64,000 nt of DNA, taken from contig VGVG01000001.1 of assembly GCA_016874055.1 (NCBI GenBank), positions 136,816 to 200,815 of the forward strand, written 5' to 3'. Each line of letters begins with the position of its first letter. Within the stretch, counting starts at the first letter, position 1. The notes beneath the pieces are model-generated. The model did no database searches, was not told the DNA's origin, and was given only the letters and a program-made list of their open reading frames with translations. Positions 1 to 64,000 of this stretch are shown one piece after another. The stretch comes from Gammaproteobacteria bacterium. Lineage in GTDB: Bacteria > Pseudomonadota > Gammaproteobacteria > Steroidobacterales > Steroidobacteraceae. A program made the translations under genes and the position numbers.

Positions 1-1355
1 CACGCATTCATGGCGGCTTGCTGGGTCGTCGCGGTGTCGATGAAAGCGTGATGTCACTGCACGGTATCGAGCGCATCGACCTACTCGTAATCAACTTCTA
101 TCCCTTTGCCGAGACCGTCACACGACCTGCCTGCACTTATTCGGAGGCTGTCGAAAATATCGACATCGGTGGTCCGGCGATGGTGCGCGCTGCAGCGAAG
201 AACCACGACTCCGTCGCCGTACTCGTCGACCCGAGCGACTACGATACTGTGCTGAAAGAGATCGATACCCACGACGGTACAACCTCACAAGGGTTGCGCG
301 CTTGGCTCGCAGCCAAGGCGTTCGCACACACGGCACGATACGACACCATGGTCGCCAGTTATCTACAGCGAAAGAATCCTGCGCCGGGTGCAGAATTTCC
401 GCAGGCGCTGCCGCTTGTCTTCGAGAAAGTACAGAACTTGCGTTATGGCGAAAATCCCCACCAGCACGCAGCCTTCTACCGCGAGGTCACGCCGCGGGGC
501 CCATCCGTCTCAAGCGCCCGCATGCTTCAGGGCAAGGAGCTATCGTTCAATAATATCGCTGATGCCGATACCGCGATCGAGTGCGTTCGGCAGTTTGCAA
601 CGCCTGCTTGCGTTATCGTCAAGCATGCCAATCCCTGCGGTGCCGCCACAGCTGCCGACGCTCTCGGCGCCTATGAGGCTGCCTATCGCACCGATCCGAC
701 TGCAGCCTTTGGCGGCATCATCGCTTTCAATCGACCGGTCGACGTCAAGACCGCAAAGGCCATATTCGATCGGCAATTCGTCGAGGTGCTCGCGGCACCT
801 ACCGTGTTTTCCGAGGCACGAACTCTGCTGCGTAGCAAGCCAAAGGTTCGCGTGCTTGAACTCGGCGATCTGCCGACCGATCACGGCGCTGAGCTCGAAT
901 ACCGGAGCGTCTCGGGCGGCTTAATCGTGCAAACTCGGGATCTCGGTACAGTGACACGCGATCAACTTCGCGTCGTCAGCAAGCGTGTACCCAGCTCTGC
1001 GGAGCTCAACGATCTGCTTTTCGCTTGGCAGGTCTGCAAGTTCGTAAAATCGAACGCCATCGTCTACGCACGTGATCGCGCGACGATCGGAGTCGGCGCG
1101 GGGCAAATGAGTCGCGTCTATTCGAGTCGCATCGCCGCCATGAAGGCCGCTGACGAGAAGCTTGAGGTCAGTGGCTCGGTCATGGCATCCGACGCCTTCC
1201 TCCCGTTCCGTGACAGCCTCGATGTCGCTGCTGAATACGGCATCGCCGCCGTCATTCAGCCGGGTGGCAGCATGCGTGACGCCGAAGTCATCGCTGCAGC
1301 CGATGGACACGGCATGGCGATGGTGTTCACGGGTATGCGTCACTTCCGCCACTGA
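1..1355 (+). CDS. purH: Bifunctional AICAR formyltransferase / IMP cyclohydrolase, 5' end missing
   Basis: PurH catalyses the last two steps of IMP synthesis: formyl transfer from 10-formyltetrahydrofolate to AICAR, then ring closure. The reading frame is open to the left edge and begins with [11 protein letters not shown], the conserved stretch of the cyclohydrolase (MGS-like) domain, so the true start lies outside the window. The transformylase domain follows, with [15 protein letters not shown], the KHANPCGAA loop and the C-terminal [11 protein letters not shown] and [10 protein letters not shown] motifs. It ends at TGA 1353-1355, 11 bases before purD on the same strand, so purH-purD is probably one purine operon as in many proteobacteria. 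No lesion was seen in the visible part. Confidence 0.97.
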
Positions 1356-1366
1356 TCCGGTCACGC

Positions 1367-2656
1367 ATGATCAAAGTTCTCATTGTGGGAAGTGGTGGGC
1401 GCGAACACGCGCTTGCCTGGAAGTGTGCGCAGTCGGCGCGTGTCGCTGAGGTACTGGTGGCTCCGGGAAATGCCGGAATCGCCAACGAATCCAAGGTGCG
1501 TAACGTGTCCGTGAACGCCGAGGACGTCGCCGGACTCGTCGACCTCGCGTGTCGCGAAAATATCGACCTCACCATCATCGGACCGGAAGCCCCTCTCGTA
1601 CTCGGGGTCGTCGACGCCTTCGAGGCAGCGGGGCTGCGATGCTTTGGTCCGCGCAAGGTGCCCTCGCAGCTAGAGGGATCCAAGGTCTTCACGAAAGAAT
1701 TCCTTCGGCGCCATCGCATCCCGACGGCCGCCTACGCCACCTTCACGCGCGACACTTTCGATCCTGCCTGGGTTCGAGAGCAACGCAAACCGATCGTCGT
1801 CAAGGCGAGCGGGCTCGCGGCGGGCAAGGGCGTGATCATCGTCGATAGCGCCGAGGAAGCTATCGAGACGGCTCGCGCCATGTTCGACGGTCAATTCGGG
1901 AGCGCTGGCGCCGAGGTCGTCATCGAAGAATTCCTGTCGGGCGAAGAAGCGAGCTTCATCGTTATGGCCGATGGCGAACACGTACTGCCTTTCGCAACCT
2001 CACAAGACCACAAGCGCGTGGGCGATGGAGACACCGGTCCTAACACCGGCGGCATGGGCGCCTATTCACCCGCACCCGTAGTCACACCTACGATGCACGA
2101 TCGCATCATGCGCGAAGTCATCCACCCGACCATCCGCGGACTCGCTGCAGACGGCATGCCATACACCGGCTTTCTCTATGCCGGCATAATGATCGCGCCG
2201 GATGGTACGCCAAACGTCCTTGAGTTTAATTGCCGATTCGGTGATCCGGAGACACAGCCCATCATGTCGCGTTTGCGCTCTGATCTCACCGTGCTGTGCG
2301 ACGCTGCTCTCAATGGGCGACTCGATCAGGTCAGCATGGATTGGGACCCGCGTGCCGCGCTCGGTGTCGTACTCGCTGCCGCGGGATATCCCGACGCCGT
2401 GCGCAAAGGCGATGCCATTGTCGGGCTCGATGAAGCCGCCGTGCTTCCGGGCAAAATATTCCATGCAGGTACATCGATGCGCAATGGACAGGTGATCACG
2501 AACGGCGGTCGCGTACTCTGTGTGGTAGGTCTCGGCGACACGGTTAGTGACGCACAACGAGCCGCCTATAACATCACGACGAAAGTTCACTTCGAGGGCA
2601 TGCAATATCGCCGCGACATTGGCCATCGCGCGATTGCGTGCGCGGTCGGCTGCTGA
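1367..2656 (+). CDS. purD: Phosphoribosylamine-glycine ligase (GARS)
   Basis: PurD joins glycine to 5-phosphoribosylamine with ATP, the second step of de novo purine synthesis, in the cytoplasm. The 429-residue product has the normal length and an ATP-grasp layout: N-terminal MIKVLIVGSGGREHALAWK, then EGSKVFTKEFL, the nucleotide loop VKASGLAAGKGVIIV, the GARS signature RFGDPETQPIM near residue 290, and the C-terminal YRRDIGHRA. The ATG is 11 bases after the purH stop, suggesting cotranscription. The gene converges on rho; the two stop codons are only about seven bases apart and I see no terminator hairpin between them. Nothing is missing. Confidence 0.97.
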   Translation: MIKVLIVGSGGREHALAWKCAQSARVAEVLVAPGNAGIANESKVRNVSVNAEDVAGLVDLACRENIDLTIIGPEAPLVLGVVDAFEAAGLRCFGPRKVPSQLEGSKVFTKEFLRRHRIPTAAYATFTRDTFDPAWVREQRKPIVVKASGLAAGKGVIIVDSAEEAIETARAMFDGQFGSAGAEVVIEEFLSGEEASFIVMADGEHVLPFATSQDHKRVGDGDTGPNTGGMGAYSPAPVVTPTMHDRIMREVIHPTIRGLAADGMPYTGFLYAGIMIAPDGTPNVLEFNCRFGDPETQPIMSRLRSDLTVLCDAALNGRLDQVSMDWDPRAALGVVLAAAGYPDAVRKGDAIVGLDEAAVLPGKIFHAGTSMRNGQVITNGGRVLCVVGLGDTVSDAQRAAYNITTKVHFEGMQYRRDIGHRAIACAVGC

Positions 2657-2663
2657 CGAGACT

Positions 2664-4142
2664 TCAGCGCTTCATCGCTTCGAAAAAATCCGAGTTCGTC
2701 TTTGTATCCTTCATCTTGTCGAGCAAGAACTCGATCGCAGCAAGCTCGTCCATCGGATGCAGCAGCTTGCGAAGGATCCAGATCTTCGCAAGTTCACCTG
2801 CGTCAGTGATGAGGTCCTCCTTACGGGTACCCGATCGATTGATGTTGATCGCCGGGAACACACGCTTCTCAGAAATGCGACGATCGAGGTGGATTTCGCT
2901 GTTACCAGTACCCTTAAACTCTTCGTAGATAACATCGTCCATCTTCGAGCCCGTATCGATGAGGGCCGTCGCCAGGATGGTGAGTGAGCCGCCTTCCTCG
3001 ATGTTACGCGCCGCGCCGAAGAATCGCTTTGGACGCTGCAACGCATTCGCATCGACACCACCCGTCAGCACCTTGCCTGAGCTCGGCACCACGGTGTTGT
3101 AGGCGCGCGCGAGACGGGTGATCGAGTCAAGCAGGATCACGACGTCTTTCTTGTGCTCGACCAGACGCTTCGCCTTCTCGATGACCATCTCGGCCACTTG
3201 TACGTGACGCGCTGCCGGCTCATCGAAGGTAGAGGAGACGACCTCGCCCTTCACCGTACGCTGCATCTCGGTAACTTCTTCGGGGCGCTCGTCGATGAGC
3301 AGGACGATAAGATACACCTCGGGATGATTAGCCGTAATCGCAGTTGCAATATTCTGTAGCAACATCGTTTTACCGGCCTTCGGCGGCGAGACGATGAGAC
3401 CGCGTTGACCTTTACCGATCGGCGCGCACAAGTCGATGGCACGAGCGGTAAGATCTTCCGTCGAGCCGTTGCCACGCTCGAGCTTTAAACGCTTGGTCGG
3501 ATGCAGCGGCGTAAGGTTCTCGAAGAGCACCTTGCTTCGTGCATTCTCGGGCGAGTCAAGGTTGATCTCACCCACCTTTAATAGCGCGAAATAACGCTCG
3601 CCGTCTCTCGGCGGACGAATCAGACCCGAGATCGTATCGCCGGTCCGAAGATTGAATCGACGAATTTGTGCGGGGCTGATGTAGATATCGTCGGGGCCCG
3701 CGAGGTACGAGCCATCAGCCGAGCGCAGGAACCCGAAGCCGTCCTGCAAAATTTCGAGCGCACCGTCACCATATATATCTTCGCCCTTTCGCGCATGCGC
3801 CTTAAGTAAACTAAAAATGATGTCCTGCTTACGCGAACGGGCCATGCCGTCGACACCGAGGGTACTAGCCATTTCGACCAGCTTGGCAATGGGCGTCGCC
3901 TTAAGCGTTGTTAGATTCATTGAGTTACGCGAGGCAGCGAGCTCCGCGCGACTTATAATTTCTGCATCTTCGCCAGACTCGATGAACGGCGCGTGATCCA
4001 TCGGCAAATCGTCGTAGATTGGCCCGCCGACGTTGCCGTTACGCATGCCGCCGCCGCGGTTCGGATCGCGATGACTGCCGTGACGGGGTCCTTTACCCTG
4101 ACGTCGCGACCCGCCCTGCCCGCCTAGGTATCCGCCCCTCAC
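2664..4142 (-). CDS. rho: Transcription termination factor Rho with N-terminal extension
   Basis: Rho is the hexameric RNA-dependent ATPase/translocase that ends transcription at factor-dependent sites. From Met75 (MNLTTLK, codon at 3920) the protein is 418 residues, the usual Rho length, with the Rho N-terminal helix domain, the cold-shock-like RNA-binding fold ([18 protein letters not shown]), the Walker A loop [13 protein letters not shown], Walker [17 protein letters not shown], and the Q and R loops. The frame is open a further 74 codons to a GTG at 4142 that overlaps the trxA stop as GTGA, typical of translational coupling. I take that start. The extra N-terminus is rich in Gly, Arg, Asn and Asp. 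Initiation at Met33 or Met75 cannot be excluded. Confidence 0.95.
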
Positions 4143-4468
4143 AGGTGACTGTCCAGGAATAAAGCGAGTTGCGAGCGCGAAACTGCGCCCACCTTCTGCG
4201 CCTCGACGGCCCCATTTTTGAAAAGAATGAGGGTTGGAATGCCGCGGATGCCGAACTTGGGTGGCGTCTGCGGATTTTCGTCGATGTTAAGTTTGGCGAT
4301 GCGAACACGATCAGCGTAAGCCGGAGCGAGTTCATCGAGAATAGGGGCGATCATCTTGCATGGTCCACACCACTCCGCCCAAAAATCGAGCAGGACGGGC
4401 TTTTCGGATTTGAGAACGTCGTTGACAAAAGTGGCGTCAGTGGTATTGATAATGTGAGGGCTGCTCAC
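4139..4468 (-). CDS. trxA: Thioredoxin
   Basis: This is a cytoplasmic dithiol-disulfide oxidoreductase that supplies reducing power to ribonucleotide reductase and other enzymes. The active site [11 protein letters not shown] is present, with the cis-proline loop GIRGIPTL downstream. I start at GTG 4468, which gives about 109 residues, the standard length. It has a clear ribosome binding site (GGAGG nine bases upstream on the minus strand). A longer open frame to 4579 would add an Asn/Arg-rich stretch unlike thioredoxin. The TGA stop overlaps the GTG of rho (GTGA), so the two are likely translated together. rhlB lies divergently upstream. Confidence 0.96.
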
Positions 4469-4802
4469 GCGTGTAAGCCTCCGATTGGGGCGATTTTGAT
4501 GGGAGTTGAGGTAGTTTTGATGGAGTCGAAACGATAGAAGGTTGGGGGGGTTGATAGCGGGCCCGAGGCTGAACGCCATGTCGGGATGCTTTCAAACGGT
4601 TACAATAATGTGGCGGAACGATTCGGGTTTTGCCTCTGGATCGACAAGATTTGCTAACGGTTCGGGCTTATGGCTCAGGCTTATGGTTCGGGAGGAATCA
4701 AGCTCGATGTCTGGGGGCAGGGTGCCCTAGTGCCCCTAATTTGTAGCCAATTCCCGGGACGTTTGCAAGCACCGACAACTTTTCCACGTATCTCGGTTCG
4801 TA
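4469..4802. promoter_or_regulatory. Divergent intergenic region trxA / rhlB
   Basis: These 334 bases separate trxA (leftward) and rhlB (rightward) and must carry both promoters. I see no convincing sigma70 pair. A short imperfect repeat lies around 4660-4700, where GGCTTATGG occurs twice about ten bases apart, flanked by GGTTCGGG on both sides. A G-rich run sits near 4540-4550. No gene with a plausible start and ribosome site is visible here. Confidence 0.45.
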
Positions 4803-6068
4803 ATGTCTGATACCCATCTTTCCGACCTCACCTTCTCCGCACTCAATCTGGCCGACTCTCTGATGCAGGGCCTCAACGAGGCAGGGTTCACATGCTGCAC
4901 GCCGATCCAGGCCCAGACCCTGCCCCACGCCCTCGTCGGACGAGATATCGCAGGACAAGCCCAAACCGGCACGGGCAAGACCGCAGCCTTTCTGGTCGCG
5001 CTCTTTCAACGCCTGCTGTCGCAACCCTCGCCGCCTACGAGGGGCGCCACCTCGGTTCGGGCGCTCGCGATCGCTCCAACCCGCGAGCTCGCCGTTCAAA
5101 TCTACAACGACGCCATCTTGCTCGGTCGCCACACCGGTCTGCGGATTGCCGTGGTGTACGGCGGAGTCGACTACGACAAACAACGTCGCGACCTCGAAGG
5201 TGGCGTCGACATTCTTATTGGTACGCCCGGCCGTCTAATCGACTACTTTAAACAACATGTTTTCGAGCTGCGAGAGACACAGGCCATCGTCCTCGATGAA
5301 GCTGATCGCATGTTCGACCTCGGCTTCATTGCGGATATTCGCTACCTCATGCGTCGTCTGCCGCCGCCCGATCGGCGGCAATCCATGCTCTTTTCGGCCA
5401 CGCTGTCGCAGCGCGTGCTTGAGCTCGCCTACGAGCACATGAATAATCCGGAGCTTGTGCGTATCGAGCCTGAGAAAATCACGGCCGATCTTGTTCGACA
5501 GATAATGTATTACCCGGCGATGGAAGAAAAGATTCCGCTGCTCGTGGGTTTGCTGCGAAAGATTGATCCGTTCCGCAGCATGGTGTTCGTCAATACGAAG
5601 CGTATGGCTGAGCGTCTAGAAGACGTCTTGAGTGCCAACGACATCAACGTGCAGGCCTTGTCCGGTGACGTCCCGCAAAAGAAACGTCTACGCTTCCTGG
5701 AAGATTTCCACACCGGTAAGCTCGCCGTGCTAATCGCAACTGATGTCGCATCGCGTGGTCTCCACATCCCCAGCGTCAGCCACGTCTTCAACTTCGACTT
5801 ACCTCAAGACTCAGCCGATTACGTACACCGAATAGGACGTACGGCTCGCGCGGGAGCTGACGGCGACGCCATCAGCTTCGCCTGCGAGGAGTACGCCGTC
5901 GCACTGCCCGACATCGAAAAATTTATTGGGCGAAAAGTACCCTTTGAATCGATCAGCCCGGACATGCTCTCTGAGATTAAATGGCCGCCACGTCGCCGCT
6001 ATACAGAACGCGGTGGACGACCGGGCGGCGGCAGACAAGGCCGAGGCGACCCTCGCCGCGGACGCTGA
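4803..6068 (+). CDS. rhlB: ATP-dependent RNA helicase RhlB (DEAD-box)
   Basis: RhlB unwinds structured RNA and, in enterobacteria, works with RNase E and PNPase in the degradosome. The 421-residue product carries the whole DEAD-box set in order: Q motif around [10 protein letters not shown], motif I AQTGTGKT (residues 53-60), PTRELA, motif II DEAD in [11 protein letters not shown], motif III SAT, then the C-terminal helicase domain with [21 protein letters not shown] and motif [12 protein letters not shown]. The tail is Arg/Gly-rich ([14 protein letters not shown]), typical of an RNA-binding extension. It lies divergent from trxA-rho, joining three RNA or redox functions. No strong Shine-Dalgarno is visible before the ATG. 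Confidence 0.95.
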
Positions 6069-6077
6069 CGGTCCGTG

Positions 6078-6746
6078 TCAGAGCAGGTCAATCACGCCAT
6101 CGATCGCCGTAAATTCCTCGTGTTTTTTTGGTTCGCGTGACGAGTCCGGTCGCTTCACGCCATAGACCCAGCCTAGGCCAGCTGCGATGGCCGCATGCAG
6201 AACAGCTTTGCTGTCGTCGACGAATATCGTGCGCGCTGGATCAAAAGGCTCGGCATGCTGCGCTGCGATCCAGAACCTCGGGTCCTCCTTCGGCGCACCG
6301 AATCCGTGCGAGGTATAAGCGGCATCGAGATAACTCATTACCCGAGTGCGCTCCTCCTTTATGCCGAGAATGACCGGGTGCGAATTGGTCATGAGCACAA
6401 GACGCTTACCGCGCTCGCGTAATTGCATAAGAAAGCTGCATGCACCCGGCAACCAAGCGACTCTGTGCGCCTCCTCGCGGTGGATACGCTCGATATCGAT
6501 GCGAAGTTGGACGCTCCAGTAGTCGATCGAATACCAATCGAGCGTACCCTGAACACGCTCGAACCGCGGCGCGAGTACAGCATGGGTTTCAGCGAGCGAT
6601 AGTCCGTTGTTCTCGGCGTAGATCTCAACGACACGCGTCAGCCAGATATAATTGTCGAAAGCGAGATCAAGCAGCGTGCCGTCGAGGTCGAGTAGCACAG
6701 TGTCGATCCCGTCCCAGCGGGGCGACTGTCGTGTAAGTGGTGACAC
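6078..6746 (-). CDS. yrfG: HAD-family nucleotidase, YrfG type (GMP/IMP nucleotidase)
   Basis: This is a haloacid-dehalogenase-fold phosphatase. Motif I DLDGTLLDLAFDNYIW near the N-terminus, motif II LMTNSHP, and the C-terminal acidic motif IFVDDSKAVLHAA are all present. The sequence pattern matches E. coli YrfG, which dephosphorylates purine mononucleotides. I start at GTG 6746; upstream in-frame codons to 6809 would run into the divergent PHP gene. It converges with rhlB with a nine-base gap. The family is clear; the GMP/IMP preference is transferred from the E. coli protein. Confidence 0.85.
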   Translation of the reverse strand: MSPLTRQSPRWDGIDTVLLDLDGTLLDLAFDNYIWLTRVVEIYAENNGLSLAETHAVLAPRFERVQGTLDWYSIDYWSVQLRIDIERIHREEAHRVAWLPGACSFLMQLRERGKRLVLMTNSHPVILGIKEERTRVMSYLDAAYTSHGFGAPKEDPRFWIAAQHAEPFDPARTIFVDDSKAVLHAAIAAGLGWVYGVKRPDSSREPKKHEEFTAIDGVIDLL

Positions 6747-6764
6747 TCGACTATCATACCGAGG

Positions 6765-7607
6765 ATGAAGTCTCCCTTGATTACCGATCTGCATTTGCAC
6801 AGTCATCACTCAGATGGCCTGCTAACGCCCGAGGCGCTCATCGAGCTTTGTGCTGCGCGCCGCGTAACGTTCGCAGCACTCACCGACCATGACACAGTCG
6901 CGGGCTGCGAGTCCGCACGGCTCGCATGTATCCGTCACGGATTACGATAAGTCACAGGTGTCGAAGTCTCCTGCGGCTGGAACCGTCAGACGCTGCACGT
7001 TGTCGGACTCGATTTCGAACCCAAACATGCTGCGCTCACGTCGCATCTGGCGAATATTCGCGCACGGCGAGCCGCTCGGCTTACCGAGATCGGCGAACGA
7101 CTTGAGCGTGAAGCTGCCTTTGCCGCTCGGTCCCTAGTCAAGGAGATCCTTCAAAGCACCGATGTGCCGACACGAATGCACTTGGCTCGCGCCTTTGTCT
7201 CGGCAGGCCACGTGGGTGACCTTTTGGAGGTCTTTAGCCTATGGTTGTCGCCAGGGACGCCAAGACATGTGCCCGAACAGTGGCCTAGCCTCGCCGAAAC
7301 GGTAACGACGCCACGCGCAGCAGGGGGTCGAGTCGTACTTGCTCATCCGCACCGATATCGACTCTCAGGCAGCGCGTTGCGACGGCTGCTTGGCGAGTTT
7401 CGTGAAGCGGGCGGCGAGGCCATCAAGGTGGCCGTGGCCGGGATTAGACCCTCGGACCTTGACCGTCTGGCCACCTTAGCGCGGAATCTGTGGTTTGCCG
7501 CCTCCACAGGCTCGGATTTCCATGATTCAGCCGTGCCGTGGAATCCCCCGGGATGCTTCGCTAAGCTACCGGCAGATCTTGAACCTCTGGCGGCGCGGCT
7601 CGGATGA
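6765..7607 (+). pseudogene. rnm: PHP-domain phosphoesterase (RNase AM / YciV type), one internal stop
   Basis: The frame encodes a PHP metal-dependent phosphoesterase of the YciV family; in E. coli this is RNase AM, a 5'-3' exonuclease that matures rRNA 5' ends. The metal motif DLHLHSHHSDG and TDHDT are intact, and the second half (VVLAHPHRY, GSDFHDS) is in the same frame. A TAA at 6948-6950 splits them, between HGLR and VTGVEVSCGW, where relatives have one ordinary residue followed by a VPGVEIS-like segment. No other stop or shift lies between 6765 and 7607. Either it is a recent nonsense mutation, a readthrough site, or a sequence error. The stop at 7607 overlaps the next ATG (ATGA). Confidence 0.85.
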
Positions 7608-7834
7608 CCGGTAACGACGACAACGAAAAAATCAACCGCAAACTGTTTCGCAACGTCGAGAAATTGCGGCTGTTGCGCATCGAGCATCGTGATCTCGACG
7701 AACGTATCGCGCGTCTGTCAATGGATCTTCACGTCAATGAAATCCAGCTAAAGCGCTTGAAGAAACGCAAGCTGATTATTAAGGACCAAATCGAGCGCTG
7801 TAGCAGCGAAATCATCCCTGATCTCAACGCATGA
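7604..7834 (+). CDS. Small coiled-coil protein, DUF465 / YdcH-like
   Basis: This 76-residue, highly charged, helical protein begins with MTGNDDNEKINRKLF, followed by a heptad-like Leu/Ile pattern and a Lys/Arg cluster LKRLKKRKLIIKDQIE. Length and the closing basic KRLKKRKL...KDQI helix match the DUF465/YdcH family, small proteins of unknown role found across proteobacteria. It overlaps the preceding PHP gene by four bases (ATGA) and is followed after about 20 bases by the MscS-type gene, so all three may be cotranscribed. No specific function can be read from the sequence. Confidence 0.8.
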   Translation: MTGNDDNEKINRKLFRNVEKLRLLRIEHRDLDERIARLSMDLHVNEIQLKRLKKRKLIIKDQIERCSSEIIPDLNA

Positions 7835-7856
7835 TATCCAACGCGGATACGCATAA

Positions 7857-9194
7857 ATGAATCCGATGCCGAGCTCCGTCGAGGCACTGTTACGAGAGCT
7901 TCTGGGCCGCGACGGCATCAACGAGTTAATCGCGATCCTGCTCGCGGTGGCAATCTCGCTGCTCATCAACCACCTCATGCGCGGCTCGCGCAAGCGTCTT
8001 CATAAGCGCCGAGTGCTGAGCACGCTGGCAGAAGGCGCCTTCAGGATCGCGCCATTCATGGTGGCTACCGTCCTGATCGCGGTGGCTATCGGGCTGATTC
8101 ATCAGGCGGGCGCATCAAATGTCATTCTTATCCTCGCACTACAACTCATCGTGACGCTCGGCGCCGTGCGTTTCGGTGTCTTTCTGCTTGGCGTGCTGCT
8201 CGGCGAAGACAGCTGGGCGGCGCGGTGGGAGCTGCGACTGACGTTACTTGTCTGGGTCAGCCTTGGGCTTCAGTTCTTCGGTGCGTTCGATTGGCTGGAA
8301 AAGATGCTCGGTTCCGTTGATCTATTGCCGGGCGAAGCCGCGTTCAGTCTCTGGGCTTTGCTGCGCAGCATTGTCATCGTCGGAGGATTCGTCGTCATGA
8401 CGAGTCTCGCTGCCAAGGCCATAGAGCGACGAGTGATGTCGCTTGAACACATTATACCCTCGACTCGCGTGGGCATCGTAAAAGGAAGTTACTTCCTGCT
8501 TATTTCCATCGGTCTGTTGCTGGGCGTCAACTCAGCGGGTGTGGATCTCACTTCCTTGACGGTGCTCACCGGTGCCGTTGTTTTTGCACTCGGCTTCGGC
8601 ATCCGTGACATCACGAGCAACTTCGTCAGCGGCTTTATACTGCTCATGGATAAATCCATTAAGCCTGGCGATGTCATCAGCTTTCACCAGCATACGGGTA
8701 CCACCTCGGACAACTTCGGTTGGGTTCAGGAGCTACACGGTCGGTATGTTGTGATTCGCGATCGCGATGGCGTCGAATCCTTAGTACCCAACCAAAACCT
8801 GATCACCAACTCGGTCATCAATTGGAGTTATTCCGATCAGCGTGTGCGACTGCGTCTACCCGTAATGATCAGCTATGATAACGACCCGGAAATCGCACTC
8901 GACTTACTCATCAAGGCGACGCATAACCACCCACGAATCCTGATCGATCCGCCTCCGGTATCGCGGCTACTATCGTTCGAAGATTACGGTATCAAGCTCG
9001 AAGTGCGCTTCTGGATTCGTGATCCAATGAACGGCGTCAACAACGTTCGCTCTGATGTGAATCTTCGTATCTGGAAGCTTTTCAAGGAGCAAGGCATCAA
9101 AATTCCAGTCGCACAGCAGGAAGTTCGGGTTCTCGAGCCCGGTGCGAAAGTGACGCGCTCTGGTCTACCCTACGATGCCAATCCTAGCGGGTAA
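7857..9194 (+). CDS. Mechanosensitive ion channel, MscS family
   Basis: This is an inner-membrane channel that opens under membrane tension to release solutes on hypo-osmotic shock. The 445-residue protein has several N-terminal hydrophobic segments, then the pore-lining TM3 helix and beta domain of MscS: SLTVLTGAVVFALGFGIRDI, ITSNFVSGFILLMDKSIKPGDVI, and a downstream LVPNQNLITNSVINWSY. The extra N-terminal helices put it in the medium-size, multi-helix MscS class rather than minimal E. coli MscS. Its 3' end overlaps arfB by 20 bases. Confidence 0.92.
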   Translation: MNPMPSSVEALLRELLGRDGINELIAILLAVAISLLINHLMRGSRKRLHKRRVLSTLAEGAFRIAPFMVATVLIAVAIGLIHQAGASNVILILALQLIVTLGAVRFGVFLLGVLLGEDSWAARWELRLTLLVWVSLGLQFFGAFDWLEKMLGSVDLLPGEAAFSLWALLRSIVIVGGFVVMTSLAAKAIERRVMSLEHIIPSTRVGIVKGSYFLLISIGLLLGVNSAGVDLTSLTVLTGAVVFALGFGIRDITSNFVSGFILLMDKSIKPGDVISFHQHTGTTSDNFGWVQELHGRYVVIRDRDGVESLVPNQNLITNSVINWSYSDQRVRLRLPVMISYDNDPEIALDLLIKATHNHPRILIDPPPVSRLLSFEDYGIKLEVRFWIRDPMNGVNNVRSDVNLRIWKLFKEQGIKIPVAQQEVRVLEPGAKVTRSGLPYDANPSG

Positions 9195-9597
9195 GGTTAT
9201 CGTCCCCGATGCCGACTTATCGGTATCGTTCATTCGCGCCGGAGGTCCAGGCGGTCAGAACGTTAATAAGGTCGCCAGCGCTGTCCAACTACGCTTTGAT
9301 CTCGCGGGCACTACGGCACTAACCGATGCCGTCAAGTATCGACTGCGCTCTCTGGCGGGACGTCGTCTGACCAACGAGGGCTCATTGCTTATCGTGGCCC
9401 GTGAGCACCGAAGCCAAGACCAAAATCGTCGCGAGGCCGAACAAAGATTAGCAGACCTCATTGGCGTAGCGTCCATCGAGCACAAAGTCCGTCGTAAGAC
9501 CAAACCTACGCAAGCCTCTGGACTGCGTCGCCTCGAGAGCAAAACGCGGTGGTCTTCGGTTAAGCGCCAGCGAGGGCGAGTTCGCGCTCAGGATTGA
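9175..9597 (+). CDS. arfB: Alternative ribosome-rescue factor ArfB (YaeJ)
   Basis: ArfB is a peptidyl-tRNA hydrolase that frees ribosomes stalled on non-stop mRNAs. The 140-residue product carries the catalytic GGQ loop, FIRAGGPGGQNVNKVASAV (residues about 19-37), and a basic C-terminal tail (KVRRKTKPTQASGLRRLESK) of the type that enters the empty mRNA channel. It lacks the release-factor codon-recognition domain, as expected. Its ATG lies inside the end of the MscS gene (20-base overlap), implying coupled translation. It converges with plsB, whose stop overlaps its last codons (9588-9597). Confidence 0.93.
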   Translation: MPILAGKVIVPDADLSVSFIRAGGPGGQNVNKVASAVQLRFDLAGTTALTDAVKYRLRSLAGRRLTNEGSLLIVAREHRSQDQNRREAEQRLADLIGVASIEHKVRRKTKPTQASGLRRLESKTRWSSVKRQRGRVRAQD

Positions 9598-12059
9598 GCA
9601 ACCGACCCGATTTGCGTCACCTGCAAAATACTGTGGCGGATTTGCTCGGACAGGACGAACTCCGCATCGGTTGCAATCCGCAGGAAAACCTCGTCGAAGA
9701 GGAGACGTCCCATCTCGTCGCTACGAATGACGTGCCGACGCAGCAGTAGCGAGATAAAGTTGTCGAACATGGAGCGGTCCGAGAACTCCGGTGAATTAAA
9801 TCCGTAGATCATGGTGATACGCTGCGCCGTCATCTGACAAAGCTCTGTCAGCTCGCGCGCCGTAAGCGTCCCCGAACCCTTTTGCATAAGCGTGGCGATG
9901 ACGAGATAATACCGCTCGATCGTTTGTACCGAGGCCTGCGCCAGCAACGACAGCTTCAAAGATTGTGGAGAGCTCGACGCAGGACGCCTCCACGCATCCT
10001 GCTCCTCGAGGCGTTCGAGGATACCGAGCTCGGCGAGTACATCGAGCAGGCACCGCATCACGGCCGGCAACTCCTGCTCCGTCCATTTTAAAAAGAGCTC
10101 TGAGGCCACATACGGATATACGCGCCAAGCCAGGCGCTGAATATCTTCGGTGCGCACCACCGAGTTAGAGATGAAAGCGCACGCAATGAGAGATGGCAGC
10201 GTGAATAGATGCAGCACGTTGTTGCGGTAGTACGTCATGAGCGAAGCCATCTCGTCACTTATACGCACGAGGTCGCCGAGCTTGTGCGACTGCCGTTGCA
10301 GCACTTTCATTGACTCGCCGTAGGCAATGATTGCGGACCCATCGAGATCGGTAACGGTAGTCCGGGAGTCGTAAGGTGCCTTACGAAGCAGCTTCAGATA
10401 GAGGTCGCACTGCCGAACGAGATCGCAAGCTGCCATTGCCTGCCGAGGCATCGCAAGTAATGTCACAGCAAGCAGATTTATCGGTGTGACGGCGGCAGCG
10501 GAGTTGATATTACGCATGATCCGTAGCGCAAGATCGTCCACCACGGCAGATACCCAAGGAGCCCGACCCTCTTCGTCGAGCTCAGTGCGACGCCAGTCAC
10601 CCACCTGCTGCTGCAAAACGTCATCGAGCAGGATCGGTTCTCCCACGTTCACATACACGCGACCGAACTTCTCGCGCAACACCCTTACTACCCGAATGAG
10701 ATCGGCGATACTCTCCTTATGCTTGATCTGACCAAACAGTTCGCTGACGTAGGTCCCGGCCTCGACGATTCGTTCGTAACCGAAGTAAACCGGCAGAAAC
10801 ACCACCGGCTTGCGCGGATCGCGTAGGTGGCTACGCACGGTCATCGAGAGCATTCCGGTCCTCGGCTGCAGCAGACGCCCAGTGCGCGACCGGCCACCCT
10901 CTACAAAATATTCGATCGAATGTCCTCGACCCATGATAGAGGCGAGATACTTCATGAAGACCGCCGTGTAGAGCGTATTACCACCAAAACTGCGCCGAAC
11001 GAAAAACGCCCCACCCTTACGCAGCAGACGGCCAATCAAAGGAATGTTGAGGTTGATGCCAGCGGCGATATGCGGCACCGCAAAGCCCTGCTTGTAGATC
11101 ACATAAGACAACAACAGGTAGTCCATGTGGCTGCGATGACACGGGACGAAAACGACTTCTCGCTCTTGCGCCGCCTCGCGCAAGGTTTCGGCATGGCTGA
11201 ACGTCACGCCATCGTACAGCCGGTTCCAAAGGCGGCCAAGAAAGCCCTCCATGAACGTGACGAACACGTGTGAATAGTTAGCGGAGATTTCCTCGAGATA
11301 GCCCTTAGCGACCATAAGTGCGTGACGCTTTGGCAAATTTTTCCCGCGTATTTCGGCAGCCATGGCTGCGCGTACGGCGCGGGCATAAAGCACTCTGTGC
11401 AAAATGGTCCGTCGATGAGAAAGATCGGGTCCGATGCGTGTGGCTCGTTGTCTGCGAAACGCGGCACGCTGCGCCCGTACGATTCGGGCGGCCTGTGCCG
11501 AAGCAGTGCTGCCTGCAACGAGCAGCCCGCGCAGGCTTTGTGGCTCGCCGATCTCAATCATGGTGAATCGGCCGTTGATCAGTACCTGCATGAGCTTACG
11601 GAACCCGCTCGCGAGTACCCAGTTTTCGGCAAAGAGAAGGCGCCACCAGGAGCCCTCCTTCTGAGGCGCACGTCCCCAATACACGGCAATCGGTACCAGC
11701 CGGACATCGAGCGTCGGATCACGCTCGAGCGCCTCGATAAGTCGAATAAGCTCTGCGGGCGGTCGTCGGTCGATGCGCGGGTCGAAAATTCCACGCGTGC
11801 GTAGAAGCGAAATTGCTGCGTGAACCACACTTCCGTTTCTGCCGACAATCCGCCCCGAGGGTCTCGGAAAGCCATGACGAATACAAAGATTCGCGAGCGT
11901 AACAAGATCTACGGCACTACCGCGTTCAAGCACGTAGCATACGGGCGAGGCCTGAACCGCACCGATACTAGCTATCGCCGATTCAGGTCGAGCTTCAGGG
12001 CGCACCCATAAGTCAAGAGTCCGCCGCATCACGGCACTGAGAGCGCGCACCTCAGGCAT
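9588..12059 (-). CDS. plsB: Glycerol-3-phosphate 1-O-acyltransferase
   Basis: PlsB is a membrane-associated enzyme that transfers an acyl chain to position 1 of glycerol 3-phosphate, the first step of phospholipid synthesis. The product is about 823 residues from ATG 12059 (MPEVRALSA), close to E. coli PlsB. The catalytic HX4D block VPCHRSHMDYLLLSY lies near residue 310, with GGAFFVRRSFGGN and YFVEGGRSRTGRL (substrate binding) and VFLPVYFGYERI following. A longer frame to 12167 adds sequence overlapping the upstream hydrolase gene and is unlikely. The ATG overlaps the hydrolase stop by eight bases. Confidence 0.96.
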   Translation of the reverse strand: MPEVRALSAVMRRTLDLWVRPEARPESAIASIGAVQASPVCYVLERGSAVDLVTLANLCIRHGFPRPSGRIVGRNGSVVHAAISLLRTRGIFDPRIDRRPPAELIRLIEALERDPTLDVRLVPIAVYWGRAPQKEGSWWRLLFAENWVLASGFRKLMQVLINGRFTMIEIGEPQSLRGLLVAGSTASAQAARIVRAQRAAFRRQRATRIGPDLSHRRTILHRVLYARAVRAAMAAEIRGKNLPKRHALMVAKGYLEEISANYSHVFVTFMEGFLGRLWNRLYDGVTFSHAETLREAAQEREVVFVPCHRSHMDYLLLSYVIYKQGFAVPHIAAGINLNIPLIGRLLRKGGAFFVRRSFGGNTLYTAVFMKYLASIMGRGHSIEYFVEGGRSRTGRLLQPRTGMLSMTVRSHLRDPRKPVVFLPVYFGYERIVEAGTYVSELFGQIKHKESIADLIRVVRVLREKFGRVYVNVGEPILLDDVLQQQVGDWRRTELDEEGRAPWVSAVVDDLALRIMRNINSAAAVTPINLLAVTLLAMPRQAMAACDLVRQCDLYLKLLRKAPYDSRTTVTDLDGSAIIAYGESMKVLQRQSHKLGDLVRISDEMASLMTYYRNNVLHLFTLPSLIACAFISNSVVRTEDIQRLAWRVYPYVASELFLKWTEQELPAVMRCLLDVLAELGILERLEEQDAWRRPASSSPQSLKLSLLAQASVQTIERYYLVIATLMQKGSGTLTARELTELCQMTAQRITMIYGFNSPEFSDRSMFDNFISLLLRRHVIRSDEMGRLLFDEVFLRIATDAEFVLSEQIRHSILQVTQIGSVAQS

Positions 12060-12555
12060 GGAGCTCTCCGAGAAAATCCCGAAGCCAACCGACGATGCGG
12101 GGCAACGAGGCATGCAGACGATGGTCGTCGTCGACCAAATGGACGAGCGCACGCTGCGACTCCGCATAGGCGAGTCCCTTGGCGACAGGAACGATATCGT
12201 CGTGCCAGCCGTGAACGACGACAGTTGGACAGGGCTGCGGAGATGGCGTCGGCGGTAGCCCCGGGAGGTCGAAGGCCGGCGCCATCAAAAAAAGACCGGA
12301 GGCCTGCACGGGTCTCGAGGCGGCTGTGGCGAGATATCCGCCGAGACTCGAGCCGACAAGCACTGGATGCGGAGGCAGGTCGCAGCAGGCGTCGAGCAAT
12401 TTGGACAGACGCCCCTCGACGGACTCGATTCCTCGGTAATCTACCGACTCGACTCGCCAGCCGGTCGCTCGCGCGACCTCTGCTAAAGCAAGAATTTTGG
12501 TTCCCCAAGGCTCAGAGTCTTTGCCATGGGAAAAAACGACTGTTTTGGCCCCCAC
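12052..12555 (-). CDS. Small alpha/beta hydrolase, YqiA-like esterase
   Basis: This 167-residue single-domain alpha/beta hydrolase shows an oxyanion region TVVFSHGKDS, the nucleophile elbow LVGSSLGGYLAT (Ser in GSSLGG), the acid HGWHDDIVP, and the histidine in DDDHRLH, i.e. a complete Ser-Asp-His triad. Size and lack of a lid domain fit the YqiA/UPF0227-type esterases. It starts with GTG and overlaps the start of plsB, so it may be coexpressed with phospholipid synthesis. The substrate is unknown. Confidence 0.85.
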   Translation of the reverse strand: MGAKTVVFSHGKDSEPWGTKILALAEVARATGWRVESVDYRGIESVEGRLSKLLDACCDLPPHPVLVGSSLGGYLATAASRPVQASGLFLMAPAFDLPGLPPTPSPQPCPTVVVHGWHDDIVPVAKGLAYAESQRALVHLVDDDHRLHASLPRIVGWLRDFLGELHA

Positions 12556-12621
12556 TTCTACAAGTGTACCCGCATCGTCGGAAGGGCGCGGTCAGACCCG
12601 CCGGACGCCGCTTAAGGCTTC

Positions 12622-13761
12622 TTACTTAATTAAGGGCCCCCCGCTCACCCCATCCCAGGTCGCGCCGATCGGCACGGCATTACGAACTCGGGTCGCGCTG
12701 GCGATGACCCTTTCGTAGCTTCCATCGGGCTGCGAAACCACCACCGGCAGGCCGCGTGGCGCACGGCTGACTCGAGAGACGGAACCCCAGTCGATGCTCA
12801 CACCCCTTCTCTTAAGATCAGTTTGAATCTTTAAGCCGACGCTGCGTGATGTCAAACGCTGCTGAGCTTTTTTCCAATCGCGAGGATCATCTTCGAGTAC
12901 TTCGAAAGCCTGCATATGCAACTGGCCGTCGTGCCAGCCGAAAACGAAGGGCTGATTGACCACGGTCACTTTCACTTGGGGCCGAACGAGCTCGTAAAGA
13001 AGCTCCACATCCTCGGGAAAGAGACGAATGCAACCGTGGCTGGAACGCAAACCGACACCTGCAGGCTTGTTGGTGCCGTGGATGAGGTAGCTCGGCCACC
13101 CGAGATAAAGGGCTCGCGTTCCGAGCGGATTATCGGGACCCGGCGGGACGACAGCCGGGAGAATCTCTCCGTCTCTTGCATGCTCGGCTCGCACTCCAGA
13201 ACCTGGGCGCCACGCCGGATTTCGGGCCTTCCGTGTCACGGTGGTCGAGCCCACCGGCGTCGCCCAACCGACACGGCCGATGCCAATAGGAAATGTATAG
13301 ACGACCTGCGACTCATCCCGTCCTGCCCGCGGATAATAATAGAGCCGCATGGCGGCGAGATTGATGACAATCCCCTCGCGGGGCGCGTTCGGCAGCAAAT
13401 GCTGCGTGGGCAGAACAATTTGCCGACCTTCTCCCGGTAGCCACGGGTCGACTCCTGGGTTGGCTCTCACGAGCTCCTCGTAGCCCACATTAAAGCGGCG
13501 TCCGAGATCAACGAAGGTATCCTCACTCATGGCTCGAGTGACCCGAAGCTCGCCGATCATGTCCAAGTAAACATCGGCGAGCTCGAAGCGATGGGTGCTC
13601 AAAGAGTACGGTTCGTTTATCCCCGCGATGGGCGGAACGACGATGGGCACGGCGGTCTCAGGTTGTGACACCGTGCCGCAAGAACTGAGCAGACCCACCG
13701 TACCAAGAGCCACCACGCCTCCGAAAAAGAGCTCAAGTGTCCTCATGGGCGAAAAGATCAC
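12622..13761 (-). CDS. L,D-transpeptidase lipoprotein (YkuD domain, LysM-like)
   Basis: L,D-transpeptidases form 3-3 cross-links in peptidoglycan or attach Braun-type lipoproteins. The N-terminus is a lipoprotein signal ending GLLSSC. A LysM-like region follows (FVDLGRRFNVGYEELVRANPGVDPWLPGEG), then the YkuD domain with IGIGRVGWATPVG, YLIHGTNKPAGVGLRSSHGC and IRLFPEDV; the Cys in SHGC is the catalytic nucleophile. It resembles ErfK/YbiS-type enzymes. A GTG at 13761 overlaps the upstream stop (GTGA); an ATG at 13746 is an equally plausible start and leaves the signal peptide unchanged. Confidence 0.92.
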   Translation of the reverse strand: MIFSPMRTLELFFGGVVALGTVGLLSSCGTVSQPETAVPIVVPPIAGINEPYSLSTHRFELADVYLDMIGELRVTRAMSEDTFVDLGRRFNVGYEELVRANPGVDPWLPGEGRQIVLPTQHLLPNAPREGIVINLAAMRLYYYPRAGRDESQVVYTFPIGIGRVGWATPVGSTTVTRKARNPAWRPGSGVRAEHARDGEILPAVVPPGPDNPLGTRALYLGWPSYLIHGTNKPAGVGLRSSHGCIRLFPEDVELLYELVRPQVKVTVVNQPFVFGWHDGQLHMQAFEVLEDDPRDWKKAQQRLTSRSVGLKIQTDLKRRGVSIDWGSVSRVSRAPRGLPVVVSQPDGSYERVIASATRVRNAVPIGATWDGVSGGPLIK

Positions 13762-14258
13762 AGTAGGACCGGCCGATTCGGCTGCTCATTGCGATCTCCA
13801 CTCTCGTTCGGGAAATGGCTCGCGAGCAAGTCACCCACGGCTTCGATGCCAGCGACTGCACCCTCGGGAAATCGGCCTGCGCGAAAATACTGCTCCATCG
13901 CACGACAGACCTTTTCCCACTCGTCGGCAGAGACGCACGAGGCAATCCCGCGATCCGCGATGATCTCAACGTCGTGCTCGGCCATCAGGAGGTAGATGAG
14001 TACTCCGTTATTGCGTTCGGTATCCCAGATACCGAGTCGACCGAACAGCTCGACGGCTCGCTGGCGCGGGGTTCGTCCGGCCCAAAGATCGCCGAAATCG
14101 AGGGCGGTCTCGATCACGAAACGGATCTCTCCGGCGTGTCGAGCCTCGACCGTCGTGATCGCCTTTTCGATGGAGCGCAGCGCGTGCGCGGGAAATCGTC
14201 GGCGAGTGCCAAGCGGTGTGGCGAGTAAATTTTTTGACCAGCGATCGAAGGTGCTCAT
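13758..14258 (-). CDS. TPM-domain protein, short soluble form
   Basis: This protein of about 166 residues starts at ATG 14258 (MSTFDRWSKNLL) and consists of one TPM (YgcG-type) domain: IEKAITTVEARHAGEIRFVIETAL, RAVELFGRLGIWDTERNNGVLIYLLMAEHDVEIIADRGI. It lacks the signal peptide and the Gly-rich tail of its neighbour. The gene sits directly after the longer TPM gene and lemA on the same strand, a recurrent lemA-TPM-TPM arrangement. A longer open frame to 14465 reads through the antisense of the neighbour's Gly repeats and is not real coding. The biochemical role is unknown. Confidence 0.88.
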   Translation of the reverse strand: MSTFDRWSKNLLATPLGTRRRFPAHALRSIEKAITTVEARHAGEIRFVIETALDFGDLWAGRTPRQRAVELFGRLGIWDTERNNGVLIYLLMAEHDVEIIADRGIASCVSADEWEKVCRAMEQYFRAGRFPEGAVAGIEAVGDLLASHFPNESGDRNEQPNRPVLL

Positions 14259-14274
14259 GATTTGAAGCGCTCTT

Positions 14275-15162
14275 TCACCAGCGACCCGAGGCGCCGCCGC
14301 CCCCGAAACCACCGCCCATGCCGCCGAAACCACCACCACCGAAACCGCCACCGCCGCCAAAACCGCCGCCACCAAAGCCACCATCCCAACGTCCACGGCG
14401 TCCGTGGCTTGCGAATCGACCCGTGGGTACGCCTCCGGCGAGTGCCACCACGAAACCGACGACACCGGCGAGCACCGCCATGCCGAGCGCTCCGGTCAGT
14501 AACAAGCCGAGCCCACCCAGCACGCCGCCTGTGGTGAATGCCCCAATAATGCGGCCCAGGAGTTTTCTGAGAGTGGCCGAGAGAATGATGGCCATCACGA
14601 ACACGATGACAATGATTTCCTCGAAACCGCCCCCTTCGCTGCCTTGCCACTGTTGCTCGGGCTCCAGCAAAGGCTCGCCATCGACGACCGAGATCAAGCG
14701 ATCGACTCCCGCATCAATCCCTGCGGCGTAGTTGCCCGCCCGAAACAACGGCGTGATGGTTTCTTGAATGATGCGGTTCGAGGTGAGATCGGTCAGGACG
14801 CCCTCGAGACCCCGACCGACCTCGATGCGTAGCCGTCCGTCCCCGACCGCGACGATGAGCAGCGCACCATCGTCCACACCCTTGCGACCGAGCTTCCAGA
14901 CGTCGACGACGCGGATGGAATACTGCTCGATCTCTTCGGGGGAGGTGCTCGCCACCGTGAGCACCGCGATCTGCGCTCCCTTCCGAGCCTCGAAGGCTGC
15001 GAGCTTTTCTTCGAGCGCCGCTTCCTCGGTGGGAGAGAGGATGTTGGCGGCATCCGTCACCCGGCGCTCGAGCGACGGAATGGGCTGCAAGCCCTGCTGT
15101 GCCGCGGCGACCCAAGAGGTCGCCCCGACGAGCAGGCCGAGAAGGAGGGTCGCGCGATGCAC
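14275..15162 (-). CDS. Secreted/membrane TPM-domain protein, YgcG type with Gly-rich tail
   Basis: This 295-residue protein has a cleavable signal peptide (LLLGLLVGATSWVAAAQ), then a TPM domain with VTDAANILSPTEEAALEEKL, KGAQIAVLTV, DGRLRIEVGRGLEGVLTD and FRAGNYAAGIDAGVDRLI. A pair of hydrophobic segments (FEEIIVIVFVMAIILSATL and GLGLLLTGALGMAVLAGVV) follows, then a strongly Gly/Phe-rich C-terminus of repeated GGGFGG units. It belongs to the YgcG family, placed at the membrane with the TPM domain on the outer side. It is probably cotranscribed with lemA upstream and the short TPM gene downstream. Confidence 0.9.
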   Translation of the reverse strand: MHRATLLLGLLVGATSWVAAAQQGLQPIPSLERRVTDAANILSPTEEAALEEKLAAFEARKGAQIAVLTVASTSPEEIEQYSIRVVDVWKLGRKGVDDGALLIVAVGDGRLRIEVGRGLEGVLTDLTSNRIIQETITPLFRAGNYAAGIDAGVDRLISVVDGEPLLEPEQQWQGSEGGGFEEIIVIVFVMAIILSATLRKLLGRIIGAFTTGGVLGGLGLLLTGALGMAVLAGVVGFVVALAGGVPTGRFASHGRRGRWDGGFGGGGFGGGGGFGGGGFGGMGGGFGGGGASGRW

Positions 15163-15173
15163 GCCGAAAAACG

Positions 15174-15773
15174 TCAGGGTGCCGGGTTACCGAAATCGAC
15201 GGTAGGCGCCGACGAAATAGCTATTTCGTTTTCGACGGTGAAGTTGGACTTCACCTCGTAACCAAAGACCATCGCCGTGAGATTCGACGGGAACTTGCGA
15301 ATGGTTCCGTTGTAATCCTGAACCGCTGCGATGTAGCGGTTGCGCGCGACGGCGATACGGTTTTCGGTACCCTCCAGCTGCGCCTGCAGGTCACGAAAAT
15401 TTTGATCCGACTTCAGCTGCGGATAGTTTTCGGTGACCATGAGCAGACTCTTGAGCGCCTGCGTCAGCTCGCCCTGTGCTGCCTGATACTTCTGCAGCGC
15501 CGCCGGATCGTTGACGAGCTCCGGAGTCACTTGGATAGACGTCGCACGAGCACGCGCGTCGGTCACGCCGACCAGAACTTTCTCCTCCTGAGCGGCGAAG
15601 CCCTTCACGGTATTGACGAGGTTCGGGATGAGATCGGCACGACGCTGATACTGGTTGACCACCTCGGACCACGACGCCTTGATGGCCTCGTCTTGGGTCT
15701 GGATGGTGTTGTAGCCACAACCCGACAGGCTGAGCGTTGCCACCAGCATGAGTACGGCAAAAATCTTTTTCAT
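15174..15773 (-). CDS. lemA: LemA family lipoprotein
   Basis: LemA proteins are membrane-anchored helical-bundle proteins of poorly known function. The 199-residue product has a lipoprotein signal (MLVATLSLSGC), then the LemA core: YNTIQTQDEAIKASWSEVVN, QYQRRADLIPNLVNTVKGFA, and the ENYPQLKSDQNFRDLQAQLE signature, ending FTVENEIAISSAPTVDFG. The ATG is preceded by a good ribosome site (GAGGAG on the minus strand). It is first in a lemA-TPM-TPM operon, with the damaged M13 peptidase directly upstream on the same strand. Confidence 0.95.
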   Translation of the reverse strand: MKKIFAVLMLVATLSLSGCGYNTIQTQDEAIKASWSEVVNQYQRRADLIPNLVNTVKGFAAQEEKVLVGVTDARARATSIQVTPELVNDPAALQKYQAAQGELTQALKSLLMVTENYPQLKSDQNFRDLQAQLEGTENRIAVARNRYIAAVQDYNGTIRKFPSNLTAMVFGYEVKSNFTVENEIAISSAPTVDFGNPAP

Positions 15774-15815
15774 GAAGGCTCCTCAAACTGGGGCGTCACC
15801 GCGACGCCCTTCAGA

Positions 15816-17906
15816 TCACGAAATTTTTACACGCTCATTCGGCTCGCGGTACAGCCGATCGCCCAGTTTAACACCAAAGACTTCATAAAATTCCGTGATA
15901 TTACTGATTCCGTGATATTACTGACGACGCCATTGCATCGATACTCGCTCGGGCTGTGCGAGTCGGTCACCAGACGCATACGCAGTTCATCGTCGCGATA
16001 CTTGCGGCGCCAGATCTGCGCCCAGCCAAGAAAGAAACGCTGCGGGCCGGTGAAGCCGTCGATCACCGGCGCTGGTTTACCGTTGAGCGAGAGCTTGTAG
16101 GCACGGTACGCCACGGCGAGACCTGAGAGGTCACCGATGTTCTCGCCAAGCGTGAGATCGCCGTTGATCGATCGTCGATCGGTTTGAACGCGCTGTATTG
16201 CGCCGACAGACGCCCCGCCCGCTCGCGGAAGCGAGCGTTGTCGTCGAAGGTCCACCAGTCGCGCAGGTTGCCCTCGCCGTCGTAACGACGACCCGAATCA
16301 TCGAAGCCGTGACTGATCTCATGGTCGATCACGCCGCCGATGCCGCCGTAGTTGACCGCATCGTCGACGTTCGGGTCAAAGAATGGCGGTCGCAGGATAG
16401 CTGCCGGGAAGACGATCTCGTTCATCGGCGGGCTGTAGTACGCGTTGACGGTCTGCGGCGTCATACCCCACTCGGTACGATCGACGGGCTTGCCGAGTCG
16501 GTCCATCTGGCGCAGGAATTCAAATTCATTGACCCGCCTCAGATTGCCGAGCAGATCGTCCGGAAGAACCTCAAGCTTGCCGTAGTCGCGCCACTTGTCC
16601 GGATAGCCGACCTTGACCGAGAACGCCGCGAGCTTACGCTTGGCCTCTTCCTTAGGTTTGCGGACCCATCCACTCGAGAGAGTCGATCGATTGCTCGAAT
16701 GCGATGCGCAGATTGGCGACGAGTTCGCGAATACGAATACGGGCCTCCAGCGGGAACGTACGCTCGACGTAAACTCGGCCGGCGATCTCACCGATCGAAC
16801 GATCGATGAGCGTCAAACCGCGGCGCCAACGGGGCTGCTGCGCTTGAACACCACGTAGAGCGCGCTCACGAAAGTCGAAACGTGCCGTGTCATACGCTGC
16901 AGGCAGGAAAGAAGCATTGGCATCGAGCACGCGGAATCGAAAGTATTCGCGCCAAGTGGTCACGGGAGTCGAGCGAACGAGCTCGCCTAGCTGCTTCACA
17001 TAGCTCGGCTGGCGAATATCGAACTCGGTGATCGCCGACGCTTCGGGGCCCAAACCCTCTACGAAGGCCTTCCATCCAAAAGCCGACATGGCGGTGGTCG
17101 CATCGGCGATCGCCGTCCGGTTGTAGGTCTTAACGGGATCGCGATTCTCCACGCGCGTCCAATGCAAACGGGCGATCGAGGTCTCGAGCGCCACGATTCG
17201 CGCAGCCGCTGCCGCAGCCTCTGCCGACCCCGAGAGCGAGAGCAGCTTTTCGGCATACGCAGAGAGATCCGCACGCGCCTTCACGTTGCGTGCGTCGTCG
17301 GTAAGGTAGTACTCACGATCCGGCATCGAGAGACCGCTCTGCGACAAGCCAGCAAGGTAACGGCTGGACTGCCGGCGATCCTGCCCGATGTACGCGCCGA
17401 TCGGCGCACCGATACCGAGGCGCTGCGCGCGACCAAAATAATCAAAGACGTCTTCGGCCGTGTTGAGCGTACCGATACGCGCGAGTTCCGATTCGAGCGG
17501 TGCGATCCCACGCGTCTCGATGGCAGTCGTGTCTACGAAAGCGGTGTAGAAGTCGCCGAGCTTTTGAGCATCGGATCCGGGAGCGCGCTTCGGGTCCGCC
17601 GCAGCGGTTTCGACGAGCTCTCGCAGCGTCGCGAGCGCATCATCCTCAAGTTTGCTGAACGTGCCGTAGTTGGAGCGGTCTGCCGGAATCTCCGTGCGCG
17701 CAAGCTAGGTGCCGCCCGCGAAGCGATACAAATCGTCTTGCGGACGAATGCTGCGATCGAAGCCTTCCAGATCTAGCCCTGAGCGTAACGCGCTCACACC
17801 CGCGGGAGTTGGGACGGTCGCCGCAGAATCGGCGGCTCGCGCATCGGCAGCGAGGGTGGCTCCTGCAGCAACGATCAACGAAAAAAATCCGACGTCGGAT
17901 GTTCAT
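15816..17906 (-). pseudogene. M13 family (neprilysin/PepO-like) metallopeptidase, heavily damaged
   Basis: Stitching three frames gives a full secreted M13 peptidase. It has a signal peptide starting MNIRRRIF, the N-terminal domain, the zinc motif VIDHEISHGFDD, and the C-terminal LGENIGDLSGLAVAY and FFLGWAQIWRRKY blocks. At least five lesions interrupt it. They are an extra base in the T-run after MNIRRRI (near 17880), a TAG at 17705-17707 where relatives have Trp (FAGGT-stop-LARTEIP), an extra T near 16657 after WMGPQT, an indel in a CGAT-rich patch near 16170-16180, and a perfect 17-bp tandem duplication at 15890-15923. No single frame could give active enzyme, so this is a genuine pseudogene. 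Confidence 0.93.
15890..15923. repeat. Perfect 17-bp tandem duplication
   Basis: The 17-base unit ATTCCGTGATATTACTG occurs twice in direct succession (15890-15906 and 15907-15923). It lies in the 3' part of the M13 pseudogene. Seventeen is not a multiple of three, so the second copy shifts the frame; removing one copy restores an FYEVFG-like ending and REPNERVKIS before a TGA at 15816-15818. Confidence 0.95.
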
Positions 17907-18002
17907 GCTCGAATTCCTGAAGCGAGTGGACCCTGGGAGGCTGGCAAGATTACCGCGTCCCGCCTCGCAGCGGGGACGACACCCCATTATCCTTGGCGCG
18001 CC

Positions 18003-18500
18003 ATGTCGCGCTATCGACCCCCGACGACCCCGGGCTCTAAATTCATCACCCAGGACGGTCATGCCCGCCTAACCGCCGAGCTCGACCAGCTTTGGCGGAT
18101 CGAGCGACCGCAAGTGACGCAAGCGGTCAGCGAAGCCGCTGCGCAAGGCGATCGCTCGGAAAACGCTGAATACACTTACGGCAAGCGACGGTTGCGTGAA
18201 ATCGACCGACGCGTCAGGTTCTTGAGAAAACGCCTCTACGGCATGGTGGTCGTCGGACGACCGCCAGACGATCCGAAGCGGGTGTTCTTTGGCGCTTGGG
18301 TCACGCTCGAGGACGACGCCGGAGAACTCGTTCGTCACCGTATCGTCGGTCCTGACGAGTTCGACCTCGCGCCGGGCTACATCAGCATGGATGCACCGCT
18401 CGCTCGAGCACTACTCGGCAAGCGACTCGACGACGAGGTGACGGTGAACACTCCGGCAGGAGAGCGGACTTGGCTCATCACCGAAATCCGCCACACCTGA
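18003..18500 (+). CDS. greB: Transcript cleavage factor GreB
   Basis: GreB binds the secondary channel of RNA polymerase and stimulates cleavage of backtracked RNA. The protein is 165 residues from ATG 18003 (MSRYRPPTTPGSKFITQDG). The coiled-coil tip carries the acidic pair in GDRSENAEYTYGKRRLREID, and the C-terminal FKBP-like domain has VVGRP, VTLEDDAGE and ALLGKRLDDEVTVNTPAGE. EYTYGKRRLREIDRR is characteristic of GreB rather than GreA. The frame is open further upstream but that part is antisense to the M13 signal region. It lies divergent from the M13 pseudogene with about 96 bases between. Confidence 0.95.
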   Translation: MSRYRPPTTPGSKFITQDGHARLTAELDQLWRIERPQVTQAVSEAAAQGDRSENAEYTYGKRRLREIDRRVRFLRKRLYGMVVVGRPPDDPKRVFFGAWVTLEDDAGELVRHRIVGPDEFDLAPGYISMDAPLARALLGKRLDDEVTVNTPAGERTWLITEIRHT

Positions 18501-18519
18501 CGAGCGAGTTCCGAGCGCC

Positions 18520-19938
18520 TTAGACCCTGACGTTCTTGAACTGCCAAGGATCGTCGCGATCGATATCTTCCGGAAAAAGACTCTCGCGACCCGTCAGCGG
18601 ATTCCAGTCGGTGTACTCACCGACGACCGGACCGAGATAGGGTTTGCAGATCTCGAGGTTACGACAGAAGTCCATTTCATCGGGCTCGACGATGCCGCGA
18701 TCCGGATTTTCGACAGCCCAGATTACGCCCGACAGCACCGCCACCGTGACCTGCAGGCTCGTCGCATTATTATAGGGACAAAGTTTGCGTGCCTCGTCTA
18801 CGGAGAGTTGCGATCCGTACCAGTAAGCGTTACGCGAGTGACCGGCTAAGAGAACGCCGAGCTCGTCTATACCTCCCGAGGCAATCTCGTTCATCAAAAT
18901 CCTTTGCTGCGACTGCATAACAAAATTTCGACCCACGAATTCATGGACTGACAGCACCGCGTCGTCGCAGGGGTGATAGGCGTAATGAACCGTTGGACGA
19001 TAGATGACCTTCTCTCCATCTTTGACAGTGAGGTAGTCTGCAATCGAAATCGACTCACCGTGTGTGATGGCAAAGCCATGGAAATGGCCCGCTTTCGGAG
19101 CCCAAGTACGCGCCCGGGTCGCCGCACCCGGCTGAGTCAGATAAATTGCCGAATCGCCACCGAAATCATGATGTTTACCGTCTTTCGGGAAATGCTTTTC
19201 GTGCGTACCCCAACCAAGCTCGCAGGGCTGTGACCCCTCACTGAAGAAACCGTCGCACGACCAAGTATTAACAAATTCTCCAAAACGCTTCCGCACCGGG
19301 CTCACTTGAGTGTCGCGCTCGGCGATGTGTATAACCTTGATCCCGAGCGTGTGTGCAAGCTTTGACCAATCTTTACGAGTCTTCGGATCACCCGCGATAA
19401 CACCGGTATCAGCCGCAATATTGAGCATCGCTTGCTTGACGAAATGCGATACGATCCCCGGATTAGCTCCATGGGTCAGCACGGCTGTCGGTCCGCTTTC
19501 CCAACCCTTCCGTAACGCGAAAGCTTGCTCGCGCAACGCGTAGTTAGTGCGAAGACTTGCCGGTAGGCTCATGTCTACATAGGTACCCGCCCACGGCTCG
19601 ATGCAGGTATCGAGATAGAGAGCTCCTCGAGCCTGGCAGAACTTGACGAGCGCAATTGATGACACGTCGACAGATACGTTAATGAGGAAATCGCCCTTAC
19701 CGATGAGCGGACTGAGCGAAGATTCGAGATTTCCCGGCACGATCGGATTGATAATAAATTTGACGCCGTAATGTACGGCTACCTCGGCTCCACGCTTGTC
19801 CGCAGAAACGATGGTGACTCGATCAGCGCTCGTACCGACATGGCGCAAGATAAGCGGTAAAACACCCTGACCGATGCTGCCAAATCCGACAAAAACGATA
19901 CGTCCCGAAAAATTCACGTGAACCTTATGCTCGCTCAT
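18520..19938 (-). CDS. hss: Homospermidine synthase
   Basis: This NAD-dependent enzyme makes sym-homospermidine from two putrescines (or spermidine plus putrescine). The 472-residue protein has the expected length and a Rossmann start GRIVFVGFGSIGQGVLPLIL, then DTCIEPWAGTY, VLTHGANPGIVSHFVKQAM and the C-terminal VGEYTDWNPL. The saccharopine-dehydrogenase-like fold and these motifs match bacterial homospermidine synthases. Arginine decarboxylase lies 1.7 kb away; together they suggest homospermidine as a main polyamine. The gene converges with greB. Confidence 0.92.
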   Translation of the reverse strand: MSEHKVHVNFSGRIVFVGFGSIGQGVLPLILRHVGTSADRVTIVSADKRGAEVAVHYGVKFIINPIVPGNLESSLSPLIGKGDFLINVSVDVSSIALVKFCQARGALYLDTCIEPWAGTYVDMSLPASLRTNYALREQAFALRKGWESGPTAVLTHGANPGIVSHFVKQAMLNIAADTGVIAGDPKTRKDWSKLAHTLGIKVIHIAERDTQVSPVRKRFGEFVNTWSCDGFFSEGSQPCELGWGTHEKHFPKDGKHHDFGGDSAIYLTQPGAATRARTWAPKAGHFHGFAITHGESISIADYLTVKDGEKVIYRPTVHYAYHPCDDAVLSVHEFVGRNFVMQSQQRILMNEIASGGIDELGVLLAGHSRNAYWYGSQLSVDEARKLCPYNNATSLQVTVAVLSGVIWAVENPDRGIVEPDEMDFCRNLEICKPYLGPVVGEYTDWNPLTGRESLFPEDIDRDDPWQFKNVRV

Positions 19939-19961
19939 AATGCTTTTTCGATCCTCTGAGG

Positions 19962-20645
19962 TTACGCAGCACGCCAGTGAGGTGGAAAAGTGCGATCATA
20001 TCCCGGCAACGCTTCAATACGCGCTAGCCAGCGACCAAGTGCCGGGTAATTCACCTCAATCGGAAGGAAGCGCCGGGCGAGGTCCTCTGAACCCGGGCGA
20101 CCGAGCGCTCGACGCAGTAACTGAATCGACGGAAAAATCACCATGTCGATGGCACTGTAGTCATCGCCAACAATCCAGTCGAATTTTGAGACGCGCATCT
20201 CGATCGTGCGTGCCTCGCGCGCCACCACGTGCATCGCATCCGTCAGCGCATCGGTGCTGAGCGGCGGCTCCTCAACGGGATTCGATCCGCCGCCGAGGAG
20301 CGTGCGGCCGATGCCCATGATGTGAGGCTCGGTATACGCTTGGAATTCTTCAATGACACGAACGATAACTGCAGCCTGTTCAGGAGTTCGTCCGAAAATC
20401 GGCGGATCGGGATACTTGCGGTCGAGGTAGTAAAGGACCGCTACCGACTCGAAGACCACGTAATCGTCATGCTTCAGCACCGGCAGTCGGCCACGCGGAT
20501 TCATCGCCAACATCTGCGGCGATTTGTGTTCCTGAAACGCCAACTGAAGAAGATGGCTGTTATAAACGAGGCGCTTGTGTTCCAGCGCCAGCAATACCCG
20601 CCAGGAGTAGGCGCTGCCGCTGGCCCACCAAAGATCGATGGACAT
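19962..20645 (-). CDS. Glutathione S-transferase family protein
   Basis: This is a two-domain GST of about 227 residues from ATG 20645 (MSIDLWWASGSAYSWRVLLA). The thioredoxin-like N-terminal domain shows AMNPRGRLPVLKHDD (cis-Pro) and the glutathione-binding FESVAVLYYLDRKYP. The all-helical C-terminal domain has WIVGDDYSAIDMVIFPSI, the N-capping box. An in-frame ATG at 20693 would overlap the divergent sulfurtransferase region and is less likely. The substrate cannot be told. It precedes hss on the same strand with a 23-base gap. Confidence 0.9.
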   Translation of the reverse strand: MSIDLWWASGSAYSWRVLLALEHKRLVYNSHLLQLAFQEHKSPQMLAMNPRGRLPVLKHDDYVVFESVAVLYYLDRKYPDPPIFGRTPEQAAVIVRVIEEFQAYTEPHIMGIGRTLLGGGSNPVEEPPLSTDALTDAMHVVAREARTIEMRVSKFDWIVGDDYSAIDMVIFPSIQLLRRALGRPGSEDLARRFLPIEVNYPALGRWLARIEALPGYDRTFPPHWRAA

Positions 20646-20725
20646 GGACCAAGATTGTAATGGCATTCTCCCCATCGGAGAATTCAGCGCCATTCGCTCG
20701 GCCTACCCAGCGAGGGACTCCAAAA

Positions 20726-21589
20726 GTGCGATTTACCACTCTTATCGATGCCGACTCACTCGCCGCGCAGTTGCACTCGCCCGGCTTAGTGGTACTCGAT
20801 TGCCGATTCGACCTCGGCAAGCCCGCGGCCGGCGAAGCGACCTACTCCTCAGGGCATATCGCAGGCGCCCGCTACGTGCATCTCGACCGTGACCTTGCCG
20901 GTCCCGTAGGTCCGACGACCGGTCGCCACCCGCTACCTGACCCCGAAGTGTTTGCCACGAAGGCCGGCGCTTGGGGCGTGGCACACGACTCACAAGTCGT
21001 GGTGTACGACCAAGGTAACAGTTTTTTTGCAGCTCGCGCCTGGTGGATTTTTAAGTGGTTGGGCCATGAAGCTGTGGCTGTACTGGACGGAGGCCTCGCG
21101 GCATGGCGGAATGCCCTCCAGCCCCTCGCGCAGCGCGCGTCCGCTGCGACCCCACAAGAATTCATCGCTCATCCCAACAATCATCTCGTGATCGATGCAG
21201 CACAGGTCCTGCGGTCGGTTAGGTCAGGAATTTATGGATCGGGCTCGCAACGTCTCATCGATGCGCGCAGTTCAGATCGTTACGCCGGCGAGAACGAGAC
21301 AATTGACCCCATCGGCGGTCATGTTCCAGGAGCAATCAATCATCATTATGCGCGTAACTATCGCACTGATGGTCGCCTGCACGTCTCCGCTACACTCCGG
21401 TCCCTCTGGCGAGACACGCTCGCGGGCGCGGACCCATGTAACATCGTGATGATGTGTGGCTCGGGCGTGAGTGCCTGCGTTAATCTGCTGGCACTAGAGC
21501 ACGCAGGACTCGGCGGTGCGCGGCTTTATCCGGGCTCATGGAGCGAGTGGGTGCGCGATGGCACGCGACCTGTTGCGAAAGGAAATTAA
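20726..21589 (+). CDS. sseA: 3-mercaptopyruvate / thiosulfate sulfurtransferase
   Basis: This tandem rhodanese-fold enzyme moves sulfur from mercaptopyruvate or thiosulfate to acceptors. The first, inactive rhodanese domain has LVVLDCRFDLG and SGHIAGARYVHLDRDL. The second has LIDARSSDRYAGENE, GGHVPGAINHHYARNY and the catalytic loop MMCGSGVSACVNLLAL. The CGSGVSAC loop resembles the CGSGVTAC of mercaptopyruvate sulfurtransferases. I start at GTG 20726 (VRFTTLIDADSL), with GAGGG ten bases upstream; an ATG at 20660 would add an atypical leader. The stop is seven bases from speA. Confidence 0.88.
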   Translation: MRFTTLIDADSLAAQLHSPGLVVLDCRFDLGKPAAGEATYSSGHIAGARYVHLDRDLAGPVGPTTGRHPLPDPEVFATKAGAWGVAHDSQVVVYDQGNSFFAARAWWIFKWLGHEAVAVLDGGLAAWRNALQPLAQRASAATPQEFIAHPNNHLVIDAAQVLRSVRSGIYGSGSQRLIDARSSDRYAGENETIDPIGGHVPGAINHHYARNYRTDGRLHVSATLRSLWRDTLAGADPCNIVMMCGSGVSACVNLLALEHAGLGGARLYPGSWSEWVRDGTRPVAKGN

Positions 21590-21595
21590 TTGACG

Positions 21596-23581
21596 ATGAA
21601 TGCGAGCCTTAGTTCTTTGATCGACAAAGAATCTTCAGGTGGATCGGCCGTATCGTCGAGCCGTCCTAATCCATCGTGGGACGTTTTCGACTCCCGTGAG
21701 CTCTACCATGTTCAGGCCTGGGGTCAGGGCTACTTCAGCATCAACGACTCTGGCCACGTGGTGGTACGTCCCGAACAAATCCCCGGACGCGAAATCGATC
21801 TCTTCGAAGTGGTTCAGGGTCTAAAGGAGCGTGAGCTGACCACCCCGGTTGTCGTACGCTTCTCCGGCATCCTCGCCCACCGCCTAAGCCAACTCAACGA
21901 CGCCTTCGCGCGAGCGATCACTGAGAACGACTATCGAAATCGTTATGCCGCCGTATTTCCCATCAAGGTGAATCAGCAGCGACTCGTCGTGGAGGAGGTC
22001 TACCGCTACGGCGCAGCATTCGGCTTCGGTCTCGAGGTGGGTAGTAAACCCGAGCTACTCGCCGTCATGGCGATGAGCGAAAACTCGCCCGAGCGACTCA
22101 TTATCTGTAACGGCTTTAAGGATGACAGTTACATCGAGACCGTAATGCTGGCGACGAAACTCGGCCGTAGCATCGTTCCCGTCGTCGAAAACTTCTCGGA
22201 GCTCGGGCTCATCATCAAGCACGCGCAGCGCCTTGGCGTACGGCCGCAGATTGGTGTGCGCGTAAAGCTCGCAAGCGAGGGTTCGGGACGCTGGCGTGAC
22301 TCCGCGGGTGAAAAGTCAAAGTTCGGACTCTTCATCACCGAAATACTCGAGGCCATCGAACTACTGCGTGAGCAAAACATGCTTGAGTGTCTGAAGCTCG
22401 TGCACTGTCATCCGGGCAGCCAGCTGCAGGACATCCTTCGCGTCAAAGACGCAATCAACGAACTCGCTCACATTTATGCGGAACTCAAACTCCTCGGTGC
22501 TGGCCTCGAGTACATTGATGTCGGCGGCGGTCTGGGTGTCGATTACGACGGATCGGGCACTAACTACTCCTCTTCAATGAATTACAACATCGAGGAGTAC
22601 GCAAATGACGTCGTCTACCGAATCGTAAGTGTCTGCAACTCGCGCGGCGTTCCCCACCCCGTGATTGTCAGTGAATCGGGTCGAGCCATCGCAGCTCACC
22701 ATAGCGTGCTCATCTTCAATACGCTTGGATCGTCGGCGCTCGACAAATTCAACGTGACGGGTCGAGAGGATGAGCAGCACGCGGGTCGAGTGCTGCCCCA
22801 ACCACTTCAAGATCTGCTCGGTGCCTATCGAGAGGTGAGCGAACGGCGGCTCGTCGAGTGCTGGCACGATGCGCTTACGGCGCGAGAGCAATGCCTTCAG
22901 ATGTTCAACCTCGGGGTGCTATCGCTGGAGTTTCGTGGCTTGGCTGAACGACTCTACTGGGCCACCTGCACCAAAATCCGCGACCATGCGCGTAAACTTG
23001 AGGAGGTTCCCGAGGAGCTCGAAGACCTCGAGACCATCCTTTCGGACATCTACTTCTGCAACATGTCGGTGTTCCAGTCGCTGCCTGACAGTTGGGCCAT
23101 AGACCACCTCTTTCCCATCATGCCGATCCATCGGCTTCAGGAGCGCCCGACCCGCCGCGCAGTGCTCGCCGACATCACCTGCGATTCGGACGGAAAGATC
23201 GACAGATTCGTTAGTCATCGTGAAATTAAAAAAACGCTTGAGCTTCACGACATCGCCGAGGGCGACGAGTACTACCTCGCAGCGTTCTTGGTCGGTGCTT
23301 ATCAAGAAACTTTGGGCGATCTCCATAACCTCTTCGGCGACACCCACGTTGTCCATATCCGGCTTGAGGACGATGGCAAGTGGTGGATCGACGAGGTCAT
23401 CAGGGGCGATACCGCCAACCGCGTTCTCGAATACATGGAGTACGATGTCGCGGAGCTCTACCCTGCCCTCGCGCGTGACTGTGAACGTGCCATACGCGAA
23501 GGTCGTATGACGGTCGCCGAGAGTCAGGCTCTAAAACGTTTTTATGAAGGCGAGCTCAACGGCTACGCTTATCTCGAGTAA
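21596..23581 (+). CDS. speA: Biosynthetic arginine decarboxylase
   Basis: SpeA decarboxylates arginine to agmatine with PLP and Mg2+, the first step of the agmatine route to putrescine. The product of about 661 residues has the SpeA length. The PLP lysine lies in YAAVFPIKVNQQRLVVEEV near residue 125, with ICNGFKDDSYIE, LVHCHPGSQLQDI, YIDVGGGLGVDYDG, the catalytic Cys region ISDIYFCNMSVFQSLPDSWA, and a C-terminal TDDE-type segment present. ATG 21596 is preceded by GGAAAT; an in-frame TTG at 21590 is an alternative. It follows the sulfurtransferase closely and lies near hss, which needs putrescine. Confidence 0.96.
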   Translation: MNASLSSLIDKESSGGSAVSSSRPNPSWDVFDSRELYHVQAWGQGYFSINDSGHVVVRPEQIPGREIDLFEVVQGLKERELTTPVVVRFSGILAHRLSQLNDAFARAITENDYRNRYAAVFPIKVNQQRLVVEEVYRYGAAFGFGLEVGSKPELLAVMAMSENSPERLIICNGFKDDSYIETVMLATKLGRSIVPVVENFSELGLIIKHAQRLGVRPQIGVRVKLASEGSGRWRDSAGEKSKFGLFITEILEAIELLREQNMLECLKLVHCHPGSQLQDILRVKDAINELAHIYAELKLLGAGLEYIDVGGGLGVDYDGSGTNYSSSMNYNIEEYANDVVYRIVSVCNSRGVPHPVIVSESGRAIAAHHSVLIFNTLGSSALDKFNVTGREDEQHAGRVLPQPLQDLLGAYREVSERRLVECWHDALTAREQCLQMFNLGVLSLEFRGLAERLYWATCTKIRDHARKLEEVPEELEDLETILSDIYFCNMSVFQSLPDSWAIDHLFPIMPIHRLQERPTRRAVLADITCDSDGKIDRFVSHREIKKTLELHDIAEGDEYYLAAFLVGAYQETLGDLHNLFGDTHVVHIRLEDDGKWWIDEVIRGDTANRVLEYMEYDVAELYPALARDCERAIREGRMTVAESQALKRFYEGELNGYAYLE

Positions 23582-23612
23582 TCTTTGAATAAGATCTGGA
23601 ACCGGTAGGAGT

Positions 23613-24527
23613 ATGTCGATGTTGAAATCTCTGATCTCGCTGTCGATCGCCACCCTTGTGGCGTCTTGCCTCACGCTTGGTACAGTCCAAGCTGCTCAGA
23701 GGGCCAAGCGCATCGATCTCAATACGCCGGAAGGAGCCACGTTAGCGCTGCGCCGCATCCAGTGCGGGTCCGTCGATAATACGCCGACCATCTACTCTTT
23801 CCACGGTGAAGCTTTTTCACGGGTGCCGGGTGAACGCGATCGGAAACTCTTCGAAGTCGAGGGATACAACGTCCGTCAGTGCGTGACGGTCACCGATCCC
23901 GTGCGTGGCACTGGCTGGCGACTGGTGTCGCGAGAGCTGCTTTTTTACATCGATCCGGCGACCGGTGAGCTCTTGAAAGTTTGGAGCAATCCGTGGACGG
24001 GTCAATCCGTCAAGGTAATGCAGACCGCGAACGATCCGGTGAACCAGCGTCCAGTGTTTCCCGTGGGTGCAGACGGCAGGCCGACTACTTGGCCGGCAAC
24101 TACGAGCGGCGACACTTGGTGGAATACCATCACTGTACCGCTCTTATACATAAACCCCCTCGGCGGTGAATTCCAGAAGAATGTCGGCGGTTACTACCAC
24201 GCGACCGAGATGTTCAACTTCTTCGGTAACGTTAGTACCCTCACCGATCCGAAGATCCCGAACCCGCCGATCGAGGTAGGCTGGGTCCGAATTGCGGACT
24301 GGCTGCCGTGGATGGAGATGAGCGGAAGAGTTGGCCTCATTTATATGCACGCCGCCGGACGCAAACTCGACCATCACGACCAGCTGCCCGACATCATGAA
24401 AAAGACCATCGAGTCAGATTACCCCGAGTATGGTATGCCGCCCGACGGTGCCGACACCCGCGAAAACGAAACTAGCTGGACCTATTTCAAGAAAAAGGTA
24501 GCCCCCACGACACCCGTCAAAAAGTAG
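23613..24527 (+). CDS. Exported DUF1838 family protein
   Basis: This 304-residue protein has a signal peptide (MLKSLISLSIATLVASCLTL...VQAA). The mature part matches the DUF1838 family: LALRRIQCGSVDNTPTIYSFHGEAFSRVPGE near the start, WRLVSRELLFYIDPATGELL, NPWTGQSVKVMQTANDPVN, and WVRIADWLPWMEMSGRVGLI toward the end. The family has no established biochemical role. A ribosome site (TAGGAG) precedes ATG 23613. It lies 31 bases after speA and could be cotranscribed, though no functional link is evident. Confidence 0.85.
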   Translation: MSMLKSLISLSIATLVASCLTLGTVQAAQRAKRIDLNTPEGATLALRRIQCGSVDNTPTIYSFHGEAFSRVPGERDRKLFEVEGYNVRQCVTVTDPVRGTGWRLVSRELLFYIDPATGELLKVWSNPWTGQSVKVMQTANDPVNQRPVFPVGADGRPTTWPATTSGDTWWNTITVPLLYINPLGGEFQKNVGGYYHATEMFNFFGNVSTLTDPKIPNPPIEVGWVRIADWLPWMEMSGRVGLIYMHAAGRKLDHHDQLPDIMKKTIESDYPEYGMPPDGADTRENETSWTYFKKKVAPTTPVKK

Positions 24528-24612
24528 ATGCTTCGGCCCCGTTGTGTTGCCGTCAAGTCCGGTAGTAGCATCAGCCTATCGGTCACCCGATAAGAGAAAG
24601 GGGGACGGCGGG

Positions 24613-24886
24613 ATGACGACGATCTACGTAGGCAACTTTTTCTTCTCAGCGACCGAGGTCGACCTTCGTGTGCCTTTTGAGCGATACAGTCAAAGCTGAC
24701 TCCGTGCAATGTATAAGCGATCGTGAGACTGGTCGTCTGTGCGGCTTTGGAGTCGTGCACCTGCCGGGCTCCGAGGCTCAGGCTGCGATCGCGGTACTCA
24801 ACGGCTACGAGATGAACGGGCGAGCTCCGCGCATCAACGAAGCGCAGGAGCGCGAACCGCGTCCAGGCTGCGGGAACCGCTACTGA
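24613..24886 (+). pseudogene. RNA-recognition-motif (RRM) protein, frameshifted
   Basis: The first frame from ATG 24613 reads MTTIYVGNFFFSATEVDLRV followed by PFERYSQS and TGA; the next frame continues ADSVQCISDRETGRLCGFGV and then an RRM-type end (AQAAIAVLNGYEMNGRAPRI). Together they form a small bacterial RRM protein of about 90 residues, with RNP2 at IYVGNF and RNP1 at LCGFGVVHL. One extra A in the AAAGCTGAC context near 24700 breaks the frame. RNP1 and RNP2 also differ from the usual RGFGFV and YVGNLPF, which argues for decay rather than sequence error. Confidence 0.85.
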
Positions 24887-24923
24887 TCCGCTGCAGGTGG
24901 GCGTTCGGCGCCCGGAGCATTTA

Positions 24924-25517
24924 ATGGCCCGCCGCTACCGTGCTCAACCTCGTCAAAGAATAGCGCTGCGACTACCTGCTCCGTCGCGCAGAAAGCTACC
25001 GCCCGATCTTCGCAAGTACTTTTCTATTTGCGACGAAAAGCTCGGCTTCCTGCCCAACATTCTTGCAGTCTACAGCTTCAACGAAACGAAGCTGCGCGCA
25101 TTCGTTGCAATGTACAACGATTTGATGCTCGGAGACTCCAAGCTGACCAAGCTCGAGCGCGAGATGATCGCCGTGGTCGTATCTTCGGTAAATCGTTGCT
25201 ACTACTGTTTAACGGCTCACGGTCAGACCCTGCGAGAAATTTCCGGCGATCCATCGCTCGGCGAGGCGCTCGTCATGAACTACCGAATCGCCAAGATCTC
25301 CAAAAAACAACGTGCCATGCTCAACCTCGTCCACAAACTCACGGTGTCGCCCGCCGAGACGGGGGCTGCCGAGCGCGCGGCGCTACGACGTGCCGGTTTT
25401 AAGGATCATGAAATTTGGGACATCATCGCCGTCACCGGGTTTTTCAATATGACTAACCGAATCGCTACGGCCACCGATATGATGCCGAACGAGGAGTATC
25501 TCGCGCGCTCACGTTGA
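24924..25517 (+). CDS. Peroxidase-related enzyme, AhpD/carboxymuconolactone decarboxylase fold
   Basis: This all-helical protein of about 197 residues starts at ATG 24924 (MARRYRAQPRQRIALRL). The AhpD-type redox motif is complete: VVSSVNRCYYCLTAHGQTL, with CxxC three residues before the His. DEKLGFLPNILAVYSFN near the N-terminus and FFNMTNRIATATDMMPNEEY at the end match the uncharacterised peroxidase-related family. It probably has thiol-dependent peroxidase or disulfide reductase activity, which I infer from the CxxC-His motif. It heads a plus-strand run with the Nudix, oxidoreductase and membrane genes. Confidence 0.87.
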   Translation: MARRYRAQPRQRIALRLPAPSRRKLPPDLRKYFSICDEKLGFLPNILAVYSFNETKLRAFVAMYNDLMLGDSKLTKLEREMIAVVVSSVNRCYYCLTAHGQTLREISGDPSLGEALVMNYRIAKISKKQRAMLNLVHKLTVSPAETGAAERAALRRAGFKDHEIWDIIAVTGFFNMTNRIATATDMMPNEEYLARSR

Positions 25518-25545
25518 AGCCGAACTCGGCCATAGGGAATCTTTG

Positions 25546-26073
25546 ATGCTGCTGTCTTCTCGCGAAGTGTTCCGCGGTCGGAACGCCCGGCTCACCGTGG
25601 ATACCGTCACGCTCCCCAACGGATACACGGCAGATCTCGAAATTCTGCACCATCCGGGCGGCGCTGCCGCAGTTGCAATCGATCGGGAGGGTCGCGTGTG
25701 TTTGTTGCATCAGTTTCGGCACGCAGCTGGAGGCGCGGTGTGGGAACTACCCGCCGGTCGTCTCGAGCCCGGCGAACTACCGATCGAAACTATCCGACGC
25801 GAACTTATCGAGGAGGCCGGTGTGCGCGCTGATCGCATCGTGCCACTCGGTGAGTCGCTGAGTTCTCCGGGCATTTTTACTGAGCGGATCCACCTTTTTT
25901 TAGCGACTGATCTCACCCTCGTCCCCGATGCCCGTGAAGCTGTCGAGGTCTTCGACGTACACTGGATGGCGCTCAATGAGGTCATACGACGCGCCCTCGA
26001 AGGCGAGATCGATGACTCGAAGACCGTTGTCGGTCTGCTGCGAGCGCGACATGCATTGGAGAAATCGTTATGA
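25546..26073 (+). CDS. Nudix hydrolase, ADP-ribose pyrophosphatase type
   Basis: This Nudix enzyme of about 175 residues cleaves nucleoside-diphosphate-linked compounds. The Nudix box is complete: GRLEPGELPIETIRRELIEE followed by AGV, with a preceding FRHAAGGAVWELPAG. The layout (N-terminal strand domain, box, then SPGIFTERIHLFLATDL) resembles ADP-ribose pyrophosphatases (NudF group). ATG 25546 follows an AGGGA site. Its TGA overlaps the next ATG (ATGA), so it is translationally coupled to the quinone oxidoreductase. The exact substrate is inferred only. Confidence 0.88.
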   Translation: MLLSSREVFRGRNARLTVDTVTLPNGYTADLEILHHPGGAAAVAIDREGRVCLLHQFRHAAGGAVWELPAGRLEPGELPIETIRRELIEEAGVRADRIVPLGESLSSPGIFTERIHLFLATDLTLVPDAREAVEVFDVHWMALNEVIRRALEGEIDDSKTVVGLLRARHALEKSL

Positions 26074-27062
26074 AAGCCCTACTCAGTGAACTCCCCGGCG
26101 GCCCCGATACTCTTGTTCTGCGCGATGTTCCTGAACCAACTCCGGGTCGCGATGAGGTTCGCATCGTCGTTCGTTACTGCGGCATTAACTATCCCGACGT
26201 CCTCGTGATCGAAGACAAATATCAATTCCGTCCTCCCCGCCCCTTCGCACCAGGCTTTGAAATTTCGGGCGTTATCGATGCCGTCGGTGAGGGAGTCACC
26301 GCAGTCAAACCAGGCGACGCCGTGATTGCCGGCGCCGTGTGTGGCGGACTTGCCGAAAAGGCGGTCACCGATGCGCGCAGCTGCACTGCGATTCCGGAGG
26401 GTATGCCTCTCGATGTGGCAGCGGGTCTGATCTTCACTTACGGCACGTCGTACCACGCACTCAAAGATCGCGGTGACCTCCGTGTTAGCGAAACTTTACT
26501 CGTCCTCGGGGCTGCTGGCGGCGTCGGCCTCGCTGCCGTAGAACTCGGTAAGGTGATGGGCGCGCGAGTCATCGCAGCCGTCTCCAGCGAAACGAAAGCG
26601 ACTGCAGCGCGTGAACACGGCGCTGATCAGGTGGTAATCTATCCGAGCGAAGACCCAAACCCTAAAGTGCTTGCAGCGCAATTTAAAGACGTATGCGGCC
26701 CCAAAGGCGCCGATGTCATCTATGACCCCGTCGGCGGCGACTATGCGGAGCCTGCCTTACGGACCATAGCCTGGAAAGGCCGCTATCTCGTTGTCGGTTT
26801 TCCCGCCGGCATCCCCAAGATTCCGCTCAATCTTCCCTTACTGAAGGGTTGCGATATCCGCGGCGTTTTTTGGGGTGCCTTCCGCGAGCAAGAACCCGCA
26901 TGGGATGCCGCGAATATTCGTGAGCTCATCTCTCTTTTTCTCGCTGGAAAAATCCGTCCAAAGATTTCCAATCGATTCGCGCTGCCGCAGGGTGGAGAAG
27001 CCATTAAAAAACTGTTGCAGCGTGAGGCCATCGGCAAGACCGTGGTTGCATGTACAGTCTGA
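26070..27062 (+). CDS. NADPH:quinone oxidoreductase family protein (MDR superfamily)
   Basis: This 330-residue zinc-free medium-chain reductase reduces quinones or enones with NADPH. The GroES-like N-terminal domain shows RYCGINYPDVLVIEDKYQFRP and APGFEISGVIDAVGEGV; the Rossmann domain has ETLLVLGAAGGVGLAAVELG, and DVIYDPVGGDYAEPALR and RYLVVGFPAGIPKIPLNL follow. There is no catalytic zinc Cys/His set, as in QOR-type enzymes. It overlaps the Nudix gene at its start (ATGA) and the membrane gene at its end. Confidence 0.92.
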   Translation: MKALLSELPGGPDTLVLRDVPEPTPGRDEVRIVVRYCGINYPDVLVIEDKYQFRPPRPFAPGFEISGVIDAVGEGVTAVKPGDAVIAGAVCGGLAEKAVTDARSCTAIPEGMPLDVAAGLIFTYGTSYHALKDRGDLRVSETLLVLGAAGGVGLAAVELGKVMGARVIAAVSSETKATAAREHGADQVVIYPSEDPNPKVLAAQFKDVCGPKGADVIYDPVGGDYAEPALRTIAWKGRYLVVGFPAGIPKIPLNLPLLKGCDIRGVFWGAFREQEPAWDAANIRELISLFLAGKIRPKISNRFALPQGGEAIKKLLQREAIGKTVVACTV

Positions 27063-27799
27063 TGTTCCTCGCCTTCGCGATTGCGCAGACGGCTCTCTTC
27101 GTCTGGGCGGTCCGGCTTTGGCGCGAAACCCGTGCTAAACCACTCGTAGTCATTCTGGTTCCGCAGTTCTTTCTGATCTGGGACAACCTGCGAGTCGCCT
27201 CCGGTATCGTCATTGGCTTTGGAGGGCCGCTCTACTGGATGACTTGGCCGGCCTTCTGGGTTCACTGGCTTTCAGGCTGCTGGCTGATCATCGCAAGCGG
27301 ATCCATCCTTCGTCTCGCAGGATTCGAGTTCGTCCAGAATCGCGCAGCCATGGGCGTGTTCTGTCTCGCCACGGTCGCGCTGATGCTGCACGAACTACCG
27401 CTTTTCTGGACCAAAGAAATTTATCCGGTCTGCGAGTACGACCTCATCCGCTACAGCGGCTCGGTGACCGAAGCCAACCGCTGCTCACCCGACCAAGCGC
27501 TCGTTAAAGGCGAGTTTCCCATCGCACCAGTTGTTACCTGCTTCGTTGTCATCGGCACCGGCATCGCGTTGTGGATCCGCAGAGGATTTCCATGGATGGC
27601 CATCGGCGGCATCGTGATGTTACTTACCGCGGCAGTGCCGATCCTCAACCGTCACCGACTCGACAACCTCGGCGAGATCTTCATTGAAGGTGGATCTATC
27701 CTCGCGGTATGGTTCCTCATCCGCAAAGCTGGTGTGAAAGTGCAGCAAGATCGGGTACCTCAAAATCCGGTGGCGCACCGAGCTCCGACGGCCAACTAA
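27050..27799 (+). CDS. Polytopic membrane protein of unknown function
   Basis: I do not recognise the family. The 249-residue product has about seven hydrophobic segments: LMFLAFAIAQTALFVWAVRL, VVILVPQFFLIW, FWVHWLSGCWLIIASGSILRL, MGVFCLATVALMLHEL, FPIAPVVTCFVVIGTGIALW, WMAIGGIVMLLTAAVPIL and IFIEGGSILAVWFLI. A polar loop with two cysteines (PVCEYDLIRYSGSVTEANRC) lies between segments four and five. ATG 27050 overlaps the oxidoreductase by 13 bases; an ATG at 27062 sharing the stop (TGATG) is an alternative. Its 3' end overlaps a convergent HAD gene by 83 bases. Confidence 0.75.
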   Translation: MYSLMFLAFAIAQTALFVWAVRLWRETRAKPLVVILVPQFFLIWDNLRVASGIVIGFGGPLYWMTWPAFWVHWLSGCWLIIASGSILRLAGFEFVQNRAAMGVFCLATVALMLHELPLFWTKEIYPVCEYDLIRYSGSVTEANRCSPDQALVKGEFPIAPVVTCFVVIGTGIALWIRRGFPWMAIGGIVMLLTAAVPILNRHRLDNLGEIFIEGGSILAVWFLIRKAGVKVQQDRVPQNPVAHRAPTAN

Positions 27800-28409
27800 G
27801 CGCGCGTCGATTCACCCATGCTGTGCGGCAACCAGCCGCTGCGGCGCCGGCGATGTCGTTCTCCGGATGGTCGCCGACGTGCAATATCTCCCCCAGATGC
27901 AGGCCAAGACGGCTCGCGAGCGTTGCGAATACGGCAGGATGAGGTTTCGCATAACCGACTGATTCGGCATTCAGGCTCAGCTCGAAGAAATCGCCGATAC
28001 CAATGCGATGTACACAGGCGTTGCCATTGGAAAAAGTCGCGAGCCTGAATTTTTCAGCGAACTGCGCGAGTGCAGGCTTGACGTCAGCAAAAAACTCCAC
28101 GTCGTTTCGCGCCTCGATGAATACCTCGAAGGCGCGGTCGCCGACAATAGCCTCGTGTCCGTGATGTACTGCGAGGCGACGGAGGGCTTCGGTTCGCAGC
28201 CAAGTCATGTCGTGCGCGCGGTCGGGATGATCGGCAGCAAGAGCCCGCCTCACATCGAGAACCGAGTTAGGTGTCATCAAGGCAGCGAGCTTCGGATGCT
28301 CGGTCTCGAGAAACCCCCACATGCGCGATTCAGCACGTAACAGCACGGGCTGCAGAGCCCAAAACGTGTCGTCGAGGTCGAAGCAAATAGCACGGGGTAG
28401 AGCGGGCAT
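27717..28409 (-). CDS. HAD-family hydrolase (YigB-like phosphatase)
   Basis: This 230-residue HAD phosphatase has motif I RAICFDLDDTFWALQPVLL, motif II LATFSNGN, the Lys of motif III in GYAKPHPAVFATLA, and motif IV HVGDHPENDIAGAAAAGCRT. The large helical cap and length fit the YigB/FMN-phosphatase-like group. The last 27 codons overlap the convergent membrane-protein gene. The start lies about 70 bases from the divergent S9 peptidase. The physiological substrate is unknown. Confidence 0.9.
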   Translation of the reverse strand: MPALPRAICFDLDDTFWALQPVLLRAESRMWGFLETEHPKLAALMTPNSVLDVRRALAADHPDRAHDMTWLRTEALRRLAVHHGHEAIVGDRAFEVFIEARNDVEFFADVKPALAQFAEKFRLATFSNGNACVHRIGIGDFFELSLNAESVGYAKPHPAVFATLASRLGLHLGEILHVGDHPENDIAGAAAAGCRTAWVNRRALSWPSELGAPPDFEVPDLAALSHQLCG

Positions 28410-28482
28410 TCGGGATTAATCCGGCGGCTCGTCTACAATGCCGGATCTCGCTTTCTACAGTCCCTCGATGTGGAGTACAACC

Positions 28483-30543
28483 ATGACGTTCCGTAACCTC
28501 ATCTCGTTGGTCGCCGTTATCATGACGCTTACTCTCGGTACAACCGACACTGCGGCCTCGGCATTCACCGCCAACGACTTGAATACCCTCGCTCGCGTGT
28601 CGGACCCGCAGGTCTCGCCCGATGGTCGCTACGTCGTGTACACGCTTCGAGAGACCGATCTCGAAGCCAATCGCGGTCGTACCGACCTCTGGCTCGCCGA
28701 GCTCTTGGGTACCGACCTCGTTAAGCCGCGTCGTCTCACCCAGCATCCCGCCTCGGACAGCAGTGCGCGTTGGGCACCCGACGGATCCGGTCTCTTTTTT
28801 CTATCGAGCCGCAGTGGTTCCTCCCAGGTGTGGCATATCAGCCTCTCAGGCGGCGAAGCGCAGCAGGTGACGAGCCTGCCGCTGGATGTGGGCTCCTTTG
28901 AAGCCTCGCCTAAAGGTGATCGACTAGCCATCTCCATGGACGTCTTCCCCGACTGCGTCGATCTCCAATGCACGGTCGATCGTCAGGCGGCTCGGTCGAA
29001 GAAAAAAGCCAGCGCGCGCATCTACGACCAGCTCTTCGTTCGTCACTGGGACACTTGGAAAGACGGCAAGCTCTCCAACTTGTTCACAGTAACACTCGGC
29101 GCCAATCTCAAAGCTGGTGAGGCCATCAACGTCTCGGGTCAAGTGAAGGGCGATGTACCCTCAAAACCCTTCGGTGGTGAGGAAGACTACGCTTTCAGTC
29201 CCGATGGCTCGCGCATCGTCTTCAGTGCCCGTCTTGCCGATCGAACGGAGTCTTGGTCGACAAACTTCGACCTCTATGAAGTTCCAGTCGACGGCTCAAC
29301 AGCTCCCCGTAATCTAACGGCCGACAATCCGGCCTGGGATACGCAGCCCGTCTTCCTAGCGAACAGCGATCTCGCCTGGCTTGCCATGTCGCGACCAGGA
29401 TTCGAGGCAGACCGTTACGTCGTGAAAATTCGTAGTGCCAAAGACGGTCGCATCCGTACGGTCACTCAATATTGGGACCGTTCGGTTGGCACCCTCATCG
29501 CCACCCACGACCGCAAAAATCTGTTAGCTGTAGCCGATGATATTGGCCAGGCTGCGCTCTTCCAGATCGACCCCACAACGGGTCGACGAACTACACTCGT
29601 AACGTCGGGCCAGGTTCAAGGTGTATCTGCAAGTCCAAGGGGTGCCGTCGTCGCTTGGGCTGCGCTCGATTCACCGCCTGATCTCTTTCTCGTCCGTCCG
29701 CAGGCTGCATTACAACGGGTGACTGCCGTCAATGCTGCCGCGCTCGCTGGCAAGACCTTTGCAGCCTTCGAGCAGTTCTCCTTCGCGGGTGCAGAAGATA
29801 AAAAAGTTTATGGCTATATCATGAAGCCGCAGGGCTGGCAGCCGGGTCAAAAATATCCGGTCGCGTTCATCGTGCACGGCGGGCCGCAGGTGAGCTTCGC
29901 CAATCAGTGGTCCTGGCGCTGGAATGCTCAGGTCTACGCGGGCGCTGGCTATGGCGTGGTGTTCATCGACTTCCACGGCTCACCGGGTTATGGTCAGGCA
30001 TTCACTGACTCGATCAGTCAGGACTGGGGCGGCAAGCCTCTCGTTGACCTGCAGAAAGGCCTAGATGCCGCCCTCGCCCGCTATGAGTGGCTCGACGGAT
30101 CGCGCGCGTGCTCGCTCGGTGCGTCGTATGGCGGCTTCATGCAGAACTGGATCGCCGGAAACTGGTCGGACCGTTTCAAGTGCATCGTCAACCACGCCGG
30201 AATCTTTGATCAGCGGGCCATGTACTACTCGACAGAGGAGTTGTGGTTCACCGAATGGGAAAACGGTGGCCCGTACTTCCTGACGCCGAGGATCCACGAG
30301 AAGTTCAACCCTGCCGATTATGTTACCAATTGGAAAACGCCTATGCTCGTCACGCATGGCGCGCTCGATTACCGAGTTCCGTACTCTCAGGGGCTTTCAA
30401 CCTTTACGGTCCTTCAGCGTCAGGGAATCGAAAGCCGACTCGTCTTCTTCCCTGACGAAAATCACTGGATATTAAAGCCTGCCAATAACATTCAGTGGCA
30501 CGATGAAGTAATCAATTGGCTTGATCGTCACCTCAAAAAGTAA
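28483..30543 (+). CDS. S9 family prolyl-oligopeptidase, exported
   Basis: This serine peptidase of the dipeptidyl/acylaminoacyl-peptidase type has about 686 residues from ATG 28483. GGAG precedes that ATG by seven bases, and the signal peptide MTFRNLISLVAVIMTL ends near TAASA. A beta-propeller follows (DLNTLARVSDPQVSPDGRYV and repeated SPDG-like blades), then the alpha/beta hydrolase domain with the nucleophile SLGASYGGFMQNW, the acid HGALDYRVP and the base FFPDENHWI. It is probably periplasmic and cuts peptides. An upstream in-frame ATG at 28438 would disrupt the signal peptide. Confidence 0.94.
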   Translation: MTFRNLISLVAVIMTLTLGTTDTAASAFTANDLNTLARVSDPQVSPDGRYVVYTLRETDLEANRGRTDLWLAELLGTDLVKPRRLTQHPASDSSARWAPDGSGLFFLSSRSGSSQVWHISLSGGEAQQVTSLPLDVGSFEASPKGDRLAISMDVFPDCVDLQCTVDRQAARSKKKASARIYDQLFVRHWDTWKDGKLSNLFTVTLGANLKAGEAINVSGQVKGDVPSKPFGGEEDYAFSPDGSRIVFSARLADRTESWSTNFDLYEVPVDGSTAPRNLTADNPAWDTQPVFLANSDLAWLAMSRPGFEADRYVVKIRSAKDGRIRTVTQYWDRSVGTLIATHDRKNLLAVADDIGQAALFQIDPTTGRRTTLVTSGQVQGVSASPRGAVVAWAALDSPPDLFLVRPQAALQRVTAVNAAALAGKTFAAFEQFSFAGAEDKKVYGYIMKPQGWQPGQKYPVAFIVHGGPQVSFANQWSWRWNAQVYAGAGYGVVFIDFHGSPGYGQAFTDSISQDWGGKPLVDLQKGLDAALARYEWLDGSRACSLGASYGGFMQNWIAGNWSDRFKCIVNHAGIFDQRAMYYSTEELWFTEWENGGPYFLTPRIHEKFNPADYVTNWKTPMLVTHGALDYRVPYSQGLSTFTVLQRQGIESRLVFFPDENHWILKPANNIQWHDEVINWLDRHLKK

Positions 30544-30576
30544 TGATCCTTCTCAACATTTTGCGGGCAAGGGCGA

Positions 30577-31611
30577 TCAACTGTACCCCGCTCGCCACTC
30601 GGCCTTGTAGGCGACACCGAGAGCGATGATTCGATTGAGCAGATCTCGATAACCAATGTCAGCCTTGAGCGCAGACTGAGCAAAGTCTTCAATCTCGCCA
30701 ATGTTCGGGTTGGCATTAGCTTCAAGGACGAACACCTCACCATTGTCACGAATACGAAAATCCATCCGCGCATAACCTGAGAGACCCAATGCACGATAAA
30801 TTCGTCGTGAAAGTCTGTCGAGGGTTTCCTCGACTGCAGACGGCAGGTCGGTCGCCATCCGCCAATCAATTCCGTATTTCTCCTGATACTTACGATCCCA
30901 CTTTACTTTACGTGTGGCGATGGTCGCATGGTTGCCTGGCATGGTTCCAAAATGCAGCTCGCGCACCGGGAGTCGCGTAAGCCGCTCATTGCCGAGCACG
31001 CCGACATAAACCTCGCGACCCGCGATGTACTCCTCAACGAGTGCGTCAGTACCCACCTGATCATGGATGAACGCGACACGCTCTTTGAGGTGTGCAACAT
31101 CCTCGACGACCGATGTTTGGGCAATTCCGAGTGAGGCATCCTCGGTCGCCGACTTCACGAACAACGGATATTTCATTCGCCTCGGTGGCTGAACCTTCAG
31201 TCCATTGCGTAGCAGCACAAACTGCGGCGTCGGAATGCGGTGATAGGTTAACAGCTGCTTCATAAGGGGTTTATCACGTGAGAGCAACAAGCCACGTGGG
31301 TTACATCCTGTATAGGGCTGCTGCATCAGCTCGAGAAAGGCGACGATGTACTGGTCATAGAGTACGCTACCGTTAAACTCTTCAAGTAGGTTGAAAACGA
31401 TATCCGGTTTCCAATCAATGATCGCCGCGCGCAGCTCGGTCAGACTATCGAGCACTCCGAGAACGCGCACCTCGTGACCGACGAGACGTAAAGTGTGAAT
31501 CACGTCGTACTCTGTCTTCCACTCGGTCATCTGGTCTTTGGTCAAACCCGAAATATCATCCGGCGGGACCAGCGTCGCGTGAGTGACTATCAGAACTTTG
31601 CGTTGCTTCAT
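30577..31611 (-). CDS. ATP-grasp ligase, D-alanine-D-alanine ligase-like
   Basis: This ATP-grasp enzyme of about 344 residues starts at ATG 31611 (MKQRKVLIVTHATLVPPDD). It has an N-terminal domain with DIVFNLLEEFNG and LELMQQPYTGCNPRGLLLS, the ATP-grasp core KYPLFVKSATEDASLGIAQT and VEEYIAGREVYVGVLG, and the metal-binding end FVLEANANPNIGE. It resembles D-Ala-D-Ala ligases but is a separate branch, so it may join other amino acids; this is inference. A longer frame to 31728 adds an unsupported leader. It faces the S9 gene tail to tail. Confidence 0.88.
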   Translation of the reverse strand: MKQRKVLIVTHATLVPPDDISGLTKDQMTEWKTEYDVIHTLRLVGHEVRVLGVLDSLTELRAAIIDWKPDIVFNLLEEFNGSVLYDQYIVAFLELMQQPYTGCNPRGLLLSRDKPLMKQLLTYHRIPTPQFVLLRNGLKVQPPRRMKYPLFVKSATEDASLGIAQTSVVEDVAHLKERVAFIHDQVGTDALVEEYIAGREVYVGVLGNERLTRLPVRELHFGTMPGNHATIATRKVKWDRKYQEKYGIDWRMATDLPSAVEETLDRLSRRIYRALGLSGYARMDFRIRDNGEVFVLEANANPNIGEIEDFAQSALKADIGYRDLLNRIIALGVAYKAEWRAGYS

Positions 31612-31933
31612 TAGGTAAAGCGCTTCCTCTGCCCACCTCGGGAAGCTCTCCTCCGACTTTGAACCGTTCTCTCGATTATGACGCGACGCTCCAGTGTAGA
31701 CCCACTGAGCCAGAGCTGCCGCTGACAAGCACGACCGATGGCGAGTTGTGTAAGCTGTTTGACCCTATTCCATCGAGCGCCGAACTCGTTATCGTCCGAC
31801 GAGCCAGATCAGATTCTGGGGTCCGTCTCGGTGCGGCACGCGGTGACGAATCCAAACGCAAGTCGCAAAATCGCAAGCTCAATAACGTTACATCGTAGTA
31901 ACGCACCCAGAGAGGGAGTTTTTGATGCATGAG
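31612..31933. other. Intergenic region between the ATP-grasp ligase and the ADP-ribosylglycohydrolase
   Basis: These 322 bases contain no gene I can support. Open frames on both strands lack a ribosome site and family resemblance. There is a short inverted repeat CGTTAC-ATCGTA-GTAACG near 31884-31901, which could be an operator or a weak hairpin after the glycohydrolase gene. A Shine-Dalgarno-like GAGAGGG stands before an ATG near 31924, but the frame is antisense to the glycohydrolase end. Confidence 0.5.
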
Positions 31934-32827
31934 TCAGTCTGCAACGTCCAACCGAACCAAAACGTCGACCAGCAACGAGTCAGCAAGCTCTTCAATCATC
32001 GTACGCCCCGCGAGCATGGCGAGCCATCCCGCCGGAATCGACTCGACGCCAAAAACCGCACCGGCTAGCTGACCGGTCGCAGCGCCATGTACGTCAGCGT
32101 CACCACCCTGATTAACTGCGCGTAATACTGCCTCTTTCCAACTCCTTGCACCGTACATCGATTCTTTGACGATAGCTAGCGCAGATGCCGATGCTCCCCT
32201 TTGTCTAGCACTCTCAGCTGACTTTCTTTTTGGGGAGTACGTTCTGAGGGGTTTACCGCGCAAAGCACTGTGCGCCATCAGCGCAAACTCCCGTGAGGCG
32301 ACAAGCGTCGACGACTCGCGACAGGTGACTCTGACCATCGATTCGAGATCGGTCATCAACGCGTTTTTGTCCGCGTAATGCCACAACACAAGCGGCGACA
32401 TGCGAACTAGAGCATCTGCGCCATCGGTAACCTCGTTCGAGGGTTTACCGTCGGCCAACGCCTTACTGACGCTGGCCGTGATTCCAAGACACTCGCCCGA
32501 GAGTGACTCTTCGCCCTCGAGTTGCCAACGACGGAATCGATCCAGTTGATCGGCTGGATCGCAGCCACCGCACTCGAGCAGACTACGACCGAGTAACAAC
32601 GCCATCGCCGTGTCGTCTGTCCACGATCCCGGGGTGAGATCAAATGGACCACCGCCGATGAGGTCACGGATGGGCGCAAAACCCCCGGGGCGCGCAAACT
32701 GGGCGGGAGCCGCGAGCGCTTCACCGATCGCAAGGCCAAGTAGCGCGCCACGAAATCGACTTCTCAATCGCGCGACGGCAGCAAGTGATTCGATATCGAA
32801 CTCCAGCGCACCGGCGTCAGGCGTCAC
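31934..32827 (-). CDS. ADP-ribosylglycohydrolase family protein (DraG/ARH fold)
   Basis: This 297-residue all-helical protein belongs to the family that removes ADP-ribose from modified arginine or other targets. The metal-binding motifs are visible: an N-terminal [40 protein letters not shown], and the C-terminal [20 protein letters not shown] (usual form GGDTDT). The GGDAD variant keeps both aspartates. The GTG start overlaps the ttcA end (GTGA), so it was built to be translated after TtcA. No partner ADP-ribosyltransferase is seen nearby, so the substrate is open. Confidence 0.87.
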
Positions 32828-33637
32828 TCGTTACGCTCCGCAACATCGGTACCTAGCCCTGCGAAATCGAAGAGTGCGGTATCAGCAAGGTATCCGGCCT
32901 CCACTTTGCAAATAGCTGAGAAAATAGATTCGGTTCGCCCGGGATAGATATGCTCCCAGTCTTGCAACATTTTTTTGATCATCCGCCGCTGAGCGGTTCC
33001 GTGTGAACCACAAAGATTGCATGGAATGATCGGAAATTGCCTAGCGCGCGTACCGTGCGATTTCGCGTTCTGACACGTAAGCAAGTGGGCGAATGACGAT
33101 GTGCCGACCATCTTCGGATCGCAGCTTGGGCGGCATCGCTTTCAATCGGCTACCGAAAAACATATTCAAAAATAGTGTCTCGACGATGTCGTCACGGTGA
33201 TGGCCGAGTGCTACTTTGGTCACGCCGTTTTCACCAGCCCAGCGGTATAGGGCGCCGCGGCGCAGCCTAGAGCAGAGACCGCACATCGTCTTACCTTCTG
33301 GGATAACACGCTTAACGACCGAGTAAGTGTCCTGCTGGATCACATAAAACGGTACGCCTAGCGCTGTGAGGTACTCTGGCAGTATATGCTCGGGAAACCC
33401 CGGCTGTTTTTGATCGAGGTTGACCGCTACGATCTCGAACTTCACGGGTGCACTGCGCTGCAGCGACATCAGGATATCAAGGAGCGTATAGGAATCTTTT
33501 CCGCCTGAGAGGCAGACCATCACCTTATCGCGCTCCCCAAGCATCGAATAATCCTTGATTGCTTTGCCGACGAGGCCGCGTATGTGCGCCTGCAGCTTCC
33601 GCGAGATATTCGCCGATTGACGGGCAGATAAATCCAT
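32824..33637 (-). pseudogene. ttcA: tRNA 2-thiocytidine synthetase TtcA, frameshifted near the C-terminus
   Basis: TtcA thiolates C32 of several tRNAs using ATP and a [4Fe-4S] cluster. The first frame (33041-33637) holds the PP-loop [18 protein letters not shown], the [13 protein letters not shown] cysteine pair and [19 protein letters not shown], then stops after EIARYAR. The next frame continues [20 protein letters not shown] to a TGA at 32824. The shift sits in a short GC repeat (TACGCGCGC then TAG) near 33050; two more bases would restore [11 protein letters not shown], the expected spacing. The break removes the third cluster cysteine in PCNLCG, so the truncated product should be inactive unless the ribosome shifts frame. 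Confidence 0.9.
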
Positions 33638-35145
33638 TAGATCGAGATCGAGTTGTCCAAATATTTCCGCTCGAGATAGCGTAACGCTGCAGTCGCAGTC
33701 AGCGGTTTTCTGGTGGCGCTATCCATGAGCTCGGTCAGCGAGAGTCTCGCACCTTGAGCGTGAATGGCATCACGAAGCCAACCGCAAACCGCTACAAAAT
33801 CACCGCGTGAGACGGAATCATCAAATTCGGGTAAGTCGCGTCGCATTTGCTCGGCGAGTTGAGCCGCGACCGCGACACCCACCATATATAAAGGAAAATA
33901 TCCGAAAGATCCGCTCGCCCAGTGCGCATCCTGTAACACCCCTTCCGCGTCGTTCACCGGCACGAGATCGAGGCGCTGCCGCATTTCTTCGTTCCAGGCT
34001 TCCCGCAGATCCCGAACGGCGAGTCTCCCTTGGAGCATGCGGCGCTCCAAATCAAACCTCAGCATCACGTGCAGCGGATAGGTCAACTCATCGGCATCCA
34101 CACGAATGGCACTACGCCGAACCCGAGTGAGGAGTCGGTAGAGGTTGTCTTCGGACCACTCTGGCCCCGCCCCACCGAAATGCTTCTCAAGTAGAGGTCG
34201 GAGATAGCGGACGAAGGCACGTGAACGCCCGAGGATCATCTCGAGGAACAAAGATTGACTCTCCTCGAGCGCTATGCCGCGGGCCTGTCCCACCGGCTGG
34301 TCAAGCCATGGCTTCGGCAGACCGAGATCATAGAGTGCGTGCCCCGTCTCGTGTAGCGCGCCGAGCAAAGCGATGAAAGGATCTTGCCGTGACAAACAAT
34401 AAGTAATGCGAATATCGCCCGAGATACCCTCAGTGAAGGCATGCGAAGCCTCGTCGATACGACCGCGATCGAACGGAAAGCCGATCGCGCGAAGAACCTC
34501 ATTGATGAGTGCGCGCTGCTGACGCGCCTTATAACTTCCCGTAAGGGGTAATACCGGGATCGCCTCTTGCTGCGCGATGACTTCGCGTACGAGTTCTGGT
34601 AATCGACGGGAGTAAGTCTTAAAAAGATTTTCTATAAGTTCCGAGCTGACCCCCGTGCTGAACTCGTCGACGAGCGCATCGTAAGGATCCATTGATCGCG
34701 CCTGACCGAGCAAGGCAGCCTTCTCGCGGACGAGACGAACCACCTCTTCAAGATGCGGCGCAAATAATTCGAATTTGTTCTGTTGTCGCGCGTCGCTCCA
34801 CGCGGACTCGGCAGTAGCAGAAGTGCGGATGAGTTTATTAAGCAGCGAGACGGGCATGGCGATGGCGTGATCGCAATGTCTGCGCATCTCCCGGAGATTG
34901 GCGATCTCCCATTCCTCGAGCGACCCCTGCCCTGCCACCGCGCGCTCGAGGAGCCGACTGACCTTTGGGGAGGTGAGTACGGCATGGCACTCGGTCTCGA
35001 GCGCGGCGATTTGTTCCCCGCGACCTGCAGCGCTGCCCCTCGGCATCATAACTGCGGCGTCCCAGCGTAAAAGAGACACGGCCCCACGTAGTGCGTGCAG
35101 CCGTTTCCACTCGAGCTCGAGTTGCTTGTAAGGCGATAAAGCCAT
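33637..35145 (-). CDS. M32 family metallocarboxypeptidase (Taq type)
   Basis: This cytoplasmic zinc carboxypeptidase has about 502 residues from ATG 35145 ([19 protein letters not shown]), the usual M32 length. The zinc site is [17 protein letters not shown], with SGDIRITYC upstream and the family signature block [20 protein letters not shown] following. ATG shares one base with the MAPEG stop (TGATG) and its TAA shares one base with the ttcA ATG (TAATG), so it lies in the middle of a tightly coupled operon. The open frame upstream to 35367 overlaps MAPEG and is not coding. Confidence 0.94.
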
Positions 35146-35537
35146 CACACCACGCGTTGGGTACCCATCACGATTAGGCAGATACAGCTGCCGAATCCGA
35201 CGAACCAGATGAGTGATCGCACGGTCGAGAGATTGGCGAGATAACAGGCTACGTAAGCGACCCTTGCGACCAGGAAGATCGAGGCGATGAGACTGACGGT
35301 TGCCGGATCGACGCCACCGATAAACGCCGCCGTAAGGCCGGCGATGTACGTCCCGAGCGCCTCCCAAGAGTTGGCTTGTGCACCATTAGCGCGAGCCTGG
35401 TAACCCGTGCGACGCGCAAGCCACTCGCGCGGGTTGGCATTATCGTAACGATCCTCGCCTCCGCTAACCTTCGAGATACCCCCACAAATACCCGGAATCA
35501 GCATCGCTGCCAGCAAGATCCAGAGTGCGGTTGCCAT
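35145..35537 (-). CDS. MAPEG family membrane protein
   Basis: This integral membrane protein of about 130 residues belongs to the MAPEG group (membrane-associated eicosanoid/glutathione metabolism). Four hydrophobic segments are visible: ALWILLAAMLIPGICGGI, TYIAGLTAAFIGG, SLIASIFLVARVAYVACYL and SLIWFVGFGSCICLIVM. The motif NPREWLARRTGYQARANGAQ, followed by NSWEA, is typical of the bacterial group. ATG 35537 has GGAGG eight bases upstream and is preferred to an in-frame start at 35552. The stop overlaps the M32 start. Confidence 0.9.
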   Translation of the reverse strand: MATALWILLAAMLIPGICGGISKVSGGEDRYDNANPREWLARRTGYQARANGAQANSWEALGTYIAGLTAAFIGGVDPATVSLIASIFLVARVAYVACYLANLSTVRSLIWFVGFGSCICLIVMGTQRVV

Positions 35538-35629
35538 GTTGAATTCCTCCACTTGGTCTGTTGACGCTATCTTGGATCAAAAAACGAGTCGTCTGTCGGC
35601 GATCACTCAAAGATTTGGCGACTGCGCCG

Positions 35630-35728
35630 TCAGTGCGATGGCCAGGTCGCGGCATACCACCCGATGAAGATGGATACTGCGATGAGTATCAGCACTGTGA
35701 TCACCAGCATGATTCGCGCGAACGTCAT
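35630..35728 (-). CDS. 32-residue single-span membrane peptide
   Basis: This short gene lies between the LEA-type lipoprotein and MAPEG genes, all on the minus strand. It encodes 32 residues beginning MTFARIMLVITVLILIAVSI, then a W/Y-containing exit and the end ATWPSH. There is one transmembrane helix and almost no soluble part. GGAG lies eight bases before the ATG (minus strand), a good ribosome site. The gap to the lipoprotein gene is 11 bases. I cannot assign a family; it could be a regulatory or assembly peptide for a neighbour. Confidence 0.6.
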   Translation of the reverse strand: MTFARIMLVITVLILIAVSIFIGWYAATWPSH

Positions 35729-35739
35729 TCGGCGAACTC

Positions 35740-36204
35740 CTAGCGCAACGACAACTGACCCTTCTGGCTGAAGGGCACGGTCCTGCGCAGACCGCTGTCG
35801 AGCTTCACTTCGCCGCGCAATTGGTAGGGAATTTCATTCGGTACCCCGCCGCCCTGACGCGCACGATCAAGAAGTTTGAGTAGTGTGCCTGCAAGGTTGG
35901 CGGTGACGAGCATGTCGAACTCCGCCTCCCCGCCCGCCGGAACCACAAAGCTGCTGCCCGACAATCCTCGACCGAGCTCTTCGCCACCGAGCTCAATGGT
36001 GTAGGTAATACCGCGGACTCTGAGCTCGCGATCATTCGGGTTTTGAATGCGCACGCGAGCCCGCAGGCGCTGCTCGAATAGATCGCCCTTAACGAGATCT
36101 ACCTTCGCAACAGCGAGCGTGGGCGCTTCGAGCTTCGGCCCGAGTGCACCGCAGGCCGGCAACAGCAACGTCAACAAAAGGGGGGCAAGTCGCTTGCGAA
36201 CCAC
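35740..36204 (-). CDS. LEA type 2 (WHy-domain) lipoprotein
   Basis: This 154-residue lipoprotein has a signal LLLTLLLPACGAL (lipobox LPAC). The mature part is one WHy/LEA14-type beta-sandwich: LRARVRIQNPNDRELRVRGI, TYTIELGGEELGRGLSGSSF and VVPAGGEAEFDMLVTANL. The family occurs in stress- and desiccation-related proteins and is often a periplasmic lipoprotein in gammaproteobacteria; the role is unproven. It is the first gene of the minus-strand run down to the ADP-ribosylglycohydrolase. Confidence 0.88.
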   Translation of the reverse strand: MVRKRLAPLLLTLLLPACGALGPKLEAPTLAVAKVDLVKGDLFEQRLRARVRIQNPNDRELRVRGITYTIELGGEELGRGLSGSSFVVPAGGEAEFDMLVTANLAGTLLKLLDRARQGGGVPNEIPYQLRGEVKLDSGLRRTVPFSQKGQLSLR

Positions 36205-36801
36205 GGAGAAAGTTCCCGCAACGTGGACCAGAGTTGGCTAAGTCTACTCGCTACGTCAATGCGGCAGTAGGCTCGAATCGCTTCATTCCTCTATTCGGAG
36301 TTCCGCATGTTTGGGGTCGTACATCTTCTTCCAAAGTACGCCTCGCCAAATTTAACGCTGTGGGTAGGACCCTTGCGCTTGGCGCTATTTCGGTCGGAAG
36401 CCTCGCTCAGCAACTGCCCGCGCTCACCGAGGTCGGCGGGCACTGCAGCTGCAAAACCGGTCGGCGCGGCGGATCCGAACAAGGCCCGCATCGACGCCTC
36501 GACAACTCCATTACGCCCGAAGAGACGGGTAAACGAGATTCCTGCGGCGCCACACCTTCGCTACTGGACCCTGACCGACCGCCGAAAAAGTTTGGCGACC
36601 TGCAGACAAACAATCGCTTTGGCGCATCACTAGTCACTACGATGGCGATGCCAACCGCGGTTAAAGTACGTTGTGGGTTTCCGGGCAGGAACTGGGCGGC
36701 TCGGTGATAGCGTGCGTCCACACCTCAGCTTTCTGGTTATGAATAGGTTTCAGTAATAAGCATTAGTTAGTATTGTATGATAAACACTATTAAGATTTTA
36801 T
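36205..36801. other. Gene-poor, partly AT-rich region with possible gene remnant
   Basis: These 597 bases have no intact gene I can support. In one plus-strand frame (36307-36633) the stretch AADPNKARIDAS...VNEIPAAPHLRYWTL resembles the N-terminal linker of secreted M16 peptidases, and a neighbouring frame carries a short continuation, so a decayed fragment is possible. The resemblance is weak. From about 36730 to 36801 the sequence becomes markedly AT-rich, with TATGAT at 36776-36781 as a possible -10 element for the DUF192 gene. Confidence 0.35.
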
Positions 36802-37284
36802 ATGACTAAAGTCAAAATCGCCACTGCCCTCGCTTTTCTGCTCAGCACGATAAGCGCGATACCGGGGTTTAGTCAGGGCGATCCGGCCCCGCTGTTGTCG
36901 TTTCCGACTAGCACGGTAACGGTCGAAAGTAGCGGGGGTCCGCATCAGTTCGAGGTCTGGATCGCCGATACGCCGGCGCGGCAGGCGCAGGGGTTGATGT
37001 TCGTTCGGGAGTTGCCGAGTTCTCAAGGGATGCTGTTCGTCAACGATCCACCACGGGTCGCCTCGTTTTGGATGCGCAATACCTTCATTCCGCTCGACAT
37101 CCTGTTCATCGATGAGCGAGGTCGAATCGTCGAGATCTTCGCCAACACCACGCCGCTGTCCGACACGCCAATCGGAGCGCGCACCCCCGTTCGTGCCGTG
37201 CTCGAATTACGCGGCGGCGAATCCAAGCGCCGCGGAATCAACAGGGGTGATCGAGTCAAACATCCGGCGTTTCGAAAACGCTAA
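36802..37284 (+). CDS. Exported DUF192 family protein
   Basis: This 160-residue protein has a signal peptide (IATALAFLLSTISAIPGFSQ) and a DUF192 domain. The domain is typical: FEVWIADTPARQAQGLMFVR, SSQGMLFVNDPPRVASFWMR, NTFIPLDILFIDERGRIVEI, and ARTPVRAVLELRGGESKRRG. DUF192 proteins are small beta-barrel proteins of unknown role, usually periplasmic. The AT-rich leader just upstream is likely its promoter. No operon partner is evident on the plus strand. Confidence 0.9.
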   Translation: MTKVKIATALAFLLSTISAIPGFSQGDPAPLLSFPTSTVTVESSGGPHQFEVWIADTPARQAQGLMFVRELPSSQGMLFVNDPPRVASFWMRNTFIPLDILFIDERGRIVEIFANTTPLSDTPIGARTPVRAVLELRGGESKRRGINRGDRVKHPAFRKR

Positions 37285-37452
37285 CCTAATTGTCAGTGTA
37301 GGTAACACTCGCTCGCGATGCTCCAACTGTGAGCGGCCTCGGAGCGGCGGCGCCGTCACGGACGCGGCGCATTACGCCCTGTTTTCGCCGAGTGAGTCCG
37401 CAGCGAGCGCGCACAGCCTCTGATTTGCCGGGTGCTACTGCGACTGCATCGC

Positions 37453-37701
37453 TTAATCGACCCGACTCGTGGACACCCGTTCGAGCTCGCCGCGCTCACT
37501 GACCTGCAGCCGGACCTCGATCGGCCTGCAGCAGACTTGGCAGTCCTCGATATAACTGCGCGACGCATCGGTAAGATCGAGCATGGAACCATAGCGTTCG
37601 CCGCACCAGGGGCACTGCAGTTCGACAAACAGGCCGAGCTCTGACGTCGAGGACTCAACACCACCCGGCTCAAAGACGGGCGCAAGACCTATAGAGTGCA
37701 T
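37453..37701 (-). CDS. CPXCG-motif cysteine-rich small protein
   Basis: This 82-residue protein has two cysteine pairs, LQCPWCGERYGSMLDL and YIEDCQVCCRPIEVRLQV, typical of the small CPXCG family. The four cysteines could bind zinc. The start is uncertain: ATG 37701 gives an N-terminal tail longer than usual. A separate 35-codon minus-strand frame upstream (37670-37777, MHKPGDRSDAGQLMTQVATL onward) overlaps the start by about 32 bases and could be a leader peptide. Function unknown. Confidence 0.8.
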   Translation of the reverse strand: MHSIGLAPVFEPGGVESSTSELGLFVELQCPWCGERYGSMLDLTDASRSYIEDCQVCCRPIEVRLQVSERGELERVSTSRVD

Positions 37702-37826
37702 CGATCGTCTCGGAATCGAGCGTCGCGACTTGGGTCATTAGTTGTCCCGCGTCAGAGCGGTCGCCGGGCTTATGCATGGGTCGATGATAAACTCCCAACA
37801 AAGTTGCTGGTACCGGGGAAACTGTA

Positions 37827-38531
37827 ATGAATCGCATCAACCCTAGGGCACGCTCAGCCACCGTCATCACGCTATCGCTACTCATTGTTGTAACGACAAA
37901 TCTTCAGTCCGCTGTATCACCTGTCGGGGAGCTTCTCACGACGAGCCATCGAGATTTTTGTGCCATCGTACAGCGCCAGCTAGCGGACACCACATTACCG
38001 CTCACCAATAAAATTCACGTCTCCAAAAACGCCTTCACTGAATCCAAGGCACGTGTTCAGCCTACCGAAACACATCAGTTCTTGGACACGGACGCCAACG
38101 GTCGCCTAATCGGCATCTCCTGCAAGACTAAAAGCGCCGATCATCTGCGGGCGGTTCACGGGACCCCCGCCGCTCGTGATCCGGCTCTCCCACCGCGCAG
38201 CTGTCGTGATGTGCATCGAGCGATGGTTGTTCAGCTCTGGGCGAGCTTTAATGAAAACGAGCGCGCATCGTCGGCGTTTGCGCCCCATCGTGTGATGCTT
38301 GACACCGACACTCAGAGCTATACCGGCTCAGGTTGGCTTGGATCACCCGCTGAGGCGTACCTCAGCGGCGATGGTCGATTACACCTGCGCGCCTCGGCGC
38401 TCCTTGCGGAGTGGGAAGACTGGCGCTGGAAAATCATGCCGAAGAGCTTCCGAGGCAATCATTACTGCCATCTCGTCGCACCCGAACGCATCCGCGCACT
38501 GATGCGCGCCGAGGAAAGTCTCCGCCGCTGA
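37827..38531 (+). CDS. Hypothetical exported protein
   Basis: I do not recognise this 234-residue protein. A signal-like hydrophobic stretch follows a basic N-terminus (MNRINPRARSATVITLSLLI and on to the mature part). The mature part is rich in Arg, Ala and His, with single cysteines in RDFCAIVQ, GISCKTK, PRSCRDV and NHYCHLV, so two disulfides are possible. TDTQSYTGSGWLGSPAEAYL and ALLAEWEDWRWKIMPKSFRG look like conserved blocks. GGGGAAA precedes the ATG. Its 3' end overlaps the last part of the antisense OsmC frame. Confidence 0.65.
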   Translation: MNRINPRARSATVITLSLLIVVTTNLQSAVSPVGELLTTSHRDFCAIVQRQLADTTLPLTNKIHVSKNAFTESKARVQPTETHQFLDTDANGRLIGISCKTKSADHLRAVHGTPAARDPALPPRSCRDVHRAMVVQLWASFNENERASSAFAPHRVMLDTDTQSYTGSGWLGSPAEAYLSGDGRLHLRASALLAEWEDWRWKIMPKSFRGNHYCHLVAPERIRALMRAEESLRR

Positions 38532-38956
38532 CGACAGTGAGTTCGAGGTGTTTGCTCGCCTTGAGCGAGCTCGAAATTAGACAGACCTGCTCGGCCTGCT
38601 CGAGTAGCTTGCGCGCACGCTCTTGATCGGCTCCGGGCGGGACGACGAGCGTGGCGTAAACGGTGAATTTCGTGTAGTGACTGACCTGCTCGATCCGATC
38701 GAGCTTACCTTTCCACTTTGCAGTCGAGGTGCAACCACTCGTAGCGCGAGGCTGCCGCCACGGCCCGGAAGCTTAAGACGAAACAGTCGATGAGCGCCAC
38801 CGTCAGCAGCGTCTCCGGAGACCATTTGTCGCCGGGACCGCCGAACTCGATCGGGGGCTCGCTCGAAAGCGACGGTAAGCCGGATGACTCCAGAGTGACG
38901 GAGCCTGCGCTGCCACTTGACGCACTGACCGAATAAACGTGCGGAAAAGGGTGCAT
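38434..38956 (-). pseudogene. OsmC-family peroxidase-like gene, one frameshift
   Basis: OsmC proteins reduce organic hydroperoxides with a cysteine pair. Frame one from ATG 38956 gives MHPFPHVYSVSASSGSAGSV, PPIEFGGPGDKWSPETLLTV and ALIDCFVLSFRAVAA (first Cys), ending at TAA just after LDCKVER. Frame two continues GKLDRIEQVSHYTKFTVYAT, LVVPPGADQERARKLLEQAE and QVCLISSSLKA (second Cys). One extra A in GGAAAGGTAAG near 38713 explains the break. Without it the protein is a full OsmC domain; the conserved part ends near 38535 and the frame runs on to 38434. Confidence 0.88.
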
Positions 38957-39064
38957 GGCGTCTCCAAAAAATGAATCCCGAACTCAGAACATTATCCCGC
39001 AGGTTAGATCCCAGCACAGGCGATCACGCTTGCTGCAACGTGCACTGCCCCTCAAAATGGCTAA

Positions 39065-40270
39065 ATGACTGAGGAAAACCGCAGCGGCCCCCGCCGACTT
39101 CCCGCCACGATGGACGCCTCTCGCGAAGCACGTGATGAGCGAAGGACTCGACTCCGCGAACAAGGTCTGGAGATCGATGCACTGTGCGGTACCAGTCTCG
39201 AGTTGGACCCCGAAAAGCTTGCCGGAAGTATCGAAGGCTTCATTGGCTATGCTCAGATGCCACTTGGCGTCGCGGGTCCGGTACACATCAAGGGACTGCA
39301 CGCTGCGGGCGATTTCATGGTGCCGCTCGCTACGACCGAGGGCACGCTCGTCGCATCGTTTCAGCACGCCTTCAATGTGATCAACCGCTGCGACGGCGCC
39401 AATGCCGCATGCAGCCGACAACTCGTCGGTCGAGCGCCCTGCTTCGAGTTCGCCGACCTGCCGACGGCCATGCGAATCGCCGATTGGCTTCCCACACAGT
39501 TCGTATCGGCTCAGCAAGCCGCAGCTTCAACCTCACGCTTTTGTCGTCTCCACGGTCAAAAAATTTCGGTCCTAGGTAATACCGTCTACCTCATGTTCGA
39601 GTTCTCGACCGGTGACGCTGCCGGTCAAAATATGGTGACGCTCGCCACCCAAGCGATTTGCCAGCATTTGCTGCCGAGCATGCCCGCGCAACCGGTAAGC
39701 TGGCTGCTTGAGTCGGCACTCTCCGGCGACAAGCGCTCCTCGGCTCAAGCCTTCTTGGGCGCTCGCGGTCGCAATGCGTCCGCCGAAATCATGATTCCCA
39801 CGCGTACCGTCAGCCGCTACTGGCGCGCTGATCCTGCAGCGATGGCGCGCTGCTGGGGTCAAGCCGTCGCCGGTGCTTCGCAGACGGGTGCGGTAGGACT
39901 GCAGGGGAATGTCGCGAATGGCCTTGCCGCACTCTTCATCGCCTGCGGACAGGACGTCGCTTGCGTTTCAGAAGCGACCACCTCTATCACGCGTTTCGAA
40001 GTTACTGCATCCGGCGACCTATACACCTCGGTCACCCTACCTAATCTCGTCGTCGGTACAGTCGGTGGAGGTACTTTTCTGCCGACAGCGCGTGAATGCC
40101 TCGCCATGCTCGGCTGCGTGGGCACCGGTACCGCCGCAAAGTTTGCAGAGGTCTGTGCAGTGGTGGCCCTTGCCGGCGAACTGTCGCTTATCGGTGCGAT
40201 GGCCAGCGGTGCGTTTGCCAACGCGCATGCCATCGGCGGTCGTAAGGGGCGCGGAACTAGCGATACCTAA
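39065..40270 (+). CDS. Hydroxymethylglutaryl-CoA reductase
   Basis: HMG-CoA reductase makes mevalonate from HMG-CoA with NAD(P)H. The 401-residue soluble protein shows YAQMPLGVAGPVHIKG, the catalytic Glu in PLATTEGTLVASFQHA, LMFEFSTGDAAGQNMVTLAT, a Lys in SGDKRSSAQAF, the Asp in IACGQDVACVSEATTS, GTVGGGTFLPTARECLAMLG, and a C-terminal His in FANAHAIGG. The motif pattern is closer to class I than to class II enzymes. The mevalonate pathway is uncommon in gammaproteobacteria, and no other pathway gene lies in the window. The DUF374 acyltransferase follows directly. Confidence 0.9.
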   Translation: MTEENRSGPRRLPATMDASREARDERRTRLREQGLEIDALCGTSLELDPEKLAGSIEGFIGYAQMPLGVAGPVHIKGLHAAGDFMVPLATTEGTLVASFQHAFNVINRCDGANAACSRQLVGRAPCFEFADLPTAMRIADWLPTQFVSAQQAAASTSRFCRLHGQKISVLGNTVYLMFEFSTGDAAGQNMVTLATQAICQHLLPSMPAQPVSWLLESALSGDKRSSAQAFLGARGRNASAEIMIPTRTVSRYWRADPAAMARCWGQAVAGASQTGAVGLQGNVANGLAALFIACGQDVACVSEATTSITRFEVTASGDLYTSVTLPNLVVGTVGGGTFLPTARECLAMLGCVGTGTAAKFAEVCAVVALAGELSLIGAMASGAFANAHAIGGRKGRGTSDT

Positions 40271-40275
40271 AAACT

Positions 40276-41040
40276 TTGACCGCTCCGGAACCTCAATCTT
40301 TGGACTCTGCAGACTCCTCGGCACGGCCGCGCAAACCTCTACGACGTTTTTTTCTGCACTCGGTACTGCCGCCTTTTGGATGGCGTATGTATCGAGCGCT
40401 CGGCCGCTCTTGGACTTATGACGAGCAGGATGTCTACATTCTTCGCGATCTCATCGCAGCGCGGCAACCCGTAGTTGGCGCCTTCTACCATTCGCGCACT
40501 TTCGCATTACTGCATTACTTCAGCCTACCCGCCCAGGGACGCTGGATCCTGATGTGCTCGCAGAGCCGCGACGGAGAAGCGATGGCGCGTATCGAGGAGG
40601 GTCTCGGTTTTCGTGTTGCGCGCGGCTCCTCGGGCAAGGGTGGTGCAAGAGCGCTCGTCGAGATAATAAAAGCACAGCGCGAGGATCGTGGACTCAATTC
40701 CTGCCTTGCGATCGACGGCTCTCGCGGTCCGCGCGGCATCGCCCAACTAGGTAGCATCACGCTCGCTCAGAAAACGGGTAGCCTCTTGTTGCCCGTGGCA
40801 GCCTCGGCCTCTTTATGCTGGCGATGGAGCAGCTCTTGGGATCGAACCCTGGTTCCGAAACCGGGTGCCACGATCACGGTACGCATCGGTGAGCCCATCG
40901 AAGTGCCGAACAAGCTCGACGAGGCGCGGTACGAAACCCTGCGTCGTCAGCTCGAAGATAAGATGTTCTCACTGCACTCGGCCCTTGATAAATATACGGG
41001 GTGTATCGATCCGGAACCGCTACGCGTTCCAACAGTTTGA
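40276..41040 (+). CDS. DUF374 / lysophospholipid acyltransferase-like protein
   Basis: This 254-residue protein of the DUF374 group is related to the LPLAT acyltransferases. The substrate-site arginine-rich motifs are GAFYHSRTFALLHYF, LMCSQSRDGEAMARIEEGLG, FRVARGSSGKGGARALVEII, and LAIDGSRGPRGIAQLGSITL, ending LVPKPGATITVRIGEPIEV. Unlike typical family members with HG-R at the first motif, it has YHSRTF, keeping the His. The start is a TTG at 40276, five bases after HMG-CoA reductase; no ATG precedes the first motif except at MYRALG. It is probably cotranscribed with the reductase. Confidence 0.85.
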   Translation: MTAPEPQSLDSADSSARPRKPLRRFFLHSVLPPFGWRMYRALGRSWTYDEQDVYILRDLIAARQPVVGAFYHSRTFALLHYFSLPAQGRWILMCSQSRDGEAMARIEEGLGFRVARGSSGKGGARALVEIIKAQREDRGLNSCLAIDGSRGPRGIAQLGSITLAQKTGSLLLPVAASASLCWRWSSSWDRTLVPKPGATITVRIGEPIEVPNKLDEARYETLRRQLEDKMFSLHSALDKYTGCIDPEPLRVPTV

Positions 41041-41243
41041 GCGTGTGAGTTCAACTTAAAGCTCAATATGATCAGGTTCTACCCATTCGCAAACTGCGTC
41101 CGCTCTTCATAAGTTCTGCTCTCTTCTCGACCGCCAGTGCAGCGCCCAACGCCCTGCTACAACCTTGGTCGGGGCCGTATGGCGGAGTTCCGCCGTTCGA
41201 TCAGGCTTCACCTGCGCTACTCGCCCCGGCTCTCGAAGCCAGC

Positions 41244-43220
41244 ATGACTGAGCATCTCGCCGAACTCGATCGCGTCGCCAACGAGCCGGCTGCACCGACC
41301 TTCGCCAATACCCTCGCAGCCATGGAACGCTCCGGACGAGCGCTCGATCGCGCCTTCACCGTGTACTACATCTTCGGTTCCACGCTGAGTGATGAGGCGG
41401 TGCAACAGGTCGAGCGCGATACCGAACCTAAAATGGCTGCCTTCCGCGACTCTATCACTCAGAACGAGAAACTCTTTTGTCGTATCGCGACCGTCTATGA
41501 AACCCGTGAAACCTGCGGTCTGACGGCGCAGGAGCAACGTCTCACCTGGCTCACCTACACCAACTTCGTTCGCGCAGGTGCGAAGCTTGATACCGGATCA
41601 AAGAAACGTCTCGTGGATATCAATCAGTCGCTAGCCGGTTTCTTCACCCAATTCAGCCAAAACCTGCTCGCCGAAGAAGGTGAACGCTTCACGGTCCTCG
41701 ATAGCGAAGCCGATCTCGCGGGACTTTCCGCCTCCGTACGCACAGGTTTTGCTGCCGATGCCGAACGTCGAGGTCGCGGTGGAAAATGGATCATCGCCAA
41801 CACCCGCTCCTCGGTTGAACCCTTCCTCACTTACTCAACGCGACGCGACCTGCGAGAAAAAGTTTGGCGGGTCTTCGTCAATCGCGGTGATAACGGCGAT
41901 GCGCGCGATAACAACGCTATTATTGGTCAGATCCTGCGGCTGCGTGCCGAACGCCCGCGCCTGCTAGGTTTCGAAACTCACGCGCATTGGCGTCTCGAGA
42001 GCTCTATGGCTCGTACTCCGGAACGCGCCATGCAACTTATGGAAGCCGTTTGGACCCCAGCTGTCGCTCGTGTCCGTGAAGAAGTTGCGGCTATGCAGAG
42101 GATCGCCGACGCAGAAAGCGCGCGTATTACGATCGAGCCGTGGGACTACCGTCATTACGCCGAAAAAGTCCGAAAGGCGAAGTACGACCTTGATACCAAC
42201 GAACTCAAGTCTTACCTGCAGCTCGAGCAATTGCGCGAGGGCATGTTCTACGTGGCGGGGGAACTCTTTGGCATGACCTTCACGGCCTTACCCGAAGGTA
42301 ACGTCTCGGTCTACCACCCCGATGTCCGCGTCTGGCGCGTCGATAACAAAGCCGGTAAGTTCATCGGTCTGTGGTACTTCGATCCGTATGCGCGGGTCGG
42401 CAAGCAAGCGGGGGCGTGGATGAGCGCCTACCGAAACCAGGAGCGGTTCGATGGTGAGGTCAAAACCATCGTCTCGAACAATTCCAATTTCGTAAAGGGT
42501 AAACCCGGTGAACCGGTGCTCATCAGCTGGGATGATTCGGTCACGCTCTTCCACGAATTCGGACACGCACTGCACGGACTGTCCAGTGACGTGAACTATC
42601 CGAGTGTCTCCGGAACCAATGTCGCGCGTGACTATGTCGAATTCCCCTCGCAACTACTCGAGCATTGGCTACCGGTCAAGGAAGTGCTTGATCGCTTCGC
42701 CGTCCACCATCAGACGGGTAAGCCGATCCCGGCGGAGCTTGTCGCCAAGGTGGAGCGCGCGAAGACGTTCAATCAAGGTTTTGCCACCGTCGAATATCTG
42801 TCTGCCGCCCTCGTCGATATGAGGCTTCATCTGGCGGCACGGCCAGACTCTCGCATCGATCCAGATGCCTTCGAGCGTGAGACGCTCGCCAAACTGGGTA
42901 TGCCGAAAGAGATCGTCGTGCGTCATCGAACCTCGCAGTTCGGTCACATATTTTCAGGAGACGGGTACTCGGCGGGCTACTATAGCTGTCTGTGGTCCGA
43001 CACGCTCACCGCTGATGCTTGGGAAGCGTTCACGGAAGGCAAGGGTGCCTGGGATCACGGGATTGCAAAGCGCCTGCGCGACCATGTTTTCTCGGTCGGA
43101 AATACTGTCGATCCCGCTGACGGGTACCACTCTTTCCGCGGTCGCGACCCTCAAATCGAAGCATTGATGCGTAAGCGCGGTTTTGTTCCTACGTCCGCCT
43201 CCAGGCCATCCGCTCAATGA
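41244..43220 (+). CDS. M3 family metallopeptidase (oligopeptidase / Dcp-like)
   Basis: This zinc endopeptidase has 658 residues from ATG 41244. The site SVTLFHEFGHALHGLSSDVN carries HEFGH, and the third zinc ligand lies in YVEFPSQLLEHWLPV. The C-terminal domain has QFGHIFSGDGYSAGYYSCLW. The same frame stays open upstream to 41048 and encodes a normal exported N-terminus (RPLFISSALFSTASAAPNAL, then LLQPWSGPYGGVPPFDQ) but has no ATG, GTG or TTG; an ATG at 41068 lies in another frame. A one-base loss near 41076-41080 would reconnect them, so the present protein may lack its signal peptide. Confidence 0.88.
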   Translation: MTEHLAELDRVANEPAAPTFANTLAAMERSGRALDRAFTVYYIFGSTLSDEAVQQVERDTEPKMAAFRDSITQNEKLFCRIATVYETRETCGLTAQEQRLTWLTYTNFVRAGAKLDTGSKKRLVDINQSLAGFFTQFSQNLLAEEGERFTVLDSEADLAGLSASVRTGFAADAERRGRGGKWIIANTRSSVEPFLTYSTRRDLREKVWRVFVNRGDNGDARDNNAIIGQILRLRAERPRLLGFETHAHWRLESSMARTPERAMQLMEAVWTPAVARVREEVAAMQRIADAESARITIEPWDYRHYAEKVRKAKYDLDTNELKSYLQLEQLREGMFYVAGELFGMTFTALPEGNVSVYHPDVRVWRVDNKAGKFIGLWYFDPYARVGKQAGAWMSAYRNQERFDGEVKTIVSNNSNFVKGKPGEPVLISWDDSVTLFHEFGHALHGLSSDVNYPSVSGTNVARDYVEFPSQLLEHWLPVKEVLDRFAVHHQTGKPIPAELVAKVERAKTFNQGFATVEYLSAALVDMRLHLAARPDSRIDPDAFERETLAKLGMPKEIVVRHRTSQFGHIFSGDGYSAGYYSCLWSDTLTADAWEAFTEGKGAWDHGIAKRLRDHVFSVGNTVDPADGYHSFRGRDPQIEALMRKRGFVPTSASRPSAQ

Positions 43221-43285
43221 AACCCGCATTTTCCACGCCGTTGCGGGGTAACATTGCACCGAAATGCTCTAGGCATAAGTTTTGG

Positions 43286-43314
43286 TTGCCTTTAGAATTC
43301 GCAATGTCTTAAAT
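43286..43314 (+). promoter_or_regulatory. Sigma70-like promoter before a small SANT-like gene
   Basis: TTGCCT (43286-43291) and TTAAAT (43309-43314) are spaced by 17 bases, matching a sigma70 promoter. The short leader to ATG 43332 leaves room for a start site near 43321. This is a prediction from sequence only. Confidence 0.55.
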
Positions 43315-43331
43315 CAACGAAAGATTAACTT

Positions 43332-43571
43332 ATGGCCAAAAAAACCGCTCGTACTGGAAAGAAAACCCGTCGCAACGTCGCCCCTTGGACGGCTGCGGAC
43401 GAAGCAAAGCTGCGTAAGCTCGCCGGAAAAATGCCGGCGTCCAAACTCTCAAAGCTTCTTGGCCGCTCTGTTGCTGCCATCACCTTCAAGGCATTTGCAA
43501 TGAGATTATCGCTGCGTCTGCCGAGCAGCAACCGCGGTCGGCGCCTTAAGGGTCCACAGCGCCGCGGCTAA
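43332..43571 (+). CDS. Small basic SANT/Myb-like protein
   Basis: This 79-residue, strongly basic protein starts with MAKKTARTGKKTRRNVAPWT and contains one helix-turn-helix-like unit, PWTAADEAKLRKLAGKMPAS followed by KLSKLLGRSVAAITFKAFAM, which recalls a Myb/SANT repeat (leading Trp, LRKLA, then a second helix pair). It ends in a basic tail (RGRRLKGPQRRG). It probably binds nucleic acid, perhaps as a small chromatin or regulatory protein; this is inference. A sigma70-like promoter stands upstream and a hairpin lies downstream, so it seems to be a single-gene unit. Confidence 0.75.
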   Translation: MAKKTARTGKKTRRNVAPWTAADEAKLRKLAGKMPASKLSKLLGRSVAAITFKAFAMRLSLRLPSSNRGRRLKGPQRRG

Positions 43572-43601
43572 GCGTCCCTTGTCCAGATGTCGAACACGGA
43601 A

Positions 43602-43628
43602 AGGGCCCTCACGTAAGTGAAGGGCCCT
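43602..43628 (+). terminator. Hairpin after the SANT-like gene, probable terminator
   Basis: AGGGCCCTCAC (43602-43612), loop GTAA, then GTGAAGGGCCCT (43617-43628) form an 11-pair stem with one bulged A. No long T-run follows immediately; T-rich CTTTTATTTT comes about 20 bases later. It may act as a terminator or RNA-end stabiliser. Confidence 0.55.
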
Positions 43629-44209
43629 ATTCATCTGGTCATTTGTCTTTTATTTTCGGCGACTCGCGATCGCTCTCAAAAATAAACTCCGCTCTTTCCC
43701 AAGCGCTCGTCACACCTCGCAGACCGAGAAAGCCGCGACCAACAGAAAACTGTCGATCCCCCACACACTCTCCACCGATCGATCGTACGCGTAGAGCGTA
43801 ATCACGATGATGACAGCGGCCATCGGCAAACCGAGCGCAGTAAACAGCAGCGCGATCAGCAACTAGACCAACGCCCACAAATTGCATCGGGTCTCGGCTG
43901 TAACATCAGGTAAAAGTAGCTCGAGCTGTCCTTAGATCAATCGGCGGGCCTGTTGAAGCGGCCGCTGATGTACATCAAATTTATCCCTGCGTCGGTCGGC
44001 GGGGCTTACCGCCGACTGTCCAGCACGCCGACGCTTAGCCCGATCCCGGCGGCGAACCCCACAGACTGCCTCGGAGGTTTTTGCTCAGAAAACTCCGCGC
44101 TGCAGGCCTTACCTTGAGCCTTGCCCTTGACTTGTTTTTAAAAATTACCCGTTGCGCTCGCACTGCTTGTACAACCTCGGAAAAGAATTTGGTCCTCGAA
44201 TCGATTTTG
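43629..44209. other. Intergenic region with a short decayed membrane-protein frame
   Basis: No intact gene is supported. A minus-strand frame (43710-43862) would encode about 50 residues, LLIALLFTALGLPMAAVIIV and onward, resembling a membrane hairpin; an in-frame TAG directly upstream follows a plausible NLWALV continuation, so it may be a broken small membrane gene. There is no ribosome site. A hairpin GTCGGCGG-GGCTTA-CCGCCGAC lies near 43995-44016. The remaining bases show nothing recognisable. Confidence 0.3.
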
Positions 44210-45415
44210 TCAGGCTCTAACGAGGGCGTCCTGTACTGCTCGCCATGCGCACTCATCGACACGCGCTGCCGCTTCAAGATCACCCGGCTGCGCCTGCGGA
44301 TCATCGACCCACTCACGTAACTGCGGACCCCCGTTGATGACGTCAATGGCCAGGCGCTCGTACTCGTATTCGTACGGAAAGTCTCGCCATAGCGGGTAGT
44401 CGGGCCAAAGCTTGCGAATCGCCTTGAATGCGAGGGCCTGCAGGCGCCACGGACGAAACGCGTGATGGTCGTACGCAGAATCATCGACGTGGATCTGTAG
44501 CCCGCTGCACAAATTACCCCCATGCTTGTGAAAAGTCGGCTCGAACCAACACGGCCGCAGCCGACAGCCGGCGAGCCACTGCGGCGCCATCTGTTGCATC
44601 GCCCGCAGCAAGGCATTTGCCTCGATGTCCGGCGCGCCGAAGAGCTCGAGCGGTCGAGTGGTTCCGCGGCCCTCAGAAAGCGTGGTGCCCTCGAGCATCA
44701 CGGTTCCCGCGTAGGCGCGGGCCATGAAGAGGTTAGGCGCGTTGGGGCTGGGATTGATCCAGCTGCGCTCACCGACGGGCCAGCCCCAACCTGGCGCCTG
44801 CTCGGGTTGCCAGGCATGCATGCCGATCACCTGAAGCTCGACATCGAGCTTTAGGGTTTTCACGAACCAGCGAGCCAACTCACCGAGCGTAAGCCCGTGG
44901 CGCATGGGCATTTCGCCAGCACCGACAAAACTCTCCCAGCCCGGTCGCTGGGACAAGCCCTCAACGGGACGGCCTGCGGGATTGGGGCGGTCGAGCACCC
45001 ATACAGCCTTACCGAGTCGAGCGGCTGCCTCGAGCAGGTATCGAAGCGTGGTGACGAAGGTGTAAATGCGGCAACCGAGATCCTGAAGGTCGATCAACAC
45101 CAGGTCGCAATACTTAAGCATGGCTTCAGTCGGTCGACGTACCTCACCGTAAAGACTAAATACCGGGATACCGAAAACAGGATCGATGAAATCTGGCGAC
45201 TCGATCATGTTGTCCTGTTTGTCACCGCGCAAACCGTGTTGCGGCCCGAATGCGACCGTGAGTTTGAGATTTTTTAGAGACGCGAGCGCATCGAGACTGT
45301 GCCGAAAATCAGCGGTCATTGAAGCCGGGTGGGCTAAAAGACCGATCCGTCGCCCCTCGAGCGGAGCGCGCAGTTCGGGCTCCTCAACGAGCCGATCAAT
45401 TCCGAAGCGGATCAT
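44210..45415 (-). CDS. namZ: Exo-beta-N-acetylmuramidase NamZ (DUF1343)
   Basis: NamZ releases terminal MurNAc from peptidoglycan fragments, feeding cell-wall recycling. The protein has about 401 residues from ATG 45415 (MIRFGIDRLVEEPELRAPLE). Family motifs are IGLLAHPASMTADFRHSLDA, KLTVAFGPQHGLRGDKQDNM, VFSLYGEVRRPTEAMLKYCD, LVLIDLQDLGCRIYTFVTTL, VWVLDRPNPAGRP, and EGTTLSEGRGTTRPLELFGA. I see no signal peptide, so it may act in the cytoplasm. The ATG overlaps the stop of the DOMON-like gene (ATGA), giving a coupled operon with the methyltransferase. Confidence 0.9.
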   Translation of the reverse strand: MIRFGIDRLVEEPELRAPLEGRRIGLLAHPASMTADFRHSLDALASLKNLKLTVAFGPQHGLRGDKQDNMIESPDFIDPVFGIPVFSLYGEVRRPTEAMLKYCDLVLIDLQDLGCRIYTFVTTLRYLLEAAARLGKAVWVLDRPNPAGRPVEGLSQRPGWESFVGAGEMPMRHGLTLGELARWFVKTLKLDVELQVIGMHAWQPEQAPGWGWPVGERSWINPSPNAPNLFMARAYAGTVMLEGTTLSEGRGTTRPLELFGAPDIEANALLRAMQQMAPQWLAGCRLRPCWFEPTFHKHGGNLCSGLQIHVDDSAYDHHAFRPWRLQALAFKAIRKLWPDYPLWRDFPYEYEYERLAIDVINGGPQLREWVDDPQAQPGDLEAAARVDECAWRAVQDALVRA

Positions 45416-46038
45416 GGGATGTCGAGGGCTCTCAAAAAATTTTTGGGATGGTGAAAGTGTGGTCGGTCGATCGGGTGCCAGATCGCCCACAGAGAGATTC
45501 CCGCCACGGTTTCGAGGACGACTGTGGGGTATAACTGCGTAGACCCGCCGATCGCAATTTTCGGAATCGACACCTCAACCACGAGACGATGCAGAAAAGA
45601 ATCGCCCAGCAGGTCGGGAATTTTTGACCTTAAGATATTAGATCTCACACTAAGTTCCTGAAGAGGGCCCGGCCAACGATGCGAGCGCATCCCTTGGAGC
45701 GGGTCATCGAAGGCATAGGATGCGAAGTCCCCTGCCGGAGAAAAGTTAAACTCCAAATAGGGTCCCGGCTGCTGCGGATCGCGGATGAATAGTTCGCAGC
45801 ACGTTTGAAACCAGAGCTCGTCGTGTCGACCGGGGCGCTCACCACGCAACGTAGGCACCTTGATAGCCAAGCGAGATCGTATGTCGTAGATCAACCTTAA
45901 TTCTTTGATCGTCGAGATCACTTGCACCGTCACGACACCCACTGCACCCAAGTCACCGCACACCGGGTGCGTCACGAGATTAAGCGTCTTAGTATTTGCG
46001 TCTGCTGCGGTCGAGCGCGTGGCTGAGGTTGCGCTCAT
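45412..46038 (-). CDS. DOMON-like domain protein
   Basis: This 208-residue protein has no signal peptide. Blocks such as ELWFQTCCELFIRDPQQPGP, YLEFNFSPAGDFASYAFDDP and LYPTVVLETVAGISLWAIWH fit the small DOMON-like family, a beta-sandwich group found in proteobacteria near DUF1343 (NamZ) genes. The DOMON fold generally binds sugars or haem, so a carbohydrate-binding role beside a muramidase is plausible but unproven. It overlaps the methyltransferase stop (ATGA) and the NamZ start (ATGA). Confidence 0.82.
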   Translation of the reverse strand: MSATSATRSTAADANTKTLNLVTHPVCGDLGAVGVVTVQVISTIKELRLIYDIRSRLAIKVPTLRGERPGRHDELWFQTCCELFIRDPQQPGPYLEFNFSPAGDFASYAFDDPLQGMRSHRWPGPLQELSVRSNILRSKIPDLLGDSFLHRLVVEVSIPKIAIGGSTQLYPTVVLETVAGISLWAIWHPIDRPHFHHPKNFLRALDIP

Positions 46039-46865
46039 GATCGCCGACCCGCCACCACCGGCACCTGCCAGACGCCGTAGCTATTCGGATCACGGATCGT
46101 CGCGATGATGGCATCGAACATTTCTCGCACTTCACCGACAGCCATGCCAGAGTGCTCGGCAAGCGGTGCCGAATATCCATCGCGCCATGCCGAGAGAATG
46201 CCTGCGAATTCCTCGCGAGGTCCCCGCTCGGTATCGAGGGTCAAATACTGAATGCCAAGATGGGTAAACCCGAGTGTACGCATCATCGGAAGCGTCCGTC
46301 GTCCGACCCGCGCATCGGTACCGGTCGCCTTCGTGAAAGGGACTACCGCACGGTGCCATAGTTGGTCGGGATCCACGCCGCCGCGCTCCGGAAAGTGCAG
46401 CATGCCGTAATCCTCACTCAGCACATGCGCCCAAGCGCCGTGGCGCAGCACTCGATAAATTTCGGACAGCATGCGCTCGGGCTGCGGCACCATTTGAGTC
46501 ACGTGACGACAGACGACGAGATCGAAATATTCGTCCGGGAATCGAAGAGCAAACCCATCACCCTGCTCAAACGTCACTGCCGCTTCGCGACCTAAGGCTC
46601 GCTGACGTGCTACGGCCAGCAACTCGGGCATGAGATCGACGCCAATAACGGACTCAGCGCCCGGAAATATTGCAGCCAGCCGCAAAGTTACCTCGCCTGT
46701 TCCGCAACCCAGATCGAGGATACGGGCATCCCGCGGTAGTGCATACCGGGAAAACAACTTCGATTCCTGCGGCCACAATGCTTCGATTTGGTGTTGAAGC
46801 GTTCTCAGCATGGACTCGTCCGCCATCTGGGCCGCTTGAGGATTTTGTTGGGAAGCGTTCGTCAT
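46035..46865 (-). CDS. Class I SAM-dependent methyltransferase
   Basis: This 276-residue methyltransferase has motif [21 protein letters not shown], an acidic residue in [15 protein letters not shown], and motif [25 protein letters not shown] with [19 protein letters not shown]. The target cannot be told; the substrate region ([20 protein letters not shown]) is not one I recognise. It is first in an operon with the DOMON-like and NamZ genes, each overlapping by four bases. It lies divergent from the large oxidoreductase gene. Confidence 0.88.
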
Positions 46866-46932
46866 AAACCCCCAAATGATAGGTCAACAATGGGAGAATA
46901 AGGGCGCCGACAAGGATGGTCGGAACATCACC

Positions 46933-49900
46933 ATGAATGCCGTCCTCGCCGAACTGCCTTTGTTCGCTCAACCGGAGAGCGTCACACCCCGCATTCGGGA
47001 GATCCCGTACAACTACACGTCCTTCTCCGATCGAGAGATCGTCATACGGTTGCTGGGCGCAGAGTCTTGGGGCCTTCTCGACGAACTGCGTGGTGAGCGC
47101 CGTACTGGCCGCTCTGCCAGAATGCTGTACGAGGTTCTCGGCGATATCTGGGCCGTGCAGCGTAACCCCTATCTCGAGGACGACCTTCTCGATAACCCGC
47201 GTCGTCGACGCCTACTAATCGAGGCACTTGAGCACCGGCTCAACGAAATCGACAAACGCCGCGAATCGGACGGTACCGCTCTCGATCGCGAGCGCAATCG
47301 CAAGGTCGGTCTTCTACTCGAGGCCGCCGAACGCTCCGTCGACGCCTTTGCCGAGTCGTTCGAGGTTGCGCGAAAACTTCGCGCTCGAGCCCGACGTTTA
47401 CTCGGCAAGCACACGCGTGCCGATGCCCTACGCTTTGACGCCTTTGCACGCGTCTCTCACGTCACCGATGCCACGGATTGGCGCGTCGAATACCCCTTTG
47501 TCGTCATCTGCCCCGCCGCCGAGGACGAAATACCGGGGCTCGTGAAGGCTTGCATCGAGCTTGGACTCAGCGTGATCCCGCGCGGCGGCGGAACGGGCTA
47601 CACCGGCGGTGTCGTACCGCTCACGCCTCTCTCGGCGGTCATCAATACCGAGAAACTCGAGCGTATCTCCGAGGTCGAGCACGTCGCACTACCGGGTCTC
47701 GGTGAGCCGGGCGCAGAGCGACGCATCCCGACCGTATTCTCGGAAGCTGGCGTTGTCACTAAACGTGTTGCCGATGCTGCTGAACGTGCGGGCTTCGTAT
47801 TTGCGGTCGATCCCACCTCCATCGACGCCTCGTGCATCGGCGGCAACATCGCCATGAATGCGGGCGGCAAAAAAGCCGTACTTTGGGGCACGGCGGTCGA
47901 TAACCTCGCTTGGTGGCGTATGGTCGACCCTGACGGTAACTGGCTCGAGGTCGAACGCGTCGGCCATAATCTCGGAAAAATCCATGACGCTCCGGAAGTG
48001 GAGTGGCGTCTGACGTGGAAGGACGGCCGCGAGCCTGCCGATCCAGCAAAGATTTTGCGCTCCGAAACGTTACGGATGCCGGGTTCGATGTTTCGCAAAG
48101 CGGGACTCGGCAAAGACGTCACGGACAAATTTTTGGGTGGTCTGCCCGGAATTCAAAAAGAGGGGTGCGACGGCCTGATTACCGCAGCACGGTGGATCGT
48201 CCACCGCATGCCGCGCTACAGCCGCACCGTCTGCCTCGAATATTTTGGTCAGGCACGCGAGGCCATCCCCTCAATCGTCGAGATTATCGATCATCTGGCG
48301 GCAGCCGACCGCGCCTCTGGTGTCAAACTCGCCGGTCTCGAACATCTCGATGAGCGCTATCTCAAGGCTGTGGGCTACGTCACCAAGAGCAAGCGCGGCC
48401 AGCTACCGAAGATGGTCCTAATTGGCGACATCGTCGGCGAGGACGAGTCTGCTGTGGCGCGCGCCACCTCCGATGTCGTGCGTATCGCTAATGGGCGTGA
48501 TGGCGAGGGCTTCATCGCCGTGGGTGCCGATGCGCGTAAGAAATTCTGGCTCGATCGCGCCCGCACCGCTGCAATTGCCCGCCACACCAACGCCTTCAAG
48601 ATCAACGAAGATGTGGTCATTCCGCTGCCGCGTCTCGGCGATTACACCGATGCCGTCGAACGGATTAATATCGAACTCTCCATCGCCAATAAACTTCGGC
48701 TTACCGATGCGCTCGAGGAATATCTGCGCACCGAGCTACGTCCAGGCAAAACGGGCGATGCTGAGCTCGATGCCCTCTCCCACGCCGAGATCCTTGCCGA
48801 TCGTCCGTGGCGTGCCCGCAAACTTGTCATTGAAGTTCGAAGCCGCTGGAAGCAACTTCTAAACGATCTCGATGCGCCGCTCGACGGACGGAACGTCTTT
48901 GCCGCACTGCAAGATCGCAGTCTGCGCGTGTCCTGGAAGCACGAACTGCGCGATCCGCTCGCCGAAATCTTTGCTGGGGATGCCTTCTCGCCCATTCGTA
49001 CTGAGTTACAGGCTATCCATCAGCGCGTGCTCAAAGGTCGTGTGTGGATCGCTCTGCACATGCACGCAGGCGATGGCAACGTGCACACCAACATTCCGGT
49101 CAACTCCGACGATTACCAGATGCTGCAAGAGGCCAATATCGCCGTCGCACGCATTATGAAAATCGCCCGAGATCTTGGCGGCGCGATCTCGGGCGAGCAC
49201 GGCATCGGCATTACCAAACTTGAGTTCCTTACCCTCGAGGAAACGGCAGGCCTGCGCGACTACAAGCGCTGTATCGATCCCGAGGGTCGGTTTAACAAGG
49301 GCAAGTTACTGCCCGGCGGCGATCTCAGCCGCGCCTACACGCCAAGCTTCAATTTGCTCAGTCATGAGTCGCTCATCATGCAGCAGTCGGATATCAATAC
49401 GATTTCGACTGCAGTCAAAGATTGTCTGCGTTGTGGTAAGTGCAAGCCCGTCTGTGCGACGCACGTGCCGCGCGCTAATCTGCTCTACAGTCCACGCGAT
49501 AAAATTCTTGCGACAGAATTGCTCATCGAGGCATTCCTTTACGAGGAGCAGACGCGCCGCGGGGTCTCCATCCGGCACTGGGATGAGTTCGGGGATGTTG
49601 CAGACCATTGCACCGTCTGTCACAAGTGCGAAACGCCCTGCCCCGTCGACATCGACTTCGGTGACGTGTCCATGGCGATGCGCGATCTGTTGCGTCGCAT
49701 GGGTAAAAAGCGTTTCAACCCGGGGACGGCGGCCTCGATGGCCTTCCTTAACGCCACAAAGCCAGAGATGATCAAGCTCGTCCGCAAGGGTTTGATCGAG
49801 TGGGGCTTCAAAGCCCAGCGGCTCGGACATCAAGTGCTGAAGGCCTTGGCCAAACCGCAGGTGCAGGCGCCGCCCGCCACTACCGGCAAGGCGCCCATAC

Positions 49901-50835
49901 GCGAGCAGGTCGTGCACTTCGTCAATCGACGAATGCCCGCGGGCGTGCCCAAGAAAACGGCGCGTGCCCTGCTCGATATTGAAGATCGTGATTACGTCCC
50001 GGTGATCCGTAACCCGAAGACCACCGCAAGTGACGCCGAAGCGGTCTTTTATTTCCCAGGCTGCGGCTCGGAGCGCTTGTTCTCGCAGGTCGGTCTCGCC
50101 ACTCAAGCGATGCTCTGGCACGTCGGCGTACAAACCGTCCTGCCACCGGGCTATCTTTGTTGCGGCTATCCGCAACGCGGGTCGGGCGATTTCGATAAGG
50201 CACAGAAGATGATCACGGATAATCGCGTGCTCTTCCATCGCGTCGCCAATACCCTCAACTATCTCGATATCAAAACGGTCGTGGTGAGCTGCGGCACCTG
50301 CCTCGATCAGTTACAGGGTTATGAGTTCGATAAGATCTTCCCCGGTTGTCGTATCGTCGACATTCACGAATACCTCATGGAAAAAAGCGTACGTATCGAG
50401 GGCGTCACGGGTGTGCGCTACCTCTACCACGACCCATGCCACTCGCCGATAAAGAGCTACGAACCCCTCAAGGTGGTCAATCAGCTCGTTAACTCCGATG
50501 CGAATGGTCGTGTTGCTAAAAACGATCGCTGCTGCGGGGAGTCCGGCACGTTCGCCATCGCACGACCTGATGTTTCCACGCAGGTACGCTTCCGTAAGGC
50601 CGAAGAAATGCAGAAGGGCGCACGTGCTGTACGTGCCGACGGATTCACCGGCAAGGTCAAGGTGCTCACGTCATGTCCGTCCTGCCTGCAGGGACTTAAG
50701 CGCTACGAGGATGAAACCGCCCTCGATGCCGACTACATCGTCGTCGAGATTGCCAAGCACGTGCTCGGCGACAACTGGATGCGCGACTACGTCGAGCAAG
50801 CCAACACCGGCGGCATCGAACGCGTATTGGTTTAA
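46933..50835 (+). CDS. FAD/Fe-S oxidoreductase fusion with DUF3683 N-terminus (D-2-hydroxyacid dehydrogenase type)
   Basis: This protein of about 1300 residues joins an N-terminal DUF3683 domain ([20 protein letters not shown]) with a PCMH FAD domain ([40 protein letters not shown]), the FAD-oxidase C-terminal domain ([34 protein letters not shown]), two 4Fe-4S sites ([11 protein letters not shown] and [14 protein letters not shown]) and two CCG domains ([25 protein letters not shown]). The layout resembles GlcD/GlcF-type D-lactate or glycolate dehydrogenases that pass electrons to quinone. I prefer ATG 46933 ([15 protein letters not shown]); ATG 46876 is possible. It is probably membrane-associated. 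Confidence 0.9.
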
Positions 50836-50870
50836 AGCAGATGACGCAAGAGGCGTTCAGTGGCGGGCGC

Positions 50871-51461
50871 TTAGAGTGCCTTACGGAACGTCAAGTTGAT
50901 GCGAACGCCGCCCTCGGGCTTTTGGACGGCGTGATAGCCCTTTCGAGCCGCCCCACCCCAAACTAGTACATCCCCCGGTAGCAGCCGAATCTTCACCGGT
51001 GAGCCGCGACGCGCGGCGCCGTACCAAAGAAATGTGGCAGGGGTACCGAGCGTTACGGATACGATGGGCTGAGAAAAATCGCGCTCGTCCGCATCGCGAT
51101 GCGCCCCCATCTGCGCCGAAGGGGCGTAACGGTTAATGAGACAAGTGTCCGGTTCGAAAGGACCGAAGCCTGCAGCCATCGAGGCCCCGTGTGCGAGAGC
51201 GGCAAAAGTCGACGGCATCGCAGGCCATGCTCGACCGTTTGCCGGATCGAGCCGCTCGTAGCGATAACCCTGCGAGTCGCTGTACCAGCCGCAACGTCCA
51301 CAACTCGTCATGGTGGCCGACATCGGGCGACCGCCCGGGGTTTTTAGGTGCCGAAACGGCGCGGCGGCCGAGATCATCTCGACCGCCGCGTTCAGTTGTT
51401 GGGTCGTCGCCGCGAATCCGTGCAAAAGCACGACCTCGGGCACGACCTCCGTGAGTGTCAA
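50871..51461 (-). CDS. alkB: DNA/RNA demethylase AlkB
   Basis: AlkB is an Fe(II)/2-oxoglutarate dioxygenase that removes 1-methyladenine and 3-methylcytosine damage. The 196-residue product has the iron motif MGAHRDADERDFSQPIVSVT (HxD), the distal His in ARKGYHAVQKPEGG, the 2-oxoglutarate arginine in RINLTFRKAL, and the nucleotide-lid block TPGGRPMSATMTSCG. TTG at 51461 is the start; the usual N-terminus would be about ten residues longer. It begins four bases after the stop of the TonB receptor on the same strand, so the two may be cotranscribed. Confidence 0.92.
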   Translation of the reverse strand: MTLTEVVPEVVLLHGFAATTQQLNAAVEMISAAAPFRHLKTPGGRPMSATMTSCGRCGWYSDSQGYRYERLDPANGRAWPAMPSTFAALAHGASMAAGFGPFEPDTCLINRYAPSAQMGAHRDADERDFSQPIVSVTLGTPATFLWYGAARRGSPVKIRLLPGDVLVWGGAARKGYHAVQKPEGGVRINLTFRKAL

Positions 51462-51465
51462 ATGA

Positions 51466-53973
51466 TCAGAAGCCGAACGTCACCCGACCGTAGACAAAGC
51501 GACCGGAGCGACCGAAGGGTGAGAGCTGTGGGAACGCCACCGCACCCGTCGAGTTGAGGCCGGGTGGTATCGGATCCGGATACTCGTCAAAGACGTTATC
51601 TGCACCGATTGCGAACTTAATCCGATCGTTAAAGGCGTACCGGGCCTCAAGATCGACCAACGTCTTCGCTGACATCAGAAAGTCTGGAGCCGTGACGGTC
51701 GGCACGTTCTGCGCTTGGAGCGCATCACCGTAGTGCGTCGCACGCGCTGTCACCCCAAAGTCGCCCTGAGTCCACGACACGGAGAGCGCAAACTTATCCT
51801 CCGGTGCACCCCTCTCGAAAGTGAGGCGATTGTTACGATCAAACAGAACCGGCGCCGGACTCAAAGCCGCCAGTTGCGCAGTCGTCGGGACCTTTGTCAC
51901 CTCGGTGTCGTTGAAGTTAGCGGTTGCTGTGAAGTCGACGCGGCCACCCGACTCAAGCTTGATCGGGTAGTTGAACACCACATCGAGGCCTTCGGTCGTC
52001 GTATCGACACCGTTGAGGAAGAATCGACCGCCACCAATCGCCACAAAACCTTGGTTTGTCAGGAACGTCCGCACGCCTGCCGAGATTAAGTTTTCGGACA
52101 ACACGATACGATTCTCAAGCTCGATCTTGTACGCATCGAGCGTCAAACTCGCCCCTTCACCGAAGCGAAACACCACACCCACAGAGACGTTGGTGGAGTC
52201 CTCCGAGTCGAGCGGCTTCGCGCCAAGGGCGGTCGCGACCGCCGAGGTGGCCGGGAACGTCGTGACATCAAACGGCACACCGCTCACAAAGTTGGTAGAA
52301 GTCGTCGTGAAAAACTGCTGCTGCAGCGACGGCGCGCGGAAGCCGGTCGAGTACGAGGTGCGTACCGCTACGGAGTCGCTAAAGTTGTAGCGAGCTGCAA
52401 CCTTCCCGGAAACATTGCCGCCGAAGTCCGAGTAGTCCTCCGCACGGATCGCAATCGAGCCAAGCAGCTGCTCAGTTATATTCGCCTCAAGATCGATGTA
52501 GGCACCGACCGCCTCACGACTCTCGTCGACCACATTTTTGGGCTGAAAACCTGGGAACACCTGAGCACCGGATGCAGTCGGGGCTCCGTTTAAGAGGACG
52601 CCACCATTTCGGTAGGAATCCGGCTCACCTGCAGTGATGCTATAAGTCTCTTGGCGGGCCTCAATCCCTAAGGCGAGGTTTAGCGGCGAAGCCAAACCCG
52701 ACACCTCAAGCGAGCGCACACCCGAGAGGTTGAAGACGGTTTGTTCGTGATCAAAACCACCCGCATCAAACGATGTCTTGCTCGCCGCACCAATCGAGCG
52801 GTTGAGCGTGTTGACGATGGTGTACATCATCTCGTTGTAGCCATAGACCACCGAGGCGTCCATGTCCCACTCTCCCATCTCCCAACGCGAACCAAAACCA
52901 AGCGAGTAATCGGTGACATCTGGCTGGAGTTTCGGCAGGAAGCCGTCAGGGTAAATCGAAATTACATTCCGCCCGTTCGGATCGTCAGCTAGACGCTGAA
53001 ACCCTGCCGACAAGGCCGAACGGTCTTGATAACTCGCCCAACCGTAAAGACTCCTTGATTCACTCAGGTCAACCCCCGCATTCGCAAAAAGCGTCGTCTG
53101 CTGAACCTCGGGCTCCCCATACCACTGGCTAAAGCGGTTGAAGGTCTGCTCGCGCGGGTCGAACGAAGTGGCAACGGCCGGATTGAGCAACGGGTACTGC
53201 CGGCGCATGTCGTAGCCGCCGCGCTCGGTCCGCGCTTGATCTTTGTACTCAGCCGAGATCGTCAGGAACCCTGAATCGCCAATCGAAAAGCCTTTCCAAC
53301 CACCGACTGTCAGGATTTCCCCATCGTTGACGCCGCGTTTCAGCACGCTCGGCGCAGACCACGTCGCACCGGCTGGCGCTGTACCGACCAAGGTGCTGTA
53401 TTCAGAATCCCGCTCGCCGTAACTGAGCGTTAACTCGCCGCCATCGCGGTCTTCGCGCATACGCAAGTTGATAACGCCGGCGATGGCATCCGACCCGTAT
53501 TGCGCCGACGCGCCGTCGCGCAACACTTCGATCGCGCGCACGGCGGAATTAGGGATGGTGTTGAGATCGACCGCAGCCGAACCGCGACCGATAGTGCTGT
53601 TCACGTTGACCAGCGAAGCGGAGTGACGGCGCTTCCCGTTAACCAGTACCAGCGTCTGATCGGGCGCAAGCCCGCGAAGCGCGGCAGGGCGTACCGTGTC
53701 TGTTCCATCTGCCAGCCCTGGACGAGGGAAGTTAAACGAGGGCAGCGCCACAGAAAGCGATTGATTAAGTTCGGATACTCCAATGTTCGTGAGCGCTTCG
53801 GACGCTACGATATCGACGGGGACAGCCGTGTCGAGCGCTGAGCGGTTCGCCACGCGTGTACCGGTGACAACGACTTGCTCGAGTTCCTCGGCGCCGCCTT
53901 GCGCGGGATTTTGAGCAAACGCACCCTGCGAGATTGCAGCGACTACAAACATTGCAACGATTTTGACGCGCAT
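51466..53973 (-). CDS. TonB-dependent outer-membrane receptor
   Basis: This receptor of about 835 residues starts at ATG 53973 (MRVKIVAMFVVAAISQGAFA), with AGGAG nine bases upstream on the minus strand; the longer frame to 54027 lacks support. The TonB box ELEQVVVTGTRV follows the signal peptide. The plug has RPAALRGLAPDQTLVLVNGK, RSVLRDG-type spacing in AIEVLRDGASAQYGSDAIAG, and VINLRMREDRDG. The 22-strand barrel ends in an aromatic residue (FVYGRVTFGF). The plug type (long signal, NGKRRH) resembles xanthomonad-type receptors, but no substrate can be assigned. It is divergent from the next receptor. Confidence 0.93.
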   Translation of the reverse strand: MRVKIVAMFVVAAISQGAFAQNPAQGGAEELEQVVVTGTRVANRSALDTAVPVDIVASEALTNIGVSELNQSLSVALPSFNFPRPGLADGTDTVRPAALRGLAPDQTLVLVNGKRRHSASLVNVNSTIGRGSAAVDLNTIPNSAVRAIEVLRDGASAQYGSDAIAGVINLRMREDRDGGELTLSYGERDSEYSTLVGTAPAGATWSAPSVLKRGVNDGEILTVGGWKGFSIGDSGFLTISAEYKDQARTERGGYDMRRQYPLLNPAVATSFDPREQTFNRFSQWYGEPEVQQTTLFANAGVDLSESRSLYGWASYQDRSALSAGFQRLADDPNGRNVISIYPDGFLPKLQPDVTDYSLGFGSRWEMGEWDMDASVVYGYNEMMYTIVNTLNRSIGAASKTSFDAGGFDHEQTVFNLSGVRSLEVSGLASPLNLALGIEARQETYSITAGEPDSYRNGGVLLNGAPTASGAQVFPGFQPKNVVDESREAVGAYIDLEANITEQLLGSIAIRAEDYSDFGGNVSGKVAARYNFSDSVAVRTSYSTGFRAPSLQQQFFTTTSTNFVSGVPFDVTTFPATSAVATALGAKPLDSEDSTNVSVGVVFRFGEGASLTLDAYKIELENRIVLSENLISAGVRTFLTNQGFVAIGGGRFFLNGVDTTTEGLDVVFNYPIKLESGGRVDFTATANFNDTEVTKVPTTAQLAALSPAPVLFDRNNRLTFERGAPEDKFALSVSWTQGDFGVTARATHYGDALQAQNVPTVTAPDFLMSAKTLVDLEARYAFNDRIKFAIGADNVFDEYPDPIPPGLNSTGAVAFPQLSPFGRSGRFVYGRVTFGF

Positions 53974-54050
53974 GAACTGCTCCTGACGGGAGGACGGGTT
54001 GAAATCCAACTTGAGAGTTAACCGCAAAAGCCTTGAGACCTCAACGTTTT

Positions 54051-54076
54051 AAGATGTTGTGTTCTCACAACATCTT
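54051..54076. repeat. Perfect 10-bp inverted repeat between divergent TonB receptors
   Basis: AAGATGTTGT (54051-54060), loop GTTCTC, then ACAACATCTT (54067-54076) form a perfect inverted repeat; pairing extends outward over four more positions with one mismatch. It lies about 80 bases upstream of the leftward receptor and 240 upstream of the rightward one. No T-run follows on either strand, so an operator or RNA hairpin is likelier than a terminator. Confidence 0.7.
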
Positions 54077-54207
54077 ATAAGACGCCGCAGGCCCGTCGTT
54101 TCTTCGTCTGCTAGTGGAGCAGCGCCCCGACAGATTTGTTGCGGGAAACCCACGATCGCTGGCTCAAGCTATATTCTTCGACGTTTGTCATTTAACATTT
54201 AACGAGC

Positions 54208-54241
54208 GTTGGAGTATTTTGCTGGTTGGAGTATTTTGCTG
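54208..54241. repeat. Perfect 17-bp tandem duplication upstream of a TonB receptor
   Basis: GTTGGAGTATTTTGCTG occurs twice in direct succession (54208-54224 and 54225-54241), about 80 bases before the receptor ATG at 54320. A direct repeat CAAAGGGGTCTGACAACCAAGGGGTCCGA follows near 54289-54315. The unit length equals that of the duplication inside the M13 pseudogene. Confidence 0.95.
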
Positions 54242-54319
54242 ATTGAATAATCCTAAGGGCCAAGTCGTCCGTCATCGGTGGTTCAAGTCAAAGGGGTCTG
54301 ACAACCAAGGGGTCCGATA

Positions 54320-56959
54320 ATGAAGAGATTTTCGATTGCTGGTCTCGCCGTCTCGATCACACTGCTTCCGGGCGCTGCCATCGCTCAAGGCAGCGACGGC
54401 TTAGAGGAGGTTGTCGTCACCGCCACTAAGCGCGAACAGACTTTGCAGGATGTTCCTGTCGCAGTCTCGGTCACAACCGTCGAGACCATCGACAAAGCCT
54501 CAATTCAGGACGTCACCGATCTCGCCTCGATCGTCCCGTCGCTGCGCGTCACGACGTTGCAGACCTCTACGAACACCAACTTCATCATCCGCGGTTTCGG
54601 TAACGGCGCGAATAACCCCGGCATCGAGCCCTCGGTGGGTGTGTTCGTGGACGGTGTCTATCGCTCGCGCTCAGCCGGCGCCATCGGTGATCTCGTCGAT
54701 GTGGCCCGCGTCGAAGTGCTGCGGGGCCCGCAGAGCACGTTGTTCGGTCAAAACGCCTCAGCCGGCGTCATCAGCATCATCACTCAAAAGCCGCAGTTTG
54801 AGTCAGCGGACAATCCGCGCGGAGGAAGCGGTTTAATTGAGGCGACCATCGGGAACTACAACCAACGAATCCTTAAAGGTAAATTGACCGGTCCGATTAG
54901 CGATTCGGTTGCGTACAGCGTCACTGGGGTTTTGAATCATCGCGACGGCTACTTCCTCAACCAGCGCGACAACACCGACTTCAATGATCGCGATCGCTGG
55001 GATTTACGTGGTCAGCTTCTTTGGCGAGCAAATGACTCAACCGAGGTTCGTTTCATCGCGGATTCGAGCAAGATCAGCGAGGTCTGCTGCGGGGTCTCCA
55101 ATCTGGTGAACGGCCCGACGGGTCAGTTAGCTGCGCTCGCTGCCGGCCAGCCGCAAAACAGAGTGCTCTACCCGGGCACAGCCGGGGCTGGAAAACCCTT
55201 TGACCGTGCAACGTATGCCAACAAAAAGCCATTCAATATCGTCAAGAATACCGGTGCTTCGGTAACTGTCGATTGGGAAGTCAACGATGCGTTCGATTTC
55301 ACCTCGATCACCGCGGTGCGCGGTCAAAAAACCGACTTTGACTACGACTTCGACTTCACGGGCGCGTTGCTGGGTACGATCAACCGTAACCTCGGCGACA
55401 TCGATACCTTGACTCAAGAATTCCGAATCAGCTTCGACAACGGCGGCGAGCTTCGCGGCCTTCTCGGCGCCTATCTAATGCAAGAAGACCTGAAGTACTC
55501 CAACGAAATCCGGATTGGTGATCACTTCCGTTCCTACGCGTCTTTGCTCGCCACGGCGCCAAGCGGTGCACCGAATCCGCTCTTCCTCGCAGGCGTTGAG
55601 CAAAATCTCGCACCCTTTGGACCCACTCTGGCGGGATCAATCTCCCCGAATTGCAATGGCTGTACGTTCGCGGCCGGTAGTTTGTTTCGAAGCGGAACGG
55701 GGAATCTCATCAGCGCCGCTCAGGATACGGACGCGAACACGCTCTTCGGTCAGCTCGATTTCGACCTGACGGAGCGGCTCACGGCGACGGTCGGACTCGC
55801 CCACACGAGCACCGATAAGGTGATCAACTTCAGCCAGAGCACGAACGAGGTCTTCTCATCGATCAACCTAGTGACCCTCGGTTTCGCCGCGGTTCAAGGA
55901 AGTCTGCTCACGAATCCAGCGCTCGAGCCGTTTCGTGCATTGGGGCTGCTGACTCCCGCAGTCGCCGCCTCGATCGCAGATCGGGCGAGCGTTGCTGACG
56001 GCACTCGCGTCCCGTGCGCAGCGACCGGGCTTCCCGGGGTCGCTCCGATCTGTAATCCCTTCATTGGCTTGTATGCTTTGCAGTTCCTGCATCCGATCGT
56101 CCCCTACTCCGATCGCTCTGAGGACAGCGAGGAGACCTATACCGTTCGTCTCGCGTACGAAGCAAGCGATGCAGTGTCGGTCTACGGCGGCATATCGACA
56201 GGTTACAAGGCGACGTCTTGGAACCTCTCGCGTGACAGCAAGGATCCTCTTGCCACGGCGGCCCGTTCGCCGCTCGGCGGCGCAGTCAACCCTTGGTACC
56301 CCCGCTCCGGCACGCGCAAGGCGGAGCCTGAGAAATCAACGGTCGTCGAACTCGGCCTAAAGGGGCGCTGGGAGACGTTCGCGATCAACGTCGCGGTGTT
56401 TGACCAAAATATCGAAGACTTCCAGACTAATCTCTTTACGGGCACCGGCTTTAACCTTGCAAATGCCGGCAAGCAGTCCACGAAGGGCATTGAAATCGAT
56501 ACGAACTGGCGGCTGAGCCGACAGTGGCAGGTCGACCTCGCCGGCACGTTCCTCGATCCCAAATACGATTCGTTCGTCGGTGCCGAAGGCCCAACCGGTC
56601 CAACTGATCTGTCAGGTCGTAAACCCGCCGGTATCCACGAGCAGAGCATCTCGCTCGGCGTGAACTATCTCTGGTCGTTAAGTGGAGTCGACGGGTTTGT
56701 TCGCGCCGACTATCTCCATGAAAGCAAAGTGCAGCTCACTGAAAACGTCTCAAAAGCGGTCGCTGGGCGTGAGGTCAACACCCTAAACGCGAGCATCGGC
56801 GTTAAGGCGGCCGGGTTCGACGTCCTCGTTTGGGGTCGCAACCTCAATGACGATGAGTACCTGCTCAGTGGTTTCCCCTCGGTTGCCCAGGCAGGCAGCT
56901 TTTCGGCGTATCCGAACCAGCCGCGCACCTTCGGTGTGACGTTGCGCAAAGAGTTCTGA
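54320..56959 (+). CDS. TonB-dependent outer-membrane receptor
   Basis: This 879-residue receptor has a signal peptide (IAGLAVSITLLPGAAIAQG) and a TonB box EEVVVTATKREQTLQDVPVA of the iron-complex type. The plug shows FIIRGFGNGANNPGIEPSVG, VFVDGVYRSRSAGAIGDLVD and VEVLRGPQSTLFGQNASAGV, typical of xenobiotic/hydroxamate-type or glycan-linked receptors in this order. The barrel ends NQPRTFGVTLRKEF with terminal Phe. Substrate unknown. A clear intrinsic terminator follows. The 5' region carries two tandem repeats. Confidence 0.94.
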   Translation: MKRFSIAGLAVSITLLPGAAIAQGSDGLEEVVVTATKREQTLQDVPVAVSVTTVETIDKASIQDVTDLASIVPSLRVTTLQTSTNTNFIIRGFGNGANNPGIEPSVGVFVDGVYRSRSAGAIGDLVDVARVEVLRGPQSTLFGQNASAGVISIITQKPQFESADNPRGGSGLIEATIGNYNQRILKGKLTGPISDSVAYSVTGVLNHRDGYFLNQRDNTDFNDRDRWDLRGQLLWRANDSTEVRFIADSSKISEVCCGVSNLVNGPTGQLAALAAGQPQNRVLYPGTAGAGKPFDRATYANKKPFNIVKNTGASVTVDWEVNDAFDFTSITAVRGQKTDFDYDFDFTGALLGTINRNLGDIDTLTQEFRISFDNGGELRGLLGAYLMQEDLKYSNEIRIGDHFRSYASLLATAPSGAPNPLFLAGVEQNLAPFGPTLAGSISPNCNGCTFAAGSLFRSGTGNLISAAQDTDANTLFGQLDFDLTERLTATVGLAHTSTDKVINFSQSTNEVFSSINLVTLGFAAVQGSLLTNPALEPFRALGLLTPAVAASIADRASVADGTRVPCAATGLPGVAPICNPFIGLYALQFLHPIVPYSDRSEDSEETYTVRLAYEASDAVSVYGGISTGYKATSWNLSRDSKDPLATAARSPLGGAVNPWYPRSGTRKAEPEKSTVVELGLKGRWETFAINVAVFDQNIEDFQTNLFTGTGFNLANAGKQSTKGIEIDTNWRLSRQWQVDLAGTFLDPKYDSFVGAEGPTGPTDLSGRKPAGIHEQSISLGVNYLWSLSGVDGFVRADYLHESKVQLTENVSKAVAGREVNTLNASIGVKAAGFDVLVWGRNLNDDEYLLSGFPSVAQAGSFSAYPNQPRTFGVTLRKEF

Positions 56960-56982
56960 TCGGATCCCGCTCCGGTTGCGTC

Positions 56983-57017
56983 AAAGGGCGGTCGTGGCAA
57001 CTCGACCGCCCTTTTTT
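56983..57017 (+). terminator. Intrinsic terminator after the TonB receptor
   Basis: AAAGGGCGGTCG (56983-56994) and CGACCGCCCTTT (57003-57014) form a perfect 12-pair stem with loop TGGCAACT, followed by six T. This is a textbook intrinsic terminator for the 54320 gene. About 235 bases without a gene follow before the next receptor. Confidence 0.92.
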
Positions 57018-57252
57018 ATTAACCGGACATTACAAAGCGTTAAAACCAGATTGCCTCAACGCTCGCGGGCCCGTTGCTCGCTGGCCACGACAGAACACCC
57101 GTCCCTCAAATTCTGAGACGTTCCGGGGGTATGCCGTTAGGGTTTCGATCGTGATATCTTGCTGGTGAGGCCCGACTCGGGTCGGTGTTGCGAAAACACA
57201 AGATTGCAGCGCTTTTTTTTGAGAAGATGACGTTTTTGGGGAGGAATGCATC

Positions 57253-60200
57253 GTGATAACTATTCGGACAGCGGTTAAGCGATCAAACTGGAGTCTTTCC
57301 CTCGCACTTGGCATCGGGCTCGCCTTGTCCTCAGCGGATGCGAGCGCTCAGCAAGGCTCGTCGAGCGAAGGTGCAGGCGTTCTTGAAGAGGTCGTCGTTA
57401 CGGGATCGCGCATCCGCCGAGACACGCCGGTAAATAACATTGCGGTGACCGAAATCGATGCAGGCCAAATCGAGGTTCGTGGTTTCGTCAACCCGATCGA
57501 AAGTCTCGAGCAGCTCCCGTTCGTTGAGGTCGGGGTTAACAATCGCGGAACCTCCACGCAGTTTGGTGATAACAACGCCTACATCAACCTTTACGGACTC
57601 GGCTCACAGCGCTCGCTAACGCTCATCGACGGTCGCCGAATGGTGTCCTCCATTCAAGGAACGGTTTTCAACACCGAAAATAGGACGGGCTCTCAGGTCG
57701 ACCTCACGATTATCAATCCGTCAATCATCAAAGCCACTCAGGTGCGCACCGTGGGTTCGGGCGCTGTCTACGGCGCTGACGCTGTCGCCGGTGTGGTGAA
57801 TGTCATTCTCGATCGTGAGTTCAAGGGACTCAAGGTCACGACACAGTACGGCGTTTCCGATCGCTCGGATGGCACCTCCAAGCGCGCTTCGATTGCCTGG
57901 GGCGATGAACTGTTTGATGGGCGAGCAAACCTGGTGCTCGCCGGGGAATACTTTGAGCAGGACCCGGTGTACCTTGGACCTAACCGTCCTTGGTCTTTAG
58001 TCGGTTCTGTCTCCAATCCGCTGAGCGCCTCAAATTCAGATGGCGTTCGGGACAGCATTTTCGTGCTCAATCCGATTTCGCTGCAGATTCCGCTCGGCGG
58101 CCGACTGGACATGCGGCAAACCAATGCTGCTAGTACGGCCTTTCAGTTCTTTCCAGCTTTCTGTACGCAAGCGGCAGGAAAAACCGGTGGCGGCACTCAC
58201 GGTGGACTCGCTGCCTGTAGCGCATTTACTACCGCACGGGGTGCAGCACCCTACCAGTTCGCGATCGCGAACCCGACACTCACTGGTCTTAACCCGCTGG
58301 CGTTCGTCGGCACCTTCGGTCTCACCTCCGCCTTCCCGGCGATTCCCACCGCAGCGGGCTCGCCCGAAGCGCTCGCCGGGCTGAACCGGATCGCCCTGCC
58401 AAGAGTCTTCGACGGCGCGGGTAATCCGGTTGCCTTAAACCTTGGTAACTACCTGCCGCCCAACTGGGCTGCCGTATCTTCGGCAATCGATTCTGGGGGG
58501 TTCGATACGCTTCATCTGAACACGCTGATCGCCGGTCAGGAGCGATACAACTTCAACGCGTTTTTCAAGTTTGAGCTGACGCCCGCGATCTCGTACAAGG
58601 GCGACGTGTTGTATTCGAGGATCGACAACCTTCAAGCCGCGGACAATTTTCAATCCAATTCGCCAGCGGCGTCGTTCACCGCGGGTAACGCGGGCATCCC
58701 GATCTATTACGAACAAAATCCGTTCGTCACGGCGGGAACGCGCGCGTTCATTAATTCGGTGGTCGCAGCTAATCCGACGAACCCGTTCTTGTTGCTCAAC
58801 AACCAGCGTGTGTTTTATCTGCAGCGCTCGCTCGCTGACATCACAGGTTCGTTGAATGGGCAGATCACGAACTTTGAGGGTAACTTGTCAGAGACTTTCG
58901 CGACGGGACACACGCTCGGCGGCGACCTTGATTTTGCCGATCGTGATTTTTATTGGGAGGCGACCCTTGGCTACAGCACCAATAAAAGTGAGAACGCCGC
59001 ACCGAACGATATCTTAGATATCGAGTTTGCGTTGGCGACCGATGTCGTCACGAACCCGGCCACCGGGCAACCGGTCTGCCGTCAGCAGTTGTTGGCCGCT
59101 CCGGAAGCCATCAATGTCCGCAATCCCTACCTAACGAATATCAATATCGCAACGGGTATTGTGCCGACCAAGGCTCAGATCGATGCCTGTAAGCCCCTCA
59201 ACCTCATGGGCTCCGGCCTCGCGTCCAAGGAAGCGATCGACTACGTCATCACAAAAAATACGTCGGAGAATAAGGCGGCGCAACGGTATATGTCGTTGCA
59301 GTTCGGTGGCGAGATCCTCGAGTTGCCGGCGGGGAAAGTGCTCTTCAACACTGAAGTCCAACGTCGCAGAGAGGAGCTCACGTTCTCCCCTGGTCGATCC
59401 TTTTTGTTGGGTCTCGGGCGTACCACGATCGGCCAGCCGAGCGACGGTTATTCCGAGACCACCGAGGGTGGCCTCGAAATCAGTGTGCCCTTGTTCGGGG
59501 GTGAGACCTCGTTCCCGATGCTGCGGCAGTTGCAGTTCGACGCCGCGGTTCGTCGCGTCGAGCGCGAGGGTGAGGGCACACCGAACGGGATTCTCAATCC
59601 ACGCGTTAAGTCGGTGGACGAGGGAGTTACCATCGACAATATCGGCGGGCTGTGGGCACCGTTTGAGTGGTTAGCATTCCGCGGTAACAAGTCAAGCTCC
59701 GTCCGGTCTCCCTCGCTCGTCGAATCGCTTGGGGCGCCGCAAACCGGCTTCTCGGGATTGGCGGGTCTGTTCCCGTGTAATGCATCCAATCGTAACTCCG
59801 GTCCCGCGAGTGGCATTCGGATCACCAACTGCAATGCCTTCGAGGCTCGGCTCGGGTTACCGGCAGGGACGTTTGCTAGCCTCCAAACTCCGGGCGGAAC
59901 TGTGCCGGCAGGGGTGGCGGGTAGCCCGTCTGTTTTAAATGAAACGTCGGACGCCTGGACGCTCGGCCTCGTCATGAAGTTCCCGGCGATCGAGGGCCTG
60001 CAAATCGAGATGGATTATGTTGACATCCGTATCGATAAACAGATTGCTCTCACGTGGCTCGGCGGCTCGTGCTTCGACCAGCCCGACTTCCCGGTGAGCT
60101 TGATCGGTGGCAATTCGGCGTGTGAGTCGCTGACCTTGGCCGTTGGCACGGGTCCGGGTGGTTTAACCGGTCCGTTCACCATCCCGGCGACGAATATCAT

Positions 60201-60816
60201 CACGGGCAGCCCGATCGCGCCGCCTGCGATCCTCGGTGCCCCGGCCTCCGTTCAAGCGCCGTATTCCATCGCGACCGCTAAGTTCTCCAACGTCAACGCG
60301 GGATCCACCTGGCTGCAGGGATTTAACGGCAAGATCGGCTGGCAGTTCGGTATCGGCGATGCGTTGGAATCGCTCGGTTTTCAGGGCCGCCCATGGGGTG
60401 ATATGCGCTTGGACGCGTACATTTATTACCTCGATCGGGTGCGCACGTCCTCGTCGGGAACTTTTGGCGTGGATACCACCCATTTGCGTGGCCGTGCGGG
60501 TTGGGAAAAAATTCAATCCCGACTGGACGTTGCCCATCGGATGGGACGCTTCTCGCACGTGGTACAGATGTTCTATACGGGTCGCTCGAATGCCAACCCG
60601 TTTCTGAACCCGGCGCTGCTGCCGGACCAGGCTGAGTCGTTCTTCCGGCCGCGATTCAAATACTTTAACTACAACGTGGGTTACGAGATCTCCGATAAAA
60701 TTACAGCTCGCGCGGTCGTCAATAATGTGTTTGACGATCAGTTGCAACCGCAGTTTGGTCTCCCCGGCGACAGCTTCGGGCGCAACTACTTCTTTCGGGT
60801 CGACGCCCGCTTCTAA
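57253..60816 (+). CDS. Large TonB-dependent outer-membrane receptor
   Basis: This 1187-residue receptor starts at GTG 57253 (GGAGG eight bases before) with a signal peptide (WSLSLALGIGLALSSADASA). TonB box VLEEVVVTGSRIRRDTPVNN. The plug has RSLTLIDGRRMVSSIQG and AVYGADAVAGVVNVILDRE, and the barrel ends FFRVDARF. The barrel region has several large loops, making it longer than the usual 700-900 residues. It could take up a bulky substrate (glycan or peptide), but this is a guess from size. No signalling domain or SusD partner is seen. A terminator follows. Confidence 0.93.
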   Translation: MITIRTAVKRSNWSLSLALGIGLALSSADASAQQGSSSEGAGVLEEVVVTGSRIRRDTPVNNIAVTEIDAGQIEVRGFVNPIESLEQLPFVEVGVNNRGTSTQFGDNNAYINLYGLGSQRSLTLIDGRRMVSSIQGTVFNTENRTGSQVDLTIINPSIIKATQVRTVGSGAVYGADAVAGVVNVILDREFKGLKVTTQYGVSDRSDGTSKRASIAWGDELFDGRANLVLAGEYFEQDPVYLGPNRPWSLVGSVSNPLSASNSDGVRDSIFVLNPISLQIPLGGRLDMRQTNAASTAFQFFPAFCTQAAGKTGGGTHGGLAACSAFTTARGAAPYQFAIANPTLTGLNPLAFVGTFGLTSAFPAIPTAAGSPEALAGLNRIALPRVFDGAGNPVALNLGNYLPPNWAAVSSAIDSGGFDTLHLNTLIAGQERYNFNAFFKFELTPAISYKGDVLYSRIDNLQAADNFQSNSPAASFTAGNAGIPIYYEQNPFVTAGTRAFINSVVAANPTNPFLLLNNQRVFYLQRSLADITGSLNGQITNFEGNLSETFATGHTLGGDLDFADRDFYWEATLGYSTNKSENAAPNDILDIEFALATDVVTNPATGQPVCRQQLLAAPEAINVRNPYLTNINIATGIVPTKAQIDACKPLNLMGSGLASKEAIDYVITKNTSENKAAQRYMSLQFGGEILELPAGKVLFNTEVQRRREELTFSPGRSFLLGLGRTTIGQPSDGYSETTEGGLEISVPLFGGETSFPMLRQLQFDAAVRRVEREGEGTPNGILNPRVKSVDEGVTIDNIGGLWAPFEWLAFRGNKSSSVRSPSLVESLGAPQTGFSGLAGLFPCNASNRNSGPASGIRITNCNAFEARLGLPAGTFASLQTPGGTVPAGVAGSPSVLNETSDAWTLGLVMKFPAIEGLQIEMDYVDIRIDKQIALTWLGGSCFDQPDFPVSLIGGNSACESLTLAVGTGPGGLTGPFTIPATNIITGSPIAPPAILGAPASVQAPYSIATAKFSNVNAGSTWLQGFNGKIGWQFGIGDALESLGFQGRPWGDMRLDAYIYYLDRVRTSSSGTFGVDTTHLRGRAGWEKIQSRLDVAHRMGRFSHVVQMFYTGRSNANPFLNPALLPDQAESFFRPRFKYFNYNVGYEISDKITARAVVNNVFDDQLQPQFGLPGDSFGRNYFFRVDARF

Positions 60817-60844
60817 GCGTCCCTCCCGATCGCGAACGATCGAC

Positions 60845-60879
60845 AAACCCCGGCGGATCCTCTGGTCCGTCGGGGTTTT
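60845..60879 (+). terminator. Intrinsic terminator after the large TonB receptor
   Basis: AAACCCCGGCGGA (60845-60857) pairs with TCCGTCGGGGTTT (60866-60878), with one G-U pair, and TTTTCC follows. This ends transcription of the large receptor before the lipase gene. Confidence 0.85.
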
Positions 60880-60897
60880 CCTTTTGCGAGGCCGCAG

Positions 60898-61746
60898 ATG
60901 ATCAAAACGACCATCGCCCATGGCGGGCGCGACATATTCCTCGCACGCGATGGAACACTACTTGCCGTGTATGACTGGCCGGTCGCCGGCGCCCCCCTCA
61001 CCGCGCTGATCGTCCACGGTCTCGGCGAACACGCGGGTCGCTACGAACTGCTTGCCCGATGGCTCAACTCAAAGGGCGTTGCCGTGCGTGCGTACGATCA
61101 ATTCGGGCATGGGCATTCTGAAGGACCGCGCGGGGGTTTGTTGCGAGAGGGCCAACTCCCCGAGCATCTCAGCGAATTGGCTGCTGCGACGAGGACCGAG
61201 CAATCCTTCGTAGGCCGACCGTTCGTCTTGATCGGCCACAGCCTGGGCGGACTCGTCGTCGCTTCGGCAATTCGGCGAGGTCTCGTCGCTCCGAAACTGA
61301 CCGTGCTCTCCTCGCCTGCACTCGCCGTGCGCATGGCGTCGTGGCAACGTGCCGCCGTCAAAATACTACCCCGCCTCGCGCCAACGCTCACGCTCGGAAA
61401 CGGACTCGATCCCACCAAGCTCTCGCACGACGCCCAAGTGGTAGCCGACTACCTCAGCGACCCACTCGTACACGATCGAATCTGTGCGTTACTCGGCGCG
61501 TTTATCGCAACCGAGGGTGAAGCGATTCGAGCGTCAGCGCCCACGTGGCAAACGCCCACCTGCCTGCTCTATGCAGGCGACGACCGCGCCGTCGATCCCG
61601 CAGGCAGTCGCGAGTTTGCTGCAGCAGCGCCATCCGGCATCGTTAAAGCGCAGTGCTTCCCTGCGATGTATCACGAAATCTTTAATGAACCTGATCGCGC
61701 GCTTGTGCTCAGCGGCCTCGAAAAAGCGCTCGCTGCCGTGGCATAA
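60898..61746 (+). CDS. Alpha/beta hydrolase, monoacylglycerol lipase / lysophospholipase type
   Basis: This 282-residue alpha/beta hydrolase has the oxyanion block LIVHGLGEHAGRYELLARWL, GFGHGHSEGPRG-type (DQFGHGHSEGPRGG), nucleophile VLIGHSLGGLVVASAI, the acid LYAGDDRAVDPAGS and the His in MYHEIFNEPD. The pattern matches monoacylglycerol lipase / lysophospholipase L2-type enzymes. No signal peptide, so probably cytoplasmic. Its 3' end overlaps the convergent TspO-like gene by 38 bases. Confidence 0.9.
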   Translation: MIKTTIAHGGRDIFLARDGTLLAVYDWPVAGAPLTALIVHGLGEHAGRYELLARWLNSKGVAVRAYDQFGHGHSEGPRGGLLREGQLPEHLSELAAATRTEQSFVGRPFVLIGHSLGGLVVASAIRRGLVAPKLTVLSSPALAVRMASWQRAAVKILPRLAPTLTLGNGLDPTKLSHDAQVVADYLSDPLVHDRICALLGAFIATEGEAIRASAPTWQTPTCLLYAGDDRAVDPAGSREFAAAAPSGIVKAQCFPAMYHEIFNEPDRALVLSGLEKALAAVA

Positions 61747-62470
61747 ATAGCGCCCAGACGATCGCCGCAGACACGGCAATGGCGCCCGAAATGGCGGCTG
61801 TACGTACGCCCTCGGTGATGCGCTCTTCACCGAGAAATACACCGACCGCGGCCCAAACAAAAACCGCGCCATACACGGCGTTTCGCGTCACCGCGACCAT
61901 CCACACATACACTCCCGTGGCACCGCAGACCGTAGCGAGCGCCCAGGCGTCCATCGACAGTCCGAACGGATACCAGCCGAGATCGAAGAACAGCGTAGCC
62001 AGGTTCACGAGGGTGGCGGTGGTGATCCAGCCAAAGTAGAGGGCGAACACCCCATCGACACAGAGAAACTCAACGACCGAAGGCGTAGAGAGCCGACGCA
62101 AGCGCGTGAAGATCACGATGAGCGTGGCCAGAATGAACAACATAATCTCGACACTCAACAGCACTTGCCGGTAGTGCCAGGCAAAAATCCAAGCGGCGTT
62201 GCCCAGTGCATTGAGAAGGTACGGGTTGGTGATCGAAGAGAGGCGAGCACGAATTTGGGGCGAGCCTCGCCACGCCGAAATCCCGAACGCGAAAAGGCCG
62301 AGGTAGATGACGGCCCAAATCGAGAACACCCAGCCCGGTGGCGTAAATCCAGTCGGATAAAGCCGCGAGAGCTCGCCTGTGTTCAGGCCGTTGATCGGCA
62401 CAATGTTGGCCGCGGCGTTCACGATAAGTACCATGATCGTGGCGAGCAGCGGAAAGTAGGAGCGATCCAT
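61709..62470 (-). CDS. TspO/MBR-like integral membrane protein
   Basis: This 253-residue protein has about seven hydrophobic segments, starting MDRSYFPLLATIMVLIVNAA. The block LSRLYPTGFTPPGWVFSIWA recalls the tryptophan-rich sensory (TspO/MBR) family and its PPGWVF-type motif, followed by NAAWIFAWHYRQVLLSVEIM. TspO itself has five helices; the extra ones suggest a related subfamily. The ATG (62468-62470) abuts the ATG of the divergent amidase (CATATG), leaving no intergenic base. A ribosome site (AGAGG) lies inside the amidase gene. Confidence 0.8.
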   Translation of the reverse strand: MDRSYFPLLATIMVLIVNAAANIVPINGLNTGELSRLYPTGFTPPGWVFSIWAVIYLGLFAFGISAWRGSPQIRARLSSITNPYLLNALGNAAWIFAWHYRQVLLSVEIMLFILATLIVIFTRLRRLSTPSVVEFLCVDGVFALYFGWITTATLVNLATLFFDLGWYPFGLSMDAWALATVCGATGVYVWMVAVTRNAVYGAVFVWAAVGVFLGEERITEGVRTAAISGAIAVSAAIVWALFMPRQRALFRGR

Positions 62471-63328
62471 ATGACAACCTCTTGGCGTGCCATCATACTC
62501 CTCTCGCTGCTCGGGCTAGGAGCTTGCTCGACGATGACGCTAGACGGCCGCCCTATCGACACCCGTTACCAAAGCACCAATCACGATAGCCGGGTGCGTT
62601 ATTTGATCCTGCACTTCACGCAGCTCGACTTCGACCGCTCAGTAACCGCCCTCACCCGCGCCGACGGCCCCCGCCGAGTCAGCAGCCACTACCTCATCGG
62701 ATTGACGCCCCCGACGATCTACCGACTGGTCGATGAAGATCGTCGCGCTTGGCATACGGGGCAAAGTTTTTGGCGCGGAGAGACCCAACTCAACGCCAGC
62801 TCCATTGGCATCGAAATCGTCAATATGGGCGATGATGCCGCGCCCGGGGTCAAATTCGTCGACTACCCACCCGCCCAGATCGACGCCGTTGTCGCACTGA
62901 TTCGCGACATCATGGCCCGCCATCAGATTGCGCCTCATCGGGTGCTTGGCCACAGCGACGTTGCCCCCCAACGCAAAACTGATCCTGGCCCGAAATTCCC
63001 TTGGCGGCGACTGGCCGAGGAGGGGCTCGTCCCCTGGCCCGACCCGGCAGCGGTCGCCGCCGCGTTACCCGCGCAGGAGGCTTCCCTGCCCCCGGTAAGT
63101 TGGTTCCAGCAACAGCTCGACGCCGTCGGCTTTGCGATCCCTCGGCACGGGGAATTCGATGAGGCGACCCGTCGAGTGATCGCCAATTTCCAGATGAAAT
63201 ACCGCCCTGCCCAGTTCGACGGTACGCCGGACGCGGAGACGGCGGCCCTGCTCGATGTAGCCGGTCGTCCCTCGGGCTGGGTCATTCGCGATAAGACGGG
63301 CGCCTGGGTGCCCCACACATCTAACTAG
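62471..63328 (+). CDS. amiD: N-acetylmuramoyl-L-alanine amidase, AmiD-like lipoprotein
   Basis: This outer-membrane-type zinc amidase has 285 residues from ATG 62471 and a lipoprotein signal (IILLSLLGLGAC). The amidase_2 domain shows LILHFTQLDFDRSV (zinc His), SSHYLIGLTPPTIYRL, ASSIGIEIVNMG and VLGHSDVAPQRKTDPGPKFP (His and Asp ligands). A C-terminal peptidoglycan-binding domain follows (RHGEFDEATRRVIANFQMKY). GGAG precedes the ATG. It cuts MurNAc-peptide bonds and probably recycles muropeptides; together with NamZ this suggests active wall turnover. Confidence 0.92.
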   Translation: MTTSWRAIILLSLLGLGACSTMTLDGRPIDTRYQSTNHDSRVRYLILHFTQLDFDRSVTALTRADGPRRVSSHYLIGLTPPTIYRLVDEDRRAWHTGQSFWRGETQLNASSIGIEIVNMGDDAAPGVKFVDYPPAQIDAVVALIRDIMARHQIAPHRVLGHSDVAPQRKTDPGPKFPWRRLAEEGLVPWPDPAAVAAALPAQEASLPPVSWFQQQLDAVGFAIPRHGEFDEATRRVIANFQMKYRPAQFDGTPDAETAALLDVAGRPSGWVIRDKTGAWVPHTSN

Positions 63329-63334
63329 CGGCCG

Positions 63335-64000
63335 TTAGGGGATCGCGTCGAACGAGGGCACGATCGTCGGGGTCGGGGTGCCGGTGCTCGGTAGCGTCGC
63401 GTTGCCAAGCTGCTTAGACGAGTTATCGCCCCAGGTCCAGGTGGTTCCGTCCGCACCGATTGCTGCTCCGTAGGACAGACCACCGAAATCAACGGCAATC
63501 GCCTGACTCACCACGCTGACAGCCGCGAAGGTCGTTCGACCGGTGGTGCTGCCATCGCCGAGCGATCCTGCATCGTTGGCGCCGGCCGATACCAGCAGCC
63601 CGTCGCTACCGAGGATCAGCGTGCCGCGCTCGCCCGAGGCGGCATCAATCACACCTCGACGCACGCCCGTGGGCACCCCCGCATCCATGGTCGATGGCAG
63701 TCCGAGCCCGAGTTGCCCATCGGCGTTCTTGCCCCAGATGTAGAGCCCACGCCGCTGACTGATGGCAAGCGATACCTCACCGCCCGCACGGATACGCTGA
63801 ATCTCGATAAGTCCCGTGGGTGTCGGGACCCTTGCCGATTTAAAACTACCGTCACCAACTTGCCCCGACGCGTTGGCGCCCCAAGCCCAAACGCTGCCGT
63901 CGCTGCGCAGCGCCAGGACGTGGTTGTTGCCCGAGCCGATTTGGACGACGTTGATAATCTGGCTAGCGACCGGGGTGACGGCCGAATCACGCCCGCTATT
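63335..64000 (-). CDS. RCC1-repeat protein, N-terminus beyond window
   Basis: The frame is open to the right edge, so the protein continues. The 221 visible residues contain repeated RCC1 blades: GSGNNHVLALRSDGSVWAWG, ANASGQVGDGS, SLAISQRRGLYIWGKNADGQ and TTWTWGDNSSKQLGN. These form a beta-propeller. In bacteria such repeats occur in secreted or surface proteins of unknown role. It converges with the amidase gene, with six bases between stops. Confidence 0.85.
   Translation of the reverse strand, partial: NSGRDSAVTPVASQIINVVQIGSGNNHVLALRSDGSVWAWGANASGQVGDGSFKSARVPTPTGLIEIQRIRAGGEVSLAISQRRGLYIWGKNADGQLGLGLPSTMDAGVPTGVRRGVIDAASGERGTLILGSDGLLVSAGANDAGSLGDGSTTGRTTFAAVSVVSQAIAVDFGGLSYGAAIGADGTTWTWGDNSSKQLGNATLPSTGTPTPTIVPSFDAIP

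Follow-up and report, generated by a model that had tools for sequence, protein, structure and literature searches.

Short frameshifting indels and premature stops are two of the commonest lesions of Salmonella pseudogenes, and pseudogenes with a single inactivating mutation have been called the youngest (PMC2916853). In a tick Coxiella-like endosymbiont the loss of mismatch repair has been proposed to speed gene loss, and PMC4494066 cites a 50-fold increase in deletion rate. For E. coli lines deficient in mutS, an extract of PMC10292909 gives a structural-variant rate about twice that of the wild type. Here we describe a broken gene for an M13 (neprilysin/PepO-like) metallopeptidase. It shows the same kinds of lesion as the young Salmonella pseudogenes and differs from those described in the PMC2916853 excerpt in that it has five lesions without any excess of amino-acid substitutions. 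As in the tick symbiont, a mismatch-repair gene is lost and there is more gene loss, judged here against the relative G014 only; however, mutSL are gone in the symbiont whereas our genome has a freshly broken mutS and an open mutL (PMC4494066, in part). Also unlike that endosymbiont, the lineage studied here has as its relatives metagenome genomes whose isolate names suggest open water. Among the matches listed in our literature search there was nothing on this locus, on the genus or on an M13 pseudogene in such a bacterium.

The window is the whole 64-kb stretch of DNA that we analysed, C1:136816-200815 of the 1.39-Mb draft genome G000 (29 contigs, 83.65% complete). Scans of the window for tRNA genes and Rfam families found nothing, and neighbouring genes without a Pfam match were named by eye from their translations. 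The gene under study is the following.

15816..17906, minus strand: M13 peptidase pseudogene, with PF01431 in two pieces, placed by frames and homology and by DNA alignment

It runs from an ATG at 17906-17904 to a TGA at 15818-15816. As references we used G014 and G019, which carry close syntenic orthologues with an intact M13 gene, in a three-way DNA alignment with the window. G014 (1.8 Mb) belongs to the same genus and its contig C9 is co-linear with the window over nearly 57 kb with some gaps, while contig C77 of G019 is co-linear across 14 kb. One difference in gene content lies at 36323-37455 of the window, where about 4 kb of G014, with methyltransferase and LysR genes among its content, lacks a counterpart; 36323-36790 resembles decayed sequence. 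The intact G014 orthologue gives full-length matches to both M13 domains (Pfam PF05649 and PF01431), whereas in the window PF01431 matched only as two pieces and no full-length open frame held both domains. Using tblastn with 20 M13 homologues from the genus, family and order we observed that the frame splits at about the same places, with piece ends that differ by some residues; the query L013 gave no last piece. The alignment placed the damage as follows.

17881..17887, minus strand: lesion 1, seven T in a row, against six in G014 and G019
17705..17707, minus strand: lesion 2, TAG where both G014 and G019 have TGG (Trp)
16654, minus strand: lesion 3, one extra T; with most of the 20 queries the tblastn frame changes at 16655/16653
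16171..16172, minus strand: lesion 4, a 4-bp deletion between these bases, from the DNA alignment
15890..15923, minus strand: lesion 5, a 17-bp tandem duplication, CAGTAATATCACGGAAT at 15923-15907 and 15906-15890
16309..16326, minus strand: zinc motif, HEISH kept but preceded by Asp (codon 16326-16324) instead of Gly
15819..15821, minus strand: last sense codon, TCG (Ser), which is TGG (Trp) in both G014 and G019

Thus the gene carries four frameshifts and one nonsense codon, each read from one consensus sequence, against intact syntenic orthologues. All five lesions claimed by the first-pass annotation are present in the sequence and stand out against G014 and G019; the extra T that it put near 16657 is placed at 16654 by the alignment. 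Lesion 1 shifts the frame close to the start of the gene, within a stretch that by eye is signal-peptide-like. The exact place of lesion 4 is ambiguous, as it sits within a GATCGATC repeat (GATC repeat). The frame from the ATG at 17906 ends at 17646 and encodes 86 residues without any M13 domain. Judging from the frame, no part of the M13 catalytic domain would be made in this genome, and the gene cannot be made as one protein.

The M13 zinc motif is HExxH with a conserved Gly before it (VxGHExxH), NAxY/F is the substrate-binding motif, and ENxxD further downstream holds the Glu ligand. HEISH, NAYY and GENIGD can still be read in the window sequence. At the zinc motif the window has VIDHEISHGFDD, against VIGHE in G014 and G019: HEISH is kept, while the Gly has become Asp at a column that is invariant in 31 other M13 sequences. 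NAYYSPP and GENIGD are read in different frames because the 4-bp deletion sits between them. The change beside the zinc motif and the loss of the last Trp are two more damaging changes. We then asked how the window fares at all columns invariant among those 31 sequences (41 loci were tried, 39 had a full frame and 31 were left once duplicates were removed). The window differs at 3/102, the Gly among them, G014 at 1/104 and G019 at 0/103. Since several more distant sequences differ as much or more (up to 12/115), the window's 3/102 is weak evidence alone.

To estimate how long the gene has been dead we ran a three-branch codon model, comparing the window branch with the branches of the relatives, on 14 genes; one antisense ORF (C9:25139) was kept out of the pool. 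M13 has an omega of 0.051 on the window branch, compared with 0.040 for the relatives. When ten neighbours regarded as intact were pooled, the two values were 0.062 and 0.043; their ratio of 1.44 puts the expectation for an intact M13 gene at 0.058. On a coarse grid the M13 interval spans about 0.04 to 0.07, so that at most about 1.3% of the M13 branch was unconstrained, or about 21 neutral substitutions or fewer over 669 codons, with rough branch lengths because synonymous sites are near saturation. When a more distant relative replaced G019 beside G014, the two M13 values were 0.030 and 0.034. Changes unique to the window number 29 nonsynonymous and 118 synonymous in M13, and 202 and 650 in the ten neighbours taken as intact; the M13 substitutions are not error-like. 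A second pseudogene in the window served as a positive control.

24613..24886, plus strand: RRM protein gene, broken by an extra base at 24690 and altered in its RNP1 motif, an older pseudogene

This gene was identified by Pfam PF00076 on the intact G014 copy, and the motif is presumably RNP1. It combines a frameshift with much amino-acid decay and is open in every relative locus where it was found. Its omega was 0.14-0.19 against 0.016-0.029 over four arrangements. For M13, we found no relaxed selection since inactivation, which fits only a very recent loss. Because omega shows no excess over the intact expectation, we conclude that M13 is dead but freshly so, a young pseudogene. Long neutral decay was rejected, with omega at 0.051 against 0.058 expected if intact. 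The first-pass annotation had held that the loss was true and had been tolerated for some time. The several types of lesion, the lack of a second M13 gene in the 84%-complete genome, and a genus in which the gene beside lemA is mostly open bear out the first part; the second finds no support in an omega like that of intact neighbours.

We consider it very probable that this M13 peptidase gene, present as one copy in the 84%-complete genome and dispensable in the genus, has genuinely become a pseudogene, and recently. A gene that can be spared is likely decaying here in the ordinary way, and the loss of mismatch repair may have sped this up. One inactivating change in this lineage would have freed M13 from constraint, and slippage-type indels, the tandem duplication and point changes would then have been added. 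A ribosome starting at the ATG would leave the frame near the start and stop after the 86 residues. Against this reading stand four indels beside an upper bound of about 21 substitutions, and the number of indels per substitution is high though not impossible.

The alternative that survives best, although it is improbable, is a local error of assembly or sequencing (low coverage, a mixture of strains or a bad join at the 17-bp repeat) over a gene that is in truth intact. The genome is a draft in 29 contigs and 84% complete, neither M13 nor mutS shows a signal of relaxed selection, and a tandem repeat can arise from a bad join. One of the lesions lies in the T7 run, and homopolymer errors are warned of as a source of false pseudogenes in Salmonella genomes (PMC2916853, excerpt). 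However, homopolymer errors do not account for a nonsense codon, the loss of 4 bp or a duplication of 17 bp, and the differences of M13 from G014 keep a strong third-position bias (68, 53 and 318). We counted broken genes in a sample of the window's genome. The sample had 121 testable genes (48,446 codons); nine were flagged as broken, of which six were kept after curation by judgement: M13, the RRM gene and the following four.

6765..7607, plus strand: PHP-domain gene, broken by a TAA at 6948-6950, open in G014 and G019
C1:5412-8056 of the genome (L157:5412-8056), outside the window: mutS, broken, in three pieces with stops by TIGR01070
L120:17908-19178 (G000 C3:37908-39178): FAD-binding oxidoreductase-like gene, as we take it to be, broken by a 55-bp deletion with a further 2-bp difference
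L121:6793-8167 (G000 C4): presumed M24-like peptidase gene, broken by two stops and one extra base (frameshift)

The PHP gene was identified by Pfam PF02811 on the intact G014 copy, and the last two were named from their sequence. The unconstrained share of the PHP branch by the same estimate is 1.5% (up to 4.6%). The M13 gene had been described as lying among intact housekeeping genes, which is mostly true, except that the PHP-domain and RRM genes in the window are broken too.

In the reverse test in G014, 4/144 genes were flagged and none was kept. Fisher's test on this difference gives P = 0.008 (6/121 versus 0/144) and, without M13 and mutS, which were left out because their stretches were chosen for breaks, P = 0.04 (4/119 versus 0/144), in a gene sample that is not random, the mutS stretches having been taken because mutS is broken and the window having been the given one. 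An earlier test used hand-curated totals of 6/116 and 0/138. The three G000 rows dropped were C3:21550 (a stop near the natural end), C7:22690 (an over-extended start) and C3:8958 (a codon pattern of 1, 10, 39, antisense-like); all four G014 rows were dropped, three as short ORFs with antisense-like codon patterns and one as an over-extended GreB. Looser earlier runs had also given C3:445 (three stops, short) and C7:34832 (start too early), and in G014 C3:33221 (open from a later start) and C4:6790 (a piece of the broken M24-like gene itself), all of which were dropped. Breaks occur in other drafts too: a frame break was found in 1/25 genes tested in G019, and mutS looks split in G011 and G012. 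As only 6/121 genes were kept as broken, the assembly is not error-ridden in general, and a generally error-rich assembly was rejected. Errors in a badly covered stretch may still affect M13. M13 holds 4/9 of the frameshifting indels counted in the sampled genes (4/10 with the second indel of the FAD gene) in 1.5% of the tested coding length, a clustering with a binomial P of about 6e-6 (about 9e-6), which flatters the case since M13 was chosen for being broken; for three further indels of nine, P = 3e-4.

The neighbouring gene downstream of M13 allowed us to follow the locus across the genus.

15174..15773, minus strand: lemA-like gene, open, 42 bases downstream of M13, adjoining M13 in 15/23 other genomes of the genus

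We take this gene to be lemA. PF01431 was matched in 18 of the 23 other genomes; in 15 the M13 match lies within about 100 bases of lemA, and 14 of these have no stop. The exception, G003 (L066 / L171, G003 C26), has a single TAG in the NAYY motif of an M13 gene that is otherwise open. This is an apparent independent inactivation, read from one nonsense codon in one draft. In G004, G008 and G021 greB and lemA are adjacent with no M13 gene between them, and the three group together in the lemA tree (support 100/99). G004 (98% complete) has no PF01431 match. G008 and G021 carry a different M13 gene elsewhere, 47-48% identical to that of G014, whereas the syntenic copies of G001 and G022 are 71-72% identical to it. 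The G013 match lies at a contig end and is partial. No PF01431 match was obtained in G005, G011, G015 and G017, which were left out of the loss count, lemA being at a contig end or not found. The genus has thus seen at least three independent losses or breaks of M13 (in the window's genome, in G003 and in the G004 group), and therefore M13 is dispensable in it. The check that the first-pass annotation had proposed for another M13 gene found none in the 84%-complete genome; a second M13 gene was rejected on this ground, and the missing 16% could hold one.

The position of lemA also bears on a further explanation, which is very unlikely: that the locus is functional without an enzyme, for example as a transcribed leader for lemA and subsequent genes. 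In the window as well as in G014, lemA follows M13 on the same strand after about 40 bases, so transcription through M13 may feed lemA. However, lemA adjoins greB in G004, G008 and G021, where M13 is missing from the locus, and by eye lemA has its own sequence resembling a ribosome-binding site. Phase variation or programmed frameshifting at the T7 run, which would switch M13 on and off, has a typical switch site in its favour (a homopolymer at the 5' end, where the first frameshift falls), but its chance is negligible and we rejected it as the whole story, because the four further downstream lesions would persist and both relatives have T6 with an open frame.

The broken mutS is of more interest than the M13 pseudogene itself and is our strongest lead. 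Compared with G014 and G019 it has two 1-bp insertions (frameshifts) and a TAG at a position that is a Glu codon in those two. Its omega is 0.066 against 0.074 expected, with at most 0.65% of the branch unconstrained, and we conclude that mutS was broken recently. The mutL gene of G000 has an open frame of 599 codons. With mutS inactivated in this assembly, the lineage may be deficient in mismatch repair. Among the 23 other genomes of the genus mutS is continuous in 17 by TIGR01070; G021 has it in parts on different contigs, in G011 and G012 the split lies inside one contig, G013 has a partial match, and the TIGR01070 search did not find it in G005 and G022.

Loss of mismatch repair raises the rates of short indels and of transitions. 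The loss of mutS may thus have caused or hastened the lesions in M13, and the broken gene in the same genome would be a plausible accelerator of the decay. A 17-bp duplication exceeds the size that mismatch repair handles, so mutS loss cannot explain all the M13 lesions. The RRM pseudogene appears older than the breaks in mutS and M13, which argues that decay began before mutS was lost, so not all the decay in this genome can have started with the loss of mutS.

A broken peptidase gene alone is ordinary. The M13 gene makes a natural case study when taken with the recent break in mutS, the four further broken genes of the sample and the repeated losses in the genus. It poses the question of whether mismatch repair is lost before or after the onset of gene loss in bacteria outside the well-known symbionts, and it shows that judging how old a pseudogene is by its lesion count alone can mislead. 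The closest M13-bearing relatives are genomes from metagenomes, and their isolate names (M_DeepCast_100m, DEBay) suggest that the samples came from a lake and an estuary. The window's bacterium is uncultured, probably aquatic and possibly free-living. A bolder reading, which we hold only tentatively and think unlikely on balance, is that a possibly free-living aquatic lineage was sampled just after the loss of mutS, with genes such as M13 breaking in a mutator-driven reduction. If true, the first steps of mutator-driven genome reduction would be visible before the substitution signal builds up. The genome size is about 1.67 Mb if scaled by completeness; the genus has an unscaled median of 2.4 Mb and a range of 1.4-4.3 Mb. 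G017, also 1.4 Mb, has a continuous mutS, so genomes in this genus can be small without loss of mutS. Separately, we noted that CAMCBU010000027.1 (L071), titled Klebsiella pneumoniae, has 31,325 bases as contig C27 of G007, a genome of the window's genus; its title is probably wrong.
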